Positions 1 through 64,000 of a DNA stretch of 64,000 nt are shown in pieces. Source of the DNA: Planctomycetaceae bacterium (GTDB taxonomy: Bacteria > Planctomycetota > Planctomycetia > Pirellulales > Pirellulaceae). Below the pieces are notes generated by a model. The model was given only the letters and a program-made list of their open reading frames with translations. It was not told the DNA's origin and ran no database searches. Both the position numbers and the translations under genes were made by a program. The first letter of the stretch is position 1. Every line of letters begins with the position of its first letter. The stretch lies in assembly GCA_027487485.1 (NCBI GenBank), contig JAIYDN010000096.1, positions 62,001 through 126,000 on the forward strand, read 5' to 3'.

Positions 1-2
1 TT

Positions 3-638
3 TTGTTAGGTTGGTCATTGGACGATAGCACCGAGCATTTTTCGCTCGAAGATGCTGTCAAGAATTTTTCGCTCGATCGCGTCAACAAGTCACCCGCTTC
101 CTTCGACCCTCAGAAACTGGTCGCTTTTCAGTCGCGATGGATGAACCAACTGGATCTGAAGAAGAAGGTGGCGATGGTTTTACCCTTTCTTCAAAAAGCG
201 GGATACATCGCTGAACCACCTCCGTGCGAGACGGCAGACCGACTTTCTAAAATTGTTCAAGCAGCCGGAGATCGGATCAAAATCGCTGGGGACATTTTGC
301 AATTCGATGAGCTGTTTGTTGCGGCTGCAGAGCTTCCCATGGACGAGGCACTTTTCCAAAAGCGGTTGGCAACCGATCCTGCAGCGATCAGCGCACTTGG
401 TTCGCTTCGGGGCGAACTGGAAGCGGCAACCGAGTTTACGGCGGCGTCGCTTGAACCCTTTTTGAAGGGGTTGGTCGAACGCGAAGGATGGAAGCTCGGT
501 ACGTGCATCAACGCACTCCGTATCGCTTTAACCGGAAAGTCCAACGGCCTTGGTGTTTTCGATTACCTCGAGCTTTTGGGCAAGGCGGAATCGCTGACAC
601 GGATCGACCGATGCTTGAGCCGCTTGACTCCCTCCTGA
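3..638 (+). CDS. gltX: Glutamyl-tRNA synthetase, C-terminal part (5' end outside window)
   Basis: This is the last 211 residues of a class I glutamyl-tRNA synthetase, which charges tRNA-Glu (or also tRNA-Gln) in the cytoplasm. The opening part shows the post-KMSKS signature of the family: FSLEDAVKNFSLDRVNKSPA followed by FDPQKL. An all-helical anticodon-binding domain follows, ending in a GLGVFDYLELLGKAESLTRI-type tail close to the usual GltX C-terminus. The catalytic HIGH and KMSKS motifs lie upstream of the window. The reading frame is open at the left edge, so the TTG at position 3 is not a real start. The next gene starts 19 bp downstream on the same strand, suggesting co-transcription. 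The family call is confident; GltX versus GlnS is settled by the VNKSPA block, typical of GltX. Confidence 0.88.
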   Translation: MLGWSLDDSTEHFSLEDAVKNFSLDRVNKSPASFDPQKLVAFQSRWMNQLDLKKKVAMVLPFLQKAGYIAEPPPCETADRLSKIVQAAGDRIKIAGDILQFDELFVAAAELPMDEALFQKRLATDPAAISALGSLRGELEAATEFTAASLEPFLKGLVEREGWKLGTCINALRIALTGKSNGLGVFDYLELLGKAESLTRIDRCLSRLTPS

Positions 639-657
639 TGTTCTTTAAGGTGAATCC

Positions 658-1239
658 GTGACGGATAGTCAGCAAATCGTCGATGCTCCGCGACAAGATC
701 CTAGCAACCTTCATCCGTGTCGATGGAGCGAGGAGGACCTTCAAGCCAAATGTCGATGGAGCTTTTCCCGCGCAAGTGGCCCTGGCGGCCAGAATCGAAA
801 CAAAGTCGAAACTTGTGCTTCGGTCGAATTTTTGCCGACCAAAGATATGGCTCGTGCAAGCGAATCCCGAACGCAAGGCGAAAATAGAAAAGTGGCTTTG
901 CATCGATTGCGTTGCAAGCTAGCTGTCGAGTTTCGCACACCGATTCAACCAGAGAAACATGGACCGAGTCCCGTCGTACTAGCCAACGATGCACTAGAGG
1001 TTTGGAATAAGTACTGCCGCAATGGAAGAATCCAAATTTCCGAAAACAATTGGGATTGGCCATCTCTTCTTTCGATTTTGCTCGATGTCCTGGCTTTGGA
1101 AGATTGGGATGTGCAGACTGCGTCCCTTGTTCTAGAGGTCAGTTCTTCCCAACTGGTCAAACTGCTCAAGAAAGAGCCGTTAGCTTTGAATCGCTTGAAC
1201 GAAGAACGGGCGACACGCGGCAAGCATGCTCTTCGTTGA
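658..1239 (+). CDS. Orphan class I release-factor-like protein (GGQ domain)
   Basis: A 193-residue protein with the peptidyl-hydrolase signature of class I release factors: SGPGGQNRNKVET, with GGQ at residues 43-45. The GGQ glutamine lets water attack peptidyl-tRNA in the ribosomal A-site. The codon-recognition domains of RF1/RF2 are absent, so it belongs with short RF-like rescue proteins (ArfB/YaeJ, PrfH and relatives). Unlike ArfB it has no obvious basic C-terminal tail. Instead it carries about 90 residues of helical sequence with a Trp-rich stretch (NNWDWPSLL). The start is GTG at 658, 19 bp after gltX, so it may be translated from the gltX message. The family assignment is good; a role in ribosome rescue is inferred. 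Confidence 0.8.
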   Translation: MTDSQQIVDAPRQDPSNLHPCRWSEEDLQAKCRWSFSRASGPGGQNRNKVETCASVEFLPTKDMARASESRTQGENRKVALHRLRCKLAVEFRTPIQPEKHGPSPVVLANDALEVWNKYCRNGRIQISENNWDWPSLLSILLDVLALEDWDVQTASLVLEVSSSQLVKLLKKEPLALNRLNEERATRGKHALR

Positions 1240-1505
1240 CTAAGACTAAGCCTGAAGCGACCGACGCAGGTTCCATCCAATCGTTGAACAGTCAGTCGCC
1301 GGCGTACCTACCCATTAGCCTCAGGCGGATCCATCAGAACAATCTGAGCTAGAGACAATTTCTTAGAAAAACGTTAAGCTCTTGGTTCCTTGATTCGGCG
1401 CAAAAGACAACGATGCATTGGTGAATGCGACGGTACGATCGGAATCTATGTCCTTGTTTCTTGCGCTGGGTGCTCCTAGCGTTTCCACCTGAAGACCTTT
1501 GAACT

Positions 1506-4301
1506 ATGTCCATCCAAGAAAATGTCCCTTCCATGTGTATGCCGGCTACGGCGCAAATGAAGCAGACTGTGGAACACATGCGTTTGGTTGACTCCAAGAA
1601 ACGAAAGGCAAACTGGCAGCGTTGGGGAGCATACTTATCGGAGCGACAGTGGGGGACAGTTCGCGAAGACTATTCCGAGAATCAAGAACCATGGTTTTCG
1701 TTCCCTCATGACCACGCTAGAAGCCGTGCTTATCGTTGGGGCGAAGACGGGTTGCTAGGGATTTGTGACCGCGAAGGCAGACTGTGTTTCTCGTTCGCCT
1801 TTTGGAACACTCACGACCCAATCCTGAAGGAACGCCTATACGGTTTGTCGGGGCCAGAGGGAAACCATGGCGAAGATGTCAAGGAATGCTACTACTATCT
1901 CGATTCTACCCCCACCCATTCTTACATGAAGGGGCTCTACAAGTACCCTCAGGCACGATTCCCCTACGAGGGTTTGACCGACATTAACCGTCGTCGCTCG
2001 CGTCAGGAGGACGAGTACGAATTACTCGACAGCGGAGTTTTCGCTAACGATGCCTACTTTGATTGTGAGATCGAGTATGCGAAATCGACTCCGGACGATT
2101 TGCTAGTCAAGCTGACCGTGCACAATCGCGGAACAACCCCTGCTGTCCTGCATGTCTTACCTCAACTTTGGTTCCACAATTCTTGGATTTGGGGCTGCGA
2201 TCACGATGGCTGTACCAGTAAACCAAGAATGCGACTTCACAAGTCCGCAAAAGACCCGAACGGTGTTGTGCTGTGTGATCACGAAACTCTTGGCCACTTT
2301 GAATTCCGTGTGGACACAGGTCCGGACGGAAGTCGACCTTCATGGTTGTTTACCGAAAATGAAACCAACCCAAATCGTCACCCGGGCGCTCCAACCACGG
2401 GCACCTTCTTCAAAGACGCATTCCACAGTTGCGTCATCGATGGCAACGTCAACGGGGCTGACACCAGAGCGTTTGGAACCAAATGCGCAGCGCATTACAT
2501 CGCGATCATTAAGCCCAACGAACCTTACGTCATTCGATGTCGATTGACCGGTATCGATTCTGTCTCCATTCGAAACCCAGCGCGAGGTTCCGAACCGATC
2601 ATGAATCCGATTTTTGAAGACATGCAGATCGACCAAAAATTTGAAAAGATTTTTGCGGATCGTCAGAAAGAAGCGAACCAATTCTACGAGGAATGCATCC
2701 CGAAGCAGCTCTCCAAGGAAGAACGCTCGATATCGCGGCAAGCCTATGCAGGGCTTTTATGGACAAAGCAATTCTATTACTACGTAGTGGATTCCTGGCT
2801 TCAAGGCGATCCGAACTCGCCACCAGCTCCTCGCGGACGCGAATTTGGGCGGAACAACGATTGGACTCATTTGTTCAATCGCGATGTCATCTCCATGCCG
2901 GACAAGTGGGAATACCCATGGTATGCTGCCTGGGATGTGGCTTTTCACATGATTCCCATGGCACGCGTGGACGTCGAGTTCGCGAAGAACCAATTGATCT
3001 TGTTCTTGCGTGAATGGTACATGCACCCGAACGGCCAGATCCCAGCCTACGAATGGGCTCTGAGCGATGTCAATCCACCGGTGCACGCATGGGCTTGTTG
3101 GCATGTTTACAAGCTATGCGGCGACAAGGAATTTCTCGCCCGTACCTTCCAAAAGCTGCTCCTGAATTTCACTTGGTGGGTCAATCGGAAAGACACTCGG
3201 GGGCAGCACGTTTTCAGTGGCGGATTCCTTGGACTGGATAACATCGGTGTCTTCGATCGCAGTAAGCCTTTGCCAGGTGGTGGGACGCTCGATCAAGCCG
3301 ATGCGACGGCATGGATGGCGTTCTTTTGCGGTTGCATGCTGCAAATGGCATTGGAACTAGCCGATGAAAACCAAGCTTACTCCGATATGGCTAGCAAGTT
3401 CTTCGAACACTACGTCGCGATCGCAGAGGCCATGAATACCCTTCATGGTACCGGCCTATGGGAAAAAGAAGACGGTTTTTATTATGACCATTTGTATCGC
3501 GATGGTCGAAGCACCGCGATGCGAGTGCGATCTTTGGTCGGGTTGATTCCATTGTGCACCAATGTGATCATCCACGAATCCACGCTTGCTCGTTTGCCAA
3601 GCTTCCAACGACGTATGAACTGGTTCTTAAAGAACCGGCCGCAAATGTCCCAGCATATGGCCTACATGGAACAGTTTTGCCCAGCGGGCACCTCCGCAAG
3701 CATGCGGCTTCTCGCGATCCCCTCGACGGATCGATTTCGTAAACTGCTGGCGTATATGTTGGACGAAAAAGAATTCTTGTCTCCTTTTGGCATTCGATCG
3801 ATGTCCGCCATTCATAAGGACAAGCCATTTGTCTTTGAATATGCAGGTGGAAAAGAATCGGTCGGCTATGTGCCCGGCGAAAGCAATACCGGCATGTTCG
3901 GTGGAAACAGCAACTGGCGAGGTCCAGTTTGGTTCCCCATGAACTTTCTGATTGTCGAGTCGCTACGGCAATACCATGAGTTTTACGGAGAATCGTTCCA
4001 GGTCGAATGCCCCACCGGATCTGGCATCATGATGAATTTGCATCAGGTGGCGGACGAAATTGAGCGACGGCTAATCACTTTGTTCAAGAGCGACCCTCAA
4101 GGCCAACGCCCGTGCCACGGAAAAGAGCCTCGGTACGCCGAGAAAGCAGACTGGCAAGACCTGGTCCTATTCTACGAATACTTCCATGGCGACAACGGAA
4201 AAGGCCTCGGGGCTAGCCATCAAACTGGCTGGACTGCTCTGGTAGCAACCATGCTCGAACATCAGTCTGCATGCAAACCGCCCAAGAAGCCCCCGGTCTA
4301 A
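1506..4301 (+). CDS. GH63-like glucosidase (MGH1-type glycoside hydrolase)
   Basis: A 931-residue soluble enzyme of the bacterial glucosidase group related to family GH63, inverting alpha-glucosidases with an (alpha/alpha)6 barrel. The N-terminal half is a beta-rich domain (YSENQEPWFSFPHDHARSRAYRWGEDG, broken here by function, then LPQLWFHNSWIWG). The barrel half carries YPWYAAWDVAFHM with Asp477, expected to be the general acid. Near residue 800 follows the PGESNTGMFGGNSNWRGPVW block typical of the family. No signal peptide is visible, so it should act in the cytoplasm, perhaps on glucosylated compatible solutes or storage glucans; the substrate cannot be read from sequence. It sits alone, 266 bp after the release-factor-like gene. 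Confidence 0.85.
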   Translation: MSIQENVPSMCMPATAQMKQTVEHMRLVDSKKRKANWQRWGAYLSERQWGTVREDYSENQEPWFSFPHDHARSRAYRWGEDGLLGICDREGRLCFSFAFWNTHDPILKERLYGLSGPEGNHGEDVKECYYYLDSTPTHSYMKGLYKYPQARFPYEGLTDINRRRSRQEDEYELLDSGVFANDAYFDCEIEYAKSTPDDLLVKLTVHNRGTTPAVLHVLPQLWFHNSWIWGCDHDGCTSKPRMRLHKSAKDPNGVVLCDHETLGHFEFRVDTGPDGSRPSWLFTENETNPNRHPGAPTTGTFFKDAFHSCVIDGNVNGADTRAFGTKCAAHYIAIIKPNEPYVIRCRLTGIDSVSIRNPARGSEPIMNPIFEDMQIDQKFEKIFADRQKEANQFYEECIPKQLSKEERSISRQAYAGLLWTKQFYYYVVDSWLQGDPNSPPAPRGREFGRNNDWTHLFNRDVISMPDKWEYPWYAAWDVAFHMIPMARVDVEFAKNQLILFLREWYMHPNGQIPAYEWALSDVNPPVHAWACWHVYKLCGDKEFLARTFQKLLLNFTWWVNRKDTRGQHVFSGGFLGLDNIGVFDRSKPLPGGGTLDQADATAWMAFFCGCMLQMALELADENQAYSDMASKFFEHYVAIAEAMNTLHGTGLWEKEDGFYYDHLYRDGRSTAMRVRSLVGLIPLCTNVIIHESTLARLPSFQRRMNWFLKNRPQMSQHMAYMEQFCPAGTSASMRLLAIPSTDRFRKLLAYMLDEKEFLSPFGIRSMSAIHKDKPFVFEYAGGKESVGYVPGESNTGMFGGNSNWRGPVWFPMNFLIVESLRQYHEFYGESFQVECPTGSGIMMNLHQVADEIERRLITLFKSDPQGQRPCHGKEPRYAEKADWQDLVLFYEYFHGDNGKGLGASHQTGWTALVATMLEHQSACKPPKKPPV

Positions 4302-4402
4302 GCTTAGATGAATTTGTTTTCAGGACCATTTCGCCCCCCGACCAATTGGCGGCAACCGCCATCTCATTAGTTGTCGCTGTTCAGGGTATTAGAGCATGAG
4401 TG

Positions 4403-4420
4403 CCATTTCATGGAGTACGA
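4403..4420 (+). repeat. 18-bp interspersed repeat, copy 1
   Basis: The sequence CCATTTCATGGAGTACGA is identical to positions 25748-25765, and the match extends imperfectly leftwards (GAGTGCC versus GAGTACC). It contains the small palindrome CCAT-TTC-ATGG. Both copies lie in intergenic repeat clusters rather than genes. Confidence 0.6.
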
Positions 4421-4440
4421 ATCAAGCAGTACCCGTTCGG

Positions 4441-4553
4441 CTTCCGTCGAGCTCGTCTCGGCGGGGCGCACAACTGAAAGCTACCATACTCACCCCTGCT
4501 CATCTGTCGCTTCCGTCGAGTTTATCTCGGCGGAGCGAACAACTGAAGGCTAC
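4441..4553 (+). repeat. REP-like repeat dimer, copies a and b
   Basis: Two direct 44-bp repeats (4441-4484 and 4510-4553) separated by 25 bp. They differ at 6 of 44 positions. Each holds a hairpin with stem CCGTCGAG / CTCGGCGG (one G-T wobble) and a 5-nt loop, followed by GCG.ACAACT. A second dimer with the same layout lies at 53968-54079 beside a RAYT-type transposase. Copy b and copy d there match at 42 of 44 positions. Confidence 0.75.
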
Positions 4554-4651
4554 TTGTTGCTTCCGATTGAGATGAACCCAATGGAAAGTGTCGGTTTGAT
4601 GCACGTGAACTGCGCGAGAATCGTATCGTTCGATCTGGCCCGAGAACAACC

Positions 4652-6247
4652 TTACTGGCCAGCAAACTTCGAAACGGCCTTGTGTTTGCCGATCAAGGTA
4701 ACGTCCAACTCGGTGGGTAGATCGACCACGGTTTCGGCATCGCTTCGAATCAGTACCGGCTTTACTACCGAATCTGGTGGTATGCCTGTTACGGCGAAAT
4801 CGTTAACCACTTCCATAATACATGGCTGCAGTTCTTCCAGCATTTCCGCGAGCGCGCTGATTACCGGAAATGTGCTGGACGTATCATGTTTTCCAAGAGC
4901 CTCTATTCGCCCGAGAATACGATCCTGAGAAACAACCGGAAATCGCACTTGCCATCGCTCACTGCTGTCTGGCATCTTGTTCTTGTGCCAACTTGCGTGA
5001 AATCCCTCGTGCAACCAAGGCATATTGAGATCCAAACTGATTTTGGACAAATTGTGTTTTTCTGCGAACTCAATCATCGTGTCCCAAACGGTTTCCCATT
5101 TTCTGGAGCCTTGCAAACGGACCGTTTGCTGCCGAATCCGGTCGTCTGACACGCCACCTCTCGCAACAAGCGATTTGGAGAAATTGATCCCGCGTTTAAC
5201 AACCAGCTCACACTCAGCAAAACCGAAAACCCTAGTGACCACCAAAGAACCAACAGCAAACAGCAAAGTCATGACCGAAATCACGTCCGACTGAAAAACA
5301 ACTCCCATTACTGCTCCGCTAGCCGTCACAAAACTTAGCAAGGTAATTACGCCCACAAGCCAGCGATTCTTGATCCCAAATCGCATCAAGTTGTGATGGA
5401 TATGTCCACGATCGACAGTAAAGACGCTTCGACCAGTCAACTTGCGTCGAATGATTGCCATGGACGAATCGAACAAGGGGATCGCCATCAAAACGATGGG
5501 AACTGCAATAGAAACAGAGTTGGAATCGCGTATCCAACTTCGCATCGCCAGCACCCCAAGAATCAAACCGACCAGCATACTGCCAGCATCCCCAAGAAAG
5601 ACTTTCGCGGGAGGAAGGTTAAAAATCAAGAACCCCAACAGAGATCCGGCCATGGCGGCTGCAATCATGGATTCCATGTGATTGCCTGTATACCAACCGA
5701 TGGCAGATAAGGCAGAAAAAGAGATCCAGCCGACTGAGGAACACAAGCCATCCGCACCATCGATCAGATTGACCGAATTGATCGAAAGAAGTAGCCACCC
5801 CAACGTTACAGGAACAGCAAGCAGGCCAAGATTGGCATGAAAGCCTAAAAACCCAAATGAATCGATCGTGAATCCGAAGGCAATGATCGATAGGCAAATA
5901 AGGATCTGACCAAACAGCTTCTGGCGTCCACGCAAAGTGAATCGATCATCCAAGGCTCCAAGCAAGACGATCGCAATCGCCCCGATCGCAAGCGATACTG
6001 CTTCATAGAATCGTTCTTGAAAAATACCGTAGTACTCTTTCGCCCCAATCAAAAAAACTGCCACGGTGGCAAACAGACTAAATAAAATTGCCGTCCCACC
6101 GCAAAGTGCTATCGGTTCGCGGTGAAGCTTACGATGGCTGTCCGGGTGGTCCACCATCCCTATTCTCAGGGCAAGCTGCCTTGCCAAGGGTGTAATCACC
6201 AGCGAGCACAAAAACGCAATAGCGACAGCAACAAGTGGGTAAATCAT
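4652..6247 (-). CDS. WecA/MraY-family polyprenyl-phosphate GlcNAc-1-phosphate transferase with extra C-terminal domain
   Basis: A 531-residue integral membrane enzyme of the PNPT family, which transfers a sugar-1-phosphate from a UDP-sugar to undecaprenyl phosphate and so starts O-antigen, teichoic-acid-like or exopolysaccharide synthesis. Family motifs are present: DD at residues 100-101 (LLGALDDR), NSVNLIDGADGL near 157-168, FLGDAGS near 217-223, and HIHH at 282-285. About ten hydrophobic segments fill the first 345 residues. Residues 350-531 form a soluble extension not found in canonical WecA. The start chosen is ATG at 6247, because the 37 residues upstream in the longer frame are not hydrophobic or family-like and TM1 begins right after this Met. 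An 8-bp palindrome lies about 110 bp upstream. Confidence 0.88.
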   Translation of the reverse strand: MIYPLVAVAIAFLCSLVITPLARQLALRIGMVDHPDSHRKLHREPIALCGGTAILFSLFATVAVFLIGAKEYYGIFQERFYEAVSLAIGAIAIVLLGALDDRFTLRGRQKLFGQILICLSIIAFGFTIDSFGFLGFHANLGLLAVPVTLGWLLLSINSVNLIDGADGLCSSVGWISFSALSAIGWYTGNHMESMIAAAMAGSLLGFLIFNLPPAKVFLGDAGSMLVGLILGVLAMRSWIRDSNSVSIAVPIVLMAIPLFDSSMAIIRRKLTGRSVFTVDRGHIHHNLMRFGIKNRWLVGVITLLSFVTASGAVMGVVFQSDVISVMTLLFAVGSLVVTRVFGFAECELVVKRGINFSKSLVARGGVSDDRIRQQTVRLQGSRKWETVWDTMIEFAEKHNLSKISLDLNMPWLHEGFHASWHKNKMPDSSERWQVRFPVVSQDRILGRIEALGKHDTSSTFPVISALAEMLEELQPCIMEVVNDFAVTGIPPDSVVKPVLIRSDAETVVDLPTELDVTLIGKHKAVSKFAGQ

Positions 6248-6647
6248 CGGTAGTGGTTCTAGATGAGGTTCGACGTGTTCCAATTGGCACAAGGAGGGCC
6301 TCCCGGAACGTGCGAATTGCCTGAAGCGAAGAATCGCGTCAAAGCAACTGACTCTCATGATCCTCCGTCCAGGATCATTCGTCTAGATCTCGCTTGATGA
6401 AGTAATCGTAAATCTCAGCCGAACAATCGTGGGAAATGGAATAATCCCTAGATCTTACCGTGGGACATTTGGGGGGGGCCGCTGCCTAACCTTCCTAATC
6501 GGATTCTTCGGCGGAAGGGCGTCAGCATACTTTTTCGCTCCACCCAATTTCAACCAGCATGGTATCGTTTGATATGCTACTGCAACTTCGTCTTGCTAAG
6601 TATGCCAGACACAGGCCATTTCTCGCACCAGTACGAACACCCCCAAC
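6248..6647. other. Divergent intergenic region between transferase and decarboxylase
   Basis: This 400-bp region must hold the promoters of two divergent genes. It contains a perfect hairpin at 6357-6378 and a run of eight G around 6470. No reading frame in it looks coding; I could not assign -35/-10 boxes with confidence. Confidence 0.5.
6357..6378. promoter_or_regulatory. Perfect 8-bp palindrome upstream of the WecA-like gene
   Basis: ATGATCCT - CCGTCC - AGGATCAT is a perfect inverted repeat with a 6-nt spacer, about 110 bp before the start of the minus-strand transferase gene. It could be an operator or a leader hairpin. It has no T-run, so a terminator is unlikely. Confidence 0.35.
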
Positions 6648-8246
6648 ATGGATCGACAAAAATACCAGGAGCTCGTCTCGACCTTTTTTGAGTGGGATCC
6701 GCCGGCAATTTCACAGATTTTTTCAGAGCTCTTGTCCGCGGTCTCGGCCGAATCCGCGTCGACCCCTGCCAGCTTGATGAGCCAGAATTATGAAACCGCG
6801 CGAGCGAACCCCGAGATTCACGTTCTTCCCGGCAATCTTAAGGATGCTCGGGACGCCATCTTCCCCTATTTTTGGGGAACAGACAGCTGGAACAATCCGT
6901 TGCATTTGGAAAATGTCCGAGGACCGGCCAATCACGCGTCACTAATTGGTGTTCTCGCGTGCTTGTTGAAAAATCCAAACCTTTGCACCGACCGGTATAG
7001 CCAGCGATCGAACGAGCTGGAGGTGAAGGCCATCACCACTCTGGCAAACTTGATTTTCTACCATACCAATGACCCCTGGGGAGTCTTCACGATTGGTGGC
7101 ACCATTTCCAATTTGTACGGAGCGAAAATTGGTTTGGAACGAGTCTTACCAGGCGCAATGCGCACAGGACTGCTTGGGCAATCGATCGTAGGGATCTGCT
7201 CGCAAGCAAGCCATTATTCCAACCAAACCGTGGCGGGTTGGCTTGGGATTGGTACGAGCAACCTGCTTGAGATTCCAACGGATGAAGATCTCGCAATGCG
7301 TGTGGACCTATTGGATGCAAAGCTTGAAGAACTCTACCAAGCCGGTACTAAGGTGGCATACGTTTGCGCCACCTTTGGAACGACCGACGGTTTTGGGATC
7401 GATGACATCGAAGCGATTCGTCATATCATCGATGCAAAAAGCAAAAAGTATTCTGTACCTGCACCTCAGTTACATGCCGATGCCGCAGTAGGCTGGGCAC
7501 TCTCGATGCTTACCGATTACGATCTATCGAAGAACCCCTTGCAAATGGAAGAACAACTTTTAGAGCTGGTGCGTCGCGCCCAAGTCAAAAACAAAGGCTT
7601 ACGCTTCGCGGACAGTGTGACCATTGACTTCCACAAAATGGGCCGCGGTCATTACCCTTCAAGCGCATTTATCGTCAACCGCCGAGAAGACTTAAAGTAC
7701 TTGGCGCGAACGGTGTCCGATACTCCGTACTTCTCAGATGCAGACGCCAGTCGTGACCCTGCATTGTTCACTCTGGAATGCTCGCGTCCCGGCCTTGGAC
7801 CGTATAGCGTTATCGCGTCGTTGAACGGAATTGGACTAACAGGTTGGCAAATGCTGCTTGCTAGATCCCTCGAACTTGCGCAACGGCTCAAAGACAAATT
7901 GGCAACTCTAGAGCATTGCAAAGTTCTTAACGCGGGGACTTGCGGGGCCACGGTGAATTGGTGGGTGTTACCCAAAGGCCGTAACGCCGAAGAAATCTAT
8001 CAACGCTTAGTTCGGAACGAACTTACCCAAGAGCAATGGGCGCGCTATCGACCAGAGATACGCCAACTGTTCGACAAACGACTCAAGATGATGGACCCCG
8101 CCATCGATGCGCGACTAGGCTTCACAACCAGCTATGGCTTCTGTCCAAACGGTTATGATATCCCTGCTTGGAAGGCAGTCTTCTTCAATCCAAAAACCAC
8201 GGAAGCGATGGTAGACCGAATCGCAGATAGCATCGCGGAACTGTAA
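6648..8246 (+). CDS. Pyridoxal-phosphate-dependent group II amino acid decarboxylase-like protein
   Basis: A 532-residue fold-type I PLP enzyme of the group II decarboxylase family (glutamate, aromatic amino acid, 2,4-diaminobutyrate and tyrosine decarboxylases). Visible family features are FTIGGTISNLYG (residues 147-158), SQASHYS (185-191, His stacking on PLP), HADAAVGW (276-283, Asp binding the pyridine nitrogen) and TIDFHKMG, with the PLP-binding Lys330. The usual motif is DPHK; DFHK is a small variation. Length fits the family. The substrate cannot be told from the sequence. The gene stands alone, ATG start, with no strong ribosome-binding site, and is followed by convergent hairpins. Confidence 0.82.
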   Translation: MDRQKYQELVSTFFEWDPPAISQIFSELLSAVSAESASTPASLMSQNYETARANPEIHVLPGNLKDARDAIFPYFWGTDSWNNPLHLENVRGPANHASLIGVLACLLKNPNLCTDRYSQRSNELEVKAITTLANLIFYHTNDPWGVFTIGGTISNLYGAKIGLERVLPGAMRTGLLGQSIVGICSQASHYSNQTVAGWLGIGTSNLLEIPTDEDLAMRVDLLDAKLEELYQAGTKVAYVCATFGTTDGFGIDDIEAIRHIIDAKSKKYSVPAPQLHADAAVGWALSMLTDYDLSKNPLQMEEQLLELVRRAQVKNKGLRFADSVTIDFHKMGRGHYPSSAFIVNRREDLKYLARTVSDTPYFSDADASRDPALFTLECSRPGLGPYSVIASLNGIGLTGWQMLLARSLELAQRLKDKLATLEHCKVLNAGTCGATVNWWVLPKGRNAEEIYQRLVRNELTQEQWARYRPEIRQLFDKRLKMMDPAIDARLGFTTSYGFCPNGYDIPAWKAVFFNPKTTEAMVDRIADSIAEL

Positions 8247-8320
8247 CAATCCATCTCGGATGTTGAGTGCCGTTGGACACAATCCCAACGGCGCCTGCCT
8301 TGTTATTGTTGAATCGAAAT

Positions 8321-8412
8321 GAATATCGAATTTCGAACAAGGAATGTCGAACTCCGAATAAACTCGCTAGCTACTTCGCTATTCGAAATTCCTTGTTCGG
8401 CGTTCGATATTC
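8321..8412. repeat. Long imperfect inverted repeat (GAATATCGAA family)
   Basis: Left arm 8321-8345 and right arm 8388-8412 pair at 22 of 25 positions; both outer ends read GAATATCGAA and the inner parts CGAACAAGGAAT. The roughly 42-nt centre keeps partial TCGAA-rich symmetry. It looks like a dispersed palindromic or MITE-like repeat. It lies between convergent genes, so it could also work as a bidirectional transcription barrier. Confidence 0.65.
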
Positions 8413-8425
8413 AAAACAGTTCTTA

Positions 8426-8460
8426 CCTGAGCCGTGTCGCAGCTAGCGCCACGGCTCAGG
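8426..8460. repeat. Hairpin with 11-bp perfect stem and GCTAGCGC loop
   Basis: CCTGAGCCGTG (8426-8436) pairs perfectly with CACGGCTCAGG (8450-8460) around a loop containing AGCTAGCGC. The same loop motif, whole or degenerate, recurs with different stems at 25823-25839 and 25945-25971. It lies between the convergent decarboxylase and heat-shock genes and has no T-run. Confidence 0.6.
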
Positions 8461-8498
8461 AGAATCCTTCTTAGGCTAGAGCCTAGAAATTGAACGAC

Positions 8499-8969
8499 TT
8501 AGGCTTTGCGAATCTCGATCGTACGAGGTTGCGGCTTGGCTTGCTTGGGGAGCAAAATGTGGAGCACTCCGTTGTCAAAACTCGCTTCAATCTTGTCGAC
8601 ATCCAAAAGCTTCGGCAGACGAATCGAACGCATGAAGGTTCCGGTCGAGCATTCGTTGCGATGAATATGTGAGGCTTCCGAGACGGGCCTGCTTTCTCGA
8701 CTGCCTGTGACAACCAATCTTTCTTCTTGCATCTCCAACTTTACATCTTCACTTTTGACGCCAGGCAAATCCAAATACAAACTGTACGAATCCTCTGCTT
8801 CGAAAATATCCAGAGCGGGTGTGTAGGCGAAGCTAGCGTTCGGCTTTTCGCAGCCCTCTCCTTGGCTTTCGCCCTTGTTAAACACTTGGTCGACAATCGT
8901 CTCCATGTCGGTCGCGAAGTCTTGAAGAGCCGAAGGAAGTTGGTGAATTGGGAATCGAAAATGGACCAT
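8499..8969 (-). CDS. Small heat-shock protein, Hsp20/alpha-crystallin family
   Basis: A 156-residue ATP-independent chaperone that binds unfolding proteins as an oligomer in the cytoplasm. The alpha-crystallin domain spans about residues 50-145: it starts with TPALDIFEAEDSYSLYLDLPGV, includes the RSIRLPK strand and ends with the conserved GVLHILLPK (134-142). The C-terminal tail is short and has the TIEIRKA form. ATG at 8969 is preferred over the upstream in-frame TTG at 8990 because an AAGGA ribosome-binding site lies about 10 nt before it. A perfect 7-bp palindrome lies about 46 nt upstream and could be a regulatory site. Confidence 0.9.
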   Translation of the reverse strand: MVHFRFPIHQLPSALQDFATDMETIVDQVFNKGESQGEGCEKPNASFAYTPALDIFEAEDSYSLYLDLPGVKSEDVKLEMQEERLVVTGSRESRPVSEASHIHRNECSTGTFMRSIRLPKLLDVDKIEASFDNGVLHILLPKQAKPQPRTIEIRKA

Positions 8970-9014
8970 CTTTGGTTTTTCCTTGAACAAAACGGAGAAA
9001 CGAACTGTGCAAGG

Positions 9015-9031
9015 TCTGTCAAACTGACAGA
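9015..9031. promoter_or_regulatory. Palindrome upstream of the hsp20 gene
   Basis: TCTGTCA-AAC-TGACAGA is a perfect inverted repeat, 46 nt from the hsp20 start and 138 nt from the divergent transporter start. It does not match the CIRCE element. It is a candidate operator; function is inferred from position only. Confidence 0.4.
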
Positions 9032-9168
9032 ACAGAAAAACTTGCTACATGGCTGAAAAGCAAGAAGCGTGCCAATTCAAATTATGTGGACTTGGGTTAT
9101 GATCCATATCTTCCAATCAACCCATACGCTTTGACTATCTCCCTCCCCTTTTAAAGCTCGGTAATCCC

Positions 9169-10278
9169 TTGAACCCTCCCGCGAAAGATCGATTCTACAC
9201 CCGCATCATCTACCTTTCTATTTTTACTGTATGCTTGGCCATGGTTGGGATCGTCTACGGTGCTCCTTGGTCTAAAGCCATCGTCGTGATCGGATTGTTT
9301 GCAGTGGCCCTTGGCTTCGCCATGCATTCGACCATGAAGACATATGGGTTCGCAGCCTGGGTTGTCGTTGTGGTTGTTTCAGCCCTTTTGTACCCTGCGT
9401 CCTTTTTGCAGTTAGGGCCGATAGAAGGGGTCGATTCACTGACCTATTTGATCCAAATTGCCATGTTTGGCATGGGAGCTACGTTGACCCATTCCGACTT
9501 CTTGCGAGTTCTGAAAATGCCCAAAGGAGTTGTACTGGGGTTTGTGCTCCAGTTTTCCGTGATGCCTCTATTGGGGTGGAGTATTGCCGCTGCTCTTCGA
9601 CTGCCACCGGAAATCGCCGTCGGAGTTATTCTTGTTGGCTGTTGTCCTGGCGGAGTATCCTCCAACGTGATCACTTATTTGGCTAAAGGGAATGTCGCAT
9701 TATCGGTAACGATGACAGCGTGCACCACTTTGGCTTCCCCCATCATGACCACCTCTCTGATGTACCTGCTTGCAGGTCGATCCATCTCGATCGATTACTT
9801 TGAAATGTTTCGCAACATCTGCCTGACGGTTTTTGCGCCGGTGATTGCAGGCCTGATTTTCAATTCGTTGATGAATCGATGGAAGTTGGGCGGAGCGACG
9901 ATGGACCGATACCTTGCCATAGTTGCGATGATCGCAATCTGCTTGATATGCGGAATCATTGCAGCCAACTCCTCGAACGACATCAAACAAGTCGGCCCTA
10001 TTCTGCTGATCGCCGTTCTACTCCATAACTTGCTCGGGTACTTGTTGGGTTACGGAGGTGCAAAGATGTTTGGCATGAACGAAGCCGACTCACGAACCAT
10101 TGCGATCGAAGTCGGGCTTCAGAATGGAGGCATGGCTGCAATGCTGGCCACCAAAGTACTAAAGCTATCTTCCGCCGCGATCGCACCTGCAATCTTTGCA
10201 CCGGTCATGAACGTAACGGGTTCGCTTCTCGCCGCTTGGTGGGGGCGAAGCAATACAGATACTAAACCACTTCTTTGA
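9169..10278 (+). CDS. BASS-family transporter (bile acid:sodium symporter-like)
   Basis: A 369-residue inner-membrane protein with about ten hydrophobic helices, assigned to the bile acid:Na+ symporter (SBF/BASS) family. Hallmarks are the discontinuous-helix segments GCCPGGVSSNVITYLAKGNVA (here around residues 150-170) and EVGLQNGGMAAMLA (near 310-323), whose Asn/Gln/Gly residues line the Na+ and substrate site. Bacterial members carry pantoate, 2-keto acids or other organic anions; the substrate here is unknown. The start is TTG at 9169. The gene is divergent from hsp20 and its last 17 bp overlap the convergent oxidoreductase gene. Confidence 0.88.
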   Translation: MNPPAKDRFYTRIIYLSIFTVCLAMVGIVYGAPWSKAIVVIGLFAVALGFAMHSTMKTYGFAAWVVVVVVSALLYPASFLQLGPIEGVDSLTYLIQIAMFGMGATLTHSDFLRVLKMPKGVVLGFVLQFSVMPLLGWSIAAALRLPPEIAVGVILVGCCPGGVSSNVITYLAKGNVALSVTMTACTTLASPIMTTSLMYLLAGRSISIDYFEMFRNICLTVFAPVIAGLIFNSLMNRWKLGGATMDRYLAIVAMIAICLICGIIAANSSNDIKQVGPILLIAVLLHNLLGYLLGYGGAKMFGMNEADSRTIAIEVGLQNGGMAAMLATKVLKLSSAAIAPAIFAPVMNVTGSLLAAWWGRSNTDTKPLL

Positions 10279-11602
10279 CTTCGAAGCCTGCTCGATAGGT
10301 TTTGGTTAATAGTCGATTGGCTGATTCGACACCGCTTATTCTAAGCGAGGAAGCATCCCAACCCAAGGCTTGACCGGGGAACCTAGCAGCAACGTTTCCT
10401 AGCTGGACAGCTTCTGAAATAGGGCCTGCAAAATCGAATCCATCCGTCGTCTTCTTCCCTTCTCTTACGGCATCAACCCAATCATGCCAATGATTGCCCG
10501 CCTCCACTTTGGGCATCGCCACATCGTTCATGCTTTGCTTGTTGCGGAACAACATGGGCATACCAACGTGTGGCAAAACCATAACTCCCTCTTCACCAAG
10601 AAACAGGGAGCCAGCTTTGGGAAGCTCCATGGAGTCTGGCATTTGTGCAAGTTCACGCGGGGGCATTAGTCCGCCGTCGCGCCATTGGATTTGGATCAAC
10701 GGGCCTGCGGTCCGTTTAGTTCCAGGGAAGGTGTACGTTACGGTTTCGGGGCCGGGCCAGACTTCGTTGTTCGTGCCATCGTGAGCTGCTACCACCGAAG
10801 TTGGGGCAGTGAGCTCCAATGCGCCAAAAACGGGATCCAATAAATGACACCCGAAATCACCTAAAGCACCCGATCCAAAGTCTTGCCAATCGCGCCACTT
10901 AAACGGATGGTAAACGTCGGGAGCAAATGGTCTGTCTGGAGCAGCACCAAGCCACAGGTCCCATTGAACATTTTTGGGAGCGACACTGGCTTCAGGCCTA
11001 TCGAGTCGGTTATTGTATTGTCGGCCTTGAACCCCCACCCACGAATGCACTTCACGGACCTTGCCGATCACCCCCTGGTGAATAAGCTTCACGCCCAAAC
11101 GATACTCGGCGGCAGAATGAATCTGATTTCCCATCTGAGTGGTTAAGTTCCGCTTTTGCGCAAGCAAACTCATTTGTCGCGATTCCCAAACTGTGTGCGA
11201 TAGCGGCTTCTGGCAATAGATATGCTTCCCCATGTTCATGGCCATCATGGCTGCTGGTGCGTGCATATGATCAGGGGTTGAAACAATGACTGCGTCTACC
11301 TTGTCCCCTAAATCTGACAGCATCTCACGATAGTCCGCAAAATGAGCAACATCGGGAAACTTCTGATCCGCTTGAGCAAAGCGACTCGAATCAATATCGC
11401 AAAATCCAACAAACTGAACCTGCGGATGCGACCCCACGCTCGACAAGTCGGCCCAACCCATGCCATTCACGCCGATACAAGCAACTTGCAATCGCTCCAC
11501 CGAGCTTCGAGCCTTCAAGACTTGGGGACAAACCACGGCCCCAAGACCCAACGCGGTAGATTGAGCTAGAAATGAACGACGACTTTTGATTCTGGTTGGC
11601 AT
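10262..11602 (-). CDS. Tat-exported Gfo/Idh/MocA-family oxidoreductase
   Basis: A 446-residue protein starting with a twin-arginine signal (SRRSFLAQS, residues 7-15, then a hydrophobic stretch), so it is likely exported folded with its nicotinamide cofactor. The Rossmann motif is IGVNGMG (43-49), then STPDHMHAPAA (108-118) and QKPLSHT (131-137), the position of the usual EKP catalytic lysine. The C-terminal dehydrogenase domain includes WRDWQDFGSGALGDFGCH. This secreted subtype is abundant in planctomycetes and is linked to sugar or polysaccharide metabolism. The exact substrate is unknown. The 3' end overlaps the convergent transporter gene by 17 bp. Confidence 0.87.
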   Translation of the reverse strand: MPTRIKSRRSFLAQSTALGLGAVVCPQVLKARSSVERLQVACIGVNGMGWADLSSVGSHPQVQFVGFCDIDSSRFAQADQKFPDVAHFADYREMLSDLGDKVDAVIVSTPDHMHAPAAMMAMNMGKHIYCQKPLSHTVWESRQMSLLAQKRNLTTQMGNQIHSAAEYRLGVKLIHQGVIGKVREVHSWVGVQGRQYNNRLDRPEASVAPKNVQWDLWLGAAPDRPFAPDVYHPFKWRDWQDFGSGALGDFGCHLLDPVFGALELTAPTSVVAAHDGTNNEVWPGPETVTYTFPGTKRTAGPLIQIQWRDGGLMPPRELAQMPDSMELPKAGSLFLGEEGVMVLPHVGMPMLFRNKQSMNDVAMPKVEAGNHWHDWVDAVREGKKTTDGFDFAGPISEAVQLGNVAARFPGQALGWDASSLRISGVESANRLLTKTYRAGFEVKEVV

Positions 11603-11752
11603 AGGTGACTATCGATCGTGAGAGAATAGAATCGAAATGAATCCAGTTATGGAGTCTACAGTCTACCAAGAATCACTCCGTTTCGCTCGCCTTGCCACCA
11701 AGAGATTACTGAGCTCTAGTGGTAAGAAACCTCGATTCGGGAGATGATGCGG

Positions 11753-12934
11753 CTAGTGGTCCGTTCGCCACAAGATATTCTGCATCTGAGATTTTTTGAT
11801 TCGTTCTGCACCGAACGCAAGGACACCACCGGCTGGACTGGCTATTTTCAGCTTCGACTGCTTCAAATCGAGTTTGGTAGAATGGGCTTCATGCAGCAAA
11901 CGAACAACGGGCTGAAGAGGATATCCATCGTTGCTTTTAATGACCACTGCCTTCGAATCATCGTCCAGAATCACGGAAGATCCGATTGGATATAGCGATA
12001 GACCATTCATCATCAAGAAGAACGTGCTTTTGCAAAACTTCCCCATGGCAGCATGATGTGACAAATAAGCAATTGAATCCGCTTGGTCCATCGGAGTTCC
12101 TTGGACAGGAAACGTCAATTCCAAGTAGGCGTCTGCCAAGTTCAAAATAACAGCACCCGGATGAGCTTGTTTCAATTGCAGGCCACGCGGATATCCACTT
12201 CCGTCCGCCTGTTCATGGACTTGCGAGATTATCGTGATCGCATTCTTTGAGATCCCTTCGATTCCATTGAGCATCTCGGCACTCTCTAATGGATGCCTGC
12301 GATACTCGTTTGCGCTCAAGTCGTCCCGTCGCGATTTCTCTTTTGAAAACCACTCAGGGTGCACCATCAAACTGCTATCATGCAAGGCACCGGCCATTCC
12401 GATGTCGAGCGACTCTCGCGCTTCGTCTTTGCGAAAGAGACTCATCACAATTGCAAGTAACGATAGCTTGGTCGCCCTGGCCGCAAGTCGTTCTGCGATC
12501 GACGGATCAACAACCTTAGATCGCAAACTTACTAACGCTAACGATGCCGAAATGTCCTTGTTCGCTTCCGCGAGAAACGAATCAATGCTCTTTCCAAGTT
12601 GCTCCACACCGGAAATATCTCCGTCTTGCGTGGACTGAACGAGCCTCAAGATGGAATCCTGAGTCGACGTAATCGCGGATTGAATCGCCTCAATTCGCTC
12701 AGCATCATAGGAACCAAGAAGAGTAGCCTCCGATTTCTCGGCTTCGGAATTGGCTGCTCCGCGAACCGTTACCGAGTTGATGTTCTTCTTGCGAAGAATC
12801 TCTTTCAACCGCTCTTGAATCGGTACGCCGGCTTTGAGCAAGACTTGACCATTTGCATCGGTAAGGTCAAAACTCAACGAAGTCCCAACTTGCAAATCTT
12901 CGGTTTGGATGACCCAGGTTTGAGCGTCGCTCAT
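11753..12934 (-). CDS. Degenerate HD-GYP domain protein
   Basis: A 393-residue cytoplasmic protein with an HD-GYP-like core at about residues 145-290. The second half of the signature is clear: HPLESAEML (His214), then VHEQADGSGYPRG (His240, Glu241, GYP 247-249). The first half is eroded: HD at 185-186 is followed by SSLMV where active c-di-GMP phosphodiesterases have IGK, and the early metal-binding His of the HS..V motif is not seen (SIAERLAARATKL). About 140 residues of unassigned sequence precede the domain and about 100 follow. It may bind rather than cleave cyclic dinucleotides. A stand-alone gene, ATG start. Confidence 0.7.
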   Translation of the reverse strand: MSDAQTWVIQTEDLQVGTSLSFDLTDANGQVLLKAGVPIQERLKEILRKKNINSVTVRGAANSEAEKSEATLLGSYDAERIEAIQSAITSTQDSILRLVQSTQDGDISGVEQLGKSIDSFLAEANKDISASLALVSLRSKVVDPSIAERLAARATKLSLLAIVMSLFRKDEARESLDIGMAGALHDSSLMVHPEWFSKEKSRRDDLSANEYRRHPLESAEMLNGIEGISKNAITIISQVHEQADGSGYPRGLQLKQAHPGAVILNLADAYLELTFPVQGTPMDQADSIAYLSHHAAMGKFCKSTFFLMMNGLSLYPIGSSVILDDDSKAVVIKSNDGYPLQPVVRLLHEAHSTKLDLKQSKLKIASPAGGVLAFGAERIKKSQMQNILWRTDH

Positions 12935-13281
12935 GACTCAAGTCCTAAAATCCAGGATGGGAGCTAAAGTTAGGGGTTCGAAGGCAATTTGGCCAAAAAT
13001 CCACAGACCTTGGAAAAGAAGCAAAAACCTCCAAAGAATCAAAATTGGTAAAGCCATCCTTGTCTATCGTGTAGGAACGCTAGAAAGTCAAACAAAGCTG
13101 GCAATAATAATCTATCTTAAGGGAGATCCCTCATACCTCGAGATGCATTCTCGAATCATCCTCCACACATCCCCCACTGGCAAGGATGGCCCAGTGCCAA
13201 GAATGGGGGGGCCAGACCAACCGTACTTTTCATCCGTTCTCTAAAGCGCGGTTCCATGGCGGGTGACCAACCACTGACGGA
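12935..13281. other. Intergenic region without a recognised gene
   Basis: 347 bp between two minus-strand genes. A plus-strand frame of 103 codons (12933-13244) crosses it but has no ribosome-binding site and unusual composition, so it is not called. A modest hairpin (CACTGG / CCAGTG near 13178-13199) precedes a G-run; nothing else stands out. Confidence 0.5.
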
Positions 13282-14313
13282 TTAGGCAAAGCGTGGCCGA
13301 AGGAGAGTCCAAATCTTCTCCAAATAGGCATAAAAGTTGTGCGTTAGAACATGGTCTGGTCTGGCTGTCCAGGAATATTTCTCTGAGATTTCTGTACCCG
13401 ACAGCTCTTTTCGGTCAGTAGGTTTCCGAAGCATGAGGTAGGGAAGGTCAGTCACGTTTGCTCCTAACCAAGCAACCAGGTCGTTGGCAAGGGCGTGGAT
13501 CGTCACAATATCTTGTCCCATCATCCCAGCTTCCGACCAGAAGACCACCGGCGAAGCAACCGCCTCAATTCGCATGGAAGCAATTGCCTTGACGCCACGT
13601 ACCGCCGCCACCGCATTGACTGCGTTGCAAGTGATAATGTTCCCCTGACTATGAGCTACGATGTGGGCCTTTTCAAAACCAGGCTCCAAGAGTTTTTTGT
13701 AAAGTGCCCCCGTAGCTCGATTAAATCTCGTAAGATTCTCACCCATCTCTGTCTCAATCGTTGATTGAGATATCCCACGCTTTTTCTTCACCCATGTCGT
13801 GAATTGATCCCAATCGGTACTCTGAAGCTTATCGGTAAGACATTCGATCAAATCAGTTAGAATATTGCCTGCGTCTGCCCCTGCAACTTTAGCGCTGCCT
13901 TGAGTGTCGCCGAACACAAAGCTTTCCCCCGAGCCGTTATAAACCCCCAGTACTGGACCTCCACTGACAGCCGCAACGGAACATGCTTGAGCACGAAACT
14001 TGGCAGGACTGCCTTGCATGCCGTTCACAAACAGAACAGGATAGCCGCCCGTTCTTCGCTCTCGCTTTTCATACCGCGCTCGCTTGTCTGTCAGGAAGAA
14101 CATGGCGTACTCACTGACATCGAACGGTCGGATTTCTCCATCGCTGATCGCTTCGATGGAGCCGATGAACTGAATATCTTGGTCGCGAGGCGTTTTCGAG
14201 ATGATGGCAGGTCGGCTCGATTGCCCACGAAAAGTCAATTTTGGTCCTTCGCTTGGCGGCGGTGCGTGATTCACATGGAGACCGAGCGGATTCGGAGAAC
14301 GAAAGTTTGGCAT
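13282..14313 (-). CDS. Alpha/beta-hydrolase fold protein (lipase/esterase-like)
   Basis: A 343-residue protein that I cannot place in a named family. The central part fits an alpha/beta hydrolase: YPVLFVNGMQGSPAKF (residues 91-106) resembles the strand and oxyanion loop, and AHIVAHSQGNII (216-227) is a nucleophile elbow of the form H-S-Q-G-N with Ser222. Candidates for the acid and base are the Asp in HALANDLVAW and a His in the C-terminal PDHVLTHNFYAYL. No signal peptide or membrane helix is seen. The first 65 residues look disordered. Neighbours give no functional hint. Enzyme class is inferred from motif order only. Confidence 0.6.
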   Translation of the reverse strand: MPNFRSPNPLGLHVNHAPPPSEGPKLTFRGQSSRPAIISKTPRDQDIQFIGSIEAISDGEIRPFDVSEYAMFFLTDKRARYEKRERRTGGYPVLFVNGMQGSPAKFRAQACSVAAVSGGPVLGVYNGSGESFVFGDTQGSAKVAGADAGNILTDLIECLTDKLQSTDWDQFTTWVKKKRGISQSTIETEMGENLTRFNRATGALYKKLLEPGFEKAHIVAHSQGNIITCNAVNAVAAVRGVKAIASMRIEAVASPVVFWSEAGMMGQDIVTIHALANDLVAWLGANVTDLPYLMLRKPTDRKELSGTEISEKYSWTARPDHVLTHNFYAYLEKIWTLLRPRFA

Positions 14314-14354
14314 ACGAATCGGACTTTCTTAATACTGTTCGGCGACCATCACGG

Positions 14355-14735
14355 CTAGCAAACGGAGAAACTTAGTTTGACGCAACTTGAACTCCAAAGC
14401 AAGCTCACCAACCAGGAGATGCTAAAGGCCTGATCAACGTCGTGAAAACAATTTTCCCAAGCATCTAAGGTGTCGTTGCCAAGCGAGGAAAGTTGCGTGT
14501 CGGCAAGAAATTTCGCCCCCTTTTCTGAAAACATGGGAGTTATAGCTACCAAGCAGACCGTTTCTCGGGACACACCCGCTCCGTATTGTTTAGCAAAATC
14601 CTCAGGATCGAGTGCATTTCCTTCAACCGCACACGGCTCAAAGCGATCCCTTGCTATAATCCGGGTCAGCCATGTCGGGCGATAGAGTTTTGAATTCAAA
14701 GGGTGTTTGCAAGTCGCGATTCTCGTAGATGCCAT
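14355..14735 (-). CDS. Hypothetical protein, weakly supported
   Basis: A 126-codon minus-strand frame in a 500-bp gap, ATG at 14735 with GGAG about 15 nt upstream. The middle (residues 25-105) has an ordinary protein-like composition, with acidic and aliphatic residues mixed. The last 20 residues are Ser/Cys/Trp-rich and look less natural. No known motif is present. It would lie 41 bp before the hydrolase gene on the same strand, so a small operon is possible. It may equally be a chance frame; low confidence. Confidence 0.3.
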   Translation of the reverse strand: MASTRIATCKHPLNSKLYRPTWLTRIIARDRFEPCAVEGNALDPEDFAKQYGAGVSRETVCLVAITPMFSEKGAKFLADTQLSSLGNDTLDAWENCFHDVDQAFSISWLVSLLWSSSCVKLSFSVC

Positions 14736-14813
14736 TCACACACTTGCTCCATGGCAAACGACAGATGATACCCAGAGTTTGGTCTTAAGCGCATTTTGAA
14801 AAGCAACAGAACC

Positions 14814-16124
14814 ATGAACACGAATCAGAATGAAAACGGGACGATCACTGAAGCAATATCCCGGCTGAACAACCAGGATTTCTCTACCGCCGTTTCCATT
14901 TGCCAGAATCTGACAACAAACAACCCACGAGATGCGTTGGCATGGCACATTCTTGGAATTGCCGACGCTCAACAAGGAAATCTTGAACAAGCCGTTGTGA
15001 GCTTGCGAACGGCTACATTGCTCGCTTGGAACAACGCCAATTACCATTTCAATCTAGCATTGGCATACCGAGGCACAGGGAAAAATGATCTGGCTGAAGC
15101 TTCTTACCGCGAAGCGATTCAGCAAAATGACGACCTGCACGAAGCTTACATCAACTTAGGTTCTCTTTTGGCAGACCAAAACAAGTTCCATGACGCTGCC
15201 GAACTCTTGAAAAAACGACTTGAGAGATGCGATACCGCTTCCGATTTGCATTACAACCTAGCAAACTTATTGCAAGATCTTGGCGACTACCAAGAAGCAA
15301 TACAGCATTACACAAGAGCAGTGCATTTATCGCCGGATTTCGTGGACGCTCGAGAGAACTTAGTCAGAGCGCTTTTGGCGCAAGATCGGTCGCAAGATGC
15401 CCTGGTAGTCCTACAGGAATGGATAAAAGTATTCCCTGAATCGTCAGTGGCTCGTCACATGCTAGCTTCTCTCGACGGGGAGAATGTTCCTGATCGCTGT
15501 GATGATCAATACATCCGCGAGACCTTTGGCGATCACTTCGCCGAAAAGTTCGATGATCAGCTCTCTAGACTCCAATATCAAGCACCTGATCTGGTCGCCA
15601 ACGCTCTCGTGTCGCTTTCCGAGGCACAAGGAAAGCTGATCATTTTAGACGCGGGATGCGGTACCGGACTTTGCGCCGAAAAAATTCGCCCCTTTGCCGC
15701 AGTGCTCCACGGTGTCGATCTTTCAGCATCAATGCTCAAGATTGCGGAGGCCCGGAAGCTATACGACCACTTGGTGGAAGATGAATTGACCGCCTACCTC
15801 TTTTCACATCCCAACGAGTACGATTGCCTCATTAGCGCAGACACCCTCTGCTATTTTGGCGACCTAAGTCAAGTAGCTCATGCTGCGAAGAAAGGACTTC
15901 GGAGCAATGGCTTGCTTATTTTTACTGTCGAGCTGCAAGCGAAGGAGGCATCTGCCCCTTTTTCACTTCAGGCGAACGGGCGCTATTGCCACTCCGAACA
16001 CTACGTGCGAAGCTCCCTGGAAGGCGAAGGTTTCAAGGTGCAAAGCATTGAAGCGGTTACCCTTCGTACAGAGCGCGGCCAGCCAGTTCCTGGCGCCCTT
16101 GTGGTGGCGCAGCTTATCGCTTAA
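14814..16124 (+). CDS. TPR-repeat protein fused to a SAM-dependent methyltransferase
   Basis: A 436-residue protein with two parts. Residues about 10-215 contain five or six tetratricopeptide repeats (for example AWHILGIADAQQGNLEQAV and HYNLANLLQDLGDYQEAI), a helical protein-binding scaffold. Residues about 235-436 are a class I methyltransferase: motif I LDAGCGTG (278-285), HGVDLSASML for the ribose-binding acidic loop, and ISADTLCYFGDL for the post-II strand. The target is not known; such fusions often modify a protein or lipid recruited by the TPR part. ATG at 14814 is chosen over the upstream TTG at 14796. It begins a plus-strand run with the AtzG/AtzE-like genes and pepA. Confidence 0.82.
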   Translation: MNTNQNENGTITEAISRLNNQDFSTAVSICQNLTTNNPRDALAWHILGIADAQQGNLEQAVVSLRTATLLAWNNANYHFNLALAYRGTGKNDLAEASYREAIQQNDDLHEAYINLGSLLADQNKFHDAAELLKKRLERCDTASDLHYNLANLLQDLGDYQEAIQHYTRAVHLSPDFVDARENLVRALLAQDRSQDALVVLQEWIKVFPESSVARHMLASLDGENVPDRCDDQYIRETFGDHFAEKFDDQLSRLQYQAPDLVANALVSLSEAQGKLIILDAGCGTGLCAEKIRPFAAVLHGVDLSASMLKIAEARKLYDHLVEDELTAYLFSHPNEYDCLISADTLCYFGDLSQVAHAAKKGLRSNGLLIFTVELQAKEASAPFSLQANGRYCHSEHYVRSSLEGEGFKVQSIEAVTLRTERGQPVPGALVVAQLIA

Positions 16125-16230
16125 AAGAGGCTAAGTTGACTGAACGGGGTTACCGGGTTACATGGAGTAATAGAAAAAAATCTTTTGCAGTCGTGAATGA
16201 GAGACGGATTCGCAACGAAGAAAAACCATC

Positions 16231-16428
16231 ATGGAGCAGCCACAACCAAACGAAATGCAAATTGAAGTTTCGCAGATTCTGGGACTCGATATTCCTAACC
16301 AATGCCTGCCTGGAATTCAAGCAAGTCTTCAATTGCTGCAAACGCACGCAAACATTTTGCGACAGTACACGTCTATGCTCAGTGAGGAAAGCAAAGCAGA
16401 ACTTCAAGAATGCGAAGGGGAGCGATAG
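16231..16428 (+). CDS. AtzG-like small amidase subunit
   Basis: A 65-residue protein that resembles the AtzG/DUF4089 family in its core, LGLDIPNQCLPGIQASLQLL, the same layout as the LGL.l....pgV..nl..l consensus. AtzG binds the amidase AtzE much as GatC binds GatA, and stabilises it. The gene ends 2 bp before the preferred start of an AtzE-type amidase, the arrangement seen in biuret-degradation loci, which strongly supports the pairing. The C-terminus is shorter and more polar than usual (ESKAELQECEGER). ATG start. Confidence 0.7.
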   Translation: MEQPQPNEMQIEVSQILGLDIPNQCLPGIQASLQLLQTHANILRQYTSMLSEESKAELQECEGER

Positions 16429-16430
16429 TC

Positions 16431-17834
16431 TTGTCGGCTCTTGATCAGCCTGTCGCAAAAATCGCTGCTTTGGTGCGATCCGGCCAACTCTCGTCAGTGG
16501 CATTGGTCACCGAGTCGTTGACTCGTATACGCACTTACCAAAGTGCACTCAACTGCTTCACTCGAGTTCTCGAATCGGAAGCCTTAGCGGATGCTACCCG
16601 AATCGATGAGCAGGTTGCAAGGGGTAGCAATCCGGGGGCGCTTGCTGGCGTACCTTTTGCCTGCAAAGACCTATTCGATGTGAAGGGACTATCAACAACG
16701 GCAGGAGCCAAGAATCGCGTCAACGCGAAACCCGCAACCCGCGACGCCGAAGCGGTGAACAGACTAAAAGGTGAGGGAGCCATTTTGATGGGAACCCTCA
16801 ACATGGATGAGTATGCGTACGGTTTCGCAACCATCAACGCTCATTTTGGTGTTACTCGAAATCCTCACGATACACAACGTCTTGCCGGTGGGTCCTCCGG
16901 TGGTTCGGCTAGTTCCGTGTCGGCCGGCTTGGTCCCGTTTTCCATCGGTTCGGACACGAATGGGTCGGTTCGCGTGCCTGCGGGTTTGTGCGGTATTTTT
17001 GGAATTCGCCCCGCAGAAAACACCATTCCGATGCAAGGGGTTTTCCCTTTCGTACGCAGCCTGGATACCGTTGGGCCTTTCGCGCGTTCGATCGATGACT
17101 TGCAGATGGTTTATCGAGTTTTAGCAGACCCTTCCGAAAACAATGCCTCCTATTCCATACCTTGGTCAACTTCCGATGAACCGCCCGTTCGCATTGCAAG
17201 ACTAGGTGGCTGGTTCGAAAAGAATGCAACGACCGAGGTTCTCCATGCAGTTCAATCGCTGATGACACATTTAGGAAGTGACGCAGTTGTCAATCTACCT
17301 GAGGCCGAAACTGCACGGTCAGCTTCTTACATTATGACGGCCGCTCAAGGTGGTGCCTTGCATCTCGACAAACTACGCGAGGACGCCATGAGCTACGATC
17401 CTGCTGTTCGCGACCGGTTGATTGCCGGAACCATGGTCCCCTTTGGTTTGTACAACAAGGCTGTTCAGTTTCGCGAGTACTTTCGAAAGCAAGTGGAGAA
17501 ACAATTCGAGTCCTACGACTTGCTTATCGCTCCATGCACCCCATGCGTCGCGCCATTGGTCGATGCCCCTCACGTTTGGATCGATGGAAAAAGTGTTCCC
17601 GCGCGAGCAAATCTTGGTATCTTCACACAACCGCTCAGCATAGTCGGCATGCCAATCTTGTCCGTTCCTTGGATGCGTCCCCCATCAAGCGACCCCACTA
17701 CGGAGAAAGGTCTTCCCATCGGAATCCAGATTGCAACATGGCCTGGACGCGAAAATCTTTTGTTTGCTTTTGCTAAACGCTTGGAAAGTGGCGGCTTGAT
17801 CGGTTCTCGCTGCCCTATCCAACACGTCTCTTAG
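16431..17834 (+). CDS. AtzE-like amidase (amidase signature family)
   Basis: A 467-residue Ser-cisSer-Lys amidase. The triad is visible: Lys79 in FACKDLFDVKG, cis-Ser in GGSSGGSA (near 155), nucleophile Ser179 in GSDTNGSVRVPAGLCGIFG. The block RPAENTIPMQGVFPFVRSLDTVGPFARS is close to AtzE (1-carboxybiuret hydrolase) rather than GatA. With the AtzG-like subunit just upstream it probably forms a two-subunit hydrolase of ureido or carboxy-amide compounds. No AtzD/AtzF or GatB is nearby, so biuret as substrate is not shown. TTG at 16431 is favoured because AAGGGGAG lies about 9 nt before it inside the preceding gene. ATG at 16410 is the alternative. Confidence 0.83.
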   Translation: MSALDQPVAKIAALVRSGQLSSVALVTESLTRIRTYQSALNCFTRVLESEALADATRIDEQVARGSNPGALAGVPFACKDLFDVKGLSTTAGAKNRVNAKPATRDAEAVNRLKGEGAILMGTLNMDEYAYGFATINAHFGVTRNPHDTQRLAGGSSGGSASSVSAGLVPFSIGSDTNGSVRVPAGLCGIFGIRPAENTIPMQGVFPFVRSLDTVGPFARSIDDLQMVYRVLADPSENNASYSIPWSTSDEPPVRIARLGGWFEKNATTEVLHAVQSLMTHLGSDAVVNLPEAETARSASYIMTAAQGGALHLDKLREDAMSYDPAVRDRLIAGTMVPFGLYNKAVQFREYFRKQVEKQFESYDLLIAPCTPCVAPLVDAPHVWIDGKSVPARANLGIFTQPLSIVGMPILSVPWMRPPSSDPTTEKGLPIGIQIATWPGRENLLFAFAKRLESGGLIGSRCPIQHVS

Positions 17835-17849
17835 AATAAAATACGAATC

Positions 17850-19301
17850 ATGCAGTGCGACAGTTACCAGGGTGATTGGCTTAAGGCCCCGTCGGATGTT
17901 CTTGTCATAGGCTTGCGCGACGACTGGCAAACCTCAGCAGAAATCCAAAGTGCAAACGAAGCGACCGGAGGCATGATTGCCAGATTGATCGAAAACGAAG
18001 AGGCTTCCTTCAAACCTCTCAAGGTCACTCAAATTCTTCAGCCCCAAGGCATCCCGACCAAGCTCCTGGTGTTGATAGGACTAGGCTCGCGTGATACGTC
18101 TCCGACAAGCATCTTCTACCGAGGCACTGCTGCGGCCCTGAAATCAATTTCGGTCAAGCAGCGGTCGCTGGTTCGAATGGTTGGCTTTCACGGGTCCGCA
18201 ATTCAGATCCGAGCATCAGTCGCTGGGGCTATGGCTGGCTGCGTCGGGCAAGATCTTTTCAAAAAAGAGAAGTCACAATTCCAGCCTGATGTGATTCAAT
18301 GGGTTGGGATCGATGCTCAGTCGGTTGCAATGGGCACTCAAATCGGTCAAGCCATTAATCAGACTCGAAGGTTAGTCAATCTACCACCCAACTACATGTA
18401 TCCCGAAACTCTTGTGACGGAGACGATCGCGGGACTGCAGGGGACTGGAGTCGAAGTGGAGGTATGGGACAAGGCTCGCCTAGAGAAAGAGCGATGCGGC
18501 GCCCTGTTAGGGGTCGCGCTCGGCTCGAGCAAGGAGCCTCGACTTGTCATTATGAAATACCTTGGCGCCGATCCAAACATCCCACCGACAGCATTGGTTG
18601 GCAAGGGTGTTACCTTCGATAGCGGTGGATACTCGATCAAGCCAACGGATGGTATGTTGACCATGAAATGCGATATGGCTGGGGCAGCGACCGTGGTTGG
18701 TATCATGACTGCCGCTGCCAAGCTTCGAGTTAAAAAGAACTTGGTCGGAGTCATTGGATTGGTTGAGAATCTGATTTCGGGCGACGCGATGAAGCTAGGC
18801 GATGTGCTGACCGCACGCAACGGCAAGACGATCGAGATCCATAACACGGACGCGGAAGGGCGGTTGGTTCTTGCGGACTGTCTCGATGTTGCGCTGCAAT
18901 CCAAACCGGATCGTATCGTTGACTTCGCGACACTCACGGGAGCTTGCGTGGTTGGACTTGGCATCGAGATCTCTGGCCTTATGAGCAACAACGATGTATG
19001 GCAATCGGAAATCAAACAATGCGCTGACGAATGCGGCGAATACACATGGCCTCTTCCGATGCACAGTTTTTTCTCAGAGCTGATTGCCGGTAAAGTTGCC
19101 GACATCAAGAACGTCGGGGAAGGACGCTATGGCGGAGCGATAACTGCCGCCAAATTCTTGGAAGAATTTGTCCAGCAGTGCCCTTGGACCCATATTGATA
19201 TAGCAGGACCGGCTTTTCTTGATTCGGCGAAACCTTGGTGCGATGCGGGCGCTACTGGAACGTTGGTCAGGACTTTTGTTGAGCTTTTCTTGAAGGACTA
19301 A
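17850..19301 (+). CDS. pepA: Leucyl (cytosol) aminopeptidase, M17 family
   Basis: A 483-residue di-metal aminopeptidase that removes N-terminal residues from peptides in the cytoplasm, working as a hexamer. All metal ligands are present: Lys252 and Asp257 (VGKGVTFDSGG), Asp275 (MKCDMAGAA), Asp334 and Glu336 in the signature NTDAEGRL (332-339). The N-terminal macro-like domain covers about residues 1-160. It starts 15 bp after the amidase on the same strand, so the two are probably co-transcribed. Its 3' end faces mqnC with only 6 bp between the stop codons and no terminator visible. Confidence 0.95.
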   Translation: MQCDSYQGDWLKAPSDVLVIGLRDDWQTSAEIQSANEATGGMIARLIENEEASFKPLKVTQILQPQGIPTKLLVLIGLGSRDTSPTSIFYRGTAAALKSISVKQRSLVRMVGFHGSAIQIRASVAGAMAGCVGQDLFKKEKSQFQPDVIQWVGIDAQSVAMGTQIGQAINQTRRLVNLPPNYMYPETLVTETIAGLQGTGVEVEVWDKARLEKERCGALLGVALGSSKEPRLVIMKYLGADPNIPPTALVGKGVTFDSGGYSIKPTDGMLTMKCDMAGAATVVGIMTAAAKLRVKKNLVGVIGLVENLISGDAMKLGDVLTARNGKTIEIHNTDAEGRLVLADCLDVALQSKPDRIVDFATLTGACVVGLGIEISGLMSNNDVWQSEIKQCADECGEYTWPLPMHSFFSELIAGKVADIKNVGEGRYGGAITAAKFLEEFVQQCPWTHIDIAGPAFLDSAKPWCDAGATGTLVRTFVELFLKD

Positions 19302-19307
19302 ATAGTC

Positions 19308-20474
19308 TTAAGGGATCGCAATTTCAACCAACCGAGGACCAACGTCATTTTGCACTTTGGTTCGATTGGCTTCGATCGCTCGTTCTTCCATGGCTCGATC
19401 GACCAATTCATACCTCACATTGCGCTGTCTCGCTTCGAATCCAAATTCTTCGATGGCAGCGCGTATTTGGTCCAAGGTCAAAAAGTGCACTGTCCCAGCC
19501 TCTGCCACTACATTTTCTTCAAGCATCAGCGAACCCATGTCGTTCGCTCCGTAGCCTAAGGCCAATTGGCCAATCTTCAGCCCTTGGGTTACCCAACTGC
19601 TTTGGATATTGGGAACGTTATCTAAATACAGTCTCGCAACAGCCTGTGTCTTCAAGTACTCGAAGGAACCGGTTGGAGGGATATGTGCCAGCTGTGTGTT
19701 CTCGGGCTGAAAGGTCCAGCAAATGAACGCCGTGAAGCCATGAGTTTCGTCCTGCAATTGCCGGACCCGTTCCAAATGTTCCACTCGTTCGGCCAGCGTC
19801 TCCACGTGTCCAAACATCATGGTGACGGTGCTGACGCCACCCAATTCGTGCCATACTCGCATTACGTTCAGCCAGTCATCGGTCATGACCTTGCCACGCG
19901 TGATCTCAGCTCGAACACGATCCACCAGGATCTCGGCCCCTCCACCAGGTATGCTGCCTAAGCCTGCGTCCTTCAACCTTTGGAGGACGGTTCGAATCGG
20001 CAGTTTGTTGACTTTGGTGAAGTGGTGGAGTTCAGGTGGACTAAAGCCGTGTACATTGACTTGAGGAAACCGTCGCTTGATGTCCTGCAATAGTTCTTCG
20101 TACCACTCCAAGGTGAAGTTGGGGTGCAGCCCGCCCTGCATCAGAATCTGGTCCCCACCAAGTTCAACCGTTTCCTGGATCTTTTGAAGCAGCTCTTCTC
20201 GAGGTAGAACGTATCCCTCACCGCTCTTCGGAGTGCGGTAGAACGCGCAGAAGTCGCAAACCGCGGTGCAAATATTGGTGTAGTTGATGTTTCGATCGAT
20301 GTTGTATGTCCGGTAATTCTCTGGATGCATACGTCGCGATACTTGATCGGCTGCTTTGCCAATTTGAGCCAGATCGTTGCTTTCGAGCAATCGTAATGCG
20401 GACTCAGAAGTCAGACGCTCGCCGTCGACGACACGGTTCAAAATCGACGCTACAGAAGCTTTCGGGGAAATCAT
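19308..20474 (-). CDS. mqnC: Cyclic dehypoxanthinyl futalosine synthase (MqnC)
   Basis: A 388-residue radical SAM enzyme that cyclises dehypoxanthine futalosine in the futalosine route to menaquinone. The [4Fe-4S] cysteines are Cys69, Cys73 and Cys76 (CTAVCDFC), preceded by NINYTNIC as in the MqnC/CofH group. QILMQGGLHP and HGFSPPELHHF also fit. A close alternative is MqnE; the ICWTFQPENTQL segment and the mqnA neighbour favour MqnC. It follows mqnA on the same strand after 42 bp, forming a two-gene menaquinone unit. Confidence 0.9.
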   Translation of the reverse strand: MISPKASVASILNRVVDGERLTSESALRLLESNDLAQIGKAADQVSRRMHPENYRTYNIDRNINYTNICTAVCDFCAFYRTPKSGEGYVLPREELLQKIQETVELGGDQILMQGGLHPNFTLEWYEELLQDIKRRFPQVNVHGFSPPELHHFTKVNKLPIRTVLQRLKDAGLGSIPGGGAEILVDRVRAEITRGKVMTDDWLNVMRVWHELGGVSTVTMMFGHVETLAERVEHLERVRQLQDETHGFTAFICWTFQPENTQLAHIPPTGSFEYLKTQAVARLYLDNVPNIQSSWVTQGLKIGQLALGYGANDMGSLMLEENVVAEAGTVHFLTLDQIRAAIEEFGFEARQRNVRYELVDRAMEERAIEANRTKVQNDVGPRLVEIAIP

Positions 20475-20516
20475 GATCTTGTGTTTTCGTGAGACATACC
20501 AATGGCTGAAATCAAA

Positions 20517-21362
20517 TCAAATCAAATTCAGGCGTTTGCAACGCGTTCGGAATTCTGCGAGCCCCAATAGTTCGTCCGGGCCCAAATGGAAGTGAATGTA
20601 GTTGGTCAGGTAGTCACCGCATTGTTGTTGTGACAGACCATACTTTTGACTCGCTTCCCATGTAATCTCGTCGAGATGCATTATTCCATCTTCTCGACTT
20701 TCTTCAAAGGCTCTATTCAAAGTGGCGTTTGCGAACTGTTCCGAGCGGGCAACCCACATCGCAAATACAAATGGCAACCCTGTCTGTTCGAACCAGACCT
20801 GTCCAAGATCCCATTCGCCTTGGAAACTGCTCCTAAGCGACTCTGGATGCATAGCTCGATCACCGATCACCAAAACCGCGTCCGCGTTCGTTTCACGAGG
20901 ATCATCGGTAAGCTCAAGCGGTATCGCATCCGGGACAAATCCGAACTGTCCGTGAAATAGAACCTTCGTCAAAGCGGCGCTCGTTCGAGAGCCAATGTCC
21001 ATCGCAATGGTTCGGACTTTGGAGGGCTCGCATCGAAAAAACAAGCGAACGGACCAAACAGGTCCTCGGCAAGTAATCGCTGCGTCAGAAACTATTCTGT
21101 AATCAGCGTTCTTAAAATACTCCACGACGGGTATCAGCCCGATATCAATTTGACCGTCCGCAAGTTGAGAAGCCAATCGGCTGGGCAGATCTACGCTCAG
21201 CTCTGCGGCCCCGTGCAATCGTTGCTGCAAACCATAGATGAGGGGTTTGGTGTTCAAGTAAGAAACCGCACCGATCCTAGTTGTCGAGGTTTCGATTCGG
21301 TAACTCGCTTGAGTCAAAATTTCTGTTCCGGACGATGCGGCAGGCTGTATTTGTGTTTGCAT
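20517..21362 (-). CDS. mqnA: Chorismate dehydratase (MqnA)
   Basis: A 281-residue periplasmic-binding-protein fold enzyme that dehydrates chorismate to 3-enolpyruvyl-benzoate, the first committed step of the futalosine pathway. The family start RIGAVSYLNTKPLIYGL is at about residues 30-46, followed by LPSRLASQLADGQIDIGLIPVVEY and the DIGSRTSAALTKVL substrate loop. FVFAMWVAR is also typical. The protein carries about 25 extra residues before the conserved start, so translation may begin later. Together with mqnC it shows that this organism makes menaquinone by the futalosine rather than the MenFDHCEB route. Confidence 0.9.
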   Translation of the reverse strand: MQTQIQPAASSGTEILTQASYRIETSTTRIGAVSYLNTKPLIYGLQQRLHGAAELSVDLPSRLASQLADGQIDIGLIPVVEYFKNADYRIVSDAAITCRGPVWSVRLFFRCEPSKVRTIAMDIGSRTSAALTKVLFHGQFGFVPDAIPLELTDDPRETNADAVLVIGDRAMHPESLRSSFQGEWDLGQVWFEQTGLPFVFAMWVARSEQFANATLNRAFEESREDGIMHLDEITWEASQKYGLSQQQCGDYLTNYIHFHLGPDELLGLAEFRTRCKRLNLI

Positions 21363-21651
21363 GTTGAATTTCGTACTGATAATAACATAAATCCACCTAT
21401 TGCAAACCGTAAGTCAGATCTTAGGTTAACTGAACAGCACGTTCACTGGGAGACAGAAAAGACGTGTCGCCACACAAGACCCAAAGTTGCATCCCTGACC
21501 TCCAGATTCCAATGTCGACCTGAATCTCGGGAATTGATCGCATCCCCTGCAAACCTCCTAGGCTTCCGACTTAAAACCCTAAGTCACGTTGCATTTCTGA
21601 GGAAAAACGAAGAAAATTCAGTCATCATTGGAACATTGGCATCCTGATGAC

Positions 21652-22914
21652 TCAGCTTCGACGTGAAGGACGTTTCTTAAAAGTCGCTAGCACATCGGCC
21701 ACTTTGCCCCCTTCGGTCAACGCCATATGAACTCGGTCATCTCCCTGCAAAGTATGCAAAGTCATATGGTAGGCTTGATCCACTTTGGCAAGATAAGGTC
21801 TAACGTCGGGCGTTTTAGGAACGCGCAGCTTTCCCCATGAACCGTCTCCCAAGTAGACGACACCGTTCTTGTCGTTCAAGCCACCTGTGAGCGGGTGGGT
21901 TCGCTTGAATGTGTGGTCATGATGTTCCAAAACCACATCGACCTTGTGCTTTTCAAAGAGTGGCGCCCAATGCACGCGCTGATCCTCGCCCGTCCCCTTT
22001 TTTCCTTCGCTGGAATTCGGATCGCGATAGGACGGATAGGCAGGAACGTGGTTGGCAACGATTAAATGTGGCACCTCTTGCCTGTCAGCAAGTTGCTTGG
22101 CAAGCCAGTCTGTTTGCTCACCTGCAACGGGCGCAATATGATCGGTATCTAAAAGAACAAGACTCATGTAGTCACCAAAATCCAAAGTCGAGAAGGTGCG
22201 TTCCGTGTACATGCAGTCAAAGAGACTAAGGTACTGAGGGGAATCTTCTCGCTTCGCGTGATAACCATCAACCACTTCGTGATTTCCAATGCACGTGATC
22301 ATCGGAATCATACGACGATCCGAGTCGTACATCGTAGCACTGTAGTTTCTCAAGTACTGAGTGAATGTCTCCGGCGATTTACCATTGTCATACGCCAAAT
22401 CGCCCGCCATCAACACAAAATAAGGGTTTTGTTTGGCTGCCAAAATGTTGGTTGCCATCGCATGCTCGTCGATGCCAGAATCCCCACCTGTCACGAAGCG
22501 AAATTCATCGATTGCCTTGGATGGCATCGTACGAAAACGGTAACTCGGAAACGACTTGCCGATTCGAAACTGATATTCCGTGCCGGGTGTAAGTCCTTCG
22601 AGCTGACATCGAAAAACTTTCAGATCCGTGTTCAGATAGGGCTTGGTTATGGTCCTGGCCGACTTGGCATCTTGCCCATTCAGAAGTGAAAACTGAATCG
22701 ACATGTCGCTATTGGTTTCTGCACCGATCCACTGGATCGTCATAGTGGTGGTCGGATCCTTGGACCAAGTCAAAAACAATGTGTCGGGAGCATACTGATC
22801 GGAATCGGGGTTCGAAATGTCCGAGCCCTTCGCAAAGTTGGGTAGATTCAGACCTGTTCCCAAAGCGGCCAGTCCCATGGAACCGCCCAAAAACAACCTT
22901 CGGTCAAATCTCAT
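21652..22914 (-). CDS. Tat-exported purple-acid-phosphatase-like metallophosphoesterase
   Basis: A 420-residue secreted phosphatase. The N-terminus is a Tat-like signal (FDRRLFLGGSMGLAALG). A fibronectin-III-like domain follows (about residues 45-130, TMTIQWIGAETN to GLTPGTEYQFRIG), as in purple acid phosphatases. The catalytic domain has the metal ligands in order: GGDSG, MAGDLAYDNG, CIGNHEVVDG, VANHVPAY and LEHHDHTFKRTHP. The tyrosine that gives the purple colour would be the one in GDLAYDNG. It likely releases phosphate outside the cytoplasm. A separate transcription unit, 289 bp before mqnA. Confidence 0.88.
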   Translation of the reverse strand: MRFDRRLFLGGSMGLAALGTGLNLPNFAKGSDISNPDSDQYAPDTLFLTWSKDPTTTMTIQWIGAETNSDMSIQFSLLNGQDAKSARTITKPYLNTDLKVFRCQLEGLTPGTEYQFRIGKSFPSYRFRTMPSKAIDEFRFVTGGDSGIDEHAMATNILAAKQNPYFVLMAGDLAYDNGKSPETFTQYLRNYSATMYDSDRRMIPMITCIGNHEVVDGYHAKREDSPQYLSLFDCMYTERTFSTLDFGDYMSLVLLDTDHIAPVAGEQTDWLAKQLADRQEVPHLIVANHVPAYPSYRDPNSSEGKKGTGEDQRVHWAPLFEKHKVDVVLEHHDHTFKRTHPLTGGLNDKNGVVYLGDGSWGKLRVPKTPDVRPYLAKVDQAYHMTLHTLQGDDRVHMALTEGGKVADVLATFKKRPSRRS

Positions 22915-23135
22915 TTGCAGCTCGTATTTCCATGAATGGTTTAATTACCGAAAACCTCACGTATTGGCTTATCGGTCTGGCTTATCGGTCATTGAATTGA
23001 AAAAACGATGTTAAGGTAGCAGCACTTTTCTTTCGTTTGGAAACAGTTACAAAATGATGAAGATTTAAGGAAGAACTGAACATAGCCTGCGAAGATTCCT
23101 TTGGTAGCAATGCTGTTTCCTACCTTTAGATTTCG

Positions 23136-24254
23136 CTATTTTTGAGCGGCAAGGACGGGGCGATTGACAGCCCTGCTCGATTGGGTTTGGGATAGGATCT
23201 CGTCTGCAATCTTAGATAGCGGTAGGATCTTGTGGGCCAAACCAGCATTGGCAACTGCGCCGGGCATCCCCCAGACCACGGAGGTGGCCTCATCTTGAAC
23301 AAAGACCCGTCCGCCCGCTTGGCGAATAGCCTCGCACCCTCGTTGACCATCTTGGCCCATTCCCGTCATCACCACCGATAAGACGTTGGCCCCAAACACT
23401 TCAGCCGCGGAACGAAACAAGACGTCGACTGCAGGACGGCATGAGTTTTCGGGCTGTTCTTGATTAAGGGCAACCTTGAGCTGCGGGCCCAAACGTCGAA
23501 TGGCCATATGATAGTTGCCGGGCGCGATCCACACGCCGCCAGCTGTCAAGGTTTCACCGTCGATCGCTTCATGGACGTGCAGATTGCACAGCTGCTCCAT
23601 TCGATCCGCTAGGTGCTTGGTAAAGACCGGCGGCATGTGCTGTACGATCAAGATCGGAACAGGGAAGCTCTCTGGGATCTTAGGTAGAACTTCAGTCAAA
23701 GCATTTGGCCCGCCGGTGGACACCCCAATCACCACGATCTCAACTCGACTTGGCTTTGACGACGCTAAGACCTTGGTCGGAGTTGGACGATTGTTAGGTT
23801 GCATTCCTGGCTTGCCAGTTGCTCGGGGAGCCGAAGTGTTGCTTGTCCAATTGCAAAACTGCTTGATCTTGGGCACGAGTTCATTCATAACCGTCTCGAT
23901 GGCTGCCGTCACGCTACCAACGTTAGAAGGTTTCGTTGCATAATCTGACGCCCCCTTGGTAAGCGCCTCCATCGTTGCCTCGGCGCCCCGCTGAGTCAAC
24001 GTGCTAAACATAATGACGGGAAGCTTTGGATACAGTTTGCGAATCTCGACCAACGTCGTCAAACCATCCATCTCGGGCATTTCCATGTCCAAGGTGATGA
24101 TGTCAGGCGCCAACTGTGGAATCTTCGCAAGTGCGATTTTGCCATTGGCTGCCACACCTGCAATCTCAATCGCAGCATCGGATGCAAGCGCGTTGGTAAG
24201 CAATCGACGAACAACGGTAGAATCATCGACAATAAGAACCCGAATTTTACGCAT
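23136..24254 (-). CDS. cheB: Chemotaxis response regulator / protein-glutamate methylesterase CheB
   Basis: A 372-residue two-domain protein. Residues 1-120 are a receiver: acidic pocket Asp10-Asp11, phospho-acceptor Asp56 (LDMEMPEMDG), Thr in FSTLTQRG and Lys in YATKPS. Residues about 180-360 are the methylesterase: GVSTGGPNAL (Ser), VQHMPPVFT (His) and MTGMGQDGQRG (Asp). It demethylates receptor glutamates to adapt the signal. ATG at 24254 is preferred to the GTG three codons upstream. Last gene of the cluster transcribed from cheA; 60 bp separate it from cheR. Confidence 0.95.
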   Translation of the reverse strand: MRKIRVLIVDDSTVVRRLLTNALASDAAIEIAGVAANGKIALAKIPQLAPDIITLDMEMPEMDGLTTLVEIRKLYPKLPVIMFSTLTQRGAEATMEALTKGASDYATKPSNVGSVTAAIETVMNELVPKIKQFCNWTSNTSAPRATGKPGMQPNNRPTPTKVLASSKPSRVEIVVIGVSTGGPNALTEVLPKIPESFPVPILIVQHMPPVFTKHLADRMEQLCNLHVHEAIDGETLTAGGVWIAPGNYHMAIRRLGPQLKVALNQEQPENSCRPAVDVLFRSAAEVFGANVLSVVMTGMGQDGQRGCEAIRQAGGRVFVQDEATSVVWGMPGAVANAGLAHKILPLSKIADEILSQTQSSRAVNRPVLAAQK

Positions 24255-24314
24255 CCTGAGCACTAATCTCCAATTTCAAACTAAGCAAGTTATTAGAAAC
24301 TTCGACGTATAAAG

Positions 24315-25154
24315 TTACGCGACAGGCCGATAGCAGACTGCCGATCCAATCTGCTCACGCTCAAAGTTAACCTTGAGATTCATGGTCGTCTCCGAACCTC
24401 CGAGAAAAAGGTAGCTGTCCTTATGCATCACGGCATGCACCTTCTTCAAGATCTCAGTTTTCGATTCGGGAGAAAAGTAGATCAATACGTTTCGAAGGAA
24501 AACGATATCCATCTTTGGAAGCAACGCAGGAAAGGGGTCCACTAAATTCAGCTCACGAAATTCAATCATGTTCCGAATGCCTTGATCGACCGTCCATTTG
24601 TTTCCATCCTTGGTAAAGTATTTCAAGAGGAAGTTCATGGGGAGACCGCGGTTGACCTCGGTTTGGTTGAAGCAACCCAATCGAGCTTTATCCAAGATGC
24701 GATTGGAGAGATCGCTACTAATCAGTCGCACTTTCCAATTCTTGAGCATCGGAAAATGCTCCGCCAAAATCATCGCGATGGTGTAAGGTTCCTGGCCACT
24801 TGAACATGCATTGGACCAGATCGTGAGAGTCTTTTCCTTCGATCTGCGTTGAATCAGGCCGGGTAGGATCTTGTCTTTCAGTGCATCGAAAGGATGAATG
24901 TCTCGAAAGAAGCTGGTCTCATTCGTCGTCATCGCCTCGACCACTCGTTGGTTTAGAGTTTGCGAGCCGGGCTTTTGCAGTTCCGCGACTAGTTCAGAGA
25001 TGTTGAGCAGCCCCATTTCTCGAACCACAGGCGTTAACCGAGACTCGACAAGATAAGCTTTCTCACCTTCCAAGATGATGGCCGACTTGCGCCGAACCAA
25101 ACTACTAATGTACGAAAAAGATTGAGGGTCTAAAGCGGAGTTAAGGGTCGTCAT
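24315..25154 (-). CDS. cheR: Chemotaxis protein methyltransferase CheR
   Basis: A 279-residue SAM-dependent methyltransferase that methylates receptor glutamates. The N-terminal helical domain contains MTTNETSFFRD, and the catalytic domain has WSNACSSGQEPYTIAM (SAM site), ISSDLSNRILDKA and IVFLRNVLIYFSPE, all standard CheR blocks. No C-terminal TPR extension, so it is the simple form. It works with CheB on the receptor encoded upstream and lies between cheY and cheB. Confidence 0.96.
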   Translation of the reverse strand: MTTLNSALDPQSFSYISSLVRRKSAIILEGEKAYLVESRLTPVVREMGLLNISELVAELQKPGSQTLNQRVVEAMTTNETSFFRDIHPFDALKDKILPGLIQRRSKEKTLTIWSNACSSGQEPYTIAMILAEHFPMLKNWKVRLISSDLSNRILDKARLGCFNQTEVNRGLPMNFLLKYFTKDGNKWTVDQGIRNMIEFRELNLVDPFPALLPKMDIVFLRNVLIYFSPESKTEILKKVHAVMHKDSYLFLGGSETTMNLKVNFEREQIGSAVCYRPVA

Positions 25155-25246
25155 GATGATATTTCATTCCCTGAAGGTTGGTTTCGAATGGCATTCCCCC
25201 AAGCCCCTTGGATGGAAATAAATAGATGCGGAGTGCGTTGTGCTGT

Positions 25247-25615
25247 CTAAGACAATACGCCAACCATTTGAAGCTTCTCAATAATCATGATCGGTGAAAA
25301 CGGCTTCATAATGTATTCCGAGATTCCCGCATCAGCTGATAACGCTACTTGCGACATTTCAAGTTCAGTTGTAACCATGATGATTGGAAGTTGATTGAAC
25401 TGCGTCTGGGATCGAACCGTCTTGACAAATTCGAGTCCATTCATGATTGGCATGTTCCAGTCCACTAACACAACATCCGGAAGGATCGAATCGGTCAGCT
25501 CTTGTAGGCCCTGCTTACCGTCGACAGCAGTCGTCACTTGGTAACCTAATCCATTAAGAATGGAGGTCATCATCAGAAGGATCGCTGGGTCGTCATCAAT
25601 TACTAAAGCTTGCAT
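25247..25615 (-). CDS. cheY: CheY-like single-domain response regulator
   Basis: A 122-residue stand-alone receiver domain. Conserved residues: acidic triad Asp7-Asp8-Asp9, phospho-acceptor Asp52 (LVDWNMPIMNG), Thr82/83 (MVTTE) and Lys104 (IMKPF). It should carry the phosphoryl signal from CheA to an output target. ATG at 25615 is chosen because the 47 residues upstream in the longer frame come from intergenic repeats and are not part of a receiver. Its leader is rich in hairpin repeats, which separate it from mcp by 390 bp, so it may have its own promoter. Confidence 0.93.
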   Translation of the reverse strand: MQALVIDDDPAILLMMTSILNGLGYQVTTAVDGKQGLQELTDSILPDVVLVDWNMPIMNGLEFVKTVRSQTQFNQLPIIMVTTELEMSQVALSADAGISEYIMKPFSPIMIIEKLQMVGVLS

Positions 25616-25709
25616 GGGACAAAATTTCTTTCGAAGGTGTGTTTTTAATGAATCACGAACGCTAGCCACGTTAGGATCGCTCGTGCTCGTGCTCGTGCTC
25701 AGCACCAGC

Positions 25710-25749
25710 GGTACTCGAACTCGATCACCGTTTTTCGAGTACGAGTACC
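25710..25749. repeat. Hairpin of the GAGTACGAG repeat family
   Basis: Left arm 25710-25724 (GGTACTCGAACTCGA) pairs with 25735-25749 (TCGAGTACGAGTACC) at 14 of 15 positions. The motif resembles the 12-bp-stem hairpin at 46814-46846, which acts as a terminator stem. Confidence 0.6.
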
Positions 25750-25765
25750 ATTTCATGGAGTACGA
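25748..25765 (+). repeat. 18-bp interspersed repeat, copy 2
   Basis: Identical to 4403-4420 (CCATTTCATGGAGTACGA). It begins at the end of the preceding hairpin. Confidence 0.6.
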
Positions 25766-25822
25766 GTTCGATGGAAGGCCGAACGGTTCAAAATCAAAAC
25801 CTGGAGCTGCGTTGCAATTTCG

Positions 25823-25839
25823 TCCGCGGCTAGCGCGGA
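25823..25839. repeat. Short hairpin with GCTAG loop
   Basis: TCCGCG - GCTAG - CGCGGA, a perfect 6-bp stem with a 5-nt loop. Same GCTAGCGC core as at 8426-8460. Confidence 0.5.
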
Positions 25840-25842
25840 TGA

Positions 25843-25908
25843 TTCACAACCCGAAGCGTAAGCGAGGGGCGATTCTAGCAATCCCTCGCTTACGCTTCGG
25901 GTTGTGAA
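25843..25908. repeat. Perfect 26-bp-arm inverted repeat (CCCGAAGCGTAAGCGAGGG family)
   Basis: Left arm 25843-25868 and right arm 25883-25908 are exact reverse complements around a 14-nt loop. The arm includes CCCGAAGCGTAAGCGAGGG, which I recognise from memory as a frequent dispersed repeat in planctomycete genomes. The RNA would fold into a very stable hairpin between mcp and cheY. Confidence 0.75.
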
Positions 25909-25944
25909 AGCAGTCTGCATTGCTTGCAACCGAACGGTTCAAGT

Positions 25945-25971
25945 TAATCCGCGGCAAGCGCCTGCGGATTA
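25945..25971. repeat. Hairpin TAATCCGC / GCGGATTA
   Basis: A perfect 8-bp stem (25945-25952 and 25964-25971) with loop GGCAAGCGCCT, a degenerate GCTAGCGC-type loop. It lies 34 bp beyond the mcp stop codon and may end the mcp transcript. Confidence 0.5.
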
Positions 25972-26005
25972 TCTTGGATCGCTTTGACTAAATCGATTCA
26001 GTTTC

Positions 26006-28111
26006 CTAGAACTTGAATTCCAGAACTAGCTGCTGGAGCTCTGCTGCCATTCTTGCTATTTCGATGGCGGCTTGCTGAGTGTTATTCGCCCCCTCCGTTG
26101 TGCTCTGAGCGGCAGTTGCAACTGCGGTAATATTTTCCGAGATCTCATTCGAGCCCTTGGATGCTTCGGAAACATTTCGTCCCATCTCGTTGGCAGTAGC
26201 AGTCTGTTCCTCGACGGCACATGCGATGGAAGTGGATATTTCGTTAATCTGATTGATCACGTCGCCAATCTGACGAATGGCTTCCACGGCACCACGGGTA
26301 TCGTTTTGGATCGTTTCAATCTTCTGGCTAATGTCCTCCGTGGCTTTGGCCGTTTCCTTCGCTAATTCTTTCACTTCGTTGGCAACGACCGCAAATCCTT
26401 TACCTGCTTCGCCAGCTCGTGCCGCTTCGATGGTTGCATTGAGAGCCAACAGGTTCGTTTGCTCTGCAATCGAAGTGATCACTTTAACGACCTTTCCGAT
26501 TTCGCAGCTGCTTTCGCCCAGCTTGGCAATGGTTCCGTTGGTCTTGTTTGCAACGTTGACTGCTTGTTGCGAGACTTTGGCGGATTCCGAAGCGCTCTTT
26601 GCGATCTCTTTGATGGCTGCGTTCAGTTCGTCGACACCGCATGCGACTGTTTGAACATTCTTGCTAACCTCTTCGGATGCCGCGGAAACGACATTGGCTT
26701 GAACCGATGTTTCTTCAGCAGTAGCACTCATGGTGGTACTGACCGACGACAATTCTTCAGATGCCCCAGCCAATGCGGTGGCGTTGTCAGAGACAGTGGA
26801 CAGCAGACTCTTTAAGGCTTCGCGAGTGTTCGCTTGGGAAGTGACGTCGGTTGCGTATTTGACCACCTTGAAAGGCTTTCCATTCAAGTCAAGAATGGGG
26901 TTGTACGATGCTTGAATCCAAACTTCCTTTCCGTTTTTGCTAACACGTCGGTATTCCCCTGTTTGGTATTCACCTCGATTGAGCTTCGCCCAAAACTCTC
27001 TGTACTCGGAAGAGTTTCGGAACGTTTCGTCAACAAACATGCTATGGTTTCGCCCCTTGACTTCCTCCATCGAGTAGCCCATCGTCTTAAGAAAGTTCTC
27101 GTTGGCGGTTTGGATGGTACCATCCAAGGTAAACTCAATGGTCGCTTGCGATTTACTGATGGCAGCCAATTGGCCTTCGAAATCTGCTCCGCGAAGTTTG
27201 TCGGCCGTTACGTCGGTTGCGATTTCGACAAACTTAAAGACTCGGCCCATTTCATCTTTGACGGGTGCATAGACTGCCTGGATCCAGATCTCTTTGCCTT
27301 CTTTGTTGATTCGCTTGAAAACGCCTGAATGGCAGTTGCCTGCGTTGAGACCATCCCAAAACTGAGTGTAGGCATTGGAGTTAGAGAAGCTATTGTCCAC
27401 AAAAGTGCGATGGTGCTTTCCAACGATTTCTTCATGCCTATACCCAAGTGTTTTGAGGAAATTCGCATTCGCCTTGAGCACATTTCCTCGGATATCGTAC
27501 TCGACGTATGCGAAGCTCAAATCAATCGCTGCAAGGATCCCGATGGCATTTTGACGCTCGATCTCAGCGGCCGTAATATCGTAACGAACACCGATGTACT
27601 TCATTGGCTTTCCGTTTTTCCCCATCACAGGTGCAATCACTGCATCAACGTAGTATGGGGTGCCGTCCTTGGCACGGTTCTTAATGATCCCCCGGAACGT
27701 CTTGCCCCGGCCGATGGTGGACCACATTTCTTTAAACACTTCCTTCGGCATATCGGGGTGTCGGGTGGTATTGTGGGGATGGCCAATCAACTCTTCTCGA
27801 CTGTATTTTGATATTTCGATGAACTTTTCATTGATGTTGAGAATGTCCCCTTTCAGATCCGATTCCGAAACAATGCTCGTCATGTTCATGATGTCCACGC
27901 GAACATTGAGCTCGTTCATTTGCGAAGCGAGGGTGTCTTTTTCTTCGAGCAATAATGCCTTTTCGGCTGTTAGCAACGCCATCTCTGCTTGCAGGGCATC
28001 CACCTGTGCTTTGTATTGCGCTAGACTTGACTCGCTGGACTTTTTGGCGGGAGCCTTTGCTTTTGTTGTGGTTTTGGCGGCTGATTTGGTGGTTCGTGTA
28101 ACGGTTGGCAT
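26006..28111 (-). CDS. Soluble methyl-accepting chemotaxis protein with three PAS domains
   Basis: A 701-residue receptor without any transmembrane segment, so it senses inside the cytoplasm. Order: Lys/Ala/Thr-rich basic tail (1-29), predicted coiled coil (about 32-72), PAS 1 (about 77-180), PAS 2 (about 195-305), PAS 3 (about 315-425) and the signalling domain (about 440-701). The hairpin tip [20 protein letters not shown] is the site that binds CheA and CheW. PAS 2 and PAS 3 are similar to each other ([10 protein letters not shown] versus [10 protein letters not shown]), suggesting duplication. They could hold haem, flavin or a small ligand. Third gene of the che run. Confidence 0.93.
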
Positions 28112-28238
28112 GGTTTCTCTCTGGTTTTGAATTTTGTTGATTTGACTTGAATTGATTTGATTGGAATGGAACTAGATTGGCTGGAAATGGTTACAGTTCA
28201 GCAAAGTACGAATGGTGACTCGCACCATGGTTGTAGAT

Positions 28239-28679
28239 TCAGTCGAAGTTGGAAGTCACATCGATCACCCTTTCGGTATCCAGGACAAGAAGCAAGCGGT
28301 CCTTCAACTTGTAAGCACCTTGAATGAGCTGTCGCGTTGATCCACGAAGCGTTTCCGGCGGGGCCTCGAAGTTCTCCTGGTCGCTCTCCTGGACATCTCC
28401 AATTTGGTCCACTAGCAGACTGACAGCACCATCATCGCTTCTTACAACAACGTTCATGGGGAGTTGACCTTCCGGTCGGTCTGGCATCCCTAATCGCTTT
28501 CGCAATTCGATGGCCGTGACGATCTGACCTCGTAAATTGATAAGCCCACAAACCGTTTCGGGTGCTAGTGGAATATCCGTCATTTGCTGGTATCGAATGA
28601 CCTCTTGGACCTTTTGTACATCGATCCCAAACATTTGATCGTCGAGATAGAACGTGCACAGTTGACTTGCTTTTGACAT
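28239..28679 (-). CDS. cheW: Chemotaxis coupling protein CheW
   Basis: A 146-residue adaptor linking the receptor tip to CheA. The SH3-like double barrel is recognisable by CTFYLDDQMFGIDVQKVQEV, then IPLAPETVCGLINLRGQIVTAIELRKRLG and SLLVDQIGDVQE. Normal length. It starts 11 bp after the cheA stop and is clearly in the same operon. The 127 bp after it, before mcp, contain an AT-rich GATTTGA/GAATTGA run with no gene. Confidence 0.95.
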   Translation of the reverse strand: MSKASQLCTFYLDDQMFGIDVQKVQEVIRYQQMTDIPLAPETVCGLINLRGQIVTAIELRKRLGMPDRPEGQLPMNVVVRSDDGAVSLLVDQIGDVQESDQENFEAPPETLRGSTRQLIQGAYKLKDRLLLVLDTERVIDVTSNFD

Positions 28680-28690
28680 TGTTATTGTTC

Positions 28691-30907
28691 CTAGGCGATC
28701 ACGGAGTGTGGAATGGTTTCGGGGGAGTCGATCATTCGGATAACTGCAGGAAGATCGACAAGATCTGTCACTCGATCGTGGATCACCACCGAGCCTAACA
28801 GGCCCACGCGAGCCGAAGGATGATTGATTTGCAACGGCGTTTCGACGATATCGATGATCTTATCGATCACGAGACCGAAGCTGCGTTGTCGTTCGTTATA
28901 GACCACCACATTGAGTAAGTTGTCGGTGGTGATATCGTTAGATTCAAGCCCAAGAAAGGTTGCTAATCGAATCAAGGGCAGTATCTTTCCGCGATACTGA
29001 ACGACTTCTTGATGGTCCGCTAACTCGACAGCATCTTTGGAGATCTTTTCTAAACGAGCAACCTGCGAAATGGGCAAAGCTAATCGACGACTGGAACCAG
29101 TACCAAGAATGATCAGTGTTTGCGGTTCTCCTTGACTGTCCTTAGCTCGCCCATTGTGATCCACTAATGAACTGTCTCGCAATTTAGAAATAACCTGGGA
29201 CGCATAAGCAAGGCCAAGCACATCCAAAATCAAGGCGACTTTGCCATCACCCATGATGGTTGTGCCGGAATACACGGTGACTCCCTTTAGCTGTTTGCTG
29301 AGGGGTTTTACGACGATCTCTTCCGTGTCATTGATGCGATCCACGACTAAGCCAAACTGACGATCATCAGCGCGAAGAATAACGATGTTGATGACGTCCT
29401 GAGGAGTTTCGTTTGCAACATTGATTTTCAGAACATTGCGAAGATAGACCAGAGGCAGCAAACGTCCTCGTAAGCGATAAACAGGTGCCCCCTGTATCCA
29501 CTCGATGCTCTTCGTTGTTTGTTCCCCTTCAAGCCGAACAAGCTCCAACAAGTTTACTTGCGGAATCGCAAATCGATTCCCCGCGCTGGACACAATCAAT
29601 GCGGGGATGATCGCCAGCGTCAATGGGATTTTGATTTTGACCGTAGTGCCTTGTCCGGGACGTGTTTGAAGATCGACGGAACCGCCAATCTTTTCGATGT
29701 TGGTTTTGACAACATCCATTCCAACTCCCCGGCCGGATACGTTGGAAACCTTCTCGGCCGTGGAGAATCCTGGTAGGAAGATCAGTTGAGCGATCTCTTG
29801 CTCTTGCATTCGGGAAACTTGTTCTTGACTTACAAGACCTTTCTCGACGGCTTTGCTTTTGATGCGGTCAAGATTAAGCCCAGATCCGTCATCCGAGATA
29901 TCGATAATGACTTGGCCTCCTTCATGAAAGGCTCGCAACGTTAAGCAACCTTCCGCTTGCTTGCCGTTCAAAACGCGAACTTCAGGCTTTTCAATTCCAT
30001 GATCGACGGTGTTTCGAACAAGGTGGGTCAAAGGGTCTTTGATGGCCTCAATGATGGTTTTGTCGAGCTCGGTGGCTTTGCCTTCCATTTCGATTCGAAC
30101 TTCCTTGCCGCAAATGGCTGCCAAGTCGCGAACCAAACGCGGAAACTTGCTCCATACGTTTCCAATGGGCTGCATCCGGGTTTTCATCACACCTTCTTGC
30201 AGTTCCGTGGTGATCAAGTTCAACCGTTGAGTCGTTCGGAGTAGATCCGTGCTGCCCAAATGACCCGTGAATTGCAAAATTTGATTTCGAGCGAGTACCA
30301 GTTCACCAACTCGGGTCATAAGTGTGTCAAGAAGTGACACATCGACACGAATAGTGCTATCCACAGCAGATACAATTGATGCATCTTGAATGGAGCAGTT
30401 GGTTATTTCCGAAACATTGTTGGATGCAACGGACTCACTGGTTATTGCCGGTTTGCGTTGTGGAGAATCCTGGGTGACCGATGCTGATTCAGGGATCGTA
30501 TCCAGATTGTCTTGGTTGTCTTGGGAGCTTAGTAATCCTTCCAAAGCAACAAGATGTTCCGTCACATCTTGCTCGTTGGAGCTTTCGAGACAATCCAGCA
30601 ATCCTTTGAGACGGTCCGTTGCTTTCAGAAGGGTGTTGATGACCAGACTGGTAGGCCGCATTTCGTTATTGCGCAGGCGATTCAGTACTTCCTCGCCACG
30701 ATGTGCCAGGCTTTCCAATACTTCGAATCCCAAGAATCCAGCAGCTCCTTTGATGGAATGGACTGCGCGGAAGACCTGATTTACTAAGGCGGTATCGACT
30801 CCATCTTGCTGAGATTCAAGCGTTAACAGCTGGCTCTCCACATCGGAAAGATGCTCCTGCGACTCAACAATAAAATCCTTGATTAGCTCGTCGTCTTCGA
30901 TTGTCAT
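28691..30907 (-). CDS. cheA: Chemotaxis histidine kinase CheA with two CheW-like domains
   Basis: A 738-residue kinase. P1 phosphotransfer domain with phospho-His50 (AVHSIKGAAGF); a Ser/Thr/Gln-rich linker (about 125-185) that replaces a clear P2; P3 dimerisation (MTRVGELVLARNQIL); P4 ATPase with N box HLVRNTVDHGIEKP, G1 DDGSGLN and G2 GRGVGMDVVK; then P5 duplicated, with one CheW domain at about 450-575 and another at about 605-735. Two P5 domains are less usual and may let it bridge two arrays or bind two adaptors. First gene of the che run, with a 461-bp divergent upstream region shared with the MerR-like regulator. Confidence 0.95.
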   Translation of the reverse strand: MTIEDDELIKDFIVESQEHLSDVESQLLTLESQQDGVDTALVNQVFRAVHSIKGAAGFLGFEVLESLAHRGEEVLNRLRNNEMRPTSLVINTLLKATDRLKGLLDCLESSNEQDVTEHLVALEGLLSSQDNQDNLDTIPESASVTQDSPQRKPAITSESVASNNVSEITNCSIQDASIVSAVDSTIRVDVSLLDTLMTRVGELVLARNQILQFTGHLGSTDLLRTTQRLNLITTELQEGVMKTRMQPIGNVWSKFPRLVRDLAAICGKEVRIEMEGKATELDKTIIEAIKDPLTHLVRNTVDHGIEKPEVRVLNGKQAEGCLTLRAFHEGGQVIIDISDDGSGLNLDRIKSKAVEKGLVSQEQVSRMQEQEIAQLIFLPGFSTAEKVSNVSGRGVGMDVVKTNIEKIGGSVDLQTRPGQGTTVKIKIPLTLAIIPALIVSSAGNRFAIPQVNLLELVRLEGEQTTKSIEWIQGAPVYRLRGRLLPLVYLRNVLKINVANETPQDVINIVILRADDRQFGLVVDRINDTEEIVVKPLSKQLKGVTVYSGTTIMGDGKVALILDVLGLAYASQVISKLRDSSLVDHNGRAKDSQGEPQTLIILGTGSSRRLALPISQVARLEKISKDAVELADHQEVVQYRGKILPLIRLATFLGLESNDITTDNLLNVVVYNERQRSFGLVIDKIIDIVETPLQINHPSARVGLLGSVVIHDRVTDLVDLPAVIRMIDSPETIPHSVIA

Positions 30908-31368
30908 TCAACTCGCCTTGCATTTGGTAGATCAGTGAGCGGTTCGGTGCGAACGAATCAGGGAAGTGCCCCCAAACCGCCAAGTTTGCCCAAACTATAT
31001 GCATCGCATAACCTAACCACACAAGTGATTTTGAATTCGAATGAATCGTTCGATGGGTTTGACGGTATCTAACATGAGGTAGGAGGTCGAGTGATTGTTT
31101 TGGAGACACTATCGGAACTCAAAACTGATCAAACCGTTCACGAATCGTTGTGTTGGCTTTGACGATGGTGCGATACCTATACAGGTTTTCCTTAACCTGT
31201 TTGCAATAGAACGCTACGAAACCCGTTGTTTGTCGTGGGAAAATCGACCGAATATGAAGGTAAGTACCGCGAACGCAGATTTCCATCGTGACAGAAGCGG
31301 TTTACGACCATCCCTTTCGCATTCATCTGGCTTACGATGTCGATTCCATTTTCAAGAAGAGGTAGACA
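30908..31368. other. Divergent regulatory region between cheA and the MerR-like regulator
   Basis: 461 bp with no credible gene. It holds a perfect inverted repeat at 31181-31200 and two related 23-bp stretches, each beginning GAATCGTT and ending TTTGACG (31043 and 31142), about 99 bp apart. These are possible binding sites for the divergent regulator. Core promoter boxes could not be assigned. Confidence 0.5.
31181..31200. promoter_or_regulatory. Inverted repeat ACAGGTT-TTCCTT-AACCTGT
   Basis: A perfect 7-bp inverted repeat with a 6-nt spacer, 169 bp before the regulator start and 274 bp before cheA. MerR-family proteins bind dyads of about this size, so it is a candidate operator. Confidence 0.4.
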
Positions 31369-32214
31369 GTGAATCAAATGGTTTCAGTCAAAGAAGCTGC
31401 GCAGTATCTTGGCGTAAGTTCTTCTACCTTCAAGAGGGTCTGTGACAAGTATGCGCTCCCCCTGCACAGAACGGCAGGCGGCCATCGCCGCATTAGCCGT
31501 TCAGATTTGGACCACGCATACAGTCTTCTTTGGAATGGTCCCCGCAAAAAGTGCGTCTCGATGGCTCCTTCGAATCCAGATGGAACCCAGGAGTTGGTCG
31601 AGTATCTGCTCGATCGAGACATCGAAGCAATCATCGCCACCATCTTTGGGCAGATGGAATCGCCGAACCAGCTATCGCATGTCCTCGAAAACACGCTGGT
31701 CCCTGCTCTTTGGAGTATTGGCGAACTTTGGCGAACCAAGCAATTAGACGTTTACCAAGAACATATCTGTAGCAACACGGTTTGTGCAGTTCTGGATCAA
31801 CTTCTGTACCGAATACCCAAAGTGGAAGCTGACTCAAGACTAGCAATCGGGGGATCCTTTGAAACCAATTTGGATTCGATCGCCTCCAAATTTGTTTGTT
31901 TGGTGCTTAGGTCGATCGGGATGAGGTCCATTGACTTAGGCTGCAATCTGCCTGTGGCATCGATTGCCAAGGCTGCATCGGATCTACAACCCGCGATTAT
32001 TTGGATCTGCCATACGCATATCGAGAATCCGGACAGCATTGTCGAGAACCACCGAAAATTGAGACAATCGCTTGACAGTTCGGTTATGGTTGTGATCGGA
32101 GGAGGCGGATTATCACCCGCTTTGCGAAAAACCCTCCATGATTGCACCTACTTCGAATCGATGTCCATGATGGTGGATGCAATCAATGCAAACATGCTTG
32201 CCCCGGTTCAGTGA
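31369..32214 (+). CDS. MerR/CarH-like transcriptional regulator with a B12-binding-type fold lacking the cobalt-ligand motif
   Basis: A 281-residue regulator. Residues 3-50 form an excisionase/MerR helix-turn-helix (VSVKEAAQYLGVSSSTFKRV, then TAGGHRRISRSDL). Residues about 70-150 resemble the four-helix cap of CarH/LitR photoreceptors (VLENTLVPALWSIGELWRTKQLDVYQEHI). The rest is a Rossmann-like B12-type domain. Where adenosylcobalamin binders have a histidine in an E.H..G or D.H..G motif, this protein reads GSFETNLDSIASKF, with no histidine. It may sense something else, or act through the fold alone. GTG at 31369 follows AGAGG; an ATG lies three codons later. Divergent from cheA, so the che cluster is its most likely target. 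Confidence 0.78.
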   Translation: MNQMVSVKEAAQYLGVSSSTFKRVCDKYALPLHRTAGGHRRISRSDLDHAYSLLWNGPRKKCVSMAPSNPDGTQELVEYLLDRDIEAIIATIFGQMESPNQLSHVLENTLVPALWSIGELWRTKQLDVYQEHICSNTVCAVLDQLLYRIPKVEADSRLAIGGSFETNLDSIASKFVCLVLRSIGMRSIDLGCNLPVASIAKAASDLQPAIIWICHTHIENPDSIVENHRKLRQSLDSSVMVVIGGGGLSPALRKTLHDCTYFESMSMMVDAINANMLAPVQ

Positions 32215-32250
32215 AAACGGGGCTAGCGTTCGTGCTAACGTCTTTCCGGC

Positions 32251-33144
32251 CTAAAGCCTGAAACCGTAGTTCTCAAGAACCATTCGAAGCCTTGCAAATT
32301 CACTTTCTTCGAGCTCCGTCATGGGGAGCCGCAGTTGGCCAGAATCCCTGCCTAGCAATTTCATGGCACCTTTGACCGGAATAGGATTCGTCGCTAACGA
32401 AAGCATGTCGCGGCATAATGGAAAGAGCTTATGATGCAATTTCGCGGCAGAACGAAAGTCTCCTTGAGCAGCGAACTGCACCAAAGCCAACATGTCCTTG
32501 GGAACAATATTTCCAGCAACGGAGATAACTCCCTCGGCACCGATACTCATCATAGGCAACGTCAATGAATCGTCTCCGCTGAGCACGGTCAAGTTCGTCA
32601 TGTTCAAGATTTGCGAGCACTGATCCAACGATCCGGTGGCTTCCTTCACCATGGTGATGTTGGGCAGCTCAGCAAGCTTGGCGATGGTTTCAGGCTCGAT
32701 GTTCTTAGCGGATCGGCCTGGGATATTGTAAACGCAATGCGGAATCCCAACCTCTTCGGCGATCGCCTTGAAGTGCTCGTAAAAGCCCTTCTGAGTCGGT
32801 TTGTTGTAGTAGGGGGCAACTTGGAGCGATGCATCCGCACCTTCTTTTTGAGCCCGACGGGTCAATCGCAACGCTTCGTCAGTGCAATTGCTACCCGTGC
32901 CTGCCATGACTTTGCAGCGTCCCGAGGCGAGCTGAATCACTTCGCTGATCACTCGCTCGTGTTCATCATGAGTCAACGTGGGTGACTCGCCGGTCGTTCC
33001 TACAGGAACCAAAAACTGCACGCCTGCATCGATTTGAAACTCGATTTGGGTTTTGAGCTTCGCGACATCCAATTTTCCATCTGTGAATGGAGTCACAATT
33101 GCGACACCGACGCCTGCAAAGGCGCTACCCTTTCGATCCGACAT
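32251..33144 (-). CDS. dapA: 4-hydroxy-tetrahydrodipicolinate synthase
   Basis: A 297-residue TIM-barrel enzyme that condenses pyruvate with aspartate semialdehyde, the first step committed to lysine and diaminopimelate. Active-site residues are in place: Thr50-Thr51 ([10 protein letters not shown]), Tyr139 ([10 protein letters not shown]) and the Schiff-base Lys167 (TMVKEATGS). Normal length. DAP is needed for peptidoglycan cross-links. A stand-alone gene, convergent with the regulator. Confidence 0.96.
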
Positions 33145-33789
33145 TCAAATCCTCATTTCTTGGCAATCAATAAAAAACGACCGTGCCTCTGCTGGAAAGA
33201 GACTACTAGCGACCCGCATTTTACGAGCAAAGTCGCTTTATCCCAAGACCCAAAGGGAATCTATTCCCCTTTTTGGATTGTTACAGTTCGGTGCGGGCAA
33301 CCTAGCCACAAGGTTCCATCACGGCGCGTTAGCGCACCAAACTTGTTGTGAAAGAGGGCTAAAGGCCAACCTTCGCATTGCGCTTATCTGGTTTCTGGAC
33401 AAGTTCTGTATGGAGTGACTTTTCATCGATGGAAATGTCCTCTGCAGGCCATGTCTTGGTTCTCAACGTTCTTCAACTTCAGAACGAACTACTGCTATCC
33501 TTTTCCCTTTTCCTAATTCTTAACGTTCCCGGAGCAACGGCTGTGTCTTACCTAGCCCGCCTCACCATAACTGCGCACCTGCCTTACCCTAGATTGCAAC
33601 GTCTTAGCCTGGAGCGACGGCATAGTAGGGCCACGGCAGACAGGTTGATGTGACGCCTTTGGTCAACAGCCTAATCTCCACGCCCGTGAACGTATTCGAT
33701 CTATTCTATGGATCATGACAGGTTCGACTTTACGAGAGCCTGTGAAAGGAAGTTGAACTCGTAAGAAGGCTTGGGGTTTTTAGGAATGC
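33145..33789. other. 645-bp intergenic gap without a recognised gene
   Basis: The longest gap in the window. It contains a terminator-like hairpin around 33252-33275 (AAAGGGAA / TTCCCCTTT followed by T's). A 91-codon plus-strand frame (33378-33653) and one overlapping dapA (33053-33418) look spurious: no ribosome-binding site and no recognisable motif. Base composition is ordinary. An unannotated small RNA cannot be excluded. Confidence 0.5.
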
Positions 33790-34266
33790 TCAGGCCTGTT
33801 CCCTAAACCGTATGTAGGAAAGCATTTCGAAGCGATCAACGATCTTGAATTTCCAACCGAGCTGGGCAAACAGCGGCTCTAATTGGTCAGTATCTCGTAA
33901 GTCTAGAATGTCTTTATCCCGGGTCACAAGAAAATCGGCTTTTGATGTTAACGCAAGGTCGATGTACTTTGCATCCTTAGGGTCACGATCAAACGGAAAG
34001 GTGCTCGGAATGTTTGCCAAACAGAAAGAGGACAACTTGATTCTCTCAACGAAATCGCTCACAGCGGAGGTCGTGAGAGAGGGAAATTTGCGTTGAATAC
34101 TTGGTCGTGTCAACACATCGCGAAGCTCTTCTAAAGTAGCGTCTGAGACGAAGAGTTCGATTGCACCAATTTCCACAAGTTCGAGAAGTACGGCAGCGGG
34201 ACCAGTTGGTCTAGCTGCAGCCTGCAGAAAGATCATGCAATCAAAAACGACCTTGGACCTTCCCAA
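33790..34266 (-). CDS. PIN-domain toxin-like ribonuclease (COG1569 type)
   Basis: A 158-residue PIN nuclease. It begins VVFDCMIFLQAA (first acidic residue Asp9), then DATLEELRDVL with the second acidic site, then DPKDAKYIDLALTSKADFLVTRDKDIL, the conserved acidic and TRD.D region of the putative toxin PIN family. Such toxins cleave RNA and are held inactive by the cognate antitoxin. The TTG start at 34266 directly abuts the antitoxin stop codon, so the two are translationally coupled. An AGGG in the antitoxin end can serve as ribosome-binding site. Confidence 0.83.
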   Translation of the reverse strand: MGRSKVVFDCMIFLQAAARPTGPAAVLLELVEIGAIELFVSDATLEELRDVLTRPSIQRKFPSLTTSAVSDFVERIKLSSFCLANIPSTFPFDRDPKDAKYIDLALTSKADFLVTRDKDILDLRDTDQLEPLFAQLGWKFKIVDRFEMLSYIRFREQA

Positions 34267-34521
34267 TTATTCTTGCCCTTGTTTTGCCGCGTGTACATCG
34301 TTTAGGGCTTCTTCAAAAAGACTATCAAGGTCGGAGTCAGGAAGACCAGATTTGGTGACTTGCTCACGGAATGGAGCCAAGATCTCTGCGAATGTTCGAT
34401 TACCGACAACTCCTTTGCGAATCAATTCTGCGGCATACGACTCTACCGATTGTCCGCGCAACGCAGCTTGCTCCGCAAGTTTTTGATCTGTTCCATCGGG
34501 AATGTTTACGCTGATAACCAT
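34267..34521 (-). CDS. Ribbon-helix-helix-like antitoxin of the PIN toxin
   Basis: An 84-residue protein. The N-terminus VISVNIPDGTDQKLAEQAALRGQSVESYAAELI has the beta-strand plus two-helix pattern of ribbon-helix-helix antitoxins, which bind DNA as dimers and autoregulate the operon. The acidic C-terminus (DSDLDSLFEEALND) would wrap the toxin. ATG at 34521 is chosen over one 15 codons upstream because GAGAGG lies 6 nt before it. Its TAA is followed at once by the toxin TTG. Confidence 0.8.
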   Translation of the reverse strand: MVISVNIPDGTDQKLAEQAALRGQSVESYAAELIRKGVVGNRTFAEILAPFREQVTKSGLPDSDLDSLFEEALNDVHAAKQGQE

Positions 34522-34682
34522 TGTCGCCTCTCTAATACGTGACCTCATGTTAGCCAAAAGTCTCATTCGCTCCCTCCATTATAGCACTTCTCCCCACCAA
34601 TCGCCAAATGGAATGCATCAACAAACCTTTGCAGGGAAAAGACTTAGGCCAATCTTCTTTCGGCCTCCATGCTCGGGAACGA

Positions 34683-36017
34683 TTAATCGGAAAGTGACCT
34701 GAACGATCGATAGGACTGGAAGGCACCCATGGATAGAATGGAAGGCAAGAAAACGGCTGCGGGCGCACAGTACCGTGCCAAAGGCGTTTCCACCAGGATG
34801 ACTAAAGTCGTTGCACAAATCGCAAATCCGATTCCGAGCCAAACAATCGTCTGGTATTCGACGGCATAACGAAGCGTCTGCGGCTGTTGAAGATTTCGCC
34901 GGGACTTTAGCCAGCTTGCACCAAAGAAAATAACGATCAAACACACACCGCACACGGAAACCGGATTCACAAGGCTCAAATGGACGGTTTGCGTCAACGC
35001 CCGTTTTGCAGCATGCCCCAACCAAATCCCATACCGAACAGGTCGCAACGCAATCACCTCTCGCGATAGTTGAGCCAAGGCTAAGTTCATGCGTCGCGAG
35101 TCTCCATCGTAGATCTTCTCTGCCGCAGGGACCGCGATCTGCCAAACCATCGGATTGTATTGAGTCTCATAGACGCTATAAGTCATGCGGCTACTCCAAT
35201 CCACTCGCTGATCTCGACTGTTTAGTATCGCCGTCGCCAGCGGCCGTAGCTCCTCGCTCAGCTTCTCCACTTCTTCGCGTCGCAACATCTGACCAGCTAT
35301 CCCTACCACGTTGTAGCCACCAAAAGAAACCAAGCCAAAATGCCCAACCAAAAACCACCTTAGACTACACCAGGCCAGGAACGGAACTGTACTGCTGAAC
35401 AAGAGCTTGCACCCAAGTCGCACGAGCCCAGATGATGCTCCGTACAACCACCACCGAGCGATCACACCACCCACTGGCACAAAACCCATCAAGAACAAAT
35501 AAAACGGCTTGGTCTGGTAACACAAAAAAACCAGCAAACCAAGCATCAGCAACGAACCGACACGATCGGGAAGCCATATCAGCCGCAACCAAAAAGAAAC
35601 CGCAAGTATGGCCAGCGACTGCGCAATCGAATCAGGTGTGATCATGGCACAATAATCGAGCACGATGCTGTTCGTCATCAAAGGCATCGAAGCCGCAAAA
35701 GCCATCCCTGCTGACCATCCACCTCGAAGCAAGGTGGCCAGAAACACAGCAGCAGCAATCGCCGCCAACGCGAACTGAACATAGGGTACGACCATGTAAG
35801 GTATGGCCTCGGTCGTGGTCGCCTTCAAAAAACAGGGATACACATAAGTGCGTTTGTTATTGAGCGCCGACTCAATGGATGTTAACGGGAAATTCGCGTA
35901 GTCCATCGTGTCGATTTGCGTCACCGGCTGAAATCGCCCCGACGCAAACATGAAGACGGCAATCGCAGCCACCAACACCATAAAACCAGACCAAGCTCGA
36001 AAGTGGTTCTCTCGCAT
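34683..36017 (-). CDS. Polytopic membrane protein of unknown function
   Basis: A 444-residue protein with about ten hydrophobic helices, with one long non-hydrophobic stretch around residues 250-340 (REEVEKLSEEL to NLALAQLSREVI). An early loop, FQPVTQIDTMDYANFPL, has an acidic residue after TM1, where GT-C glycosyltransferases keep theirs. That is only a weak hint, and I do not recognise a family. It follows the ABC-2 permease gene by 12 bp on the same strand, so the two are probably made together at the inner membrane. Confidence 0.65.
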   Translation of the reverse strand: MRENHFRAWSGFMVLVAAIAVFMFASGRFQPVTQIDTMDYANFPLTSIESALNNKRTYVYPCFLKATTTEAIPYMVVPYVQFALAAIAAAVFLATLLRGGWSAGMAFAASMPLMTNSIVLDYCAMITPDSIAQSLAILAVSFWLRLIWLPDRVGSLLMLGLLVFLCYQTKPFYLFLMGFVPVGGVIARWWLYGASSGLVRLGCKLLFSSTVPFLAWCSLRWFLVGHFGLVSFGGYNVVGIAGQMLRREEVEKLSEELRPLATAILNSRDQRVDWSSRMTYSVYETQYNPMVWQIAVPAAEKIYDGDSRRMNLALAQLSREVIALRPVRYGIWLGHAAKRALTQTVHLSLVNPVSVCGVCLIVIFFGASWLKSRRNLQQPQTLRYAVEYQTIVWLGIGFAICATTLVILVETPLARYCAPAAVFLPSILSMGAFQSYRSFRSLSD

Positions 36018-36029
36018 TCACGTCATCCT

Positions 36030-37694
36030 CTAGCCGCGGCCCGTAAGTTCCCATCGACGGGTGAACAACCACACATTCATACCAAGCAAAACAACCGTCG
36101 ACGCAATCGTGACTACGAAGTACCCCAGCACCAACGGCCAAGCTCCAGCCTTGGAACCTGCCCCACCCACCCCTGATTCAATCGATCCAAACGGAGTACT
36201 GTCGGCCGCCATCAACGGACTTGCGATTCCTAAATACCTTAAATTCTCAACTCGCTCGATCGCCAACCGTCCATCCACCGAATCGATGTCGGGCGTGAAG
36301 CTCCAAAACAAAAAGTAGACCGCAATCGGCAAGCAGTACAACATTAGCAAAACAATGTAACTGACCATCATGGCGCTGCTTGTCTTGCGAAACAGAGTCG
36401 ACATGAACATCGCTAAAACAGAATTGAAAATCGATGCAACTACGCAAATCGCTGCATAAACCAACATCGGCAACCAGTTCTTCAGCAGGGCCAGATTCAA
36501 AAAAGACAACAACAAAGGGAACATCAAAAAGCTCGTCAGCACGGCAGAAACTCGATATCCCGCCAGCAACTTCCCCCACAGGATTTGCCATGACGAAATG
36601 GTGGTCGTCAACAACAAATCCAAGGTCTGTCTTTCTCGCTCACTGGAGATGCTACCGCCCGTAAAAACGGGAGCGGCCAAGATATTAAAGACCAACACAA
36701 ACCCAACATAGTAAGATGCCTTGCTGGGCCAGATAAACAGCAGCACAGCCATCAAGGGAATCGCCAGCAGCATGCTCAACTGGATTACCAGACGTAGCAT
36801 CAACGTCCCTTGGCTGAACAATTCTGCATGCATCTCCTTGTCGTAAACAGGATTGGTCTTGTCGCTCATGAGCGATTTGCGACGCGGCGGCGCAAACAAA
36901 CTGTCAGGAAATTGATCCCTTTGGATCACTAACCCCACCGCTTCGCGTTGCTCTTGCTCCAAATCAACCACCTCGCTGCCTTGACTACCTACGTCGGGCG
37001 GATAAAGCAATCGTCGTGCCGTGATCGCCAACATGGCCAACCCCGAAAGGATGCAGATCAACGGCACAATCGTGGTGGTGATAAAAAGCCTGAGATCCCC
37101 TTGCTTGGCCAATGCCAGCCACATCACAATCCCCACAATCAAAATCGGCAAGATCAAAACGTAACTCACCACCAACGAAGCGCTGGTTCGTTTGAAATAG
37201 CTGGAACAGTACATGCAGATGGAGCCGAACAAAAAAATCGCCGATAGCAAACCGACGTAAGCCGCCAAGAGCTCGTAAATGGAAACGCCCCCCAAGGGAA
37301 GGCATAGCATGATGATCGGAAGGGAACCGGAAACCAACACAATCAAGTGAGCTAACGCAGCAACCAATTTTCCAAAAACAATGCTCCAGGGCCGAAGCGG
37401 ACTCGCCAAGAGCATTTCATATGTTTTGCGTTCCTTTTCTCCTGTAATAGCACCAGCCGTAAAACTAGGTGCCATCAACGAAGCAATCACAAACTGACCC
37501 ACAAAAAAGAAATCAACCAAACGTTGAGCCGACGCGGACTCAAGACTCAGGTCAATTCTGGTGTCGCGAGGGTAAGCAATCAGCACTACTGCAGCCAACG
37601 CAACTTGATACACCAACATCAACAGAAAGGCTCGTGGCGTGCGAAGATTGGTTACCAATTCTCGCTGAAGTACTGGATTGTCGAGGGCAAACAT
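36030..37694 (-). CDS. Tandem ABC-2-type transporter permease
   Basis: A 554-residue membrane protein made of two ABC-2 permease halves in one chain, about 1-235 and 275-554. The internal duplication is visible: FTAGAITGEKERKTYEMLLASPL in the first half matches FTGGSISSERERQTLDLLLTTTI in the second, each after NPVLQREL / NPVYDKEM. The E-R-(K/Q)-T motif is typical of the GldA/NosF-NosY group. The ATPase partner is not next to it and must be encoded elsewhere. Substrate unknown; relatives act in export, gliding or copper-enzyme maturation. Possible operon with the following membrane protein. Confidence 0.82.
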   Translation of the reverse strand: MFALDNPVLQRELVTNLRTPRAFLLMLVYQVALAAVVLIAYPRDTRIDLSLESASAQRLVDFFFVGQFVIASLMAPSFTAGAITGEKERKTYEMLLASPLRPWSIVFGKLVAALAHLIVLVSGSLPIIMLCLPLGGVSIYELLAAYVGLLSAIFLFGSICMYCSSYFKRTSASLVVSYVLILPILIVGIVMWLALAKQGDLRLFITTTIVPLICILSGLAMLAITARRLLYPPDVGSQGSEVVDLEQEQREAVGLVIQRDQFPDSLFAPPRRKSLMSDKTNPVYDKEMHAELFSQGTLMLRLVIQLSMLLAIPLMAVLLFIWPSKASYYVGFVLVFNILAAPVFTGGSISSERERQTLDLLLTTTISSWQILWGKLLAGYRVSAVLTSFLMFPLLLSFLNLALLKNWLPMLVYAAICVVASIFNSVLAMFMSTLFRKTSSAMMVSYIVLLMLYCLPIAVYFLFWSFTPDIDSVDGRLAIERVENLRYLGIASPLMAADSTPFGSIESGVGGAGSKAGAWPLVLGYFVVTIASTVVLLGMNVWLFTRRWELTGRG

Positions 37695-38051
37695 GGAAAG
37701 CGCGATCCGTTGCTAGGATGATAAGCCAAGCCCAAAAAACGGTGTCCATGAGCCGTGATGCAAGAACCACAACGCCGGAGCCGCCTGTCTGGGCTCGCAC
37801 AAGTATACTTGATTCATCCTTGGGGTGGCATGCACTCAACGCCTGCATTTCCCACAATCTCAGCCCAGTCGGCTCATGATATCAGCCCTGTCAGCTCACG
37901 TTCCTCTGCAAAAGAATGCTGCACTTCGCTGCTTGCAATCCACCAAAAACAAAACCCCCGGATGTGATCCAGGGGCCAAGTTTTATCGCTTTCCTTGAGC
38001 AGACGAAACCACGGAGCAGATCGTCTGCAAACTTAATCACCATTCGCAGTA
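37695..38051. other. Intergenic region with the fasciclin-gene terminator
   Basis: 357 bp between two minus-strand genes. It contains the terminator at 37945-37975 and otherwise no credible gene; it must hold the permease promoter. Confidence 0.5.
37945..37975 (-). terminator. Rho-independent terminator after the fasciclin gene
   Basis: Read on the minus strand, a stem of CCCC(T)GGAT / ATCCGGGG with a CAC loop and one bulged base is followed by GTTTTGTTTTT. It lies about 75 bp past the fasciclin stop codon. Confidence 0.75.
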
Positions 38052-38945
38052 TTACTTTGCGGGTGGCAAAAGAACTGCATCGATAACATGGATGACGCCG
38101 TTCGATGCATCGATGTCGGTCTTGACCAACTTCGACTCATTCACGAACGCACCCTTTGCGTTGGTAGAAATCTTGATCGATCCGCCTTGAACGGTAGTCG
38201 CTGCCTTAGCTGCCACTGCGTCTTCCGAGTAAACTCGGCCCTTAACGACGTGGTAGGTCAAGATTGCGGTCAACTTTTCTTTGTTCTCTGGCTTCAAAAG
38301 ATCGGCAACGGTGGTGCCCAACTTGGCGAATGCTTCATCGGTTGGAGCGAACACGGTGAATGGACCTTCGCCGCTTAGAGTCTCGACCAAACCAGCTGCT
38401 TTGACAGCAGTTAGCAAAGTCTTGAAGCTGCCAGCTTTATCGGCCACGGCTGGGATGTTGTCGGTAGCAGGAATCATCACTGCATCGATAATGTGAATAA
38501 CACCGTTGCTGCAAACGATGTCTGTTGTTGCTACCTTCGCACCATCGACGACAACTCCCTTGGAGCTTGCATCAACATCAATGCGTTGACCATCAAGAGC
38601 AACTGCTCCCTTGACCTTGACGACATCGCCTGCCATGACCTTGCCCTTGACGACGTGGTGGGTCAAAATTGCAGTCAACTTGCCCTTGTTTTCAGGCTTC
38701 AGCAATTCATCTACAGTACCCTTAGGCAACTTTGCGAATGCGTCATCGGTTGGAGCGAAAACAGTGAACGGGCCTGGGCCCTTCATGGTGTCCACCAATC
38801 CAGCTGCTCCCAAGGCAGCAGCTAGAGTCTTGAACTTGCCTGCGCCAACAGCGGTGTCAACAATATCTTTGTCTGCACTGAAACCGAACGAGCTCAAGCC
38901 TGCAACAGCACTAAGTGCCAAACCAAACAACTTTGACTTTACCAT
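38052..38945 (-). CDS. Secreted protein with two fasciclin (FAS1) domains
   Basis: A 297-residue exported adhesion-type protein. Signal peptide at residues 1-23 (KLFGLALSAVAGLSSFGFS). FAS1 domain 1 covers about 25-160 and domain 2 about 163-297. Both contain the H1 motif GPFTVFAPTDDAFAKL / GPFTVFAPTDEAFAKL and the H2 motif SNGVIHIIDAVMIP / SNGVIHVIDAVLLP, so the second arose by duplication. FAS1 proteins mediate weak adhesion to matrix or other cells. It is a single-gene unit with its own terminator. Confidence 0.93.
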   Translation of the reverse strand: MVKSKLFGLALSAVAGLSSFGFSADKDIVDTAVGAGKFKTLAAALGAAGLVDTMKGPGPFTVFAPTDDAFAKLPKGTVDELLKPENKGKLTAILTHHVVKGKVMAGDVVKVKGAVALDGQRIDVDASSKGVVVDGAKVATTDIVCSNGVIHIIDAVMIPATDNIPAVADKAGSFKTLLTAVKAAGLVETLSGEGPFTVFAPTDEAFAKLGTTVADLLKPENKEKLTAILTYHVVKGRVYSEDAVAAKAATTVQGGSIKISTNAKGAFVNESKLVKTDIDASNGVIHVIDAVLLPPAK

Positions 38946-39185
38946 GTATCTAATTCCCTACTGAGTGACAAAACGGATTCGAGAAGGTCTCGATTGGATA
39001 TTACTTTTCAACGGTCGCGATTCGTTGTCGTACTATACGCGGGGGTCAATCGATCGGATTCAAAATATCTATTTTTCTTTGTGGCGAGATTCCCTCGTTC
39101 CCCCCTCTTGCCATCTCGATACCATGGACTCATCTTGGAACTCATCATCCAGCGAATATCAACCGAGTGATTGGTAAAGGTAAGT

Positions 39186-39950
39186 ATGTCCGAATTACAA
39201 AATGATCCTAAAAAGCTTCCCATCAAAGCAGTCATCGTGGGCGCGACAGGTGGTATTGGCCAAGCCGTTTGCCGACTCATAGCCGAATCGGGTGGCGAGG
39301 CATTCTTGATTGGCCGCTCTTCAGAGAAACTGCAACATCTAGCAGGCGTTTACGGATGGGGCTGCGCCGTTGCTGATGCTTCTGATTGGGCACAATTGGA
39401 TTCCGTGATGTCGGGAGCCGAAGGCTTGTTGGGCGAGATCAATGCAGGTATCAATTTGGCAGGTTCGGTATTACTTAAGCCGATGCATTTGACTCAATTT
39501 CAAGAGTGGCAAGCAACATTGAATGCAAATCTAACTTCGGCAGCTGGCCTGCTCAGAGCATGCGTGCCGAGAATGACAGCGAATGGTGGGTCGATCGTTT
39601 TGATGAGTTCCGCCGCAGCTTCTATTGGGCTAGCAAATCATGAAGCCATTGCTGCTTGCAAAGCGGGCGTTGAGGGGCTCGTTCGATCTGCGGCGATGAC
39701 TTACGCAGCGAAAAAAATCCGAGTGAACGCGGTCGCTCCCGGTTTGGTTCAAACGCCGTTGACCGAAAGAATTTGGAATAACCCTCGCTCGGCAGAAGTT
39801 TCCCTTGGAATGCACCCATTAGGACGTTTCGGGCAGCCAGAGGATGTCGCGCGTGCTATCTTGTGGCTTGCATCGCCGGAACAATCTTGGGTGACTGGCC
39901 AGTCGATCGGTGTCGATGGTGGCTTAGGAAGCCTTAAAGGAAGTCGGTGA
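39186..39950 (+). CDS. Short-chain dehydrogenase/reductase-like protein lacking the catalytic Tyr
   Basis: A 254-residue Rossmann protein of the SDR family. The cofactor loop is VGATGGIGQA, the NAG-type motif reads NLAG, and the end has AILWLASPEQSWVTGQSIGVDGG. The catalytic site is altered: after MSSAAASIGLANHEAIAACKAG, the lysine of Y..xK is present (CK) but the tyrosine position is Ile. It may therefore be a non-catalytic binder or use another residue. ATG at 39186 is chosen since AAGG lies 6 nt upstream; a TTG five codons earlier is the alternative. Divergent from the fasciclin gene. Confidence 0.82.
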   Translation: MSELQNDPKKLPIKAVIVGATGGIGQAVCRLIAESGGEAFLIGRSSEKLQHLAGVYGWGCAVADASDWAQLDSVMSGAEGLLGEINAGINLAGSVLLKPMHLTQFQEWQATLNANLTSAAGLLRACVPRMTANGGSIVLMSSAAASIGLANHEAIAACKAGVEGLVRSAAMTYAAKKIRVNAVAPGLVQTPLTERIWNNPRSAEVSLGMHPLGRFGQPEDVARAILWLASPEQSWVTGQSIGVDGGLGSLKGSR

Positions 39951-39990
39951 TTTTCTTGCATCGAGAAAAACGAGAACCGGAGCGACTACC

Positions 39991-40437
39991 ATTCCATTTG
40001 ACCTGACCACACCAGCCTTGCTCTTTCCAGCGATTTCGCTGTTGCTTCTCGCTTACACCAACCGATTCCTGGGACTTGCAAGCGTGATTCGAAAGCTGCA
40101 TGCAGACCATCAGCAAACGCAGCATCCCCATTACTTGGGCGAAATTGAAAATCTTAGAAAACGCGTCAATTTGATTCGCGACATGCAAACGATTGGGACC
40201 GGCAGTTTGCTTTGCTGCACGCTCTCGATGGGCTTGCTCTTCTTCGGCTGGGTTCTCGCGGCTCAGATTATGTTCTCGCTGAGCTTGGTCATGATGGCGG
40301 CGTCCCTGACCATCTCGATTATCGAAATTAGAATGTCGGTAGGCGCGCTTGATTTGCACCTGGCTGATCTGAAGTCAGCGAGGGATGAAATTTCACGATC
40401 GAAACCAACTTCTGCCGACGACTCGAACGCCGACTGA
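39991..40437 (+). CDS. DUF2721-family membrane protein with an apparent ATT start
   Basis: A small inner-membrane protein of the DUF2721 family: TTPALLFPAISLLLLAYTNRF followed by a soluble helix (GEIENLRKRVNLIRDMQ), two more membrane helices and a charged tail (here about 148 residues). Function of the family is unknown. The conserved N-terminus (PFDLTTPALLFPA, as I recall it from relatives) extends upstream of the first ordinary start, TTG at 40018. Going back, the only start-like codon with a ribosome-binding site is ATT at 39991, with GGAG 8 nt before it. The start is therefore unusual and uncertain. It follows the SDR gene by 40 bp. Confidence 0.7.
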   Translation: MPFDLTTPALLFPAISLLLLAYTNRFLGLASVIRKLHADHQQTQHPHYLGEIENLRKRVNLIRDMQTIGTGSLLCCTLSMGLLFFGWVLAAQIMFSLSLVMMAASLTISIIEIRMSVGALDLHLADLKSARDEISRSKPTSADDSNAD

Positions 40438-40467
40438 AATTCTACTAATCAGGTTCATCGAGTTGTT

Positions 40468-42657
40468 TTAAACTCGTCGACCAGGCCGATAACCGGTTCC
40501 TGGCTTCTTTTGTCCATTGTTGGAAATGTTGCGTTGCTGTTTTCGCGGTCCCTTCTTCGATGGCCGCGAGGCATTCGCTGCCTCTTCGGGTGACATTGGC
40601 AAGCCGTCGACGGGCGTTTCGACAGAGGGATCTTTTCGGTTGGGAATCGTATGAACGTACTCGCCTCGGAAACGCTTGTTGGCGTCATCTCGCCGACGCT
40701 CGACCGCCTCTTTGGGTGGCTTCGATGGGATCAAGCAATCGCAACCTTCGCCGATGAGGTCCGTTCGATCAACGCTTCGCAGCGCGTCTCGCACCTCGAA
40801 ATAATTTTCCGGTTTAAAGAACTGCATCAACGCCCGTTGCGACTTGCGATCGCGAAGCGCCTTTGCAATGAACACAGGCTTTAAAGTAAACGGATCCAGT
40901 CCGGTGTAGTACATGCTGGTCGCGACATCCAACGGAGCGGGGATAAAGTCCTGAACTTGATCCGGCTTGTAACCATTTCGCTTCAAAAACAACGCGAGTT
41001 CGATCATCGATTCGATCGAGCTACCTGGGTGCGATGCTATAAAATACGGGATCAAGTATTGTTTCTTGCCCGCATCTGCGGACGCTTGTTTGAATTGGTC
41101 CGTGAAGAACTCGAAGTCATCGTTAGCGGGCTTTCGCATTTTGAACAAGACATCCGCATCGACGTGTTCCGGAGCAACCTTTAAGTGCCCTCCGACATGA
41201 TGCTCAGTCAGTTCGCGAATGTATTCAGGCGATTGGCGAGCCAAATCCATACGGACGCCACTTGCAACCAGAACCTTCTTGATTCCAGGCACCTCTCTCG
41301 CCTCACGCATCAATTCAATCACCGGGGTATGATCGACTCCCAAGAGTTTGCAAATCTTTGGATGGACGCAAGACTGGCGCCGGCACACGGCCTCCACTTC
41401 GGGTTTCGTGCACCGCATATGGTACATGTTCGCTGTTGGGCCACCGATGTCGCTGACGATCCCTTTAAAGTCCTTGTCCTCCGTCATCGTTTGAATTTCT
41501 TTCAGCACCGACTCTTTCGATCTCGACTGAATAATGCGTCCTTGGTGCGCGGTGATCGAGCAAAAGGTGCAACCGCCAAAACAACCACGCATAATGGTGA
41601 CTGAATTCTTGATCATATTGAAGGACGGAATGGGTTCGGTGTAGCTTGGATGAGCGCGACGTGTGTAAGGAAGTCCATAAATTTTGTCCATCGCCTCTTG
41701 GCTAATTGGCAACTGAGGAACGTTGCAGACGATCGTCTGAGTTCCATGTCGCTGCATGATGCGACGAGCATTGAGTGGGTTCGTTTCGTTATGGATGATC
41801 CGCGTTGCCTTGGAGAAAGCAATCTTGTCCGCAACCACTTCGTCGTAGGTAGGCAATTCGATCGCATCCGTTGGCAATGGCTCGGAAGCTCCCAACGCAT
41901 AGGCAACCCCTCGCATATCGCGAAGGTCCTTCACCGTTTCGCCATTCTCAAGCCGACGCGCCATTTCCACGATGGAATTTTCGCCCATTCCGAACCCGAC
42001 CAGATCCGCTTTACTATCGAGCAAGATGCTGCGCCGAACCTTGTCGCTCCAGTAGTCATAGTGTGCCAAGCGCCGCAAGGATGCCTCGACGCCTCCTGCG
42101 ATCACCGGCACCCCTTTGTATGCCTCGCGAGCACGTTGGCAATACGCTAGTGTGGCACGATCAGGTCGAAGACCAATCCTTCCGCCGGGGGAATACGCGT
42201 CGTCGTTTCGGACCTTTTTGTTGGCGGTGTAATGGTTGATCATGCTGTCCATGTTGCCGGCGCTGATTCCGAAAAACAGCCGTGGCCGCCCAAATCGCTT
42301 CCAAGGTTCGCAACTTTGCCAATCAGGTTGGCTTATAATTCCCACCCGATAACCAGCTGCCTCAAGCACTCGTCCTAAAATCGACATCGCAAAACTTGGG
42401 TGGTCGATGTACGCGTCGCCCGTGACAATCACTACATCCAATTCATCCCAACCCCTCGCCTTGGCCTCTTCCATCGACATCGGAAGCGCGTTTCGGGCTA
42501 GCGGACCATGCGGCTGCCGCTCTCCCAAATTATCCAGGTAACGGCTCACAACGTTCCCGTTTACCCCTGTACCAGCATCGCAGGTGACTTGAGACGCCAT
42601 AGAAGCCGAAGAAGGTGTCTCGACGATGGGAAGCGGGATGTTCATATTCGAATTCAC
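40468..42657 (-). CDS. YgiQ-family radical SAM protein
   Basis: A 729-residue protein of the YgiQ family, conserved but of unproven function. The N-terminal part (about 60-330) has DVVIVTGDAYIDHPSFAMSILGR and PDRATLAYCQRAREAYKGVPVIAGGVEASLRR, family hallmarks. The radical SAM cluster is MRGCFGGCTFCS near residue 370, three cysteines in C-x3-C-x2-C. The C-terminal tail (about 660-729) is basic and Pro/Lys/Asn-rich, probably disordered and perhaps nucleic-acid-binding. A stand-alone gene, convergent with the DUF2721 gene and divergent from gap. Confidence 0.9.
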   Translation of the reverse strand: MNSNMNIPLPIVETPSSASMASQVTCDAGTGVNGNVVSRYLDNLGERQPHGPLARNALPMSMEEAKARGWDELDVVIVTGDAYIDHPSFAMSILGRVLEAAGYRVGIISQPDWQSCEPWKRFGRPRLFFGISAGNMDSMINHYTANKKVRNDDAYSPGGRIGLRPDRATLAYCQRAREAYKGVPVIAGGVEASLRRLAHYDYWSDKVRRSILLDSKADLVGFGMGENSIVEMARRLENGETVKDLRDMRGVAYALGASEPLPTDAIELPTYDEVVADKIAFSKATRIIHNETNPLNARRIMQRHGTQTIVCNVPQLPISQEAMDKIYGLPYTRRAHPSYTEPIPSFNMIKNSVTIMRGCFGGCTFCSITAHQGRIIQSRSKESVLKEIQTMTEDKDFKGIVSDIGGPTANMYHMRCTKPEVEAVCRRQSCVHPKICKLLGVDHTPVIELMREAREVPGIKKVLVASGVRMDLARQSPEYIRELTEHHVGGHLKVAPEHVDADVLFKMRKPANDDFEFFTDQFKQASADAGKKQYLIPYFIASHPGSSIESMIELALFLKRNGYKPDQVQDFIPAPLDVATSMYYTGLDPFTLKPVFIAKALRDRKSQRALMQFFKPENYFEVRDALRSVDRTDLIGEGCDCLIPSKPPKEAVERRRDDANKRFRGEYVHTIPNRKDPSVETPVDGLPMSPEEAANASRPSKKGPRKQQRNISNNGQKKPGTGYRPGRRV

Positions 42658-42861
42658 GAATGGGCCGGATGGAAGTGACTAGACGTCGGGTCAGTATAAG
42701 CGGTGCTTCAAATGCGAATCCATTGTAGGCAGGAAATCAATTTGGTTCAGTGCATTTCTTTGTGGTTTGAAGAGGAATCCGTCCATTGATGGTTCAGAAC
42801 ACCGCTTGTATACTTTGCGGCAACTGGTGGGAGACAATATCATTCGATGTTGATTTCCTAG

Positions 42862-43962
<1,101 letters not shown>

Positions 43963-43996
43963 TTCGCAGCAGATCATTGCCTTAGATTGTATTCGT

Positions 43997-44036
43997 AAAA
44001 AGCCTGATGGATTTCAAAACCTATCAGGCTTTTTTT
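43997..44036 (+). terminator. Rho-independent terminator after gap
   Basis: AGCCTGAT (44001-44008) pairs with ATCAGGCT (44023-44030), followed by TTTTTT and preceded by an A-run, so it could also work in the other direction. Confidence 0.88.
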
Positions 44037-44189
44037 CTGGACAATCTCGACAAGTCGCCTCGAAACACTCGGATGTACAGCAAGTCCAGCAAAGCACTGG
44101 ATTGAAACAAGAACGCAATCGTTCTATATTGAGGTCGGTTTCGTTGCGAATGAAAAATCTCGAACAAGCAATATGCGTTAGGACTGGCT

Positions 44190-44417
44190 ATGTTATTGTG
44201 GCTCAGAGAGCTTGCAGGCTGGGGACTCATTTTAGTTTCGCTGTATTTGATTCGAGTTGGGCTTGTCTTCATTTCTGATCTTGAAAATCCAGGAATCGTA
44301 CAAGCGGCCATCGTGCTGATCGCAGCTGTGGGCGTGATGCGGTGCGGCGTGTTCTTGATTCGGATCTCGACCGCAACTCGAGCTGCTCTCGCGCTTTCCA
44401 GCAAGAAGAATTTCTAG
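44190..44417 (+). CDS. Small two-helix membrane protein, hypothetical
   Basis: A 75-residue protein with two hydrophobic helices (LAGWGLILVSLYLIRVGLVF and IVQAAIVLIAAVGVMRCGVF) joined by a short acidic loop, and a Ser/Lys tail. No family is recognised. It lies 12 bp before the amidase gene on the same strand, which suggests shared transcription and a role near the envelope. Confidence 0.6.
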   Translation: MLLWLRELAGWGLILVSLYLIRVGLVFISDLENPGIVQAAIVLIAAVGVMRCGVFLIRISTATRAALALSSKKNF

Positions 44418-44429
44418 CCCAGACAATTC

Positions 44430-45581
44430 ATGATCCATTCATCCGTCCATCGCACATCCGTACATCAATCCGAAGATGAGTCGCCGATCCAACGATTGCT
44501 AGGTGTAACGATTTTCCGACTTGCCATTTTCGTCTCGTTGGGAATCCTGTTCGCACCTTATGCAGAAGGCCAGTCTTTGCCCTCGCTCGGGTTTCAAAAA
44601 CGGCATGGCGATGAGATTATGGTTTGCGGTCAGCTGTATCGTATCGGCACACCCGTCAAGCTGTGGCTCGATCCAGGTGGATTCGATGCGTACCGCACCG
44701 ACAGACGTTTCGCATCGTTCGATCAAAGAAAATGGAAATCCACCGTCGAAGCTATGAAGGCAGGAAAGATTGAATGGGTTTCCAGCCCTCAAGAACTCAA
44801 TCCCGATCGGTTTGGATTGCGATACGAACAACAAGCAGAAAGCCAGTACACGCCAGAACAGTTGGAACTTGTTCGAGGTGGCGGATGGGACCTGCCCTTG
44901 CTTCAAGACAAGATCGATCAATTTGTTTTGCACTTCGATGTCTGCGGAACAAGCGCCCAATGCTTCTTTGTCTTGCACGACATTCGCGGACTGAGCGTTC
45001 ACTTCTTGCTGGATGCAGACGGAACCATCTACCAAACGCTCGATCTGAAAGAACGAGCATGGCATGCCACCAAAAGCAACGATCGAAGCATCGGGATCGA
45101 AATCGCAAACATGGGTGCCTACCAAATGGATGATCGTGAACAACCGTTTGCCCGTTGGTATCGCCCCGATGAACAAGGTAAAGTCTTCCTAGTTTTCCCA
45201 GACAAAGTCAAAGGAGCCGAGTCCCTGAAGGGCAAAGCACTTTCGCCCAGACGAAATGAACGGATTCAAGGCTCGCTACATGATGTTGTCTATCAGCAAT
45301 ACGACTTTACACCGCAACAGTATGACGCTTTGGCCAAGCTGACCGCCGCATTGTGCAATATCTTTCCAAAAATGAAACCTGATGCGCCGCGAACTCCGGA
45401 AGGTCACGTGATCGATCGAACGCTAAGCGACGAACAGTGGGCGTCATTCGGTGGTATTCTTGGACACTACCATGTCCAAGCCAACAAAACAGATCCTGGC
45501 CCTGCGATGGATTGGGAATACTTGCTGAACCAAGTTCACATTCATCAAGCAAAGATCGAAGCCGCACAACCAACGCCCTGA
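44430..45581 (+). CDS. Secreted N-acetylmuramoyl-L-alanine amidase (Amidase_2/PGRP type)
   Basis: A 383-residue peptidoglycan hydrolase. A membrane-spanning signal lies at about residues 28-47 (FRLAIFVSLGILFAPYAEG), so the protein is exported. The amidase domain (about 165-365) shows QFVLHFDVCGTSAQCFFVL with a zinc-ligand His, LDADGTIYQTLDLKERAWHA with the second, NDRSIGIEIANMG, and GHYHVQANKTDPGPAMDW, equivalent to the DPGP.FDW end of the family. It would cut the bond between MurNAc and the stem peptide, in wall remodelling or recycling. Preceded by a small membrane protein gene. Confidence 0.87.
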   Translation: MIHSSVHRTSVHQSEDESPIQRLLGVTIFRLAIFVSLGILFAPYAEGQSLPSLGFQKRHGDEIMVCGQLYRIGTPVKLWLDPGGFDAYRTDRRFASFDQRKWKSTVEAMKAGKIEWVSSPQELNPDRFGLRYEQQAESQYTPEQLELVRGGGWDLPLLQDKIDQFVLHFDVCGTSAQCFFVLHDIRGLSVHFLLDADGTIYQTLDLKERAWHATKSNDRSIGIEIANMGAYQMDDREQPFARWYRPDEQGKVFLVFPDKVKGAESLKGKALSPRRNERIQGSLHDVVYQQYDFTPQQYDALAKLTAALCNIFPKMKPDAPRTPEGHVIDRTLSDEQWASFGGILGHYHVQANKTDPGPAMDWEYLLNQVHIHQAKIEAAQPTP

Positions 45582-45585
45582 AGAA

Positions 45586-46773
45586 TTATCGGGCCTCCAG
45601 ATCAAGACCTTCCCATTCAGGCTTTGCGGCTGGTGCGGAAACCGAATTCCATCGAGCTACGATCCCATTAACGAAACGAACCGAGTAATCGGAGAAACGT
45701 GAATCGGCCGCCGGGTAGTCCGTGCTAATGAATTGAGCTCCACTGGAAAAGGCTTTATCCCTTTGAGCAGTATCATTGGAGCGAGCCTGTTTGGTCTCGG
45801 AATCAGCTCGAGTTCGAACAAGAAAGCCCTTCTGAACCATCGCGACAATTCGATCGAAGTCCCGAACGGGATCATTGATTTTCATCCATGCGGCAGCAGG
45901 ATGATTTTCCGAAACCGAAGCAAACATTACGCGACCTTCCAGTCCCGGATGCTCTGCCAAATACTTTTCCATCAATGCACCTTCATTGTCCAAGGCGAAC
46001 AGTAGCTTTCCGCGAACTTGTCCCAAGGTTGGCCATCCGGTTTCAAGAACAGCCTCCCGCAAGGTAGCGTGGTTGCCTCGGACATCATCGGGACTCAACA
46101 TCTTGCTAGTCGGAATCACAGTTCGAATCTCTTGGTCCACGGCATCTAGCAGTTCAGCATCGAACGGAACCGGCTTCACGCCCGCTGGTCCAGTCACATC
46201 TTGCTTCAGCTCAATCAACACAAGGATAGGCAAGTGATCTGGATTGGAATCGGACCACGCTTTGATTTGAGATAAGGCACTTACCAAAGTGGGTACGGTA
46301 GTTGCGTAATCAAAGCCTGGCGAATGCAGAATCTTCATTCCGGGTTTCGACATCACTTCGTCGAAATCAAATTCCATCCTAGGATCGCTCGACGTTGGGC
46401 CTAGCAGGGTTTTACCAACCGGTTTGGAAAAGAGCTTACCAGTTGGATCAGCGTAGACGTCCAGTTCCAGTTGTCGAATCCCAAGTTCCGTTAATTGCTT
46501 TGCCAGAGGTGCATGGCTGTAATCAATCGCTTGAGCCGCTCGCTCGCTGGCTGCCCCGATCAGTTTCAGCAAAGCAGGCTCAGGAGCCAAATGATAGGAA
46601 TTATGAGTTCCAATCACTTGGATCTGATTGAGCTTCAGTTCTGCATCCCGTGCGGGTGTCGCTACGACTTGGGCTGAAACCGGAACCGTTCCCACCAAAA
46701 AGCAGATCATCCCAATCAAAAAGCAGACCGCAAGAAATAGCTTTTGCGCGAAAGGAGCACAAGAAAAGGACAT
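45586..46773 (-). CDS. Secreted Ca2+-dependent phosphoinositide-phospholipase C-like protein
   Basis: A 395-residue exported protein with a signal peptide (KLFLAVCFLIGMICFLVG, cleavage after SAQ). The TIM-barrel PLC-like phosphodiesterase fold is marked by QIQVIGTHNSYH with a catalytic His, GIRQLELDVYADP with metal-binding acidic residues, MKILHSPGFDY with the second His, and LPILVLIELKQD. This matches the Ca2+-dependent PI-PLC C1 family, common in planctomycetes; the natural substrate is unknown. ATG at 46773 is used because the TTG nine codons upstream lacks a ribosome-binding site. Convergent with the amidase gene, 4 bp apart. Confidence 0.86.
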   Translation of the reverse strand: MSFSCAPFAQKLFLAVCFLIGMICFLVGTVPVSAQVVATPARDAELKLNQIQVIGTHNSYHLAPEPALLKLIGAASERAAQAIDYSHAPLAKQLTELGIRQLELDVYADPTGKLFSKPVGKTLLGPTSSDPRMEFDFDEVMSKPGMKILHSPGFDYATTVPTLVSALSQIKAWSDSNPDHLPILVLIELKQDVTGPAGVKPVPFDAELLDAVDQEIRTVIPTSKMLSPDDVRGNHATLREAVLETGWPTLGQVRGKLLFALDNEGALMEKYLAEHPGLEGRVMFASVSENHPAAAWMKINDPVRDFDRIVAMVQKGFLVRTRADSETKQARSNDTAQRDKAFSSGAQFISTDYPAADSRFSDYSVRFVNGIVARWNSVSAPAAKPEWEGLDLEAR

Positions 46774-46806
46774 TTGCTTCAGGCCTAAAGGAGTTATCAA
46801 TTCAAT

Positions 46807-46846
46807 AAAAAAATCGTACTCGATCCGTGCGGGCGATCGAGTACGA
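46807..46846 (-). terminator. Rho-independent terminator after the lipoprotein gene
   Basis: A perfect 12-bp stem (46814-46825 with 46835-46846, TCGTACTCGATC / GATCGAGTACGA) and 9-nt loop. On the minus strand seven T's follow. It ends the DUF1559-lipoprotein transcript before the PLC-like gene. Confidence 0.85.
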
Positions 46847-46912
46847 GATATGCGTTTCAGGTTCGATGATACCGGTAACCGCCTTAAGCGGCAAAGATCG
46901 ACACAACTCGAT

Positions 46913-47359
46913 CTACGGTTCCACCTCTAGCATCAAGTCCGCTCCACCTTGGGCAGGAACCGTCGCCTTCAATAAAGGTTGGCTTGGGTTCCCGTATTTT
47001 CCCTTGAGCTGATCGGCCCCGCCCGCGGCCCCTTCTCCCGAAAGAGAAAACTTACTTTCCGGACCACTTTTGCCAGGCCAAACCACGGTCACGGAATAGT
47101 CGCCGGGTAACGCCCCGTCATCCACCGCGAACGTAGTCAGTACAAACTTTCCTTCGGCATCGGTGGTGGCCACCGGCTTGGGATCATTCAAGCGATCTTT
47201 GGCGGTTGGATGTAGAACTACCAAAGCATTGTCGCATGGTTGACCTTTCTTGGTTTTGACCGTCCCCTTCACCGACACGGGAGCCGGCCCCGAAGAAGAA
47301 CAACCAACCATCAACAAGCTGCAGACCATCGTACCAAAAAGGAGGATATTCGATTTCAT
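46913..47359 (-). CDS. Small lipoprotein with transthyretin-like (carboxypeptidase-regulatory) domain
   Basis: A 148-residue lipoprotein: signal peptide with lipobox LMVGC (Cys20), then Ser/Gly/Pro and a beta-sandwich (VKGTVKTKKGQPCDNALVVLHP, TTDAEGKFVLTTF, LPGDYSVTVVWPG) like carboxypeptidase-regulatory domains. Planctomycetes encode many such proteins next to DUF1559 genes, as here, 18 bp downstream of one. Function is unknown; a surface or periplasmic structural role is inferred. A terminator follows. Confidence 0.85.
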   Translation of the reverse strand: MKSNILLFGTMVCSLLMVGCSSSGPAPVSVKGTVKTKKGQPCDNALVVLHPTAKDRLNDPKPVATTDAEGKFVLTTFAVDDGALPGDYSVTVVWPGKSGPESKFSLSGEGAAGGADQLKGKYGNPSQPLLKATVPAQGGADLMLEVEP

Positions 47360-47377
47360 AGCGTCCTGGCAATCAAT

Positions 47378-48439
47378 CTACTCTTGAGTTTGTGGAGAAA
47401 TTTCCGCAGGTGTCCGACCACTGCCTTGAGCTGTGATCAGAGCGGCGTAAACTTGTGGCGAGATGGTTGCGCTCAAGAACTGCACACCGCCATCGGTCAT
47501 GCCGTGAGTTGCCCCGCCTGTATGAAACGAATAAGTTTCATTGTCGTTGTGGCAGTTGATTACGCAATTTCCTGGTGAAGTTCGCGAGCCAGCGACGGCT
47601 CCATCCAATCCGTAATCATTCTCATGATGTCCCCATCCACCGTCACGTAGGTACCGGGTCGAATCCAGGGTCCGTCCAATGTACTGCTCAGGCCGTCCCG
47701 CATCTTCGCACATCAAGATGGTATTGCTGGTGCCATCCAGAATAAAGGCAATGGTGTTCGCACGGCGAGCAGTTGTTCCCAAAAGCGGAAGGCCAGCCCC
47801 CTTCAACTCAGGTCCAAGAGCACTAAACAAATCATTCTGAGTTGTTCCCGAAGCGTAGCCAAAAAACGTAATCGAACCGGGATTGATTGAGCTATTGGTT
47901 GCGTAGTCCGTAGGAGCGAAATTCGTGAACGGAAACGGGGCCCCGAACGTGTAGGTGCCATTTATCTTGCGATTCGCTCCACTAGGAGTAGACGGGCAAA
48001 CGAATGTTGGAACAACGTTCTGCAAAACGGCTTGATTGTTGGGTGTCCCAGGGACAAGAGTTGGAGACGAAAACCAAGGAAATTGTTGATCGTAGGCGGA
48101 ATAAAGCTGCGTTTGCTCCATGTACGGAAGCAGATAAATGCTCCAACAGTGAACGATGGCTGGGTAGGGAAAACCTGGTTGACCAGAACCGCCTGGTGGC
48201 AAGCCGATGTCGACATAAAGACTCGGTGGCAAACGCTTGTATGCGCTTTCATGATTGAGGGCGGATAGAGCAATTTGTTTCATGTTATTGCTGCAGGACA
48301 TTCGCCTTGCAGCTTCGCGGGCGGCTTGAACCGCGGGCAACAACAAACCAACCAAGATACCAATAATGGCGATCACCACAAGAAGCTCCACAAGCGTGAA
48401 CGCCACTCGGGCGGAACCTTTCAAAGCGTTGACTTTCAT
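47378..48439 (-). CDS. DUF1559 prepilin-like protein
   Basis: A 353-residue protein with a type IV pilin N-terminus: VAFTLVELLVVIAIIGILVGLLLP, cut before Phe by a prepilin peptidase, then AVQAAREAARRMSCSNNMKQI and an outer domain ending in the H-x-G block FHTGGATHGMTDGGVQFLSATI. DUF1559 is strongly expanded in planctomycetes. ATG at 48439 is chosen (AGGG about 10 nt upstream); the 17 residues before it in the longer frame are not part of the pilin signal. Operon with the lipoprotein gene. Confidence 0.95.
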   Translation of the reverse strand: MKVNALKGSARVAFTLVELLVVIAIIGILVGLLLPAVQAAREAARRMSCSNNMKQIALSALNHESAYKRLPPSLYVDIGLPPGGSGQPGFPYPAIVHCWSIYLLPYMEQTQLYSAYDQQFPWFSSPTLVPGTPNNQAVLQNVVPTFVCPSTPSGANRKINGTYTFGAPFPFTNFAPTDYATNSSINPGSITFFGYASGTTQNDLFSALGPELKGAGLPLLGTTARRANTIAFILDGTSNTILMCEDAGRPEQYIGRTLDSTRYLRDGGWGHHENDYGLDGAVAGSRTSPGNCVINCHNDNETYSFHTGGATHGMTDGGVQFLSATISPQVYAALITAQGSGRTPAEISPQTQE

Positions 48440-48594
48440 ACCGTAAGCCCTAATAAAATGAAATGAATGCTTAACCAAAGGCAAATCCACTGTGCCTATT
48501 AAGTTAGAAGTGTCGCACCAATCTGTTTAGATTTGTTGAAGATTGTGTATGGATTGCCAACAAGTTTGTTGTGGCGCGACCAATGTTGCTCAAG

Positions 48595-49776
48595 CTAAAA
48601 ATTCACCCCACGTTCAACAGCTCGTTTTCCCACACTTCGCAAAAAAACGCCCGAACTCCTCAGCATGCGAATCGTGAACCAGGCTACCAAAACGTGGATC
48701 CAGTAAATCATGAAAAGCATCCGCAGATCATCCCAGTATGGCCAGTCTCTATAGGTGAAATGCGTTACTGCGGCCATTGCAACACAGACAAACGACCAAA
48801 CGAACATAACGAAATACCAAACCCAACTTGTACGCTTTTCCAAACGTAAATGAATCCGAGCAACAAAAAACGTGACTGGCGACAAAAACAGACCTGCGAT
48901 CAACGACAACGTTGTGTGCTCTAAAAACTCCATTGAAGAAAAAGAAACGACTATTTCGGTTCGGGTCCATAATCCTAGGTTGAGTGCCGTCACAACCGTG
49001 ATGCAAATCATAAGTCGGATGCTCCATTGGTTTCTGCCGTTGAATTCCTGAACCCGACAGACCTGATCCTCGAGTCGATGTCCGTCCAACCCGGCGAAAA
49101 GAAACTGCATCGCAAGCGAAGAACAATAAAAACCAATACAAGCTACTGATACCGAAAGGTCAGGCGGAACAACGAACGAATGTTCCCACAAATACGACAA
49201 GGTGAAGGGAAAAAGAGAGAAAAAGGAACATCCGAATAGGACAGTCGAAAATCCCAAAAGGAACCGGTTGATCCAATACGGGGATCCTCTGGCCGTCCAG
49301 TACGCTAGGATGCTCAACCAGGCCCCCAAAAATGGTAAGTCCAAGGAAAGGAGTTCGACACCAAGTAACTCGGAGTCAAAAACGACTTCTCGCACAAGCC
49401 AATATGCAACCGGAGAGAGGAGAACAACAAGCCAGCATCGAATCGCATTCCAGCGTGATCGTTCGAAAGGACCGGCATCCACGAAAGATTGTCCCGGCGA
49501 CACCTCCCTTTCATCGAACTGTGGAAGCTTTGTGCTTAACCAGTAGTTCAAAACCGAAGTCAAGCCGGCGAATCGATACCGACGATCGATGTAGCGTTCC
49601 ACAACATAAAAGGCAAAATAATAGGCGCGGGAAAATGCCCAAATTGCAATCAAGGTTGCAATTACTACGGAAAAATTACCGCTCAGTAGGACCACCAACC
49701 CCAGCGAAATTAGCCCCAGAAGAACAAACAAGCTTCCCTTGAGCCAAAGAAGGCGAGGGTCCTGAATGTTGCTCAT
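48595..49776 (-). CDS. Polytopic membrane protein of unknown function
   Basis: A 393-residue protein with about nine hydrophobic helices, often ending in aromatic residues (Trp/Tyr/Phe-rich). A conserved-looking cytosolic loop is RAYYFAFYVVERYIDRRYRFAGLTSVL near residue 45-70. No family is recognised. Its ATG follows the stop codon of the YebC-family gene with no gap, so the two are translationally coupled and probably co-expressed. Confidence 0.65.
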   Translation of the reverse strand: MSNIQDPRLLWLKGSLFVLLGLISLGLVVLLSGNFSVVIATLIAIWAFSRAYYFAFYVVERYIDRRYRFAGLTSVLNYWLSTKLPQFDEREVSPGQSFVDAGPFERSRWNAIRCWLVVLLSPVAYWLVREVVFDSELLGVELLSLDLPFLGAWLSILAYWTARGSPYWINRFLLGFSTVLFGCSFFSLFPFTLSYLWEHSFVVPPDLSVSVACIGFYCSSLAMQFLFAGLDGHRLEDQVCRVQEFNGRNQWSIRLMICITVVTALNLGLWTRTEIVVSFSSMEFLEHTTLSLIAGLFLSPVTFFVARIHLRLEKRTSWVWYFVMFVWSFVCVAMAAVTHFTYRDWPYWDDLRMLFMIYWIHVLVAWFTIRMLRSSGVFLRSVGKRAVERGVNF

Positions 49777-50499
49777 CTAGCTAGGCAACGACGCATTATG
49801 ATATACATCCTGTACGTCATCGCAGTCGTTCAGCATACTGATAAACTTTTCGAACATCGGAAGATCTTCGACGCTGATTTCTTTTTGCGATTGAGGAACA
49901 AACGTGATTTCGTCGACTTCCAAAACGATCCCCGGTACGGATTCTTGAAGCACCGTTTTGGCTTTGAAGAACTCGGAGGCGGGGGCAAAGACCGTCACTT
50001 GTCCGTTTTCGCTTTCGACGTCGGTGACATCGACGTCAGCCGATAGCAACGCTTCCAGCACGAATTCGCTGTTGTCCCCTTTGAACGAAAAAATCGCAAA
50101 GTGATCGAACAAATGAGCGACCGAGCCTGGGGGGCCCATTTTGGAAAAGGTCTTGGTGAAACAATTTCGAACGTCGGTGATCGTCCGATTGTTGTTGTCC
50201 GTCAAGCAATCGATGATAACCGAGCAGCCGCCGGGACCATAACCTTCGTAACGGGCTTGCACGAAATCCTCACCACCTGCCCCAGTGGCTTTCTCCAATG
50301 CTTTCTCGATAACGTGAGTAGGAACTTGCTCCCGTTTGGCCTTTTCGATCAAGCTTCGAAGAGACGGGTTGCTGGTAGGGTCCGCTCCTGTGTTTTTGGC
50401 CAACACATAAAGCATCTTGCCGTACTTGGAATAGATTTTGGTCTTTTGGCCAGCTGTTTTGGCCATGGACGCTTTACGGACTTCGAAACTTCTACCCAT
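49777..50499 (-). CDS. YebC/PmpR-family protein (YeeN-like)
   Basis: A 240-residue cytoplasmic protein of the YebC/TACO1 family. The start [21 protein letters not shown] is of the YeeN subtype, and [25 protein letters not shown] with [13 protein letters not shown] are strong family blocks. Members have been described as DNA-binding regulators and, more recently, as translation factors that relieve ribosome stalling at poly-proline. Which applies here is not known. Full length, with the usual acidic middle domain. First gene of a two-gene unit with the membrane protein gene. Confidence 0.93.
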
Positions 50500-50737
50500 T
50501 TATTTTGTCTCGCTCGCGATTGCGTGGGGTCGTGTACTTGATGCGGGGTCCTATTCCGAGAACGTCGGCAGGAAATTTCCTTGTCCTTATCGTTCCTAAG
50601 AAGTGGCGGACCATTCTTCCTGCCACGTAACCCATGATACCTTTGAAGTCCTTTTCAAAACAGCCTTGATCCGAAGACGCGGCGCTGCTCGACCACTTCG
50701 AATGTTCTACCTTTGGATTCGGTTGGCCGCCAATGAT

Positions 50738-53122
50738 CTACTCCTCCAACGCCATGGCCCCAAGCGTGGAGTCGATTGCCTGAACGGCTGCCGTTTGTAT
50801 CGTAAACTCCATGGGAAGCAACGAGGCTACGCTAGCGGATTCCGCATTCAAAACCGAGCTATTGGGTGCGATTCTGCTGACCGAGATGGGCTTGGAACTT
50901 ACATCTAACCGGATGGAAACACCGTCGCTTTCGCGTGGCCGTCGCAGCCCAAGCTCGTCGCATAGAACCGCGATCAAATCCCCTAGCTGCTGCCAGGCGA
51001 CCTCCGCTTCGGCGATCTGAGGCATCGCGTTGGCGCTGGCGAGCATCAGCCCCACCCCTGCAGCCCCCGCGAACAACAATTCTTTCAGGGAAGCAAACAC
51101 AAGTACGGCGGAGCCACCAAAATCAAGCGGCATCATGATCACAGCAATCAACGGTGCAAACAATACGCCCGCAGGAGCTAAGCCTGTCAAAAGCCGTCTC
51201 GACATCGGCATGTCGGTCCAAACCTGGCGTGTAAACTGATCTAGCTGGACATCGTCCAGCAGGATATTGCTCTCATTCTGAAAGCGTTCGATAGCGCGCT
51301 GGCATGCAAGTTTGACGCCCTGCACATGAGCATCCTCACCATGCTGTCCAGTGCCGAACCGGTCCAGTTGAAGCGCACCTGACTTGTCGAACTGCCTGAG
51401 ATGCTGCATCAATTGGTCGGAAGTCACCACGCGCCCTGCCTCCCCCGACGACCATCGTGAACGGATCCAATTGCTAACCGATGTCGCCTTGCCCGTAATC
51501 CATTCTGTTCCACGCATCCATTCTGGAAATGATGCAAAACTGGTTGCCTTCGCGATCGTGGTCTTGGTGGAATCCGCGACACGACTGGCCCATCGACTGG
51601 GTCTGGCCCACCACGGCGCAGTCCGTTCCAGGGAATTCGAAATCTGCTGAACGATTTGTTTGGATGCCTGAAGTCGGACTGTAGGTTGATTCGAACGTTT
51701 CGCAGTCTCCGAAGAAAACTCGTAACATGCTTGCGCAATGGTCCCTTGAAGTTCGAAAACAATGCGTTTTAATTCACGCTCGCGCCGCTGCAGGACACTG
51801 ATGCCTTCACGAACAGCAGTCTGTAACTGCTGAAGCGTGGATTGAAGCAGCTCATTCGCCAAGCTGCGTTTGTCGAGCTGGCTACCTAGGTTTAACAACC
51901 AATCGGCAGTGGCAACCGGCTCCGGTGGCTGAGCTCGCCCCTTTTGATCGATGCGGAAAAACAACGGCAGCGGCTGAAGCGTCGGGACTTTGTAAAAGCT
52001 AGGCGGCTCGGGAATCTTCTCGCGATCCAGTGGACCATCAAATCCATAGGCCATGTACTGCCGATCCAGCGCATGATGTCCGTATATCTTCTGTATCTCG
52101 TCGCTGATCTGCTGGGTGGTGTACTTTCGAGGAACTCGATTGACCGCCACAATTTGACGGACGGAGGACATTTGCTGTTGCAGCAATCGCATCAATCGAC
52201 TGACCGTTTGATCATGAATCGCATTTGCCGGCAAGACGACGACAAACGCCGAGCAAAGAGGTGCAGCTGCACGAAGAACTCGCCAGCGAAGCTCCGAAAT
52301 CGACTGAGCCTGCTCGTGGATCAACTGCACTTGGCCAGAGACTATCGAATCGGCCAAAGGGTCTGGCAGCAAACCCGTTTGCACATCCGGACAGTCCATG
52401 ATGGCAATGCCCCAACGATCCAGTTCTGGATCGGTCGCAACCAAGGGGATCTCAATCGTCGGGCGAATCCGCTGGATTCCCTCCGCATCGACAAAGGCCC
52501 TCGCATTCGTGTCATTGTACTGAGCAGCCGCAGCATCGGCCGAATCCGCTAACAGCTCGCAATCACAACCGAAAATCGATCGAAGCCGTGCTTGCACAAA
52601 AGCCCAGACATTCGCGTCACGTCGCCACGATTCCGGCATCCACAAAACAAACCGGTGAGTTCCTTGCGCGTTCGCGGAACCAACCAAAATACGTTGGCGA
52701 TTGGCTTCGGACAAAAAGGTAGAAACCAACGAACTCTTGCCAGCATTCAGCAACCCCATCACGGCCACAATCGGGGAATCAGGAGCATCGCAGCAAAGCT
52801 TTGCCTGCTCTAAAAGCCATCGAACATGCAAAGATTGGTTTTTAACGAGCGACGTTGCGGGATATTGAGTTGCATCATCCTGAGCATTTCGGTTCCACGG
52901 ATTATCCAGGCTGCTTGCCAATTCAGTCGACAGGGATGGATGGTTCGTTCTTAGGAGTTCTCCGAATTGGCTGCGGTCGAAAAGTTCAAAAAACGAAAGA
53001 TCTTTAGACGGCGATGTGTTCAGCGTAGCGAAGGAACATTTACCTGTTCGGTCGCTCAGTTGAGTCTCAAGCAATCCAATCCATTCGGAAACTCGATGCG
53101 GATGAACTCGATTTTCGGACAC
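50738..53122 (-). CDS. Dynamin-like large GTPase with C-terminal membrane segments
   Basis: A 794-residue protein (GTG at 53122). G1 P-loop is GLLNAGKSS (residues 123-131), G3 is IMDCPDVQTG, and G4 reads VNRVPRK in place of N/TKxD. A long helical middle (about 420-620, LQTAVREGISVLQRRERELKRIVFEL) and two hydrophobic hairpins near 650-710 (LAPAGVLFAPLIAVIMMP; LLFAGAAGVGLMLASANAM) resemble bacterial dynamin-like proteins that remodel membranes. The N-terminal 100 residues are unassigned. The frame is open to TTG at 53242, but this would overlap the divergent gene; no clear ribosome-binding site decides. Family membership is inferred from architecture. Confidence 0.75.
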   Translation of the reverse strand: MSENRVHPHRVSEWIGLLETQLSDRTGKCSFATLNTSPSKDLSFFELFDRSQFGELLRTNHPSLSTELASSLDNPWNRNAQDDATQYPATSLVKNQSLHVRWLLEQAKLCCDAPDSPIVAVMGLLNAGKSSLVSTFLSEANRQRILVGSANAQGTHRFVLWMPESWRRDANVWAFVQARLRSIFGCDCELLADSADAAAAQYNDTNARAFVDAEGIQRIRPTIEIPLVATDPELDRWGIAIMDCPDVQTGLLPDPLADSIVSGQVQLIHEQAQSISELRWRVLRAAAPLCSAFVVVLPANAIHDQTVSRLMRLLQQQMSSVRQIVAVNRVPRKYTTQQISDEIQKIYGHHALDRQYMAYGFDGPLDREKIPEPPSFYKVPTLQPLPLFFRIDQKGRAQPPEPVATADWLLNLGSQLDKRSLANELLQSTLQQLQTAVREGISVLQRRERELKRIVFELQGTIAQACYEFSSETAKRSNQPTVRLQASKQIVQQISNSLERTAPWWARPSRWASRVADSTKTTIAKATSFASFPEWMRGTEWITGKATSVSNWIRSRWSSGEAGRVVTSDQLMQHLRQFDKSGALQLDRFGTGQHGEDAHVQGVKLACQRAIERFQNESNILLDDVQLDQFTRQVWTDMPMSRRLLTGLAPAGVLFAPLIAVIMMPLDFGGSAVLVFASLKELLFAGAAGVGLMLASANAMPQIAEAEVAWQQLGDLIAVLCDELGLRRPRESDGVSIRLDVSSKPISVSRIAPNSSVLNAESASVASLLPMEFTIQTAAVQAIDSTLGAMALEE

Positions 53123-53229
53123 GTCGCGTGTTCCCCCCTTCGGTTTGTTTCCAACTCCTCTTGAATAATCAACATTTGTACGGATAGTAGAACATCCTTC
53201 GTACTCAACCGGAAGACGGATCCAGCCCG

Positions 53230-53778
53230 ATGCAACAGCCAAGAACCATAACCTCCAAGCAACTGACCTTTTTTTTCATTGTTCTGATCTTGGGGCCCGT
53301 CGGTTGCGGGCTGCTTTTGTATTTCTACACCGGCAAAATGCCCGAGCCCCCTTTGGATGCTCTTGTGCGTTTCGAAACGAAGTGGATTTCGCCAAAGAGC
53401 CCGGAAGAATCGCCCCGGTTGGTCCCATGCATCACCATTAAAAACACGACCGAAGCAACCTGGAAAAGCCTGTCCATTGAATTGAATGAGCAGTTTTTTT
53501 CCAGCGAACCTAAGGGGATTCCTGCTGGGCAGACCTTGTCCATTCCCTTAGAAGCTTTTGTGGCAAGAAATGGCAGCGTCCGATTTCCGGTGGGCGACCG
53601 TGTGATCGAACTGGTGACCGTCTTCGCTCAGATTCCTTCGGGCGCGCGAGGCGTCAGCGAATTCACCGTCCCAGCCAAGCCCCCCGCAAAGCCGAAAGAA
53701 AATGGCGTGCAGTCCAAAACAATCCAAGAAGAGCCTTGGATCGAAAGAGACAATTTGAGAAAAAACGGATCGGCATGA
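53230..53778 (+). CDS. Membrane-anchored hypothetical protein
   Basis: A 182-residue protein with one N-terminal membrane helix (LTFFFIVLILGPVGCGLLLYFY, about 12-33), then a beta-rich domain of about 110 residues (VRFETKWISP, PCITIKNTTEATWKSLSIELN, GDRVIELVTVFAQIP) and a Pro/Lys-rich tail. It resembles an immunoglobulin-like fold outside the membrane, but no family is recognised. Divergent from the GTPase gene with about 107 bp between starts, so the two may share control. Confidence 0.65.
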   Translation: MQQPRTITSKQLTFFFIVLILGPVGCGLLLYFYTGKMPEPPLDALVRFETKWISPKSPEESPRLVPCITIKNTTEATWKSLSIELNEQFFSSEPKGIPAGQTLSIPLEAFVARNGSVRFPVGDRVIELVTVFAQIPSGARGVSEFTVPAKPPAKPKENGVQSKTIQEEPWIERDNLRKNGSA

Positions 53779-53967
53779 CCTGCTAAAGCGGTATCGTGCC
53801 CAAGGAATCTCGGCGATGCGCAACACGCAAACCTCGGAATGCCCGTTTTGATGCGATCGTTTACCTAAAGCGGTCGCACTTTTATGCGTTAGGGCTACGA
53901 TCGCAATTCAGCTAGAAGCAAATCAAGCGCAAAGAATGCGAAGTCCATTCGGCCGGCAACAGTCCCG

Positions 53968-54079
53968 CTTCCTTCGGGTTCAGCTCGGCGGGGCGTACAA
54001 CTGGCTGCTACCATGCCCACCACTGGCCTGCTTCGCTTCCGTCGAGTTTATCTCGGCGGAGCGAACAACTTAAAGCTAC
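53968..54079 (+). repeat. REP-like repeat dimer, copies c and d
   Basis: Two 44-bp direct repeats (53968-54011 and 54036-54079) separated by 24 bp. Copy d matches copy b at 4510-4553 in 42 of 44 positions; copy c matches copy a in about 35 of 44. The hairpin CCGTCGAG-N5-CTCGGCGG is intact in d and eroded in c. It lies 217 bp before the transposase start. Confidence 0.75.
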
Positions 54080-54150
54080 AAGTAGCATGGAACGCAAATG
54101 GAACCTCAATCTGATAAATGGAACCTTTTTAGTAACCAAATAATTGCAAT

Positions 54151-54179
54151 GCGAAGGTGGGCCTTGTGCCCTCCTTCGC
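54151..54179. repeat. 12-bp-stem hairpin next to the transposase element
   Basis: GCGAAGGTGGGC (54151-54162) pairs with GCCCTCCTTCGC (54168-54179) at 11 of 12 positions around loop CTTGT. It sits 13 bp outside the left terminal repeat. It could be a subterminal hairpin recognised by the transposase, or a terminator-like barrier. Confidence 0.5.
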
Positions 54180-54192
54180 TACCACCCAACGT

Positions 54193-55591
54193 AGGGACAC
54201 AGCATTTATTCGGGTGGGTTGTTGCAATCTGAATTTGGATTCCTTATTCTGAATCGATAATTCTTGTATCGGTTCTTTCGACGGAGTGAATCATCATGAG
54301 ATTGTCGCGGGCGGAGATTTTTGATCCCTCGGAGATTGTTGCGGTCCATGCTATGGCCAGGACGAACCGACGGTGCTTCCTTCTCGGAGATGACCCTCTC
54401 TCCGGAAAGAACTTCGATCACCGAAAACGTTGGATCGAAGACAAATTGCAGCTCCTCGCGTCCGCGTTCGGCATCGATTTGCTAGCCTTCGCCTGCATGT
54501 CCAATCACATCCACTTGGTTCTGCGTTCCAGGCCCGACGTTGTCCAAACCTGGGACGATACCGAAGTCGCTCGGCGGTGGTGGACGCTCTGCCCGAAGCG
54601 AAAAGTTCATCGAGAAGTGGATGGGGAAAAACTGTGGATTCCTGTCGAACCCAACGAATTTGACCTTAATTCGATTCGAAATGATCCTGTGAAATTGGCT
54701 GATATTCGCAGGCGATTGAGCGACATATCTTGGTGGATGCGGCTGCTGTGTCAGTATATCGCAATGCGAGCGAATGGTGAAGAAGGTGAGGGACTCGGCA
54801 GGTTCTGGCAAAGCAGATTCAAAGCGGTCCGAATTCTGGACGAGGAAACTCTGCTGGCGTGCGCGGCCTACGTCGATTTGAATCCGATTCGCGCTGCATT
54901 GGCAGAGACGCTAGAAACCAGCGACTACACATCCGTTCAGCGGCGAATCGCATCTCTTGCTTCCGATGCGAAAGAGGATCTCAATGCCGAAGATGCCTCG
55001 GTAGATTCGCGTAGTAATCGCCCGCGGGCCGATGAATTCTTGAGTCCTGTTGCGATCGATGAGCGGAACGATCCGATAGGGCCTCTACCGAGTCGAAGCA
55101 AGAAGCGTTGCAGCGACAAAGGCTTTCTGGCAATGACCGAAGCGGACTACTTGACGATCCTAGAGTGGCTGGCTCGCAACACCGTGACTGGCAAACGAGG
55201 TTCGACGCCTTCTGATGCCCCTTCGATATTCGATCGACTTGGTATCGACAGCGCAGCATGGTCACTGATGGTGACGAATTTCGGACGAAGTTTCAAGAAC
55301 GTGGCTGGCAAGCCTGCCAGCATCGCTGAAGCGAGAAGCTTGAAGACATGTCGCAGATTCTACTGCAGCCGGGCGTAACCGAATCCGGGTTCTGAACTGC
55401 ACTGAAAACCAAGTAAGCTCGGGTAGCTGATAGGTCGATGCTGCGCAAATCAGCTGATTTTTTCGTGGAAACATCTAATTCGTGCGTTGACCTATCGACG
55501 AAAAGTGTTGACGAACGCGATGCACTGCAAGCCCATCGGCACTCCACCCAAATGGGTGTGTGCGGACAACCTGATCAAATGCTGTGTCCCT
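54193..55591 (+). mobile_element. Candidate RAYT element bounded by 15-bp inverted repeats
   Basis: AGGGACACAGCATTT at 54193-54207 is the exact reverse complement of AAATGCTGTGTCCCT at 55577-55591. The two copies enclose the Y1-type transposase gene and about 1.4 kb in all. IS200/IS605-type elements normally lack terminal inverted repeats, so these may instead be repeats recruited on both sides, or true ends of a single-gene unit. No target-site duplication could be identified. Confidence 0.5.
54296..55378 (+). CDS. REP-associated tyrosine transposase-like protein (RAYT, Y1/HUH family)
   Basis: A 360-residue transposase of the Y1 HUH superfamily. The metal-binding motif is HIH at residues 71-73 within FACMSNHIHLVLR. 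The family C-terminal block is GRFWQSRFKAVRILDEETLLACAAYVDLNPIRA (about 168-200), as in planctomycete RAYT-like proteins. Tyr154 in LCQYIAMRAN lies about where the nucleophile is expected, but many relatives have no tyrosine there, so activity is uncertain. Residues 200-360 are an extension unlike IS200 TnpA. ATG start following CGACGGAG. REP-like hairpins lie just upstream, which fits a RAYT. Confidence 0.85.
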   Translation: MRLSRAEIFDPSEIVAVHAMARTNRRCFLLGDDPLSGKNFDHRKRWIEDKLQLLASAFGIDLLAFACMSNHIHLVLRSRPDVVQTWDDTEVARRWWTLCPKRKVHREVDGEKLWIPVEPNEFDLNSIRNDPVKLADIRRRLSDISWWMRLLCQYIAMRANGEEGEGLGRFWQSRFKAVRILDEETLLACAAYVDLNPIRAALAETLETSDYTSVQRRIASLASDAKEDLNAEDASVDSRSNRPRADEFLSPVAIDERNDPIGPLPSRSKKRCSDKGFLAMTEADYLTILEWLARNTVTGKRGSTPSDAPSIFDRLGIDSAAWSLMVTNFGRSFKNVAGKPASIAEARSLKTCRRFYCSRA

Positions 55592-55813
55592 GATTGTTCT
55601 GCTGTGTCCCTGATTGTTCGGATCCCAACGGTCCTGCCAAAGAGCTTTGTTAACTTGGCAGCGGATTTTTTGTTAAATTTCTCCATTGCTTTTGGCAATT
55701 CCGCCCCAACAGCTTGCTTTCTTACTGTCCAGTTACCACCATGGGGCTTGTTGTATTTTGAATCAATCGTAATTGCTTCAAAGTTTCTGTCATTCACTTT
55801 TGAAAGGTCGCTC
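55379..55813. other. Region right of the transposase with overlapping inverted and tandem repeats
   Basis: 435 bp without a credible gene. Two mutually exclusive hairpins are possible, AGCTGAT / ATCAGCT (55425-55455) and GATAGGTC / GACCTATC (55429-55496). A 20-bp tandem repeat follows. A frame from 55487 is open into the next gene but lacks a start signal. Confidence 0.6.
55581..55620 (+). repeat. 20-bp tandem repeat containing the terminal-repeat core
   Basis: GCTGTGTCCCTGATTGTTC is repeated twice head to tail (55581-55600 and 55601-55620, only the last base differs). The first half, GCTGTGTCCCT, is also the core of the 15-bp inverted repeat at 54193-54207. Confidence 0.7.
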
Positions 55814-56515
55814 ATGTTGCGAAAAGTTGCCCCCACGATTGCGGGACTGTTGTTGACCACTGTTTTTGCTCTTGAAAATGCCCATGCGCAAACCGGTTCC
55901 GGTGGTTCGCCGGGTAGTACCACTGGTACGGGTTTGTCGAACGCAGACACCGGTTCGGTATTCGGCTCAGCGCCTTCAGACGCAAGCAAAGCCAATTGCT
56001 GGGTGATTCGTACACCAACGGAAGGAATGGCAATTTGCGTTTTCGAGGACCCCGTTTTTCTTGTTCGATCCGCAACTCTACGAACGTATTCGAGAAGTCC
56101 GTCGGGATTTACAGGCAAGACGACTACGATCAAGTATAAGGAAACACCTTCATCGCCCGAGACCACACTTACTCCGGAAATTGTTAACTTACGGCTAGAA
56201 GAAGTTCGGGATGACATGGAGCGAGTGACTCATTACAACATGAACTTTTTTCCGGATGGCTATAACCCAAATGGATCCCCCAAAGGAGTCAAGGTCGTGA
56301 TTGGAAAGCTAAAGTACAATCGTGGCAACAACGCCCGGGTTTCCTCCGATGTTTCCGTAAGGCTTAGCCCAAGCGTAAGGCCAGCCAACCCCTGCGACGA
56401 GCCACCTTTGGACGATATCGGTGAAGAAGAAGAGGTTGCCGTCTCCAGTGCGAATGTCCCAGGAATGACATTTCCATTGACTCCTGTCGCAGTAACGAAC
56501 ACCGTTATAGAGTAA
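55814..56515 (+). CDS. Secreted hypothetical protein
   Basis: A 233-residue protein with a signal peptide (LRKVAPTIAGLLLTTVFALE, cut after AHA). The mature part begins with a Gly/Ser/Thr-rich stretch, then beta-rich sequence and an acidic patch (PLDDIGEEEEVA) near the end. No family is recognised. ATG at 55814 is well supported by AAAGG 6 nt upstream and by the signal peptide; the open frame continues upstream to 55487 through repeats and is not coding there. The next gene is convergent. Confidence 0.65.
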   Translation: MLRKVAPTIAGLLLTTVFALENAHAQTGSGGSPGSTTGTGLSNADTGSVFGSAPSDASKANCWVIRTPTEGMAICVFEDPVFLVRSATLRTYSRSPSGFTGKTTTIKYKETPSSPETTLTPEIVNLRLEEVRDDMERVTHYNMNFFPDGYNPNGSPKGVKVVIGKLKYNRGNNARVSSDVSVRLSPSVRPANPCDEPPLDDIGEEEEVAVSSANVPGMTFPLTPVAVTNTVIE

Positions 56516-56716
56516 ATAGCCACATTAGTGACTAAGCAAGCTTTATTGACGATCTTTTTGAGCCGTAGGCAATTGCCAAGTTTTATGGTTTCCTTCAAGA
56601 AATCCACGACAAGGCCGGTACCTGCGGCTCATATCCCACCATCGAAGCGAAGCTGATTTAATCCTACTAGCAAAGGAACAACAGCAGCGCAGAAATTCTC
56701 ATTGCACCCTCGCGAT

Positions 56717-57640
56717 CTACCCTTGCGAAAGCTGCGCAAGGTGCTTATCCACCGAGGTTGGTAAGTGATCCAAATTGTACCCGCCTTCTAATAGGCTCAC
56801 AATTTTGCCTCCACAGTAGCTGTTGGCAATTTGCTGCACATGCTGAGTCAACGTTCCAAAGTCCTCGTCGGTCAAACAGAGCGAACCAACCGGGTCGACT
56901 CGGTGTGCATCGAATCCCGCACTGATCAAAATCAATTCGGGTTGCACCTTTTTGGCAAGGGCCTCGATGCCTGCAACAAATCTCTCTTCGAACTTCTGCC
57001 AAGAAATACTTGCATGCACCGGATCATTAGCGATCCACCCAAGTCCCGCAAGAGATCCCGTTTCGCTTGCCGAACCGGTACCTGGATAAAACGGTGAGCG
57101 ATGAATAGAGTAAAACGCAACTCGCCCGTCTTCCCAAAAGATATCCTGAGTTCCATTACCATGATGCACATCCCAGTCGATGATCATCACCCGATGTAGA
57201 CCTTCAGCAATGGCAGCATGCGCGGCGATGGCGACACTGTTGAACAAGCAGAAGCCCATGGGACCGTCAGGTAAGGCATGATGCCCCGGAGGACGAACCG
57301 CACAAAAGGCCGTCTTGTCCTCACCACGTAAAACTCGCTGAACAGCATCGATGGATGCTCCTGCTGCCATGTGAGCAGCTTGCCAAGATCCATGGCTGAC
57401 AACCGTATCGGATTCAATCCGGCCGGCAGCTTGATCGCACCAAACTTTCAATCGGTCATAGTAGGCGGCTTGGTGAACCTTTTCGATCGCATCGCGCTCA
57501 GGCGCTTGCCATGAAGGACAAGTGGATTTTGGGATCCAATTGTCCTTCAACATCGCATTAACACGGACAATTCTCTCCACACATTCTGGATGCTGACCCG
57601 TGTCGTGCTGAGTAAAAACCGGCGAATGATAAAGTAACAA
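56717..57640 (-). CDS. Histone-deacetylase-family (acetylpolyamine amidohydrolase-like) hydrolase
   Basis: A 307-residue zinc hydrolase of the arginase/deacetylase fold. Landmarks: AVRPPGHHALPDGPMGFCLFN (active-site His pair), IIDWDVHHGNGTQDIF (zinc ligands Asp and His), YSIHRSPFYPGTG and ISAGFDAHRVDP (third ligand), LLEGGYNLDHL (catalytic Tyr). Bacterial members deacetylate polyamines, acetoin-related or protein lysines; the substrate is open. The start is TTG at 57640 with AAGGGA 7 nt upstream. It lies 21 bp after the Gfo/Idh/MocA gene, same strand. Confidence 0.9.
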   Translation of the reverse strand: MLLYHSPVFTQHDTGQHPECVERIVRVNAMLKDNWIPKSTCPSWQAPERDAIEKVHQAAYYDRLKVWCDQAAGRIESDTVVSHGSWQAAHMAAGASIDAVQRVLRGEDKTAFCAVRPPGHHALPDGPMGFCLFNSVAIAAHAAIAEGLHRVMIIDWDVHHGNGTQDIFWEDGRVAFYSIHRSPFYPGTGSASETGSLAGLGWIANDPVHASISWQKFEERFVAGIEALAKKVQPELILISAGFDAHRVDPVGSLCLTDEDFGTLTQHVQQIANSYCGGKIVSLLEGGYNLDHLPTSVDKHLAQLSQG

Positions 57641-57661
57641 TGGTGTTTCCCTTATTGTTCT

Positions 57662-58855
57662 TTACTTGCGTGCCCGTGGATGGTTCATGGGAACCCACTG
57701 TCCGTTCTGCGAACTGCTGGCGACGCACTGCTCGATGAAATACATCCCTTCCACGCCGTCATGCACGTTCGGGAAAAGCGTGTTCACCTTTTCGACAGGT
57801 TGGTCTTGGGACACAGCCACCATCGCGTCGAACGCTGCAACATAGATATTGGCGAATGCCTCGAAGAAAGCTTCAGGATGACCGCTTGGCAAACGACAGG
57901 CCGACCGCCCACTTGCATTCATATAAGGCGCGTTAGGATCGCGAGTGTAAATGCGATGAGGCTGGCCGTTTTGACGAACCACCATGGCATTCGGTTCTTC
58001 TTGTCGCCAAGACAGAGAGCCTTTCGTACCATCAATTTCAATGGACAGGTCGTTTTCACGGCCATGGCTGATCTGGCTTGCCGTAACCGTACCCAACCCA
58101 CCATTTTGATATCGAACGATGGCGGTTCCGTAATCGTCGAGCTTACGACCAGGCTCGAAGATTTTTAAATGACAACTGATTTCTGCGGGCAACAAACCCG
58201 TCATGAATCGTCCCAGGTTGTAAGCGTGGGTCGCAATATCACCGAAGCAACCGGCCACACCGCTTTGTTTTGGGTCGGTGCGCCAAGCGGCTTGTTTTTG
58301 GTCTTGGTCTTCGAGACGCGTGCGCAACCAGCCTTGAATGTACGACGATCTCACGGCCTGAATTTCGCCCAGTTCGCCGCTTTGAATCATTTCGCGAGCT
58401 TGCCGAACCAGCGGGTACCCTGTGTAATTATGCGAAAGAGCAAAGATGCATTTCGATGCGTCCACGATCTTGGCCAGTTCGTTTGCCTGCGCGAGATCGA
58501 ACGTCATCGGTTTGTCGCAAACGACGTGAAAGCCAGCTTCCAAGGCTGCTTTAGCAATTTCGAAGTGAGTGTGATTGGGGGTTGCAACCGAAACGAAATC
58601 GATGCGTTCTCCGAACGGCTTTTTCGATTCGGCATCGAACATGGCTTGGTACGATGGATAGGCTCGTTCCTGACAGACATCATACTCTGGTGCCGAAGCC
58701 TTCGATCGCTCGGCGCTGCTGCTGAATGCGCCGGCGACCAATGTGGCTCGATTGTCCAGGCAGGCCGCGATGGAATGCACTCGACCGATGAACGAACCTT
58801 GTCCACCCCCAACGATACCCATCTTCAATTTTCGGTTCAGTGGTCCATTCGTCAT
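57662..58855 (-). CDS. Gfo/Idh/MocA-family oxidoreductase (cytoplasmic)
   Basis: A 397-residue NAD(P)-dependent sugar or inositol dehydrogenase-like protein. Rossmann motif GIVGGGQGSFIG (about residues 13-24), then SVATPNHTHFEIA and CDKPMTFDLAQA with the catalytic Lys of the family's (E/D)KP. The C-terminal domain has FGDIATHAYNLGRF with a His for substrate. No Tat signal, unlike the homologue at 10262-11602. ATG at 58855 begins the MTNGPLNRK form directly before the Rossmann fold; the longer frame adds 25 unlikely residues. Middle gene of cysS - this gene - HDAC-like. Confidence 0.9.
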   Translation of the reverse strand: MTNGPLNRKLKMGIVGGGQGSFIGRVHSIAACLDNRATLVAGAFSSSAERSKASAPEYDVCQERAYPSYQAMFDAESKKPFGERIDFVSVATPNHTHFEIAKAALEAGFHVVCDKPMTFDLAQANELAKIVDASKCIFALSHNYTGYPLVRQAREMIQSGELGEIQAVRSSYIQGWLRTRLEDQDQKQAAWRTDPKQSGVAGCFGDIATHAYNLGRFMTGLLPAEISCHLKIFEPGRKLDDYGTAIVRYQNGGLGTVTASQISHGRENDLSIEIDGTKGSLSWRQEEPNAMVVRQNGQPHRIYTRDPNAPYMNASGRSACRLPSGHPEAFFEAFANIYVAAFDAMVAVSQDQPVEKVNTLFPNVHDGVEGMYFIEQCVASSSQNGQWVPMNHPRARK

Positions 58856-58969
58856 TTCAATCAGTCTCCAAGTGGGGAGGAAGGGGAGGTACATGGAATC
58901 TTCGGAACCATGTTTTACCAAAGTTTCCAATGTTTTCTAGCTGGCCAGTTCGTCCTGCAGGGAAAGCTA

Positions 58970-60574
58970 CTAAGTCGATTTAGCGATCGACCAGGTGGTT
59001 CCTTCTTTGCCGTCTTGCAGGGCGACGCCGATTGCAATCAAGCCATCGCGAACGGAATCGGACATGGCGAAATCTCGCTTGGTGCGAGCGTCCGTGCGAA
59101 CTTGGATCAAAAGCTTCATCAGTCCGTCGAGCAGTTCTTGTGAATCCTGATTGTTGCCCGATTGCTTGGGGGGCTTCATAAAGATGCCAAGAATCGCCCC
59201 AAGTTCTTTCAGAATCTTCATACCTGCAACGAACAAGCCTAAGTTTTCTTGGCTTCGACCGGCGGCTTCTTCCAGTTTCGCTTCATCGATAAACCGGTTC
59301 ATGCACCGAGCCACCTCGAAGAGATCCCCAGTAGCTCCGCCCGTGTTAAAGTCGTCGTCCATTTTGCTCAAAAATGCTTCGCGCAATCGGACTACTTCCT
59401 TGATCGCTTCATTGGAGGTAGTGGGTTCGACGAACGTCTTTCGCTTGTGGTTGTAAGCCATCGCGACATCGTCGTAGAACGAAACACCTGTTAGGCGTTC
59501 GAATCGTTGAATCAATCGATAAAACGCTTCCAAGGATGCGCCCGCCTCGGCCAACTGCTCATCCCCGAAAATCGTGGTGGAGCGGTAATGGGATCGCAAC
59601 AAGAAAAATCGAATACGTTCCCCCGTGTGCCGCTCGATTAACTTCGCAAGCCCACCAGCACCTTTGCTTCGCGAGATCTTGGTTTCCGACGTGGCTTGTG
59701 CGGTTGGTTGCTGAGCCGTCACTTCGGCGCCTGTGCTTTCGGCTCGATCGTTCTTGCCACCTACTTTTCCTTTGGCTTCGGCAGCTTGCATCAATCCGTT
59801 ATGCAACCAATAGGTAACCATCGGTTGGCCGTGGCAACAACGGCTTTGCGCTAGTTCATTTTCATGATGGGGGAAAACCAAATCCAAACCGCCACCATGA
59901 ATATCGAACGTTTTACCAAGAATACGGCGGCTCATCGCTGAGCATTCGATGTGCCATCCGGGACGTCCTTGGCCCCATGGGCTCTTCCAGCTAGGCTCGT
60001 CCGGCCGAGCTGATTTCCAGAGCGCAAAATCGCCGGGCGATCGTTTTCGCGATGCTGCGTCGCCACCTTCTCCCTGTTGAGAATCGACCGATCGATTGCT
60101 CAACTGGCCATACTGAGGATCCTTCATGACGTCGAAAAACACGTCTCCACCGTTCACATAAGCAAAGCCTCGCTCAATCAACTCTTGTACAAACAGGATG
60201 ATCTCATCCATACTGTCCGTTGCGCGGGGCAAATGATCAATTTGATCAACGCCAAGCGATTGAAGGTTGGACAAGTAGTCCGCAGTCATGGCCGTAGCCA
60301 GCTGAAACATCGATATTCCCTTCTCGCGGGACTTGTTGATAAGCTTGTCGTCGACGTCGGTGATGTTGACGACCCAGGTCACTTCGAAACCGGAGTAAAC
60401 CAGGTAGCGTTTGATCGTGTCGAAGATCACCGGGCCAACCATGTGACCGATGTGCGCTTCGGCATAGACAGTAGGACCACACAAGTACATTCCAACTCGA
60501 TCCGGCTCGATCGTTTGAAAAGGTTCTTTGGTCTTGGTCAGCGTGTTGTAAATTCGAATCGAGTTGGTGGTCAC
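58970..60574 (-). CDS. cysS: Cysteinyl-tRNA synthetase with an internal insertion
   Basis: A 534-residue class I synthetase charging tRNA-Cys. Zinc ligands Cys32 (YLCGPTVY), Cys211 (IECSAMS), His236 and Glu240 (HHENE) are present, with HIGH at 41-44. The KMSKS loop reads KISRSKG (299-305) instead of KMSKSLGN. Just before it sits a low-complexity insertion (about 266-297, rich in Ala, Thr, Gln, Glu, Lys) absent from typical CysS, which are about 460 residues. The remaining anticodon-binding part looks normal. Probably functional, as it is the only cysS seen here. First of a three-gene minus-strand run. Confidence 0.93.
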
Positions 60575-60745
60575 GTCAGTTATTGTCTAGCTTGAGTACG
60601 GAATCGTCACATGAACCCTAAGTTTAGCAAAATCAGCCCCGCCCGGGATAGTATGCTTGCCTGGAGCAGGGGTACAGGGCAATTTCATCAGCGACTCCCC
60701 ATTCGCTCCCTGCGGACAGGCCGCTGCTCTAGAGCATAGAAAATC

Positions 60746-61924
60746 ATGGTTCGAAACACGGTTAAGAAACTCCGAAGCGAAATCCTGGATCTGGTATGGT
60801 CGGTGGGTGGCACCGTTCGGCCGGGTGCATCGCAGGAATATCATGCTTGGCAGCTAAACAATACGGGAAGTCAAAAGACAGTCCTTCGCGAGCCATTTTC
60901 AGAAACAATTCCAGCTATCCCATTTGCAGGAAATCAACAAGCCATCGCACCGGCCATGGCCGGACTCTCCCATGGTTTGCGAGCAGGTTACCCTGAGGAC
61001 TTCGATGTTCCGTCGACTCTCTCTTTTGGGCAAGAGTACATCGTGACCATCCCCAACGGTCGAATGTTATCCAGCCTTGGGATCGTTATCAGCCCCGACA
61101 ACGTTCATCTTCAAGATCTTAGCGGCGGAAGCTTTCGCGGATTGGCTCACCATCCACTTTACTACGACGGCATGTACCTGCCTCCTGTGAAGCGGCTGCG
61201 AGGAATAGCAGTCGTACTTGCGACAGGCTTAGGGCAAAGAAATTATTACCATTGGACAGCTGAAATACTGCCCCGATTGCGTCTGCTGGAGCAAGCGGGC
61301 GTGCAACCTGACTTCTATTGCATCCCCAAAAGGCACCAATACCATTACGAATCTCTGGTCTTGATGGGCGTTCCCCGGGAACGCTTGGTGACGCTTGGCA
61401 AGTACACTCATCTGCAGGCGGAAAACTTGATGGTGCCCTCCGTAAATCGCCAAGAGATGACGCAAGAAAACGCTGAGTATCTTTACCAGAAAATCGCAGT
61501 TACGCGTGGTCCTAATCCGAAAGTGCGAACATCTGCGAAGATATACATCGCGCGACGCAGGCGACACTGGCGATCGATCCAAAACGAATCTCGGCTGATG
61601 GACCGGCTCAACAAGCTCGGCTTCCAGCGATATTATTTGGAAGACATGTCGATGCTGGAACAGGTCCAGCTGTTTTATCATGCCGACACGGTCGTAGGCC
61701 CTCATGGTTCAGGGCTTGTCAACTTGGTTTACTGCAAACCGGGAACGCGCGTCGTCGAAATAGGCACGCCGGTACGGCCAAGCGGGCTCTTTCATCGAAT
61801 CGCCCACCACCGCGGGCTATGCTACAAAAATTTCATCGGTATTGCGAGCAACATTCGGGCGGATGAATCGAATATCCTGTGTGACGAAAACGAACTGATT
61901 GCACTTTTAGGGGAGATGAAATAA
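60746..61924 (+). CDS. Glycosyltransferase family 61-like protein (DUF563)
   Basis: A 392-residue soluble protein of the GT61 capsular polysaccharide type. The family core is QRNYYHWTAEILPRLRLLEQ (about residues 160-180), KIYIARRRRHWRSIQNESRLM, and the VVGPHGSGLVNLVYCKPGTRVVEIG block (about 315-340), where GPHGSGL binds the nucleotide sugar. It probably adds a sugar in surface polysaccharide synthesis. ATG at 60746 has no clear ribosome-binding site. Its stop codon overlaps the start of a 36-aa gene (TAATG), so the two are coupled. Divergent from cysS. Confidence 0.83.
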   Translation: MVRNTVKKLRSEILDLVWSVGGTVRPGASQEYHAWQLNNTGSQKTVLREPFSETIPAIPFAGNQQAIAPAMAGLSHGLRAGYPEDFDVPSTLSFGQEYIVTIPNGRMLSSLGIVISPDNVHLQDLSGGSFRGLAHHPLYYDGMYLPPVKRLRGIAVVLATGLGQRNYYHWTAEILPRLRLLEQAGVQPDFYCIPKRHQYHYESLVLMGVPRERLVTLGKYTHLQAENLMVPSVNRQEMTQENAEYLYQKIAVTRGPNPKVRTSAKIYIARRRRHWRSIQNESRLMDRLNKLGFQRYYLEDMSMLEQVQLFYHADTVVGPHGSGLVNLVYCKPGTRVVEIGTPVRPSGLFHRIAHHRGLCYKNFIGIASNIRADESNILCDENELIALLGEMK

Positions 61925-62034
61925 TGGTTGGAATCGGATGGATGGAACTTTTGATCTTGATGGTTTTGGCAGGAGTTATGCTGTTTGCCGTTGGTGCAGT
62001 CGTGCTCGTTGTTTTTACAGCGAAAAGGAAATAG
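61924..62034 (+). CDS. 36-residue single-helix membrane peptide
   Basis: A short frame that overlaps the GT61 stop codon (A of TAA is the first base of ATG). The peptide begins MVGIGWMELLILMVLAGVML, one hydrophobic helix of about 26 residues, and ends in a basic FTAKRK anchor. The G-I-G-x-x-E-L-L start is like TatA N-termini, but the amphipathic helix and tail of TatA are missing. Translational coupling and the regular membrane topology (basic end inside) support that it is real. Function unknown; it may tether or assist the glycosyltransferase. Confidence 0.5.
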   Translation: MVGIGWMELLILMVLAGVMLFAVGAVVLVVFTAKRK

Positions 62035-62164
62035 CCGCGACGTTTGCCAAAGACCGCGATCGTCTGTCAAATTCGAAAGTCTTCTTCCTTTGAAAAGCTT
62101 AGGAAAACGAATGTACATGACGAATTGCGAGGGGCAATGGAGTTGTCATGACGCAAAAAAAGAA

Positions 62165-62213
62165 CTCTCCAGCTGCTTGCAAAATGAGGGAGTTTAAGCA
62201 AGCAACTGGAGAG
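62165..62213. repeat. 16-bp-arm hairpin between two plus-strand genes
   Basis: CTCTCCAGCTGCTTGC (62165-62180) pairs with 62198-62213 at 15 of 16 positions, with a 17-nt loop. A run of seven A's lies at its left, so on the minus strand it would look like a terminator (stem then T's), but no minus-strand gene precedes it here. On the plus strand it could protect or attenuate the transcript. Confidence 0.6.
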
Positions 62214-62320
62214 ACGCTTCGGAGAATGTCAAAGCTTTGGATGTTGTTGTGGCTCGTTAGCTTCGACAGACATACTATCGCCGTGGCGATGGACACGTTC
62301 GGTCAACAGAATCAAAATTA

Positions 62321-62647
62321 ATGCCCATGAATCGAAATCACGCGTTGCTGCTCCTTTCTGAATGCACGGGGGACGACATCTGGTCGGTCGAATACTGCAT
62401 GCAACGGTCCGTTCCGGAAGCGTGGATTCGCAAGCTTCAAGATGCCTATGAAAGTGGTTTCGATTGCCTCGATTCGCAAATCTTTTTCCGGGGCCAAGTC
62501 GTGAATCAGTTTGAAGGAGTTCGCGACGTGGATTTGGCCTGCTTGATTGCTCAACGGTTGAATTTAGACGTTCAGCGAATTGTTCAACGCCATTCGACTC
62601 GATCTGGGATCGTTCGAGCCATTCGCGAAGAACTTGAAGAGGGCTGA
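62321..62647 (+). CDS. Hypothetical protein
   Basis: A 108-residue soluble protein, largely helical and with a composition typical of a real gene (acidic start, DVDLACLIAQRLNLDVQRIVQRH in the middle, basic then acidic end). No family is recognised. ATG at 62321, with another ATG two codons later. It lies 112 bp before the lipoprotein gene on the same strand. Confidence 0.55.
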   Translation: MPMNRNHALLLLSECTGDDIWSVEYCMQRSVPEAWIRKLQDAYESGFDCLDSQIFFRGQVVNQFEGVRDVDLACLIAQRLNLDVQRIVQRHSTRSGIVRAIREELEEG

Positions 62648-62759
62648 AGAATGTCGGACTTCTTGGCCGGCACTGCAGCCAACCCTACTATTGCATGGTT
62701 TGCAAACATCGGTCAAAGTACTGGCTTCATTTCTCTGGTTCCTCAAGGATAAAAAAATC

Positions 62760-64000
62760 GTGACATTGGAAATCGCAACCCTTCGCCGTGAACGAACCAA
62801 TCGCAACACTTTTCGGTGTCTTCTGCTGTTGTCTGCTTTCTGCATTCCGACAGGGTTTGGTTGCAATTCGCCAGAGCCGACAGAAGTTTCCGCAGAAACC
62901 AGCGGCTACCTGCCGAAAGATAGCAAAACGGCCAGTACGCCCACTGCAAACAGCAGTGCGATAAGCGATGCCAGCGTCACGGAAAAGTCACTTGGTTCCG
63001 CCAACGAGGGGGCTCCTGCAATTCCTGCAGCCGCTGCGGCCCCTACGTTCGAGCCTGGAAAGATCGATCCAAAGATTGCCGCCAAAGAGTACATGCAGTT
63101 GAAATTGCCGGAGAATAAAGACGCCGCATCGCTTCTTCAGTTCCTAGAAAAAAGCTCACGATCCGTGCGTGAGCTGATTGCTGACGGACGCAGGAAGTTG
63201 ATTACCAACGACATGATTCTCGAGCGAGGGATGGCTTTGAGTCGAATGAAGATGGAAGCTGCAGAGCTGCTTGGGAAGCTCGCCCAAACCGACGACGAAA
63301 AGCTTGCCGTTGCCATGGGAAAGATGGAAGCGTTGGCTCAAATGACTGGCTTTGGTGACATCCCTTCGTCAGATGATTTGCGAGCCTTCGCAGCTCAAGA
63401 AATGTCCAACAGTGATCCCAGAATCTCGCAACAGGCCAAGTCGATTTCGCTTGGCCTTCTGACAAATGACTTTGAAAGCGGTACAGCCAAGTCAGAGGAT
63501 CTGAGCGGCCTGATCGAAAAGATTCTTTCGAAGCCAAGCGATTTGATTCCTTCCAATCTTCTCGCGATAACTCAAGCACTGGAACGCTTGGACTCGAAAT
63601 CGGAATCCGAGCTAGCGTTGCAGTTAGCTAAGAAAACCGAAGAGGCCTTTCGCGACTTTCCTGAAACCCAAGTTGCGTTAGGTGCGTGGGAACAGCATGC
63701 GGGACGCCTGGAAGAAATGAAGGTTCTGGGGGCATTGATGGACCCAAAATCCACCTCCGGTCGGCAGAGCGCAACGGTAAAGACTGCGATTGATTCGCTC
63801 ATGGCCAAGATCCCATCGCCGTTGACAGCGTTCGTGCTGGTTCAGATCGCGATTCAGATGGAGTATTCGGGCTCGACCGACATTGCGAAAGACATGATTG
63901 CTCTCGCGGAAACGCAAATTGAAAACGCAAAAGGTGAAGCCAAGGAGGAACTGGCAAGAAACTGCAGTCAATTCAACAAACGACTTGCTGTTTTGAACAA
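62760..64000 (+). CDS. Lipoprotein of unknown function (3' end outside window)
   Basis: The frame from GTG at 62760 stays open to the window edge (413 complete codons seen). It starts with a basic N-region (LRRERTNRN), a hydrophobic core (CLLLLSAFCIPTGFG) and a lipobox-like FGC at residues 33-35, so it is probably a lipoprotein. Then comes a Ser/Ala/Pro-rich spacer (to about 105) and a long helical region with repeated Met, Glu, Ala and Lys. It resembles the N-terminal part of large planctomycete redoxin-type lipoproteins, but any thioredoxin domain would lie outside the window. Not in the right frame for any called minus-strand gene. Confidence 0.6.
   Translation, partial: MTLEIATLRRERTNRNTFRCLLLLSAFCIPTGFGCNSPEPTEVSAETSGYLPKDSKTASTPTANSSAISDASVTEKSLGSANEGAPAIPAAAAAPTFEPGKIDPKIAAKEYMQLKLPENKDAASLLQFLEKSSRSVRELIADGRRKLITNDMILERGMALSRMKMEAAELLGKLAQTDDEKLAVAMGKMEALAQMTGFGDIPSSDDLRAFAAQEMSNSDPRISQQAKSISLGLLTNDFESGTAKSEDLSGLIEKILSKPSDLIPSNLLAITQALERLDSKSESELALQLAKKTEEAFRDFPETQVALGAWEQHAGRLEEMKVLGALMDPKSTSGRQSATVKTAIDSLMAKIPSPLTAFVLVQIAIQMEYSGSTDIAKDMIALAETQIENAKGEAKEELARNCSQFNKRLAVLN

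Follow-up and report, generated by a model that had tools for sequence, protein, structure and literature searches.

A REP/BIME-like intergenic repeat family and a TIR-bounded Y1 transposase side by side in a Pirellula-group genome

REPINs, as reportedly described by Bertels and Rainey in 2011, are said to consist of two inversely oriented REPs with a spacer. REPs and BIMEs carrying a GTAG tag are short palindromes, mostly intergenic and present in tens to hundreds of copies, in the available parts of two accounts (PMC3733652, PMC2817692). REP families are reported for the planctomycete R. baltica (Di Nocera et al. 2013, PMC3733652), an organism also named there as having a plethora of TIRYT genes and flanking repeats. 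TIRYTs are characterized, in the accessible text of that survey, by a class-2 Y...NP motif, a long C-terminal part, TIRs of the GGGGWSAS type and the absence of a flanking REP (PMC3733652). The passages available from Di Nocera et al. leave open the origin of transposase-less REP families and the recognition of REPs by TIR-type enzymes (PMC3733652). The repeat family considered here, called R, is probably a non-autonomous intergenic family of the REP/BIME class, and the transposon bearing the neighbouring Y1 gene, RAYT-A, a separate element that shares with it the tolerant gaps between genes. A first-pass annotation knew of no planctomycete counterpart with this consensus. No paper on the R consensus was found in the literature available, but REP families are reported for R. 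baltica, known here by description and not by sequence (PMC3733652).

The DNA analysed, referred to as the window, is a 64-kb stretch (contig C5:62001-126000) of G000, a Pirellula-group genome of 7.49 Mb in 114 contigs. Its + strand carries four copies of R in two head-to-tail pairs, namely a (4440..4485, loop CTCGT) followed with a step of 69 bp by b (4509..4554, loop TTTAT), and c (53967..54012) followed with a step of 68 bp by d (54035..54080). Scores with model R1, a covariance model built from 83 R copies, are 73.1, 73.3, 53.4 and 71.3 bits for a to d, c being the most diverged. The two pairs of 44-bp repeats announced by the first-pass annotation are all present, with spacers of 25 bp (a-b) and 24 bp (c-d), and its figure of 42/44 identities between b and d over ~49 kb is exact. 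Copies a and b agree at 38/44 positions, and c agrees with the others at 34-35/44; in the rest of the window the best 44-mer reaches only 25/44 against b, where three shuffled windows give 24-25. Just behind b, a possible inverted and diverged partner (4558..4587, - strand) forms, by eye, the hairpin TTCCATTGGG-TTCAT-CTCAATCGGAA; it is not detected by model R1 at E<=1, and reading of the sequence finds similar hairpins trailing other R copies. The window holds further repeats, a 32-bp one containing CATTTCATGGAGTACGA in two copies that are 88% identical (4389-4420 and 25734-25765), and two long imperfect inverted repeats with short loops (8320-8413 and 43984-44047).

The R unit spans ~45 bp, GCTTCCGTCGAG-YNYRY-CTCGGCGGRGC-GNACAACT-GAAAGCTAC, and is made up of a wobble hairpin of 11 pairs and, behind it, a conserved tail of 17 nt ending in CTAC, which reads GTAG on the opposite strand. 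Hairpin, T-G wobble and the tail GCG.ACAACT had all been noticed before and are borne out, and conservation extends further, to GAAAGCTAC. The loop is TTTAT, TTCAT, CTCGT or CTTGT in 74 of 87 full copies, the terminal CTAC is almost fixed, and the conserved GTAG lies 13 nt from the hairpin base (unit positions 29-41). Of 82 distinct copies, 76 retain the T-G wobble, which favours one strand. As DNA, the TTTAT form folds at -9.7 kcal/mol on the R strand (z -2.8) and at -7.5 on the complement (z -1.6); as RNA, the values are -18.9 (z -3.9) versus -12.3 (z -1.0). The CTCGT form folds as DNA at -7.8 kcal/mol with z -0.8, no better than shuffles, which counts against the REP/BIME reading. In the alignment of R copies, 98.0% of stem cells are paired, against 97.0% in shuffles, and covariation in the stem is thin, as only the outermost pair is changed on both sides and 171 of 500 shuffles reach that count. 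Therefore, the hairpin is evident from the sequence and covariation adds little. Loop positions 1 and 4 covary as T..A or C..G in 86/87 copies, the distance between them being too small for ordinary RNA pairing; pairing is not claimed, and two old lineages could also explain the pattern. Other identities of the unit were considered and dropped. R is open in one frame (ASVEFISAERTTESY), and a coding origin was set aside because the frame through a and b (4371-4928) overlaps a 568-aa ORF on the opposite strand (4652-6358). An intrinsic terminator was discarded on reading the sequence, since no T-run follows the hairpin, and an attC-like site was rejected by eye on the box sequences.

R is not confined to its two sites in the window. 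Allowing up to 3 mismatches, G000 contains 88 copies, compared with 0 for a reversed control pattern, and these fall into 47 clusters in which all 41 neighbour pairs within 1 kb are on the same strand. Units are found alone or in head-to-tail arrays with steps of 67-83 bp, mostly 68-69, and such arrays hold 45 of the 88 copies. With ORFs called by length alone, 36 of the 47 clusters lie outside ORFs of at least 110 aa. R is thus mostly intergenic and often paired, the two points that the first-pass annotation wanted checked. Of the 11 clusters inside ORFs, nine fall in possibly spurious frames of 116-169 aa; the frames of the other two measure 268 and 275 aa. Diverged partners in inverted orientation are also recurrent: model R1 places 23 of them near R at E<=2.4e-4 (36 sources), and with a letter pattern that is more stringent, 12 of 59 array ends have one immediately downstream, a further 4 ends being cut off. 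In the broad sense of REP and BIME, R is a short palindrome in many copies, mostly between genes, in a compound arrangement with inverted units.

Outside G000 the family is patchy. By the strict pattern, three of the 27 genomes in the genus contain R (88, 14 and 2 copies), as do 7 of the 241 in the family. Model R1, applied to 20 chosen genomes (12 of the 27 in the genus and 8 outside), finds R-like matches in 14; as only the 150 top candidates in each genome are scored, its counts are lower bounds, and inverted partners may be among them. Within the genus they are 124 in G000, 33 in G023, 21 in G010, 16 in G020, 5 in G009, 4 each in G026 and G018, 2 in G015 and 1 in G024; in other genera they are 84 in G216, 65 in G146, 37 in G144, 36 in G171 and 1 in G145. 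The remaining scored genomes, G025, G001, G005, G143, G170 and G209, have zero matches. The R-type units of G216 and G146 come as inverted pairs that enclose a long, nearly perfect hairpin. The core of this hairpin (L170, L334) is GAATCGCC/GGCGATTC, and a similar one is seen in G171 (L167). A bias towards one replication strand is not apparent by eye in G216, where the listed R copies are mixed in strand along the chromosome.

The placement of R relative to genes raises the alternative of a functional RNA. Among the 33 clusters whose 5' neighbour is an ORF 200 aa or longer, R is co-oriented with that neighbour in 27 (p = 3e-4; the 14 clusters excluded have a smaller frame in 10 cases and none in 4), while the gene 3' of the cluster is on the same strand in 11 of 27. 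On the REP/BIME reading, R would be transcribed as part of the 3' UTR of the gene upstream, and its hairpin could act on the end of that mRNA. It is a further step to regard R as mainly a 3' UTR hairpin under selection, spread by duplication or recombination and not by transposition. The strand agreement, the wobble pairs that favour one strand in the TTTAT form and the conserved tail speak for such an element, and so do the longer flanks that some clusters have in common, which indicate that duplication of larger DNA occurs. Yet the number of model matches varies from 0 to 124 among the scored members of the genus, several clusters have, by eye, flanks unlike the rest, no U-run stands behind the hairpin and the window has zero matches in Rfam. 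Altogether, a primarily RNA-level role is unlikely.

Beyond the second pair lies RAYT-A, a class-2 Y1 (HUH) transposase gene of TIRYT-like type encoding 360 aa (54296..55378, + strand); the ORF begins 217 bp beyond d, exactly where the first-pass annotation had put a Y1-type frame. Its family scores are weak and below both curated cut-offs, with 20.7 bits for Pfam Y1_Tnp (cut-off 23) and 38.8 for NCBIfam REP_Tyr_transpos (cut-off 80). RAYT-A displays the HUH and Y...NP features of class-2 Y1 transposases, with H71, H73, Y192 and N196 invariant in 6 sequences and the tyrosine motif YVDLNP. A PDB sequence search returned no match for either transposase. The gene is bounded by its own TIRs, the left one AGGGACACAGCATTT (54193..54207, + strand) and the right one AAATGCTGTGTCCCT (55577..55591, - strand), which match in inverted orientation at 15/15 positions, compared with scores of 6-12 for 8 shuffles of the upstream stretch. 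These ends are unrelated to REPs and of the GGGGWSAS type, although with one difference (the first G), since the TIR starts AGGGACAC. R stays outside, the dimer ending 113 bp from the element. The interval contains HP2, a hairpin stretch (GCGAAGGTGGGCCTTGTGCCCTCCTTCGC, 54121..54182, + strand) with a 77% identical inverted copy at 33345-33406. HP2 is also found near R clusters L062 and L074 and in G020 (L122), and a similar hairpin adjoins a group-B transposase on C6 (L038).

Ends of this kind are widespread among the RAYT-type genes compared. Similar ends, GGGACAC..., are recognizable by eye in the 83% identical paralogue of RAYT-A on C87 and in relatives from G026 and G024. In a sample of 18 genes that excludes L043 and, from G000, groups B and C, TIR scores of 11 exceed all 8 shuffles, the highest of which is 12 (the window element, L149, L150, L246, L244, L252, L251, L247, L201, L189 and L190); the shuffles were made for the window element alone, with flanks longer than those of short RAYTs. 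Several different TIRs are involved, none of them like R. The other seven genes (L032, L151, L153, L155, L193, L202 and L250) score at or below the shuffles, and ends of the TIR kind are visible by eye in all of these except L153. One of them is paralogue L032, in which the TIR starts GGGGACAC. In the complete genome G001, loci L128-L144 comprise two sets of six and eleven near-identical long RAYT-type genes, which look like recently active elements. Nearly all of them lie embedded between tandem arrays of a ~20-bp repeat of their own (GGTGAGTGTCCCCAGT; CAAAAGGTGGGTGCCTNCTATT); L131, one of the six, has no upstream array.

There is a spatial tie, at least, between R and RAYT-A. Of 15 RAYT-A loci or remnants, 6 have R at a distance of up to 1 kb, compared with 1 of 20 other RAYT loci (p = 0.03), the former obtained from 27 DNA matches by removing 6 that belong to other RAYT groups and merging the remaining 21, the latter gathered by hand among the matches listed with the weakest omitted, and distances being taken from mapped R positions. 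Without one partial R, the figures are 5 of 15 and p = 0.06. Chance placement would give 6 of 15 with a probability of 3e-8 if uniform and of 0.004 under an assumed 8-fold intergenic correction, and 5 of 15 with 1e-6 and 0.02, respectively, in an analysis that took 18 other RAYT loci where the direct comparison took 20. R even abuts RAYT-A sequence at C111 and C3 (about 352847-352910), which speaks against a clean separation. In G009, both strict R copies are ~385 bp upstream of a RAYT-A relative, in an orientation opposite to that in the window. The tie extends to other TIRs: among 13 intergenic cases, 10 have a motif from one of several TIR groups no more than 300 bp from R, where 38% is expected (p = 0.005), after 3 matches inside ORFs were dropped and with matches that are not all independent. 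Two loci show how close the contact can be. At L246 in G216, a short RAYT element begins directly behind the central hairpin of a BIME, and at L048 in G000 that same TIR is fused to a truncated R tail.

This proximity could reflect a classical REPtron in which the adjacent RAYT-A recognises and disperses R. Besides the window site, C80 of G009 and the 6 of 15 loci or remnants, the distribution among genomes can be cited in its favour. Most genomes that carry R also have RAYT-A relatives; R-rich ones other than G020 hold relatives or fragments, and R-like units are commonest where the relatives are close. In the genus, the six genomes with a best RAYT-A identity of at least 69% (G000, G023, G024, G026, G010 and G018, the matches in G010 and G018 being fragments) all have R-like matches, although these may simply be closer kin. 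No R-like match is found in G025, G001 or G005, where identity reaches 66% at most. The relation between R count and presence of RAYT-A is confounded by kinship and by incomplete genomes. Several observations argue against a REPtron. The TIRs of RAYT-A are perfect and unrelated to R, which is on one side only and outside the 15-bp repeats, so that the gene is not placed between two inverted REPs. Among 98 sources scanned, some overlapping and several cut by contig ends, no RAYT, and hence no RAYT-A copy, has R on both sides. Around the 83% identical paralogue on C87, ~1.5 kb of sequence is free of R. RAYT-A relatives are present in G025 and G001, which have 0 R-like matches, and relatives of 68-76% in G024 and G026, which have 1 and 4. 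G020 has 16 R-like matches and no RAYT-A match above 47% identity, in an assembly that is 77% complete. A REPtron built on RAYT-A is thus quite improbable, all the more so as the orthologous site discussed below has R and no visible transposon end. From the REP/RAYT interpretation of the first-pass annotation, the abundant, mostly intergenic and often paired hairpins survive; RAYT-A as the cognate RAYT, with its own TIRs and R outside, is not supported on present evidence. The simplest reading of the co-location is that of shared landing zones, possibly with hairpins as targets, and cross-mobilisation between R and RAYT-A is less favoured.

The sister genome G020, ~87-94% identical to the window genome at the sites compared, shows how such loci change. 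Its locus L122 aligns with window positions 52469-54011 at 91.5% identity over 1545 bp and contains one R where the window has two; the right flank matches from R through HP2 (80% over 149 columns) and then diverges. With two copies against one between matching flanks, the array at the c-d site has changed in length by one ~68-bp unit, in either direction. No transposon end is seen in the 21 bp beyond HP2, where the contig stops. The transposon at the c-d site looks like an event separate from R, its absence in G020 being judged from these 21 bp. At the orthologue of the a-b site, the flanks are 92% and 87% identical and 758 bp of other sequence replace 299 bp, with no R found by the model at E<=0.05. 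At the sites compared, a clean pair of empty and filled sites for R was not seen, which counts against R as a mobile REP/BIME family.

If RAYT-A does not move R, another Y1 enzyme may do so in trans, and one candidate is a short canonical RAYT, RAYT-R (C97:208829-209527). G000 and G020, which both bear R, have versions of it that are 97% identical, and G216, an R-rich genome from another genus, has five copies at 79-80%, three of which have an R-type REP within ~150-700 bp. By comparison, loci L208-L235, mostly from other genus genomes and representing the best one or two per genome, as throughout the sampling of short RAYTs, reach at most 40% identity to RAYT-R. However, the RAYT-R copies inspected carry their own TIR, AAAGGGGTCAGGCCTCTTTG, the RAYT-R-type element at L246 sits within a BIME like an insertion, and the flanks taken from the G000 and G020 copies contain no R, the G000 copy (L237) ending 53 bp from a contig break. 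Mobilisation by RAYT-R or by another Y1 enzyme is therefore rather improbable. Two further candidates were examined and rejected. The group-B transposase on C95 has three R alongside, but its close copies on C6 and C3 have none. The other was the canonical RAYT on C71, which exceeds the NCBIfam cut-off. Among the matches listed, seven other genus genomes (G002, G010, G013, G014, G016, G017 and G023) have a RAYT above that cut-off, and strict-pattern R occurs in 0 of the 7; the two of them scored with model R1, G010 and G023, give 21 and 33 matches. Since none of the RAYT-type ends resembles R, and RAYT-R also has its own TIR, no dedicated transposase is identified for R among the candidates compared.

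Collectively, R and RAYT-A look like separate mobile DNAs that use the same intergenic gaps. On the REP/BIME reading given at the outset, R and TIR-type transposons would both insert in tolerant intergenic spaces that are rich in hairpins, and the RAYT-A transposon would have reached the c-d site separately from R. Dispersal of R over long distances may proceed by a single-strand event of the Y1/HUH type, catalysed by a putative enzyme. It is tempting to go further and to consider R a REP superfamily with a design of its own, with a strand-specific wobble hairpin, a 13-nt linker, a GTAG tag and head-to-tail growth by ~68 bp, mobilised or seeded in trans by TIR-type Y1 transposases that use BIME hairpins as landing pads. 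This bolder proposal has a low probability; if it is true, each of the two systems, REP-type and TIR-type, feeds the other in Pirellula and related bacteria. Whatever the enzyme, one genome group combines a REP-like family that has been amplified, numerous Y1 genes of the TIR type and a close sister genome, so that gain of R, tandem growth and co-location become traceable site by site. More generally, a RAYT-like gene beside a pair of REPs is not in itself proof of a REP/RAYT system.

Compared with described systems, R is best called a variant within the broad REP/BIME elements that departs from the strict GTAG-REP spacing and from the REPtron layout. With GTAG REPs and BIMEs, as far as the available parts of the accounts go, it shares dimers and clusters, a GTAG at one end and inverted partners with variant stems (PMC3733652, PMC2817692). 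It differs in the distance of the tag from the hairpin, 13 nt instead of the 0-2 nt that the accessible text prescribes for GTAG or GTGG 5' of the hairpin (PMC6006769), and, unlike GTAG REP/RAYT systems as portrayed there, no transposase was found between R units on both sides in 98 sources. The CGTC-tagged REPs, in the portion of the survey at hand, resemble R in a stem of 8-9 bp, a loop of 4-5 nt and no association with a transposase; in R, however, CGTC is inside the stem and not a terminal tag, and stem positions 1 and 2 lack the A-T pairs that CGTC REPs are described as having there (PMC3733652). RAYT-A corresponds to the TIRYT description (PMC3733652) and to subclass 2.1, with a length like that of 2.3, in the available text of Quentin et al. 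(2018, PMC6006769). Its relatives in G001 depart from TIRYTs as described in that text by being embedded in tandem arrays of short repeats. Finally, the inverted pairs of G216 and G146 are REPIN-like, whereas G000 differs in its frequent same-strand arrays and diverged inverted partners.
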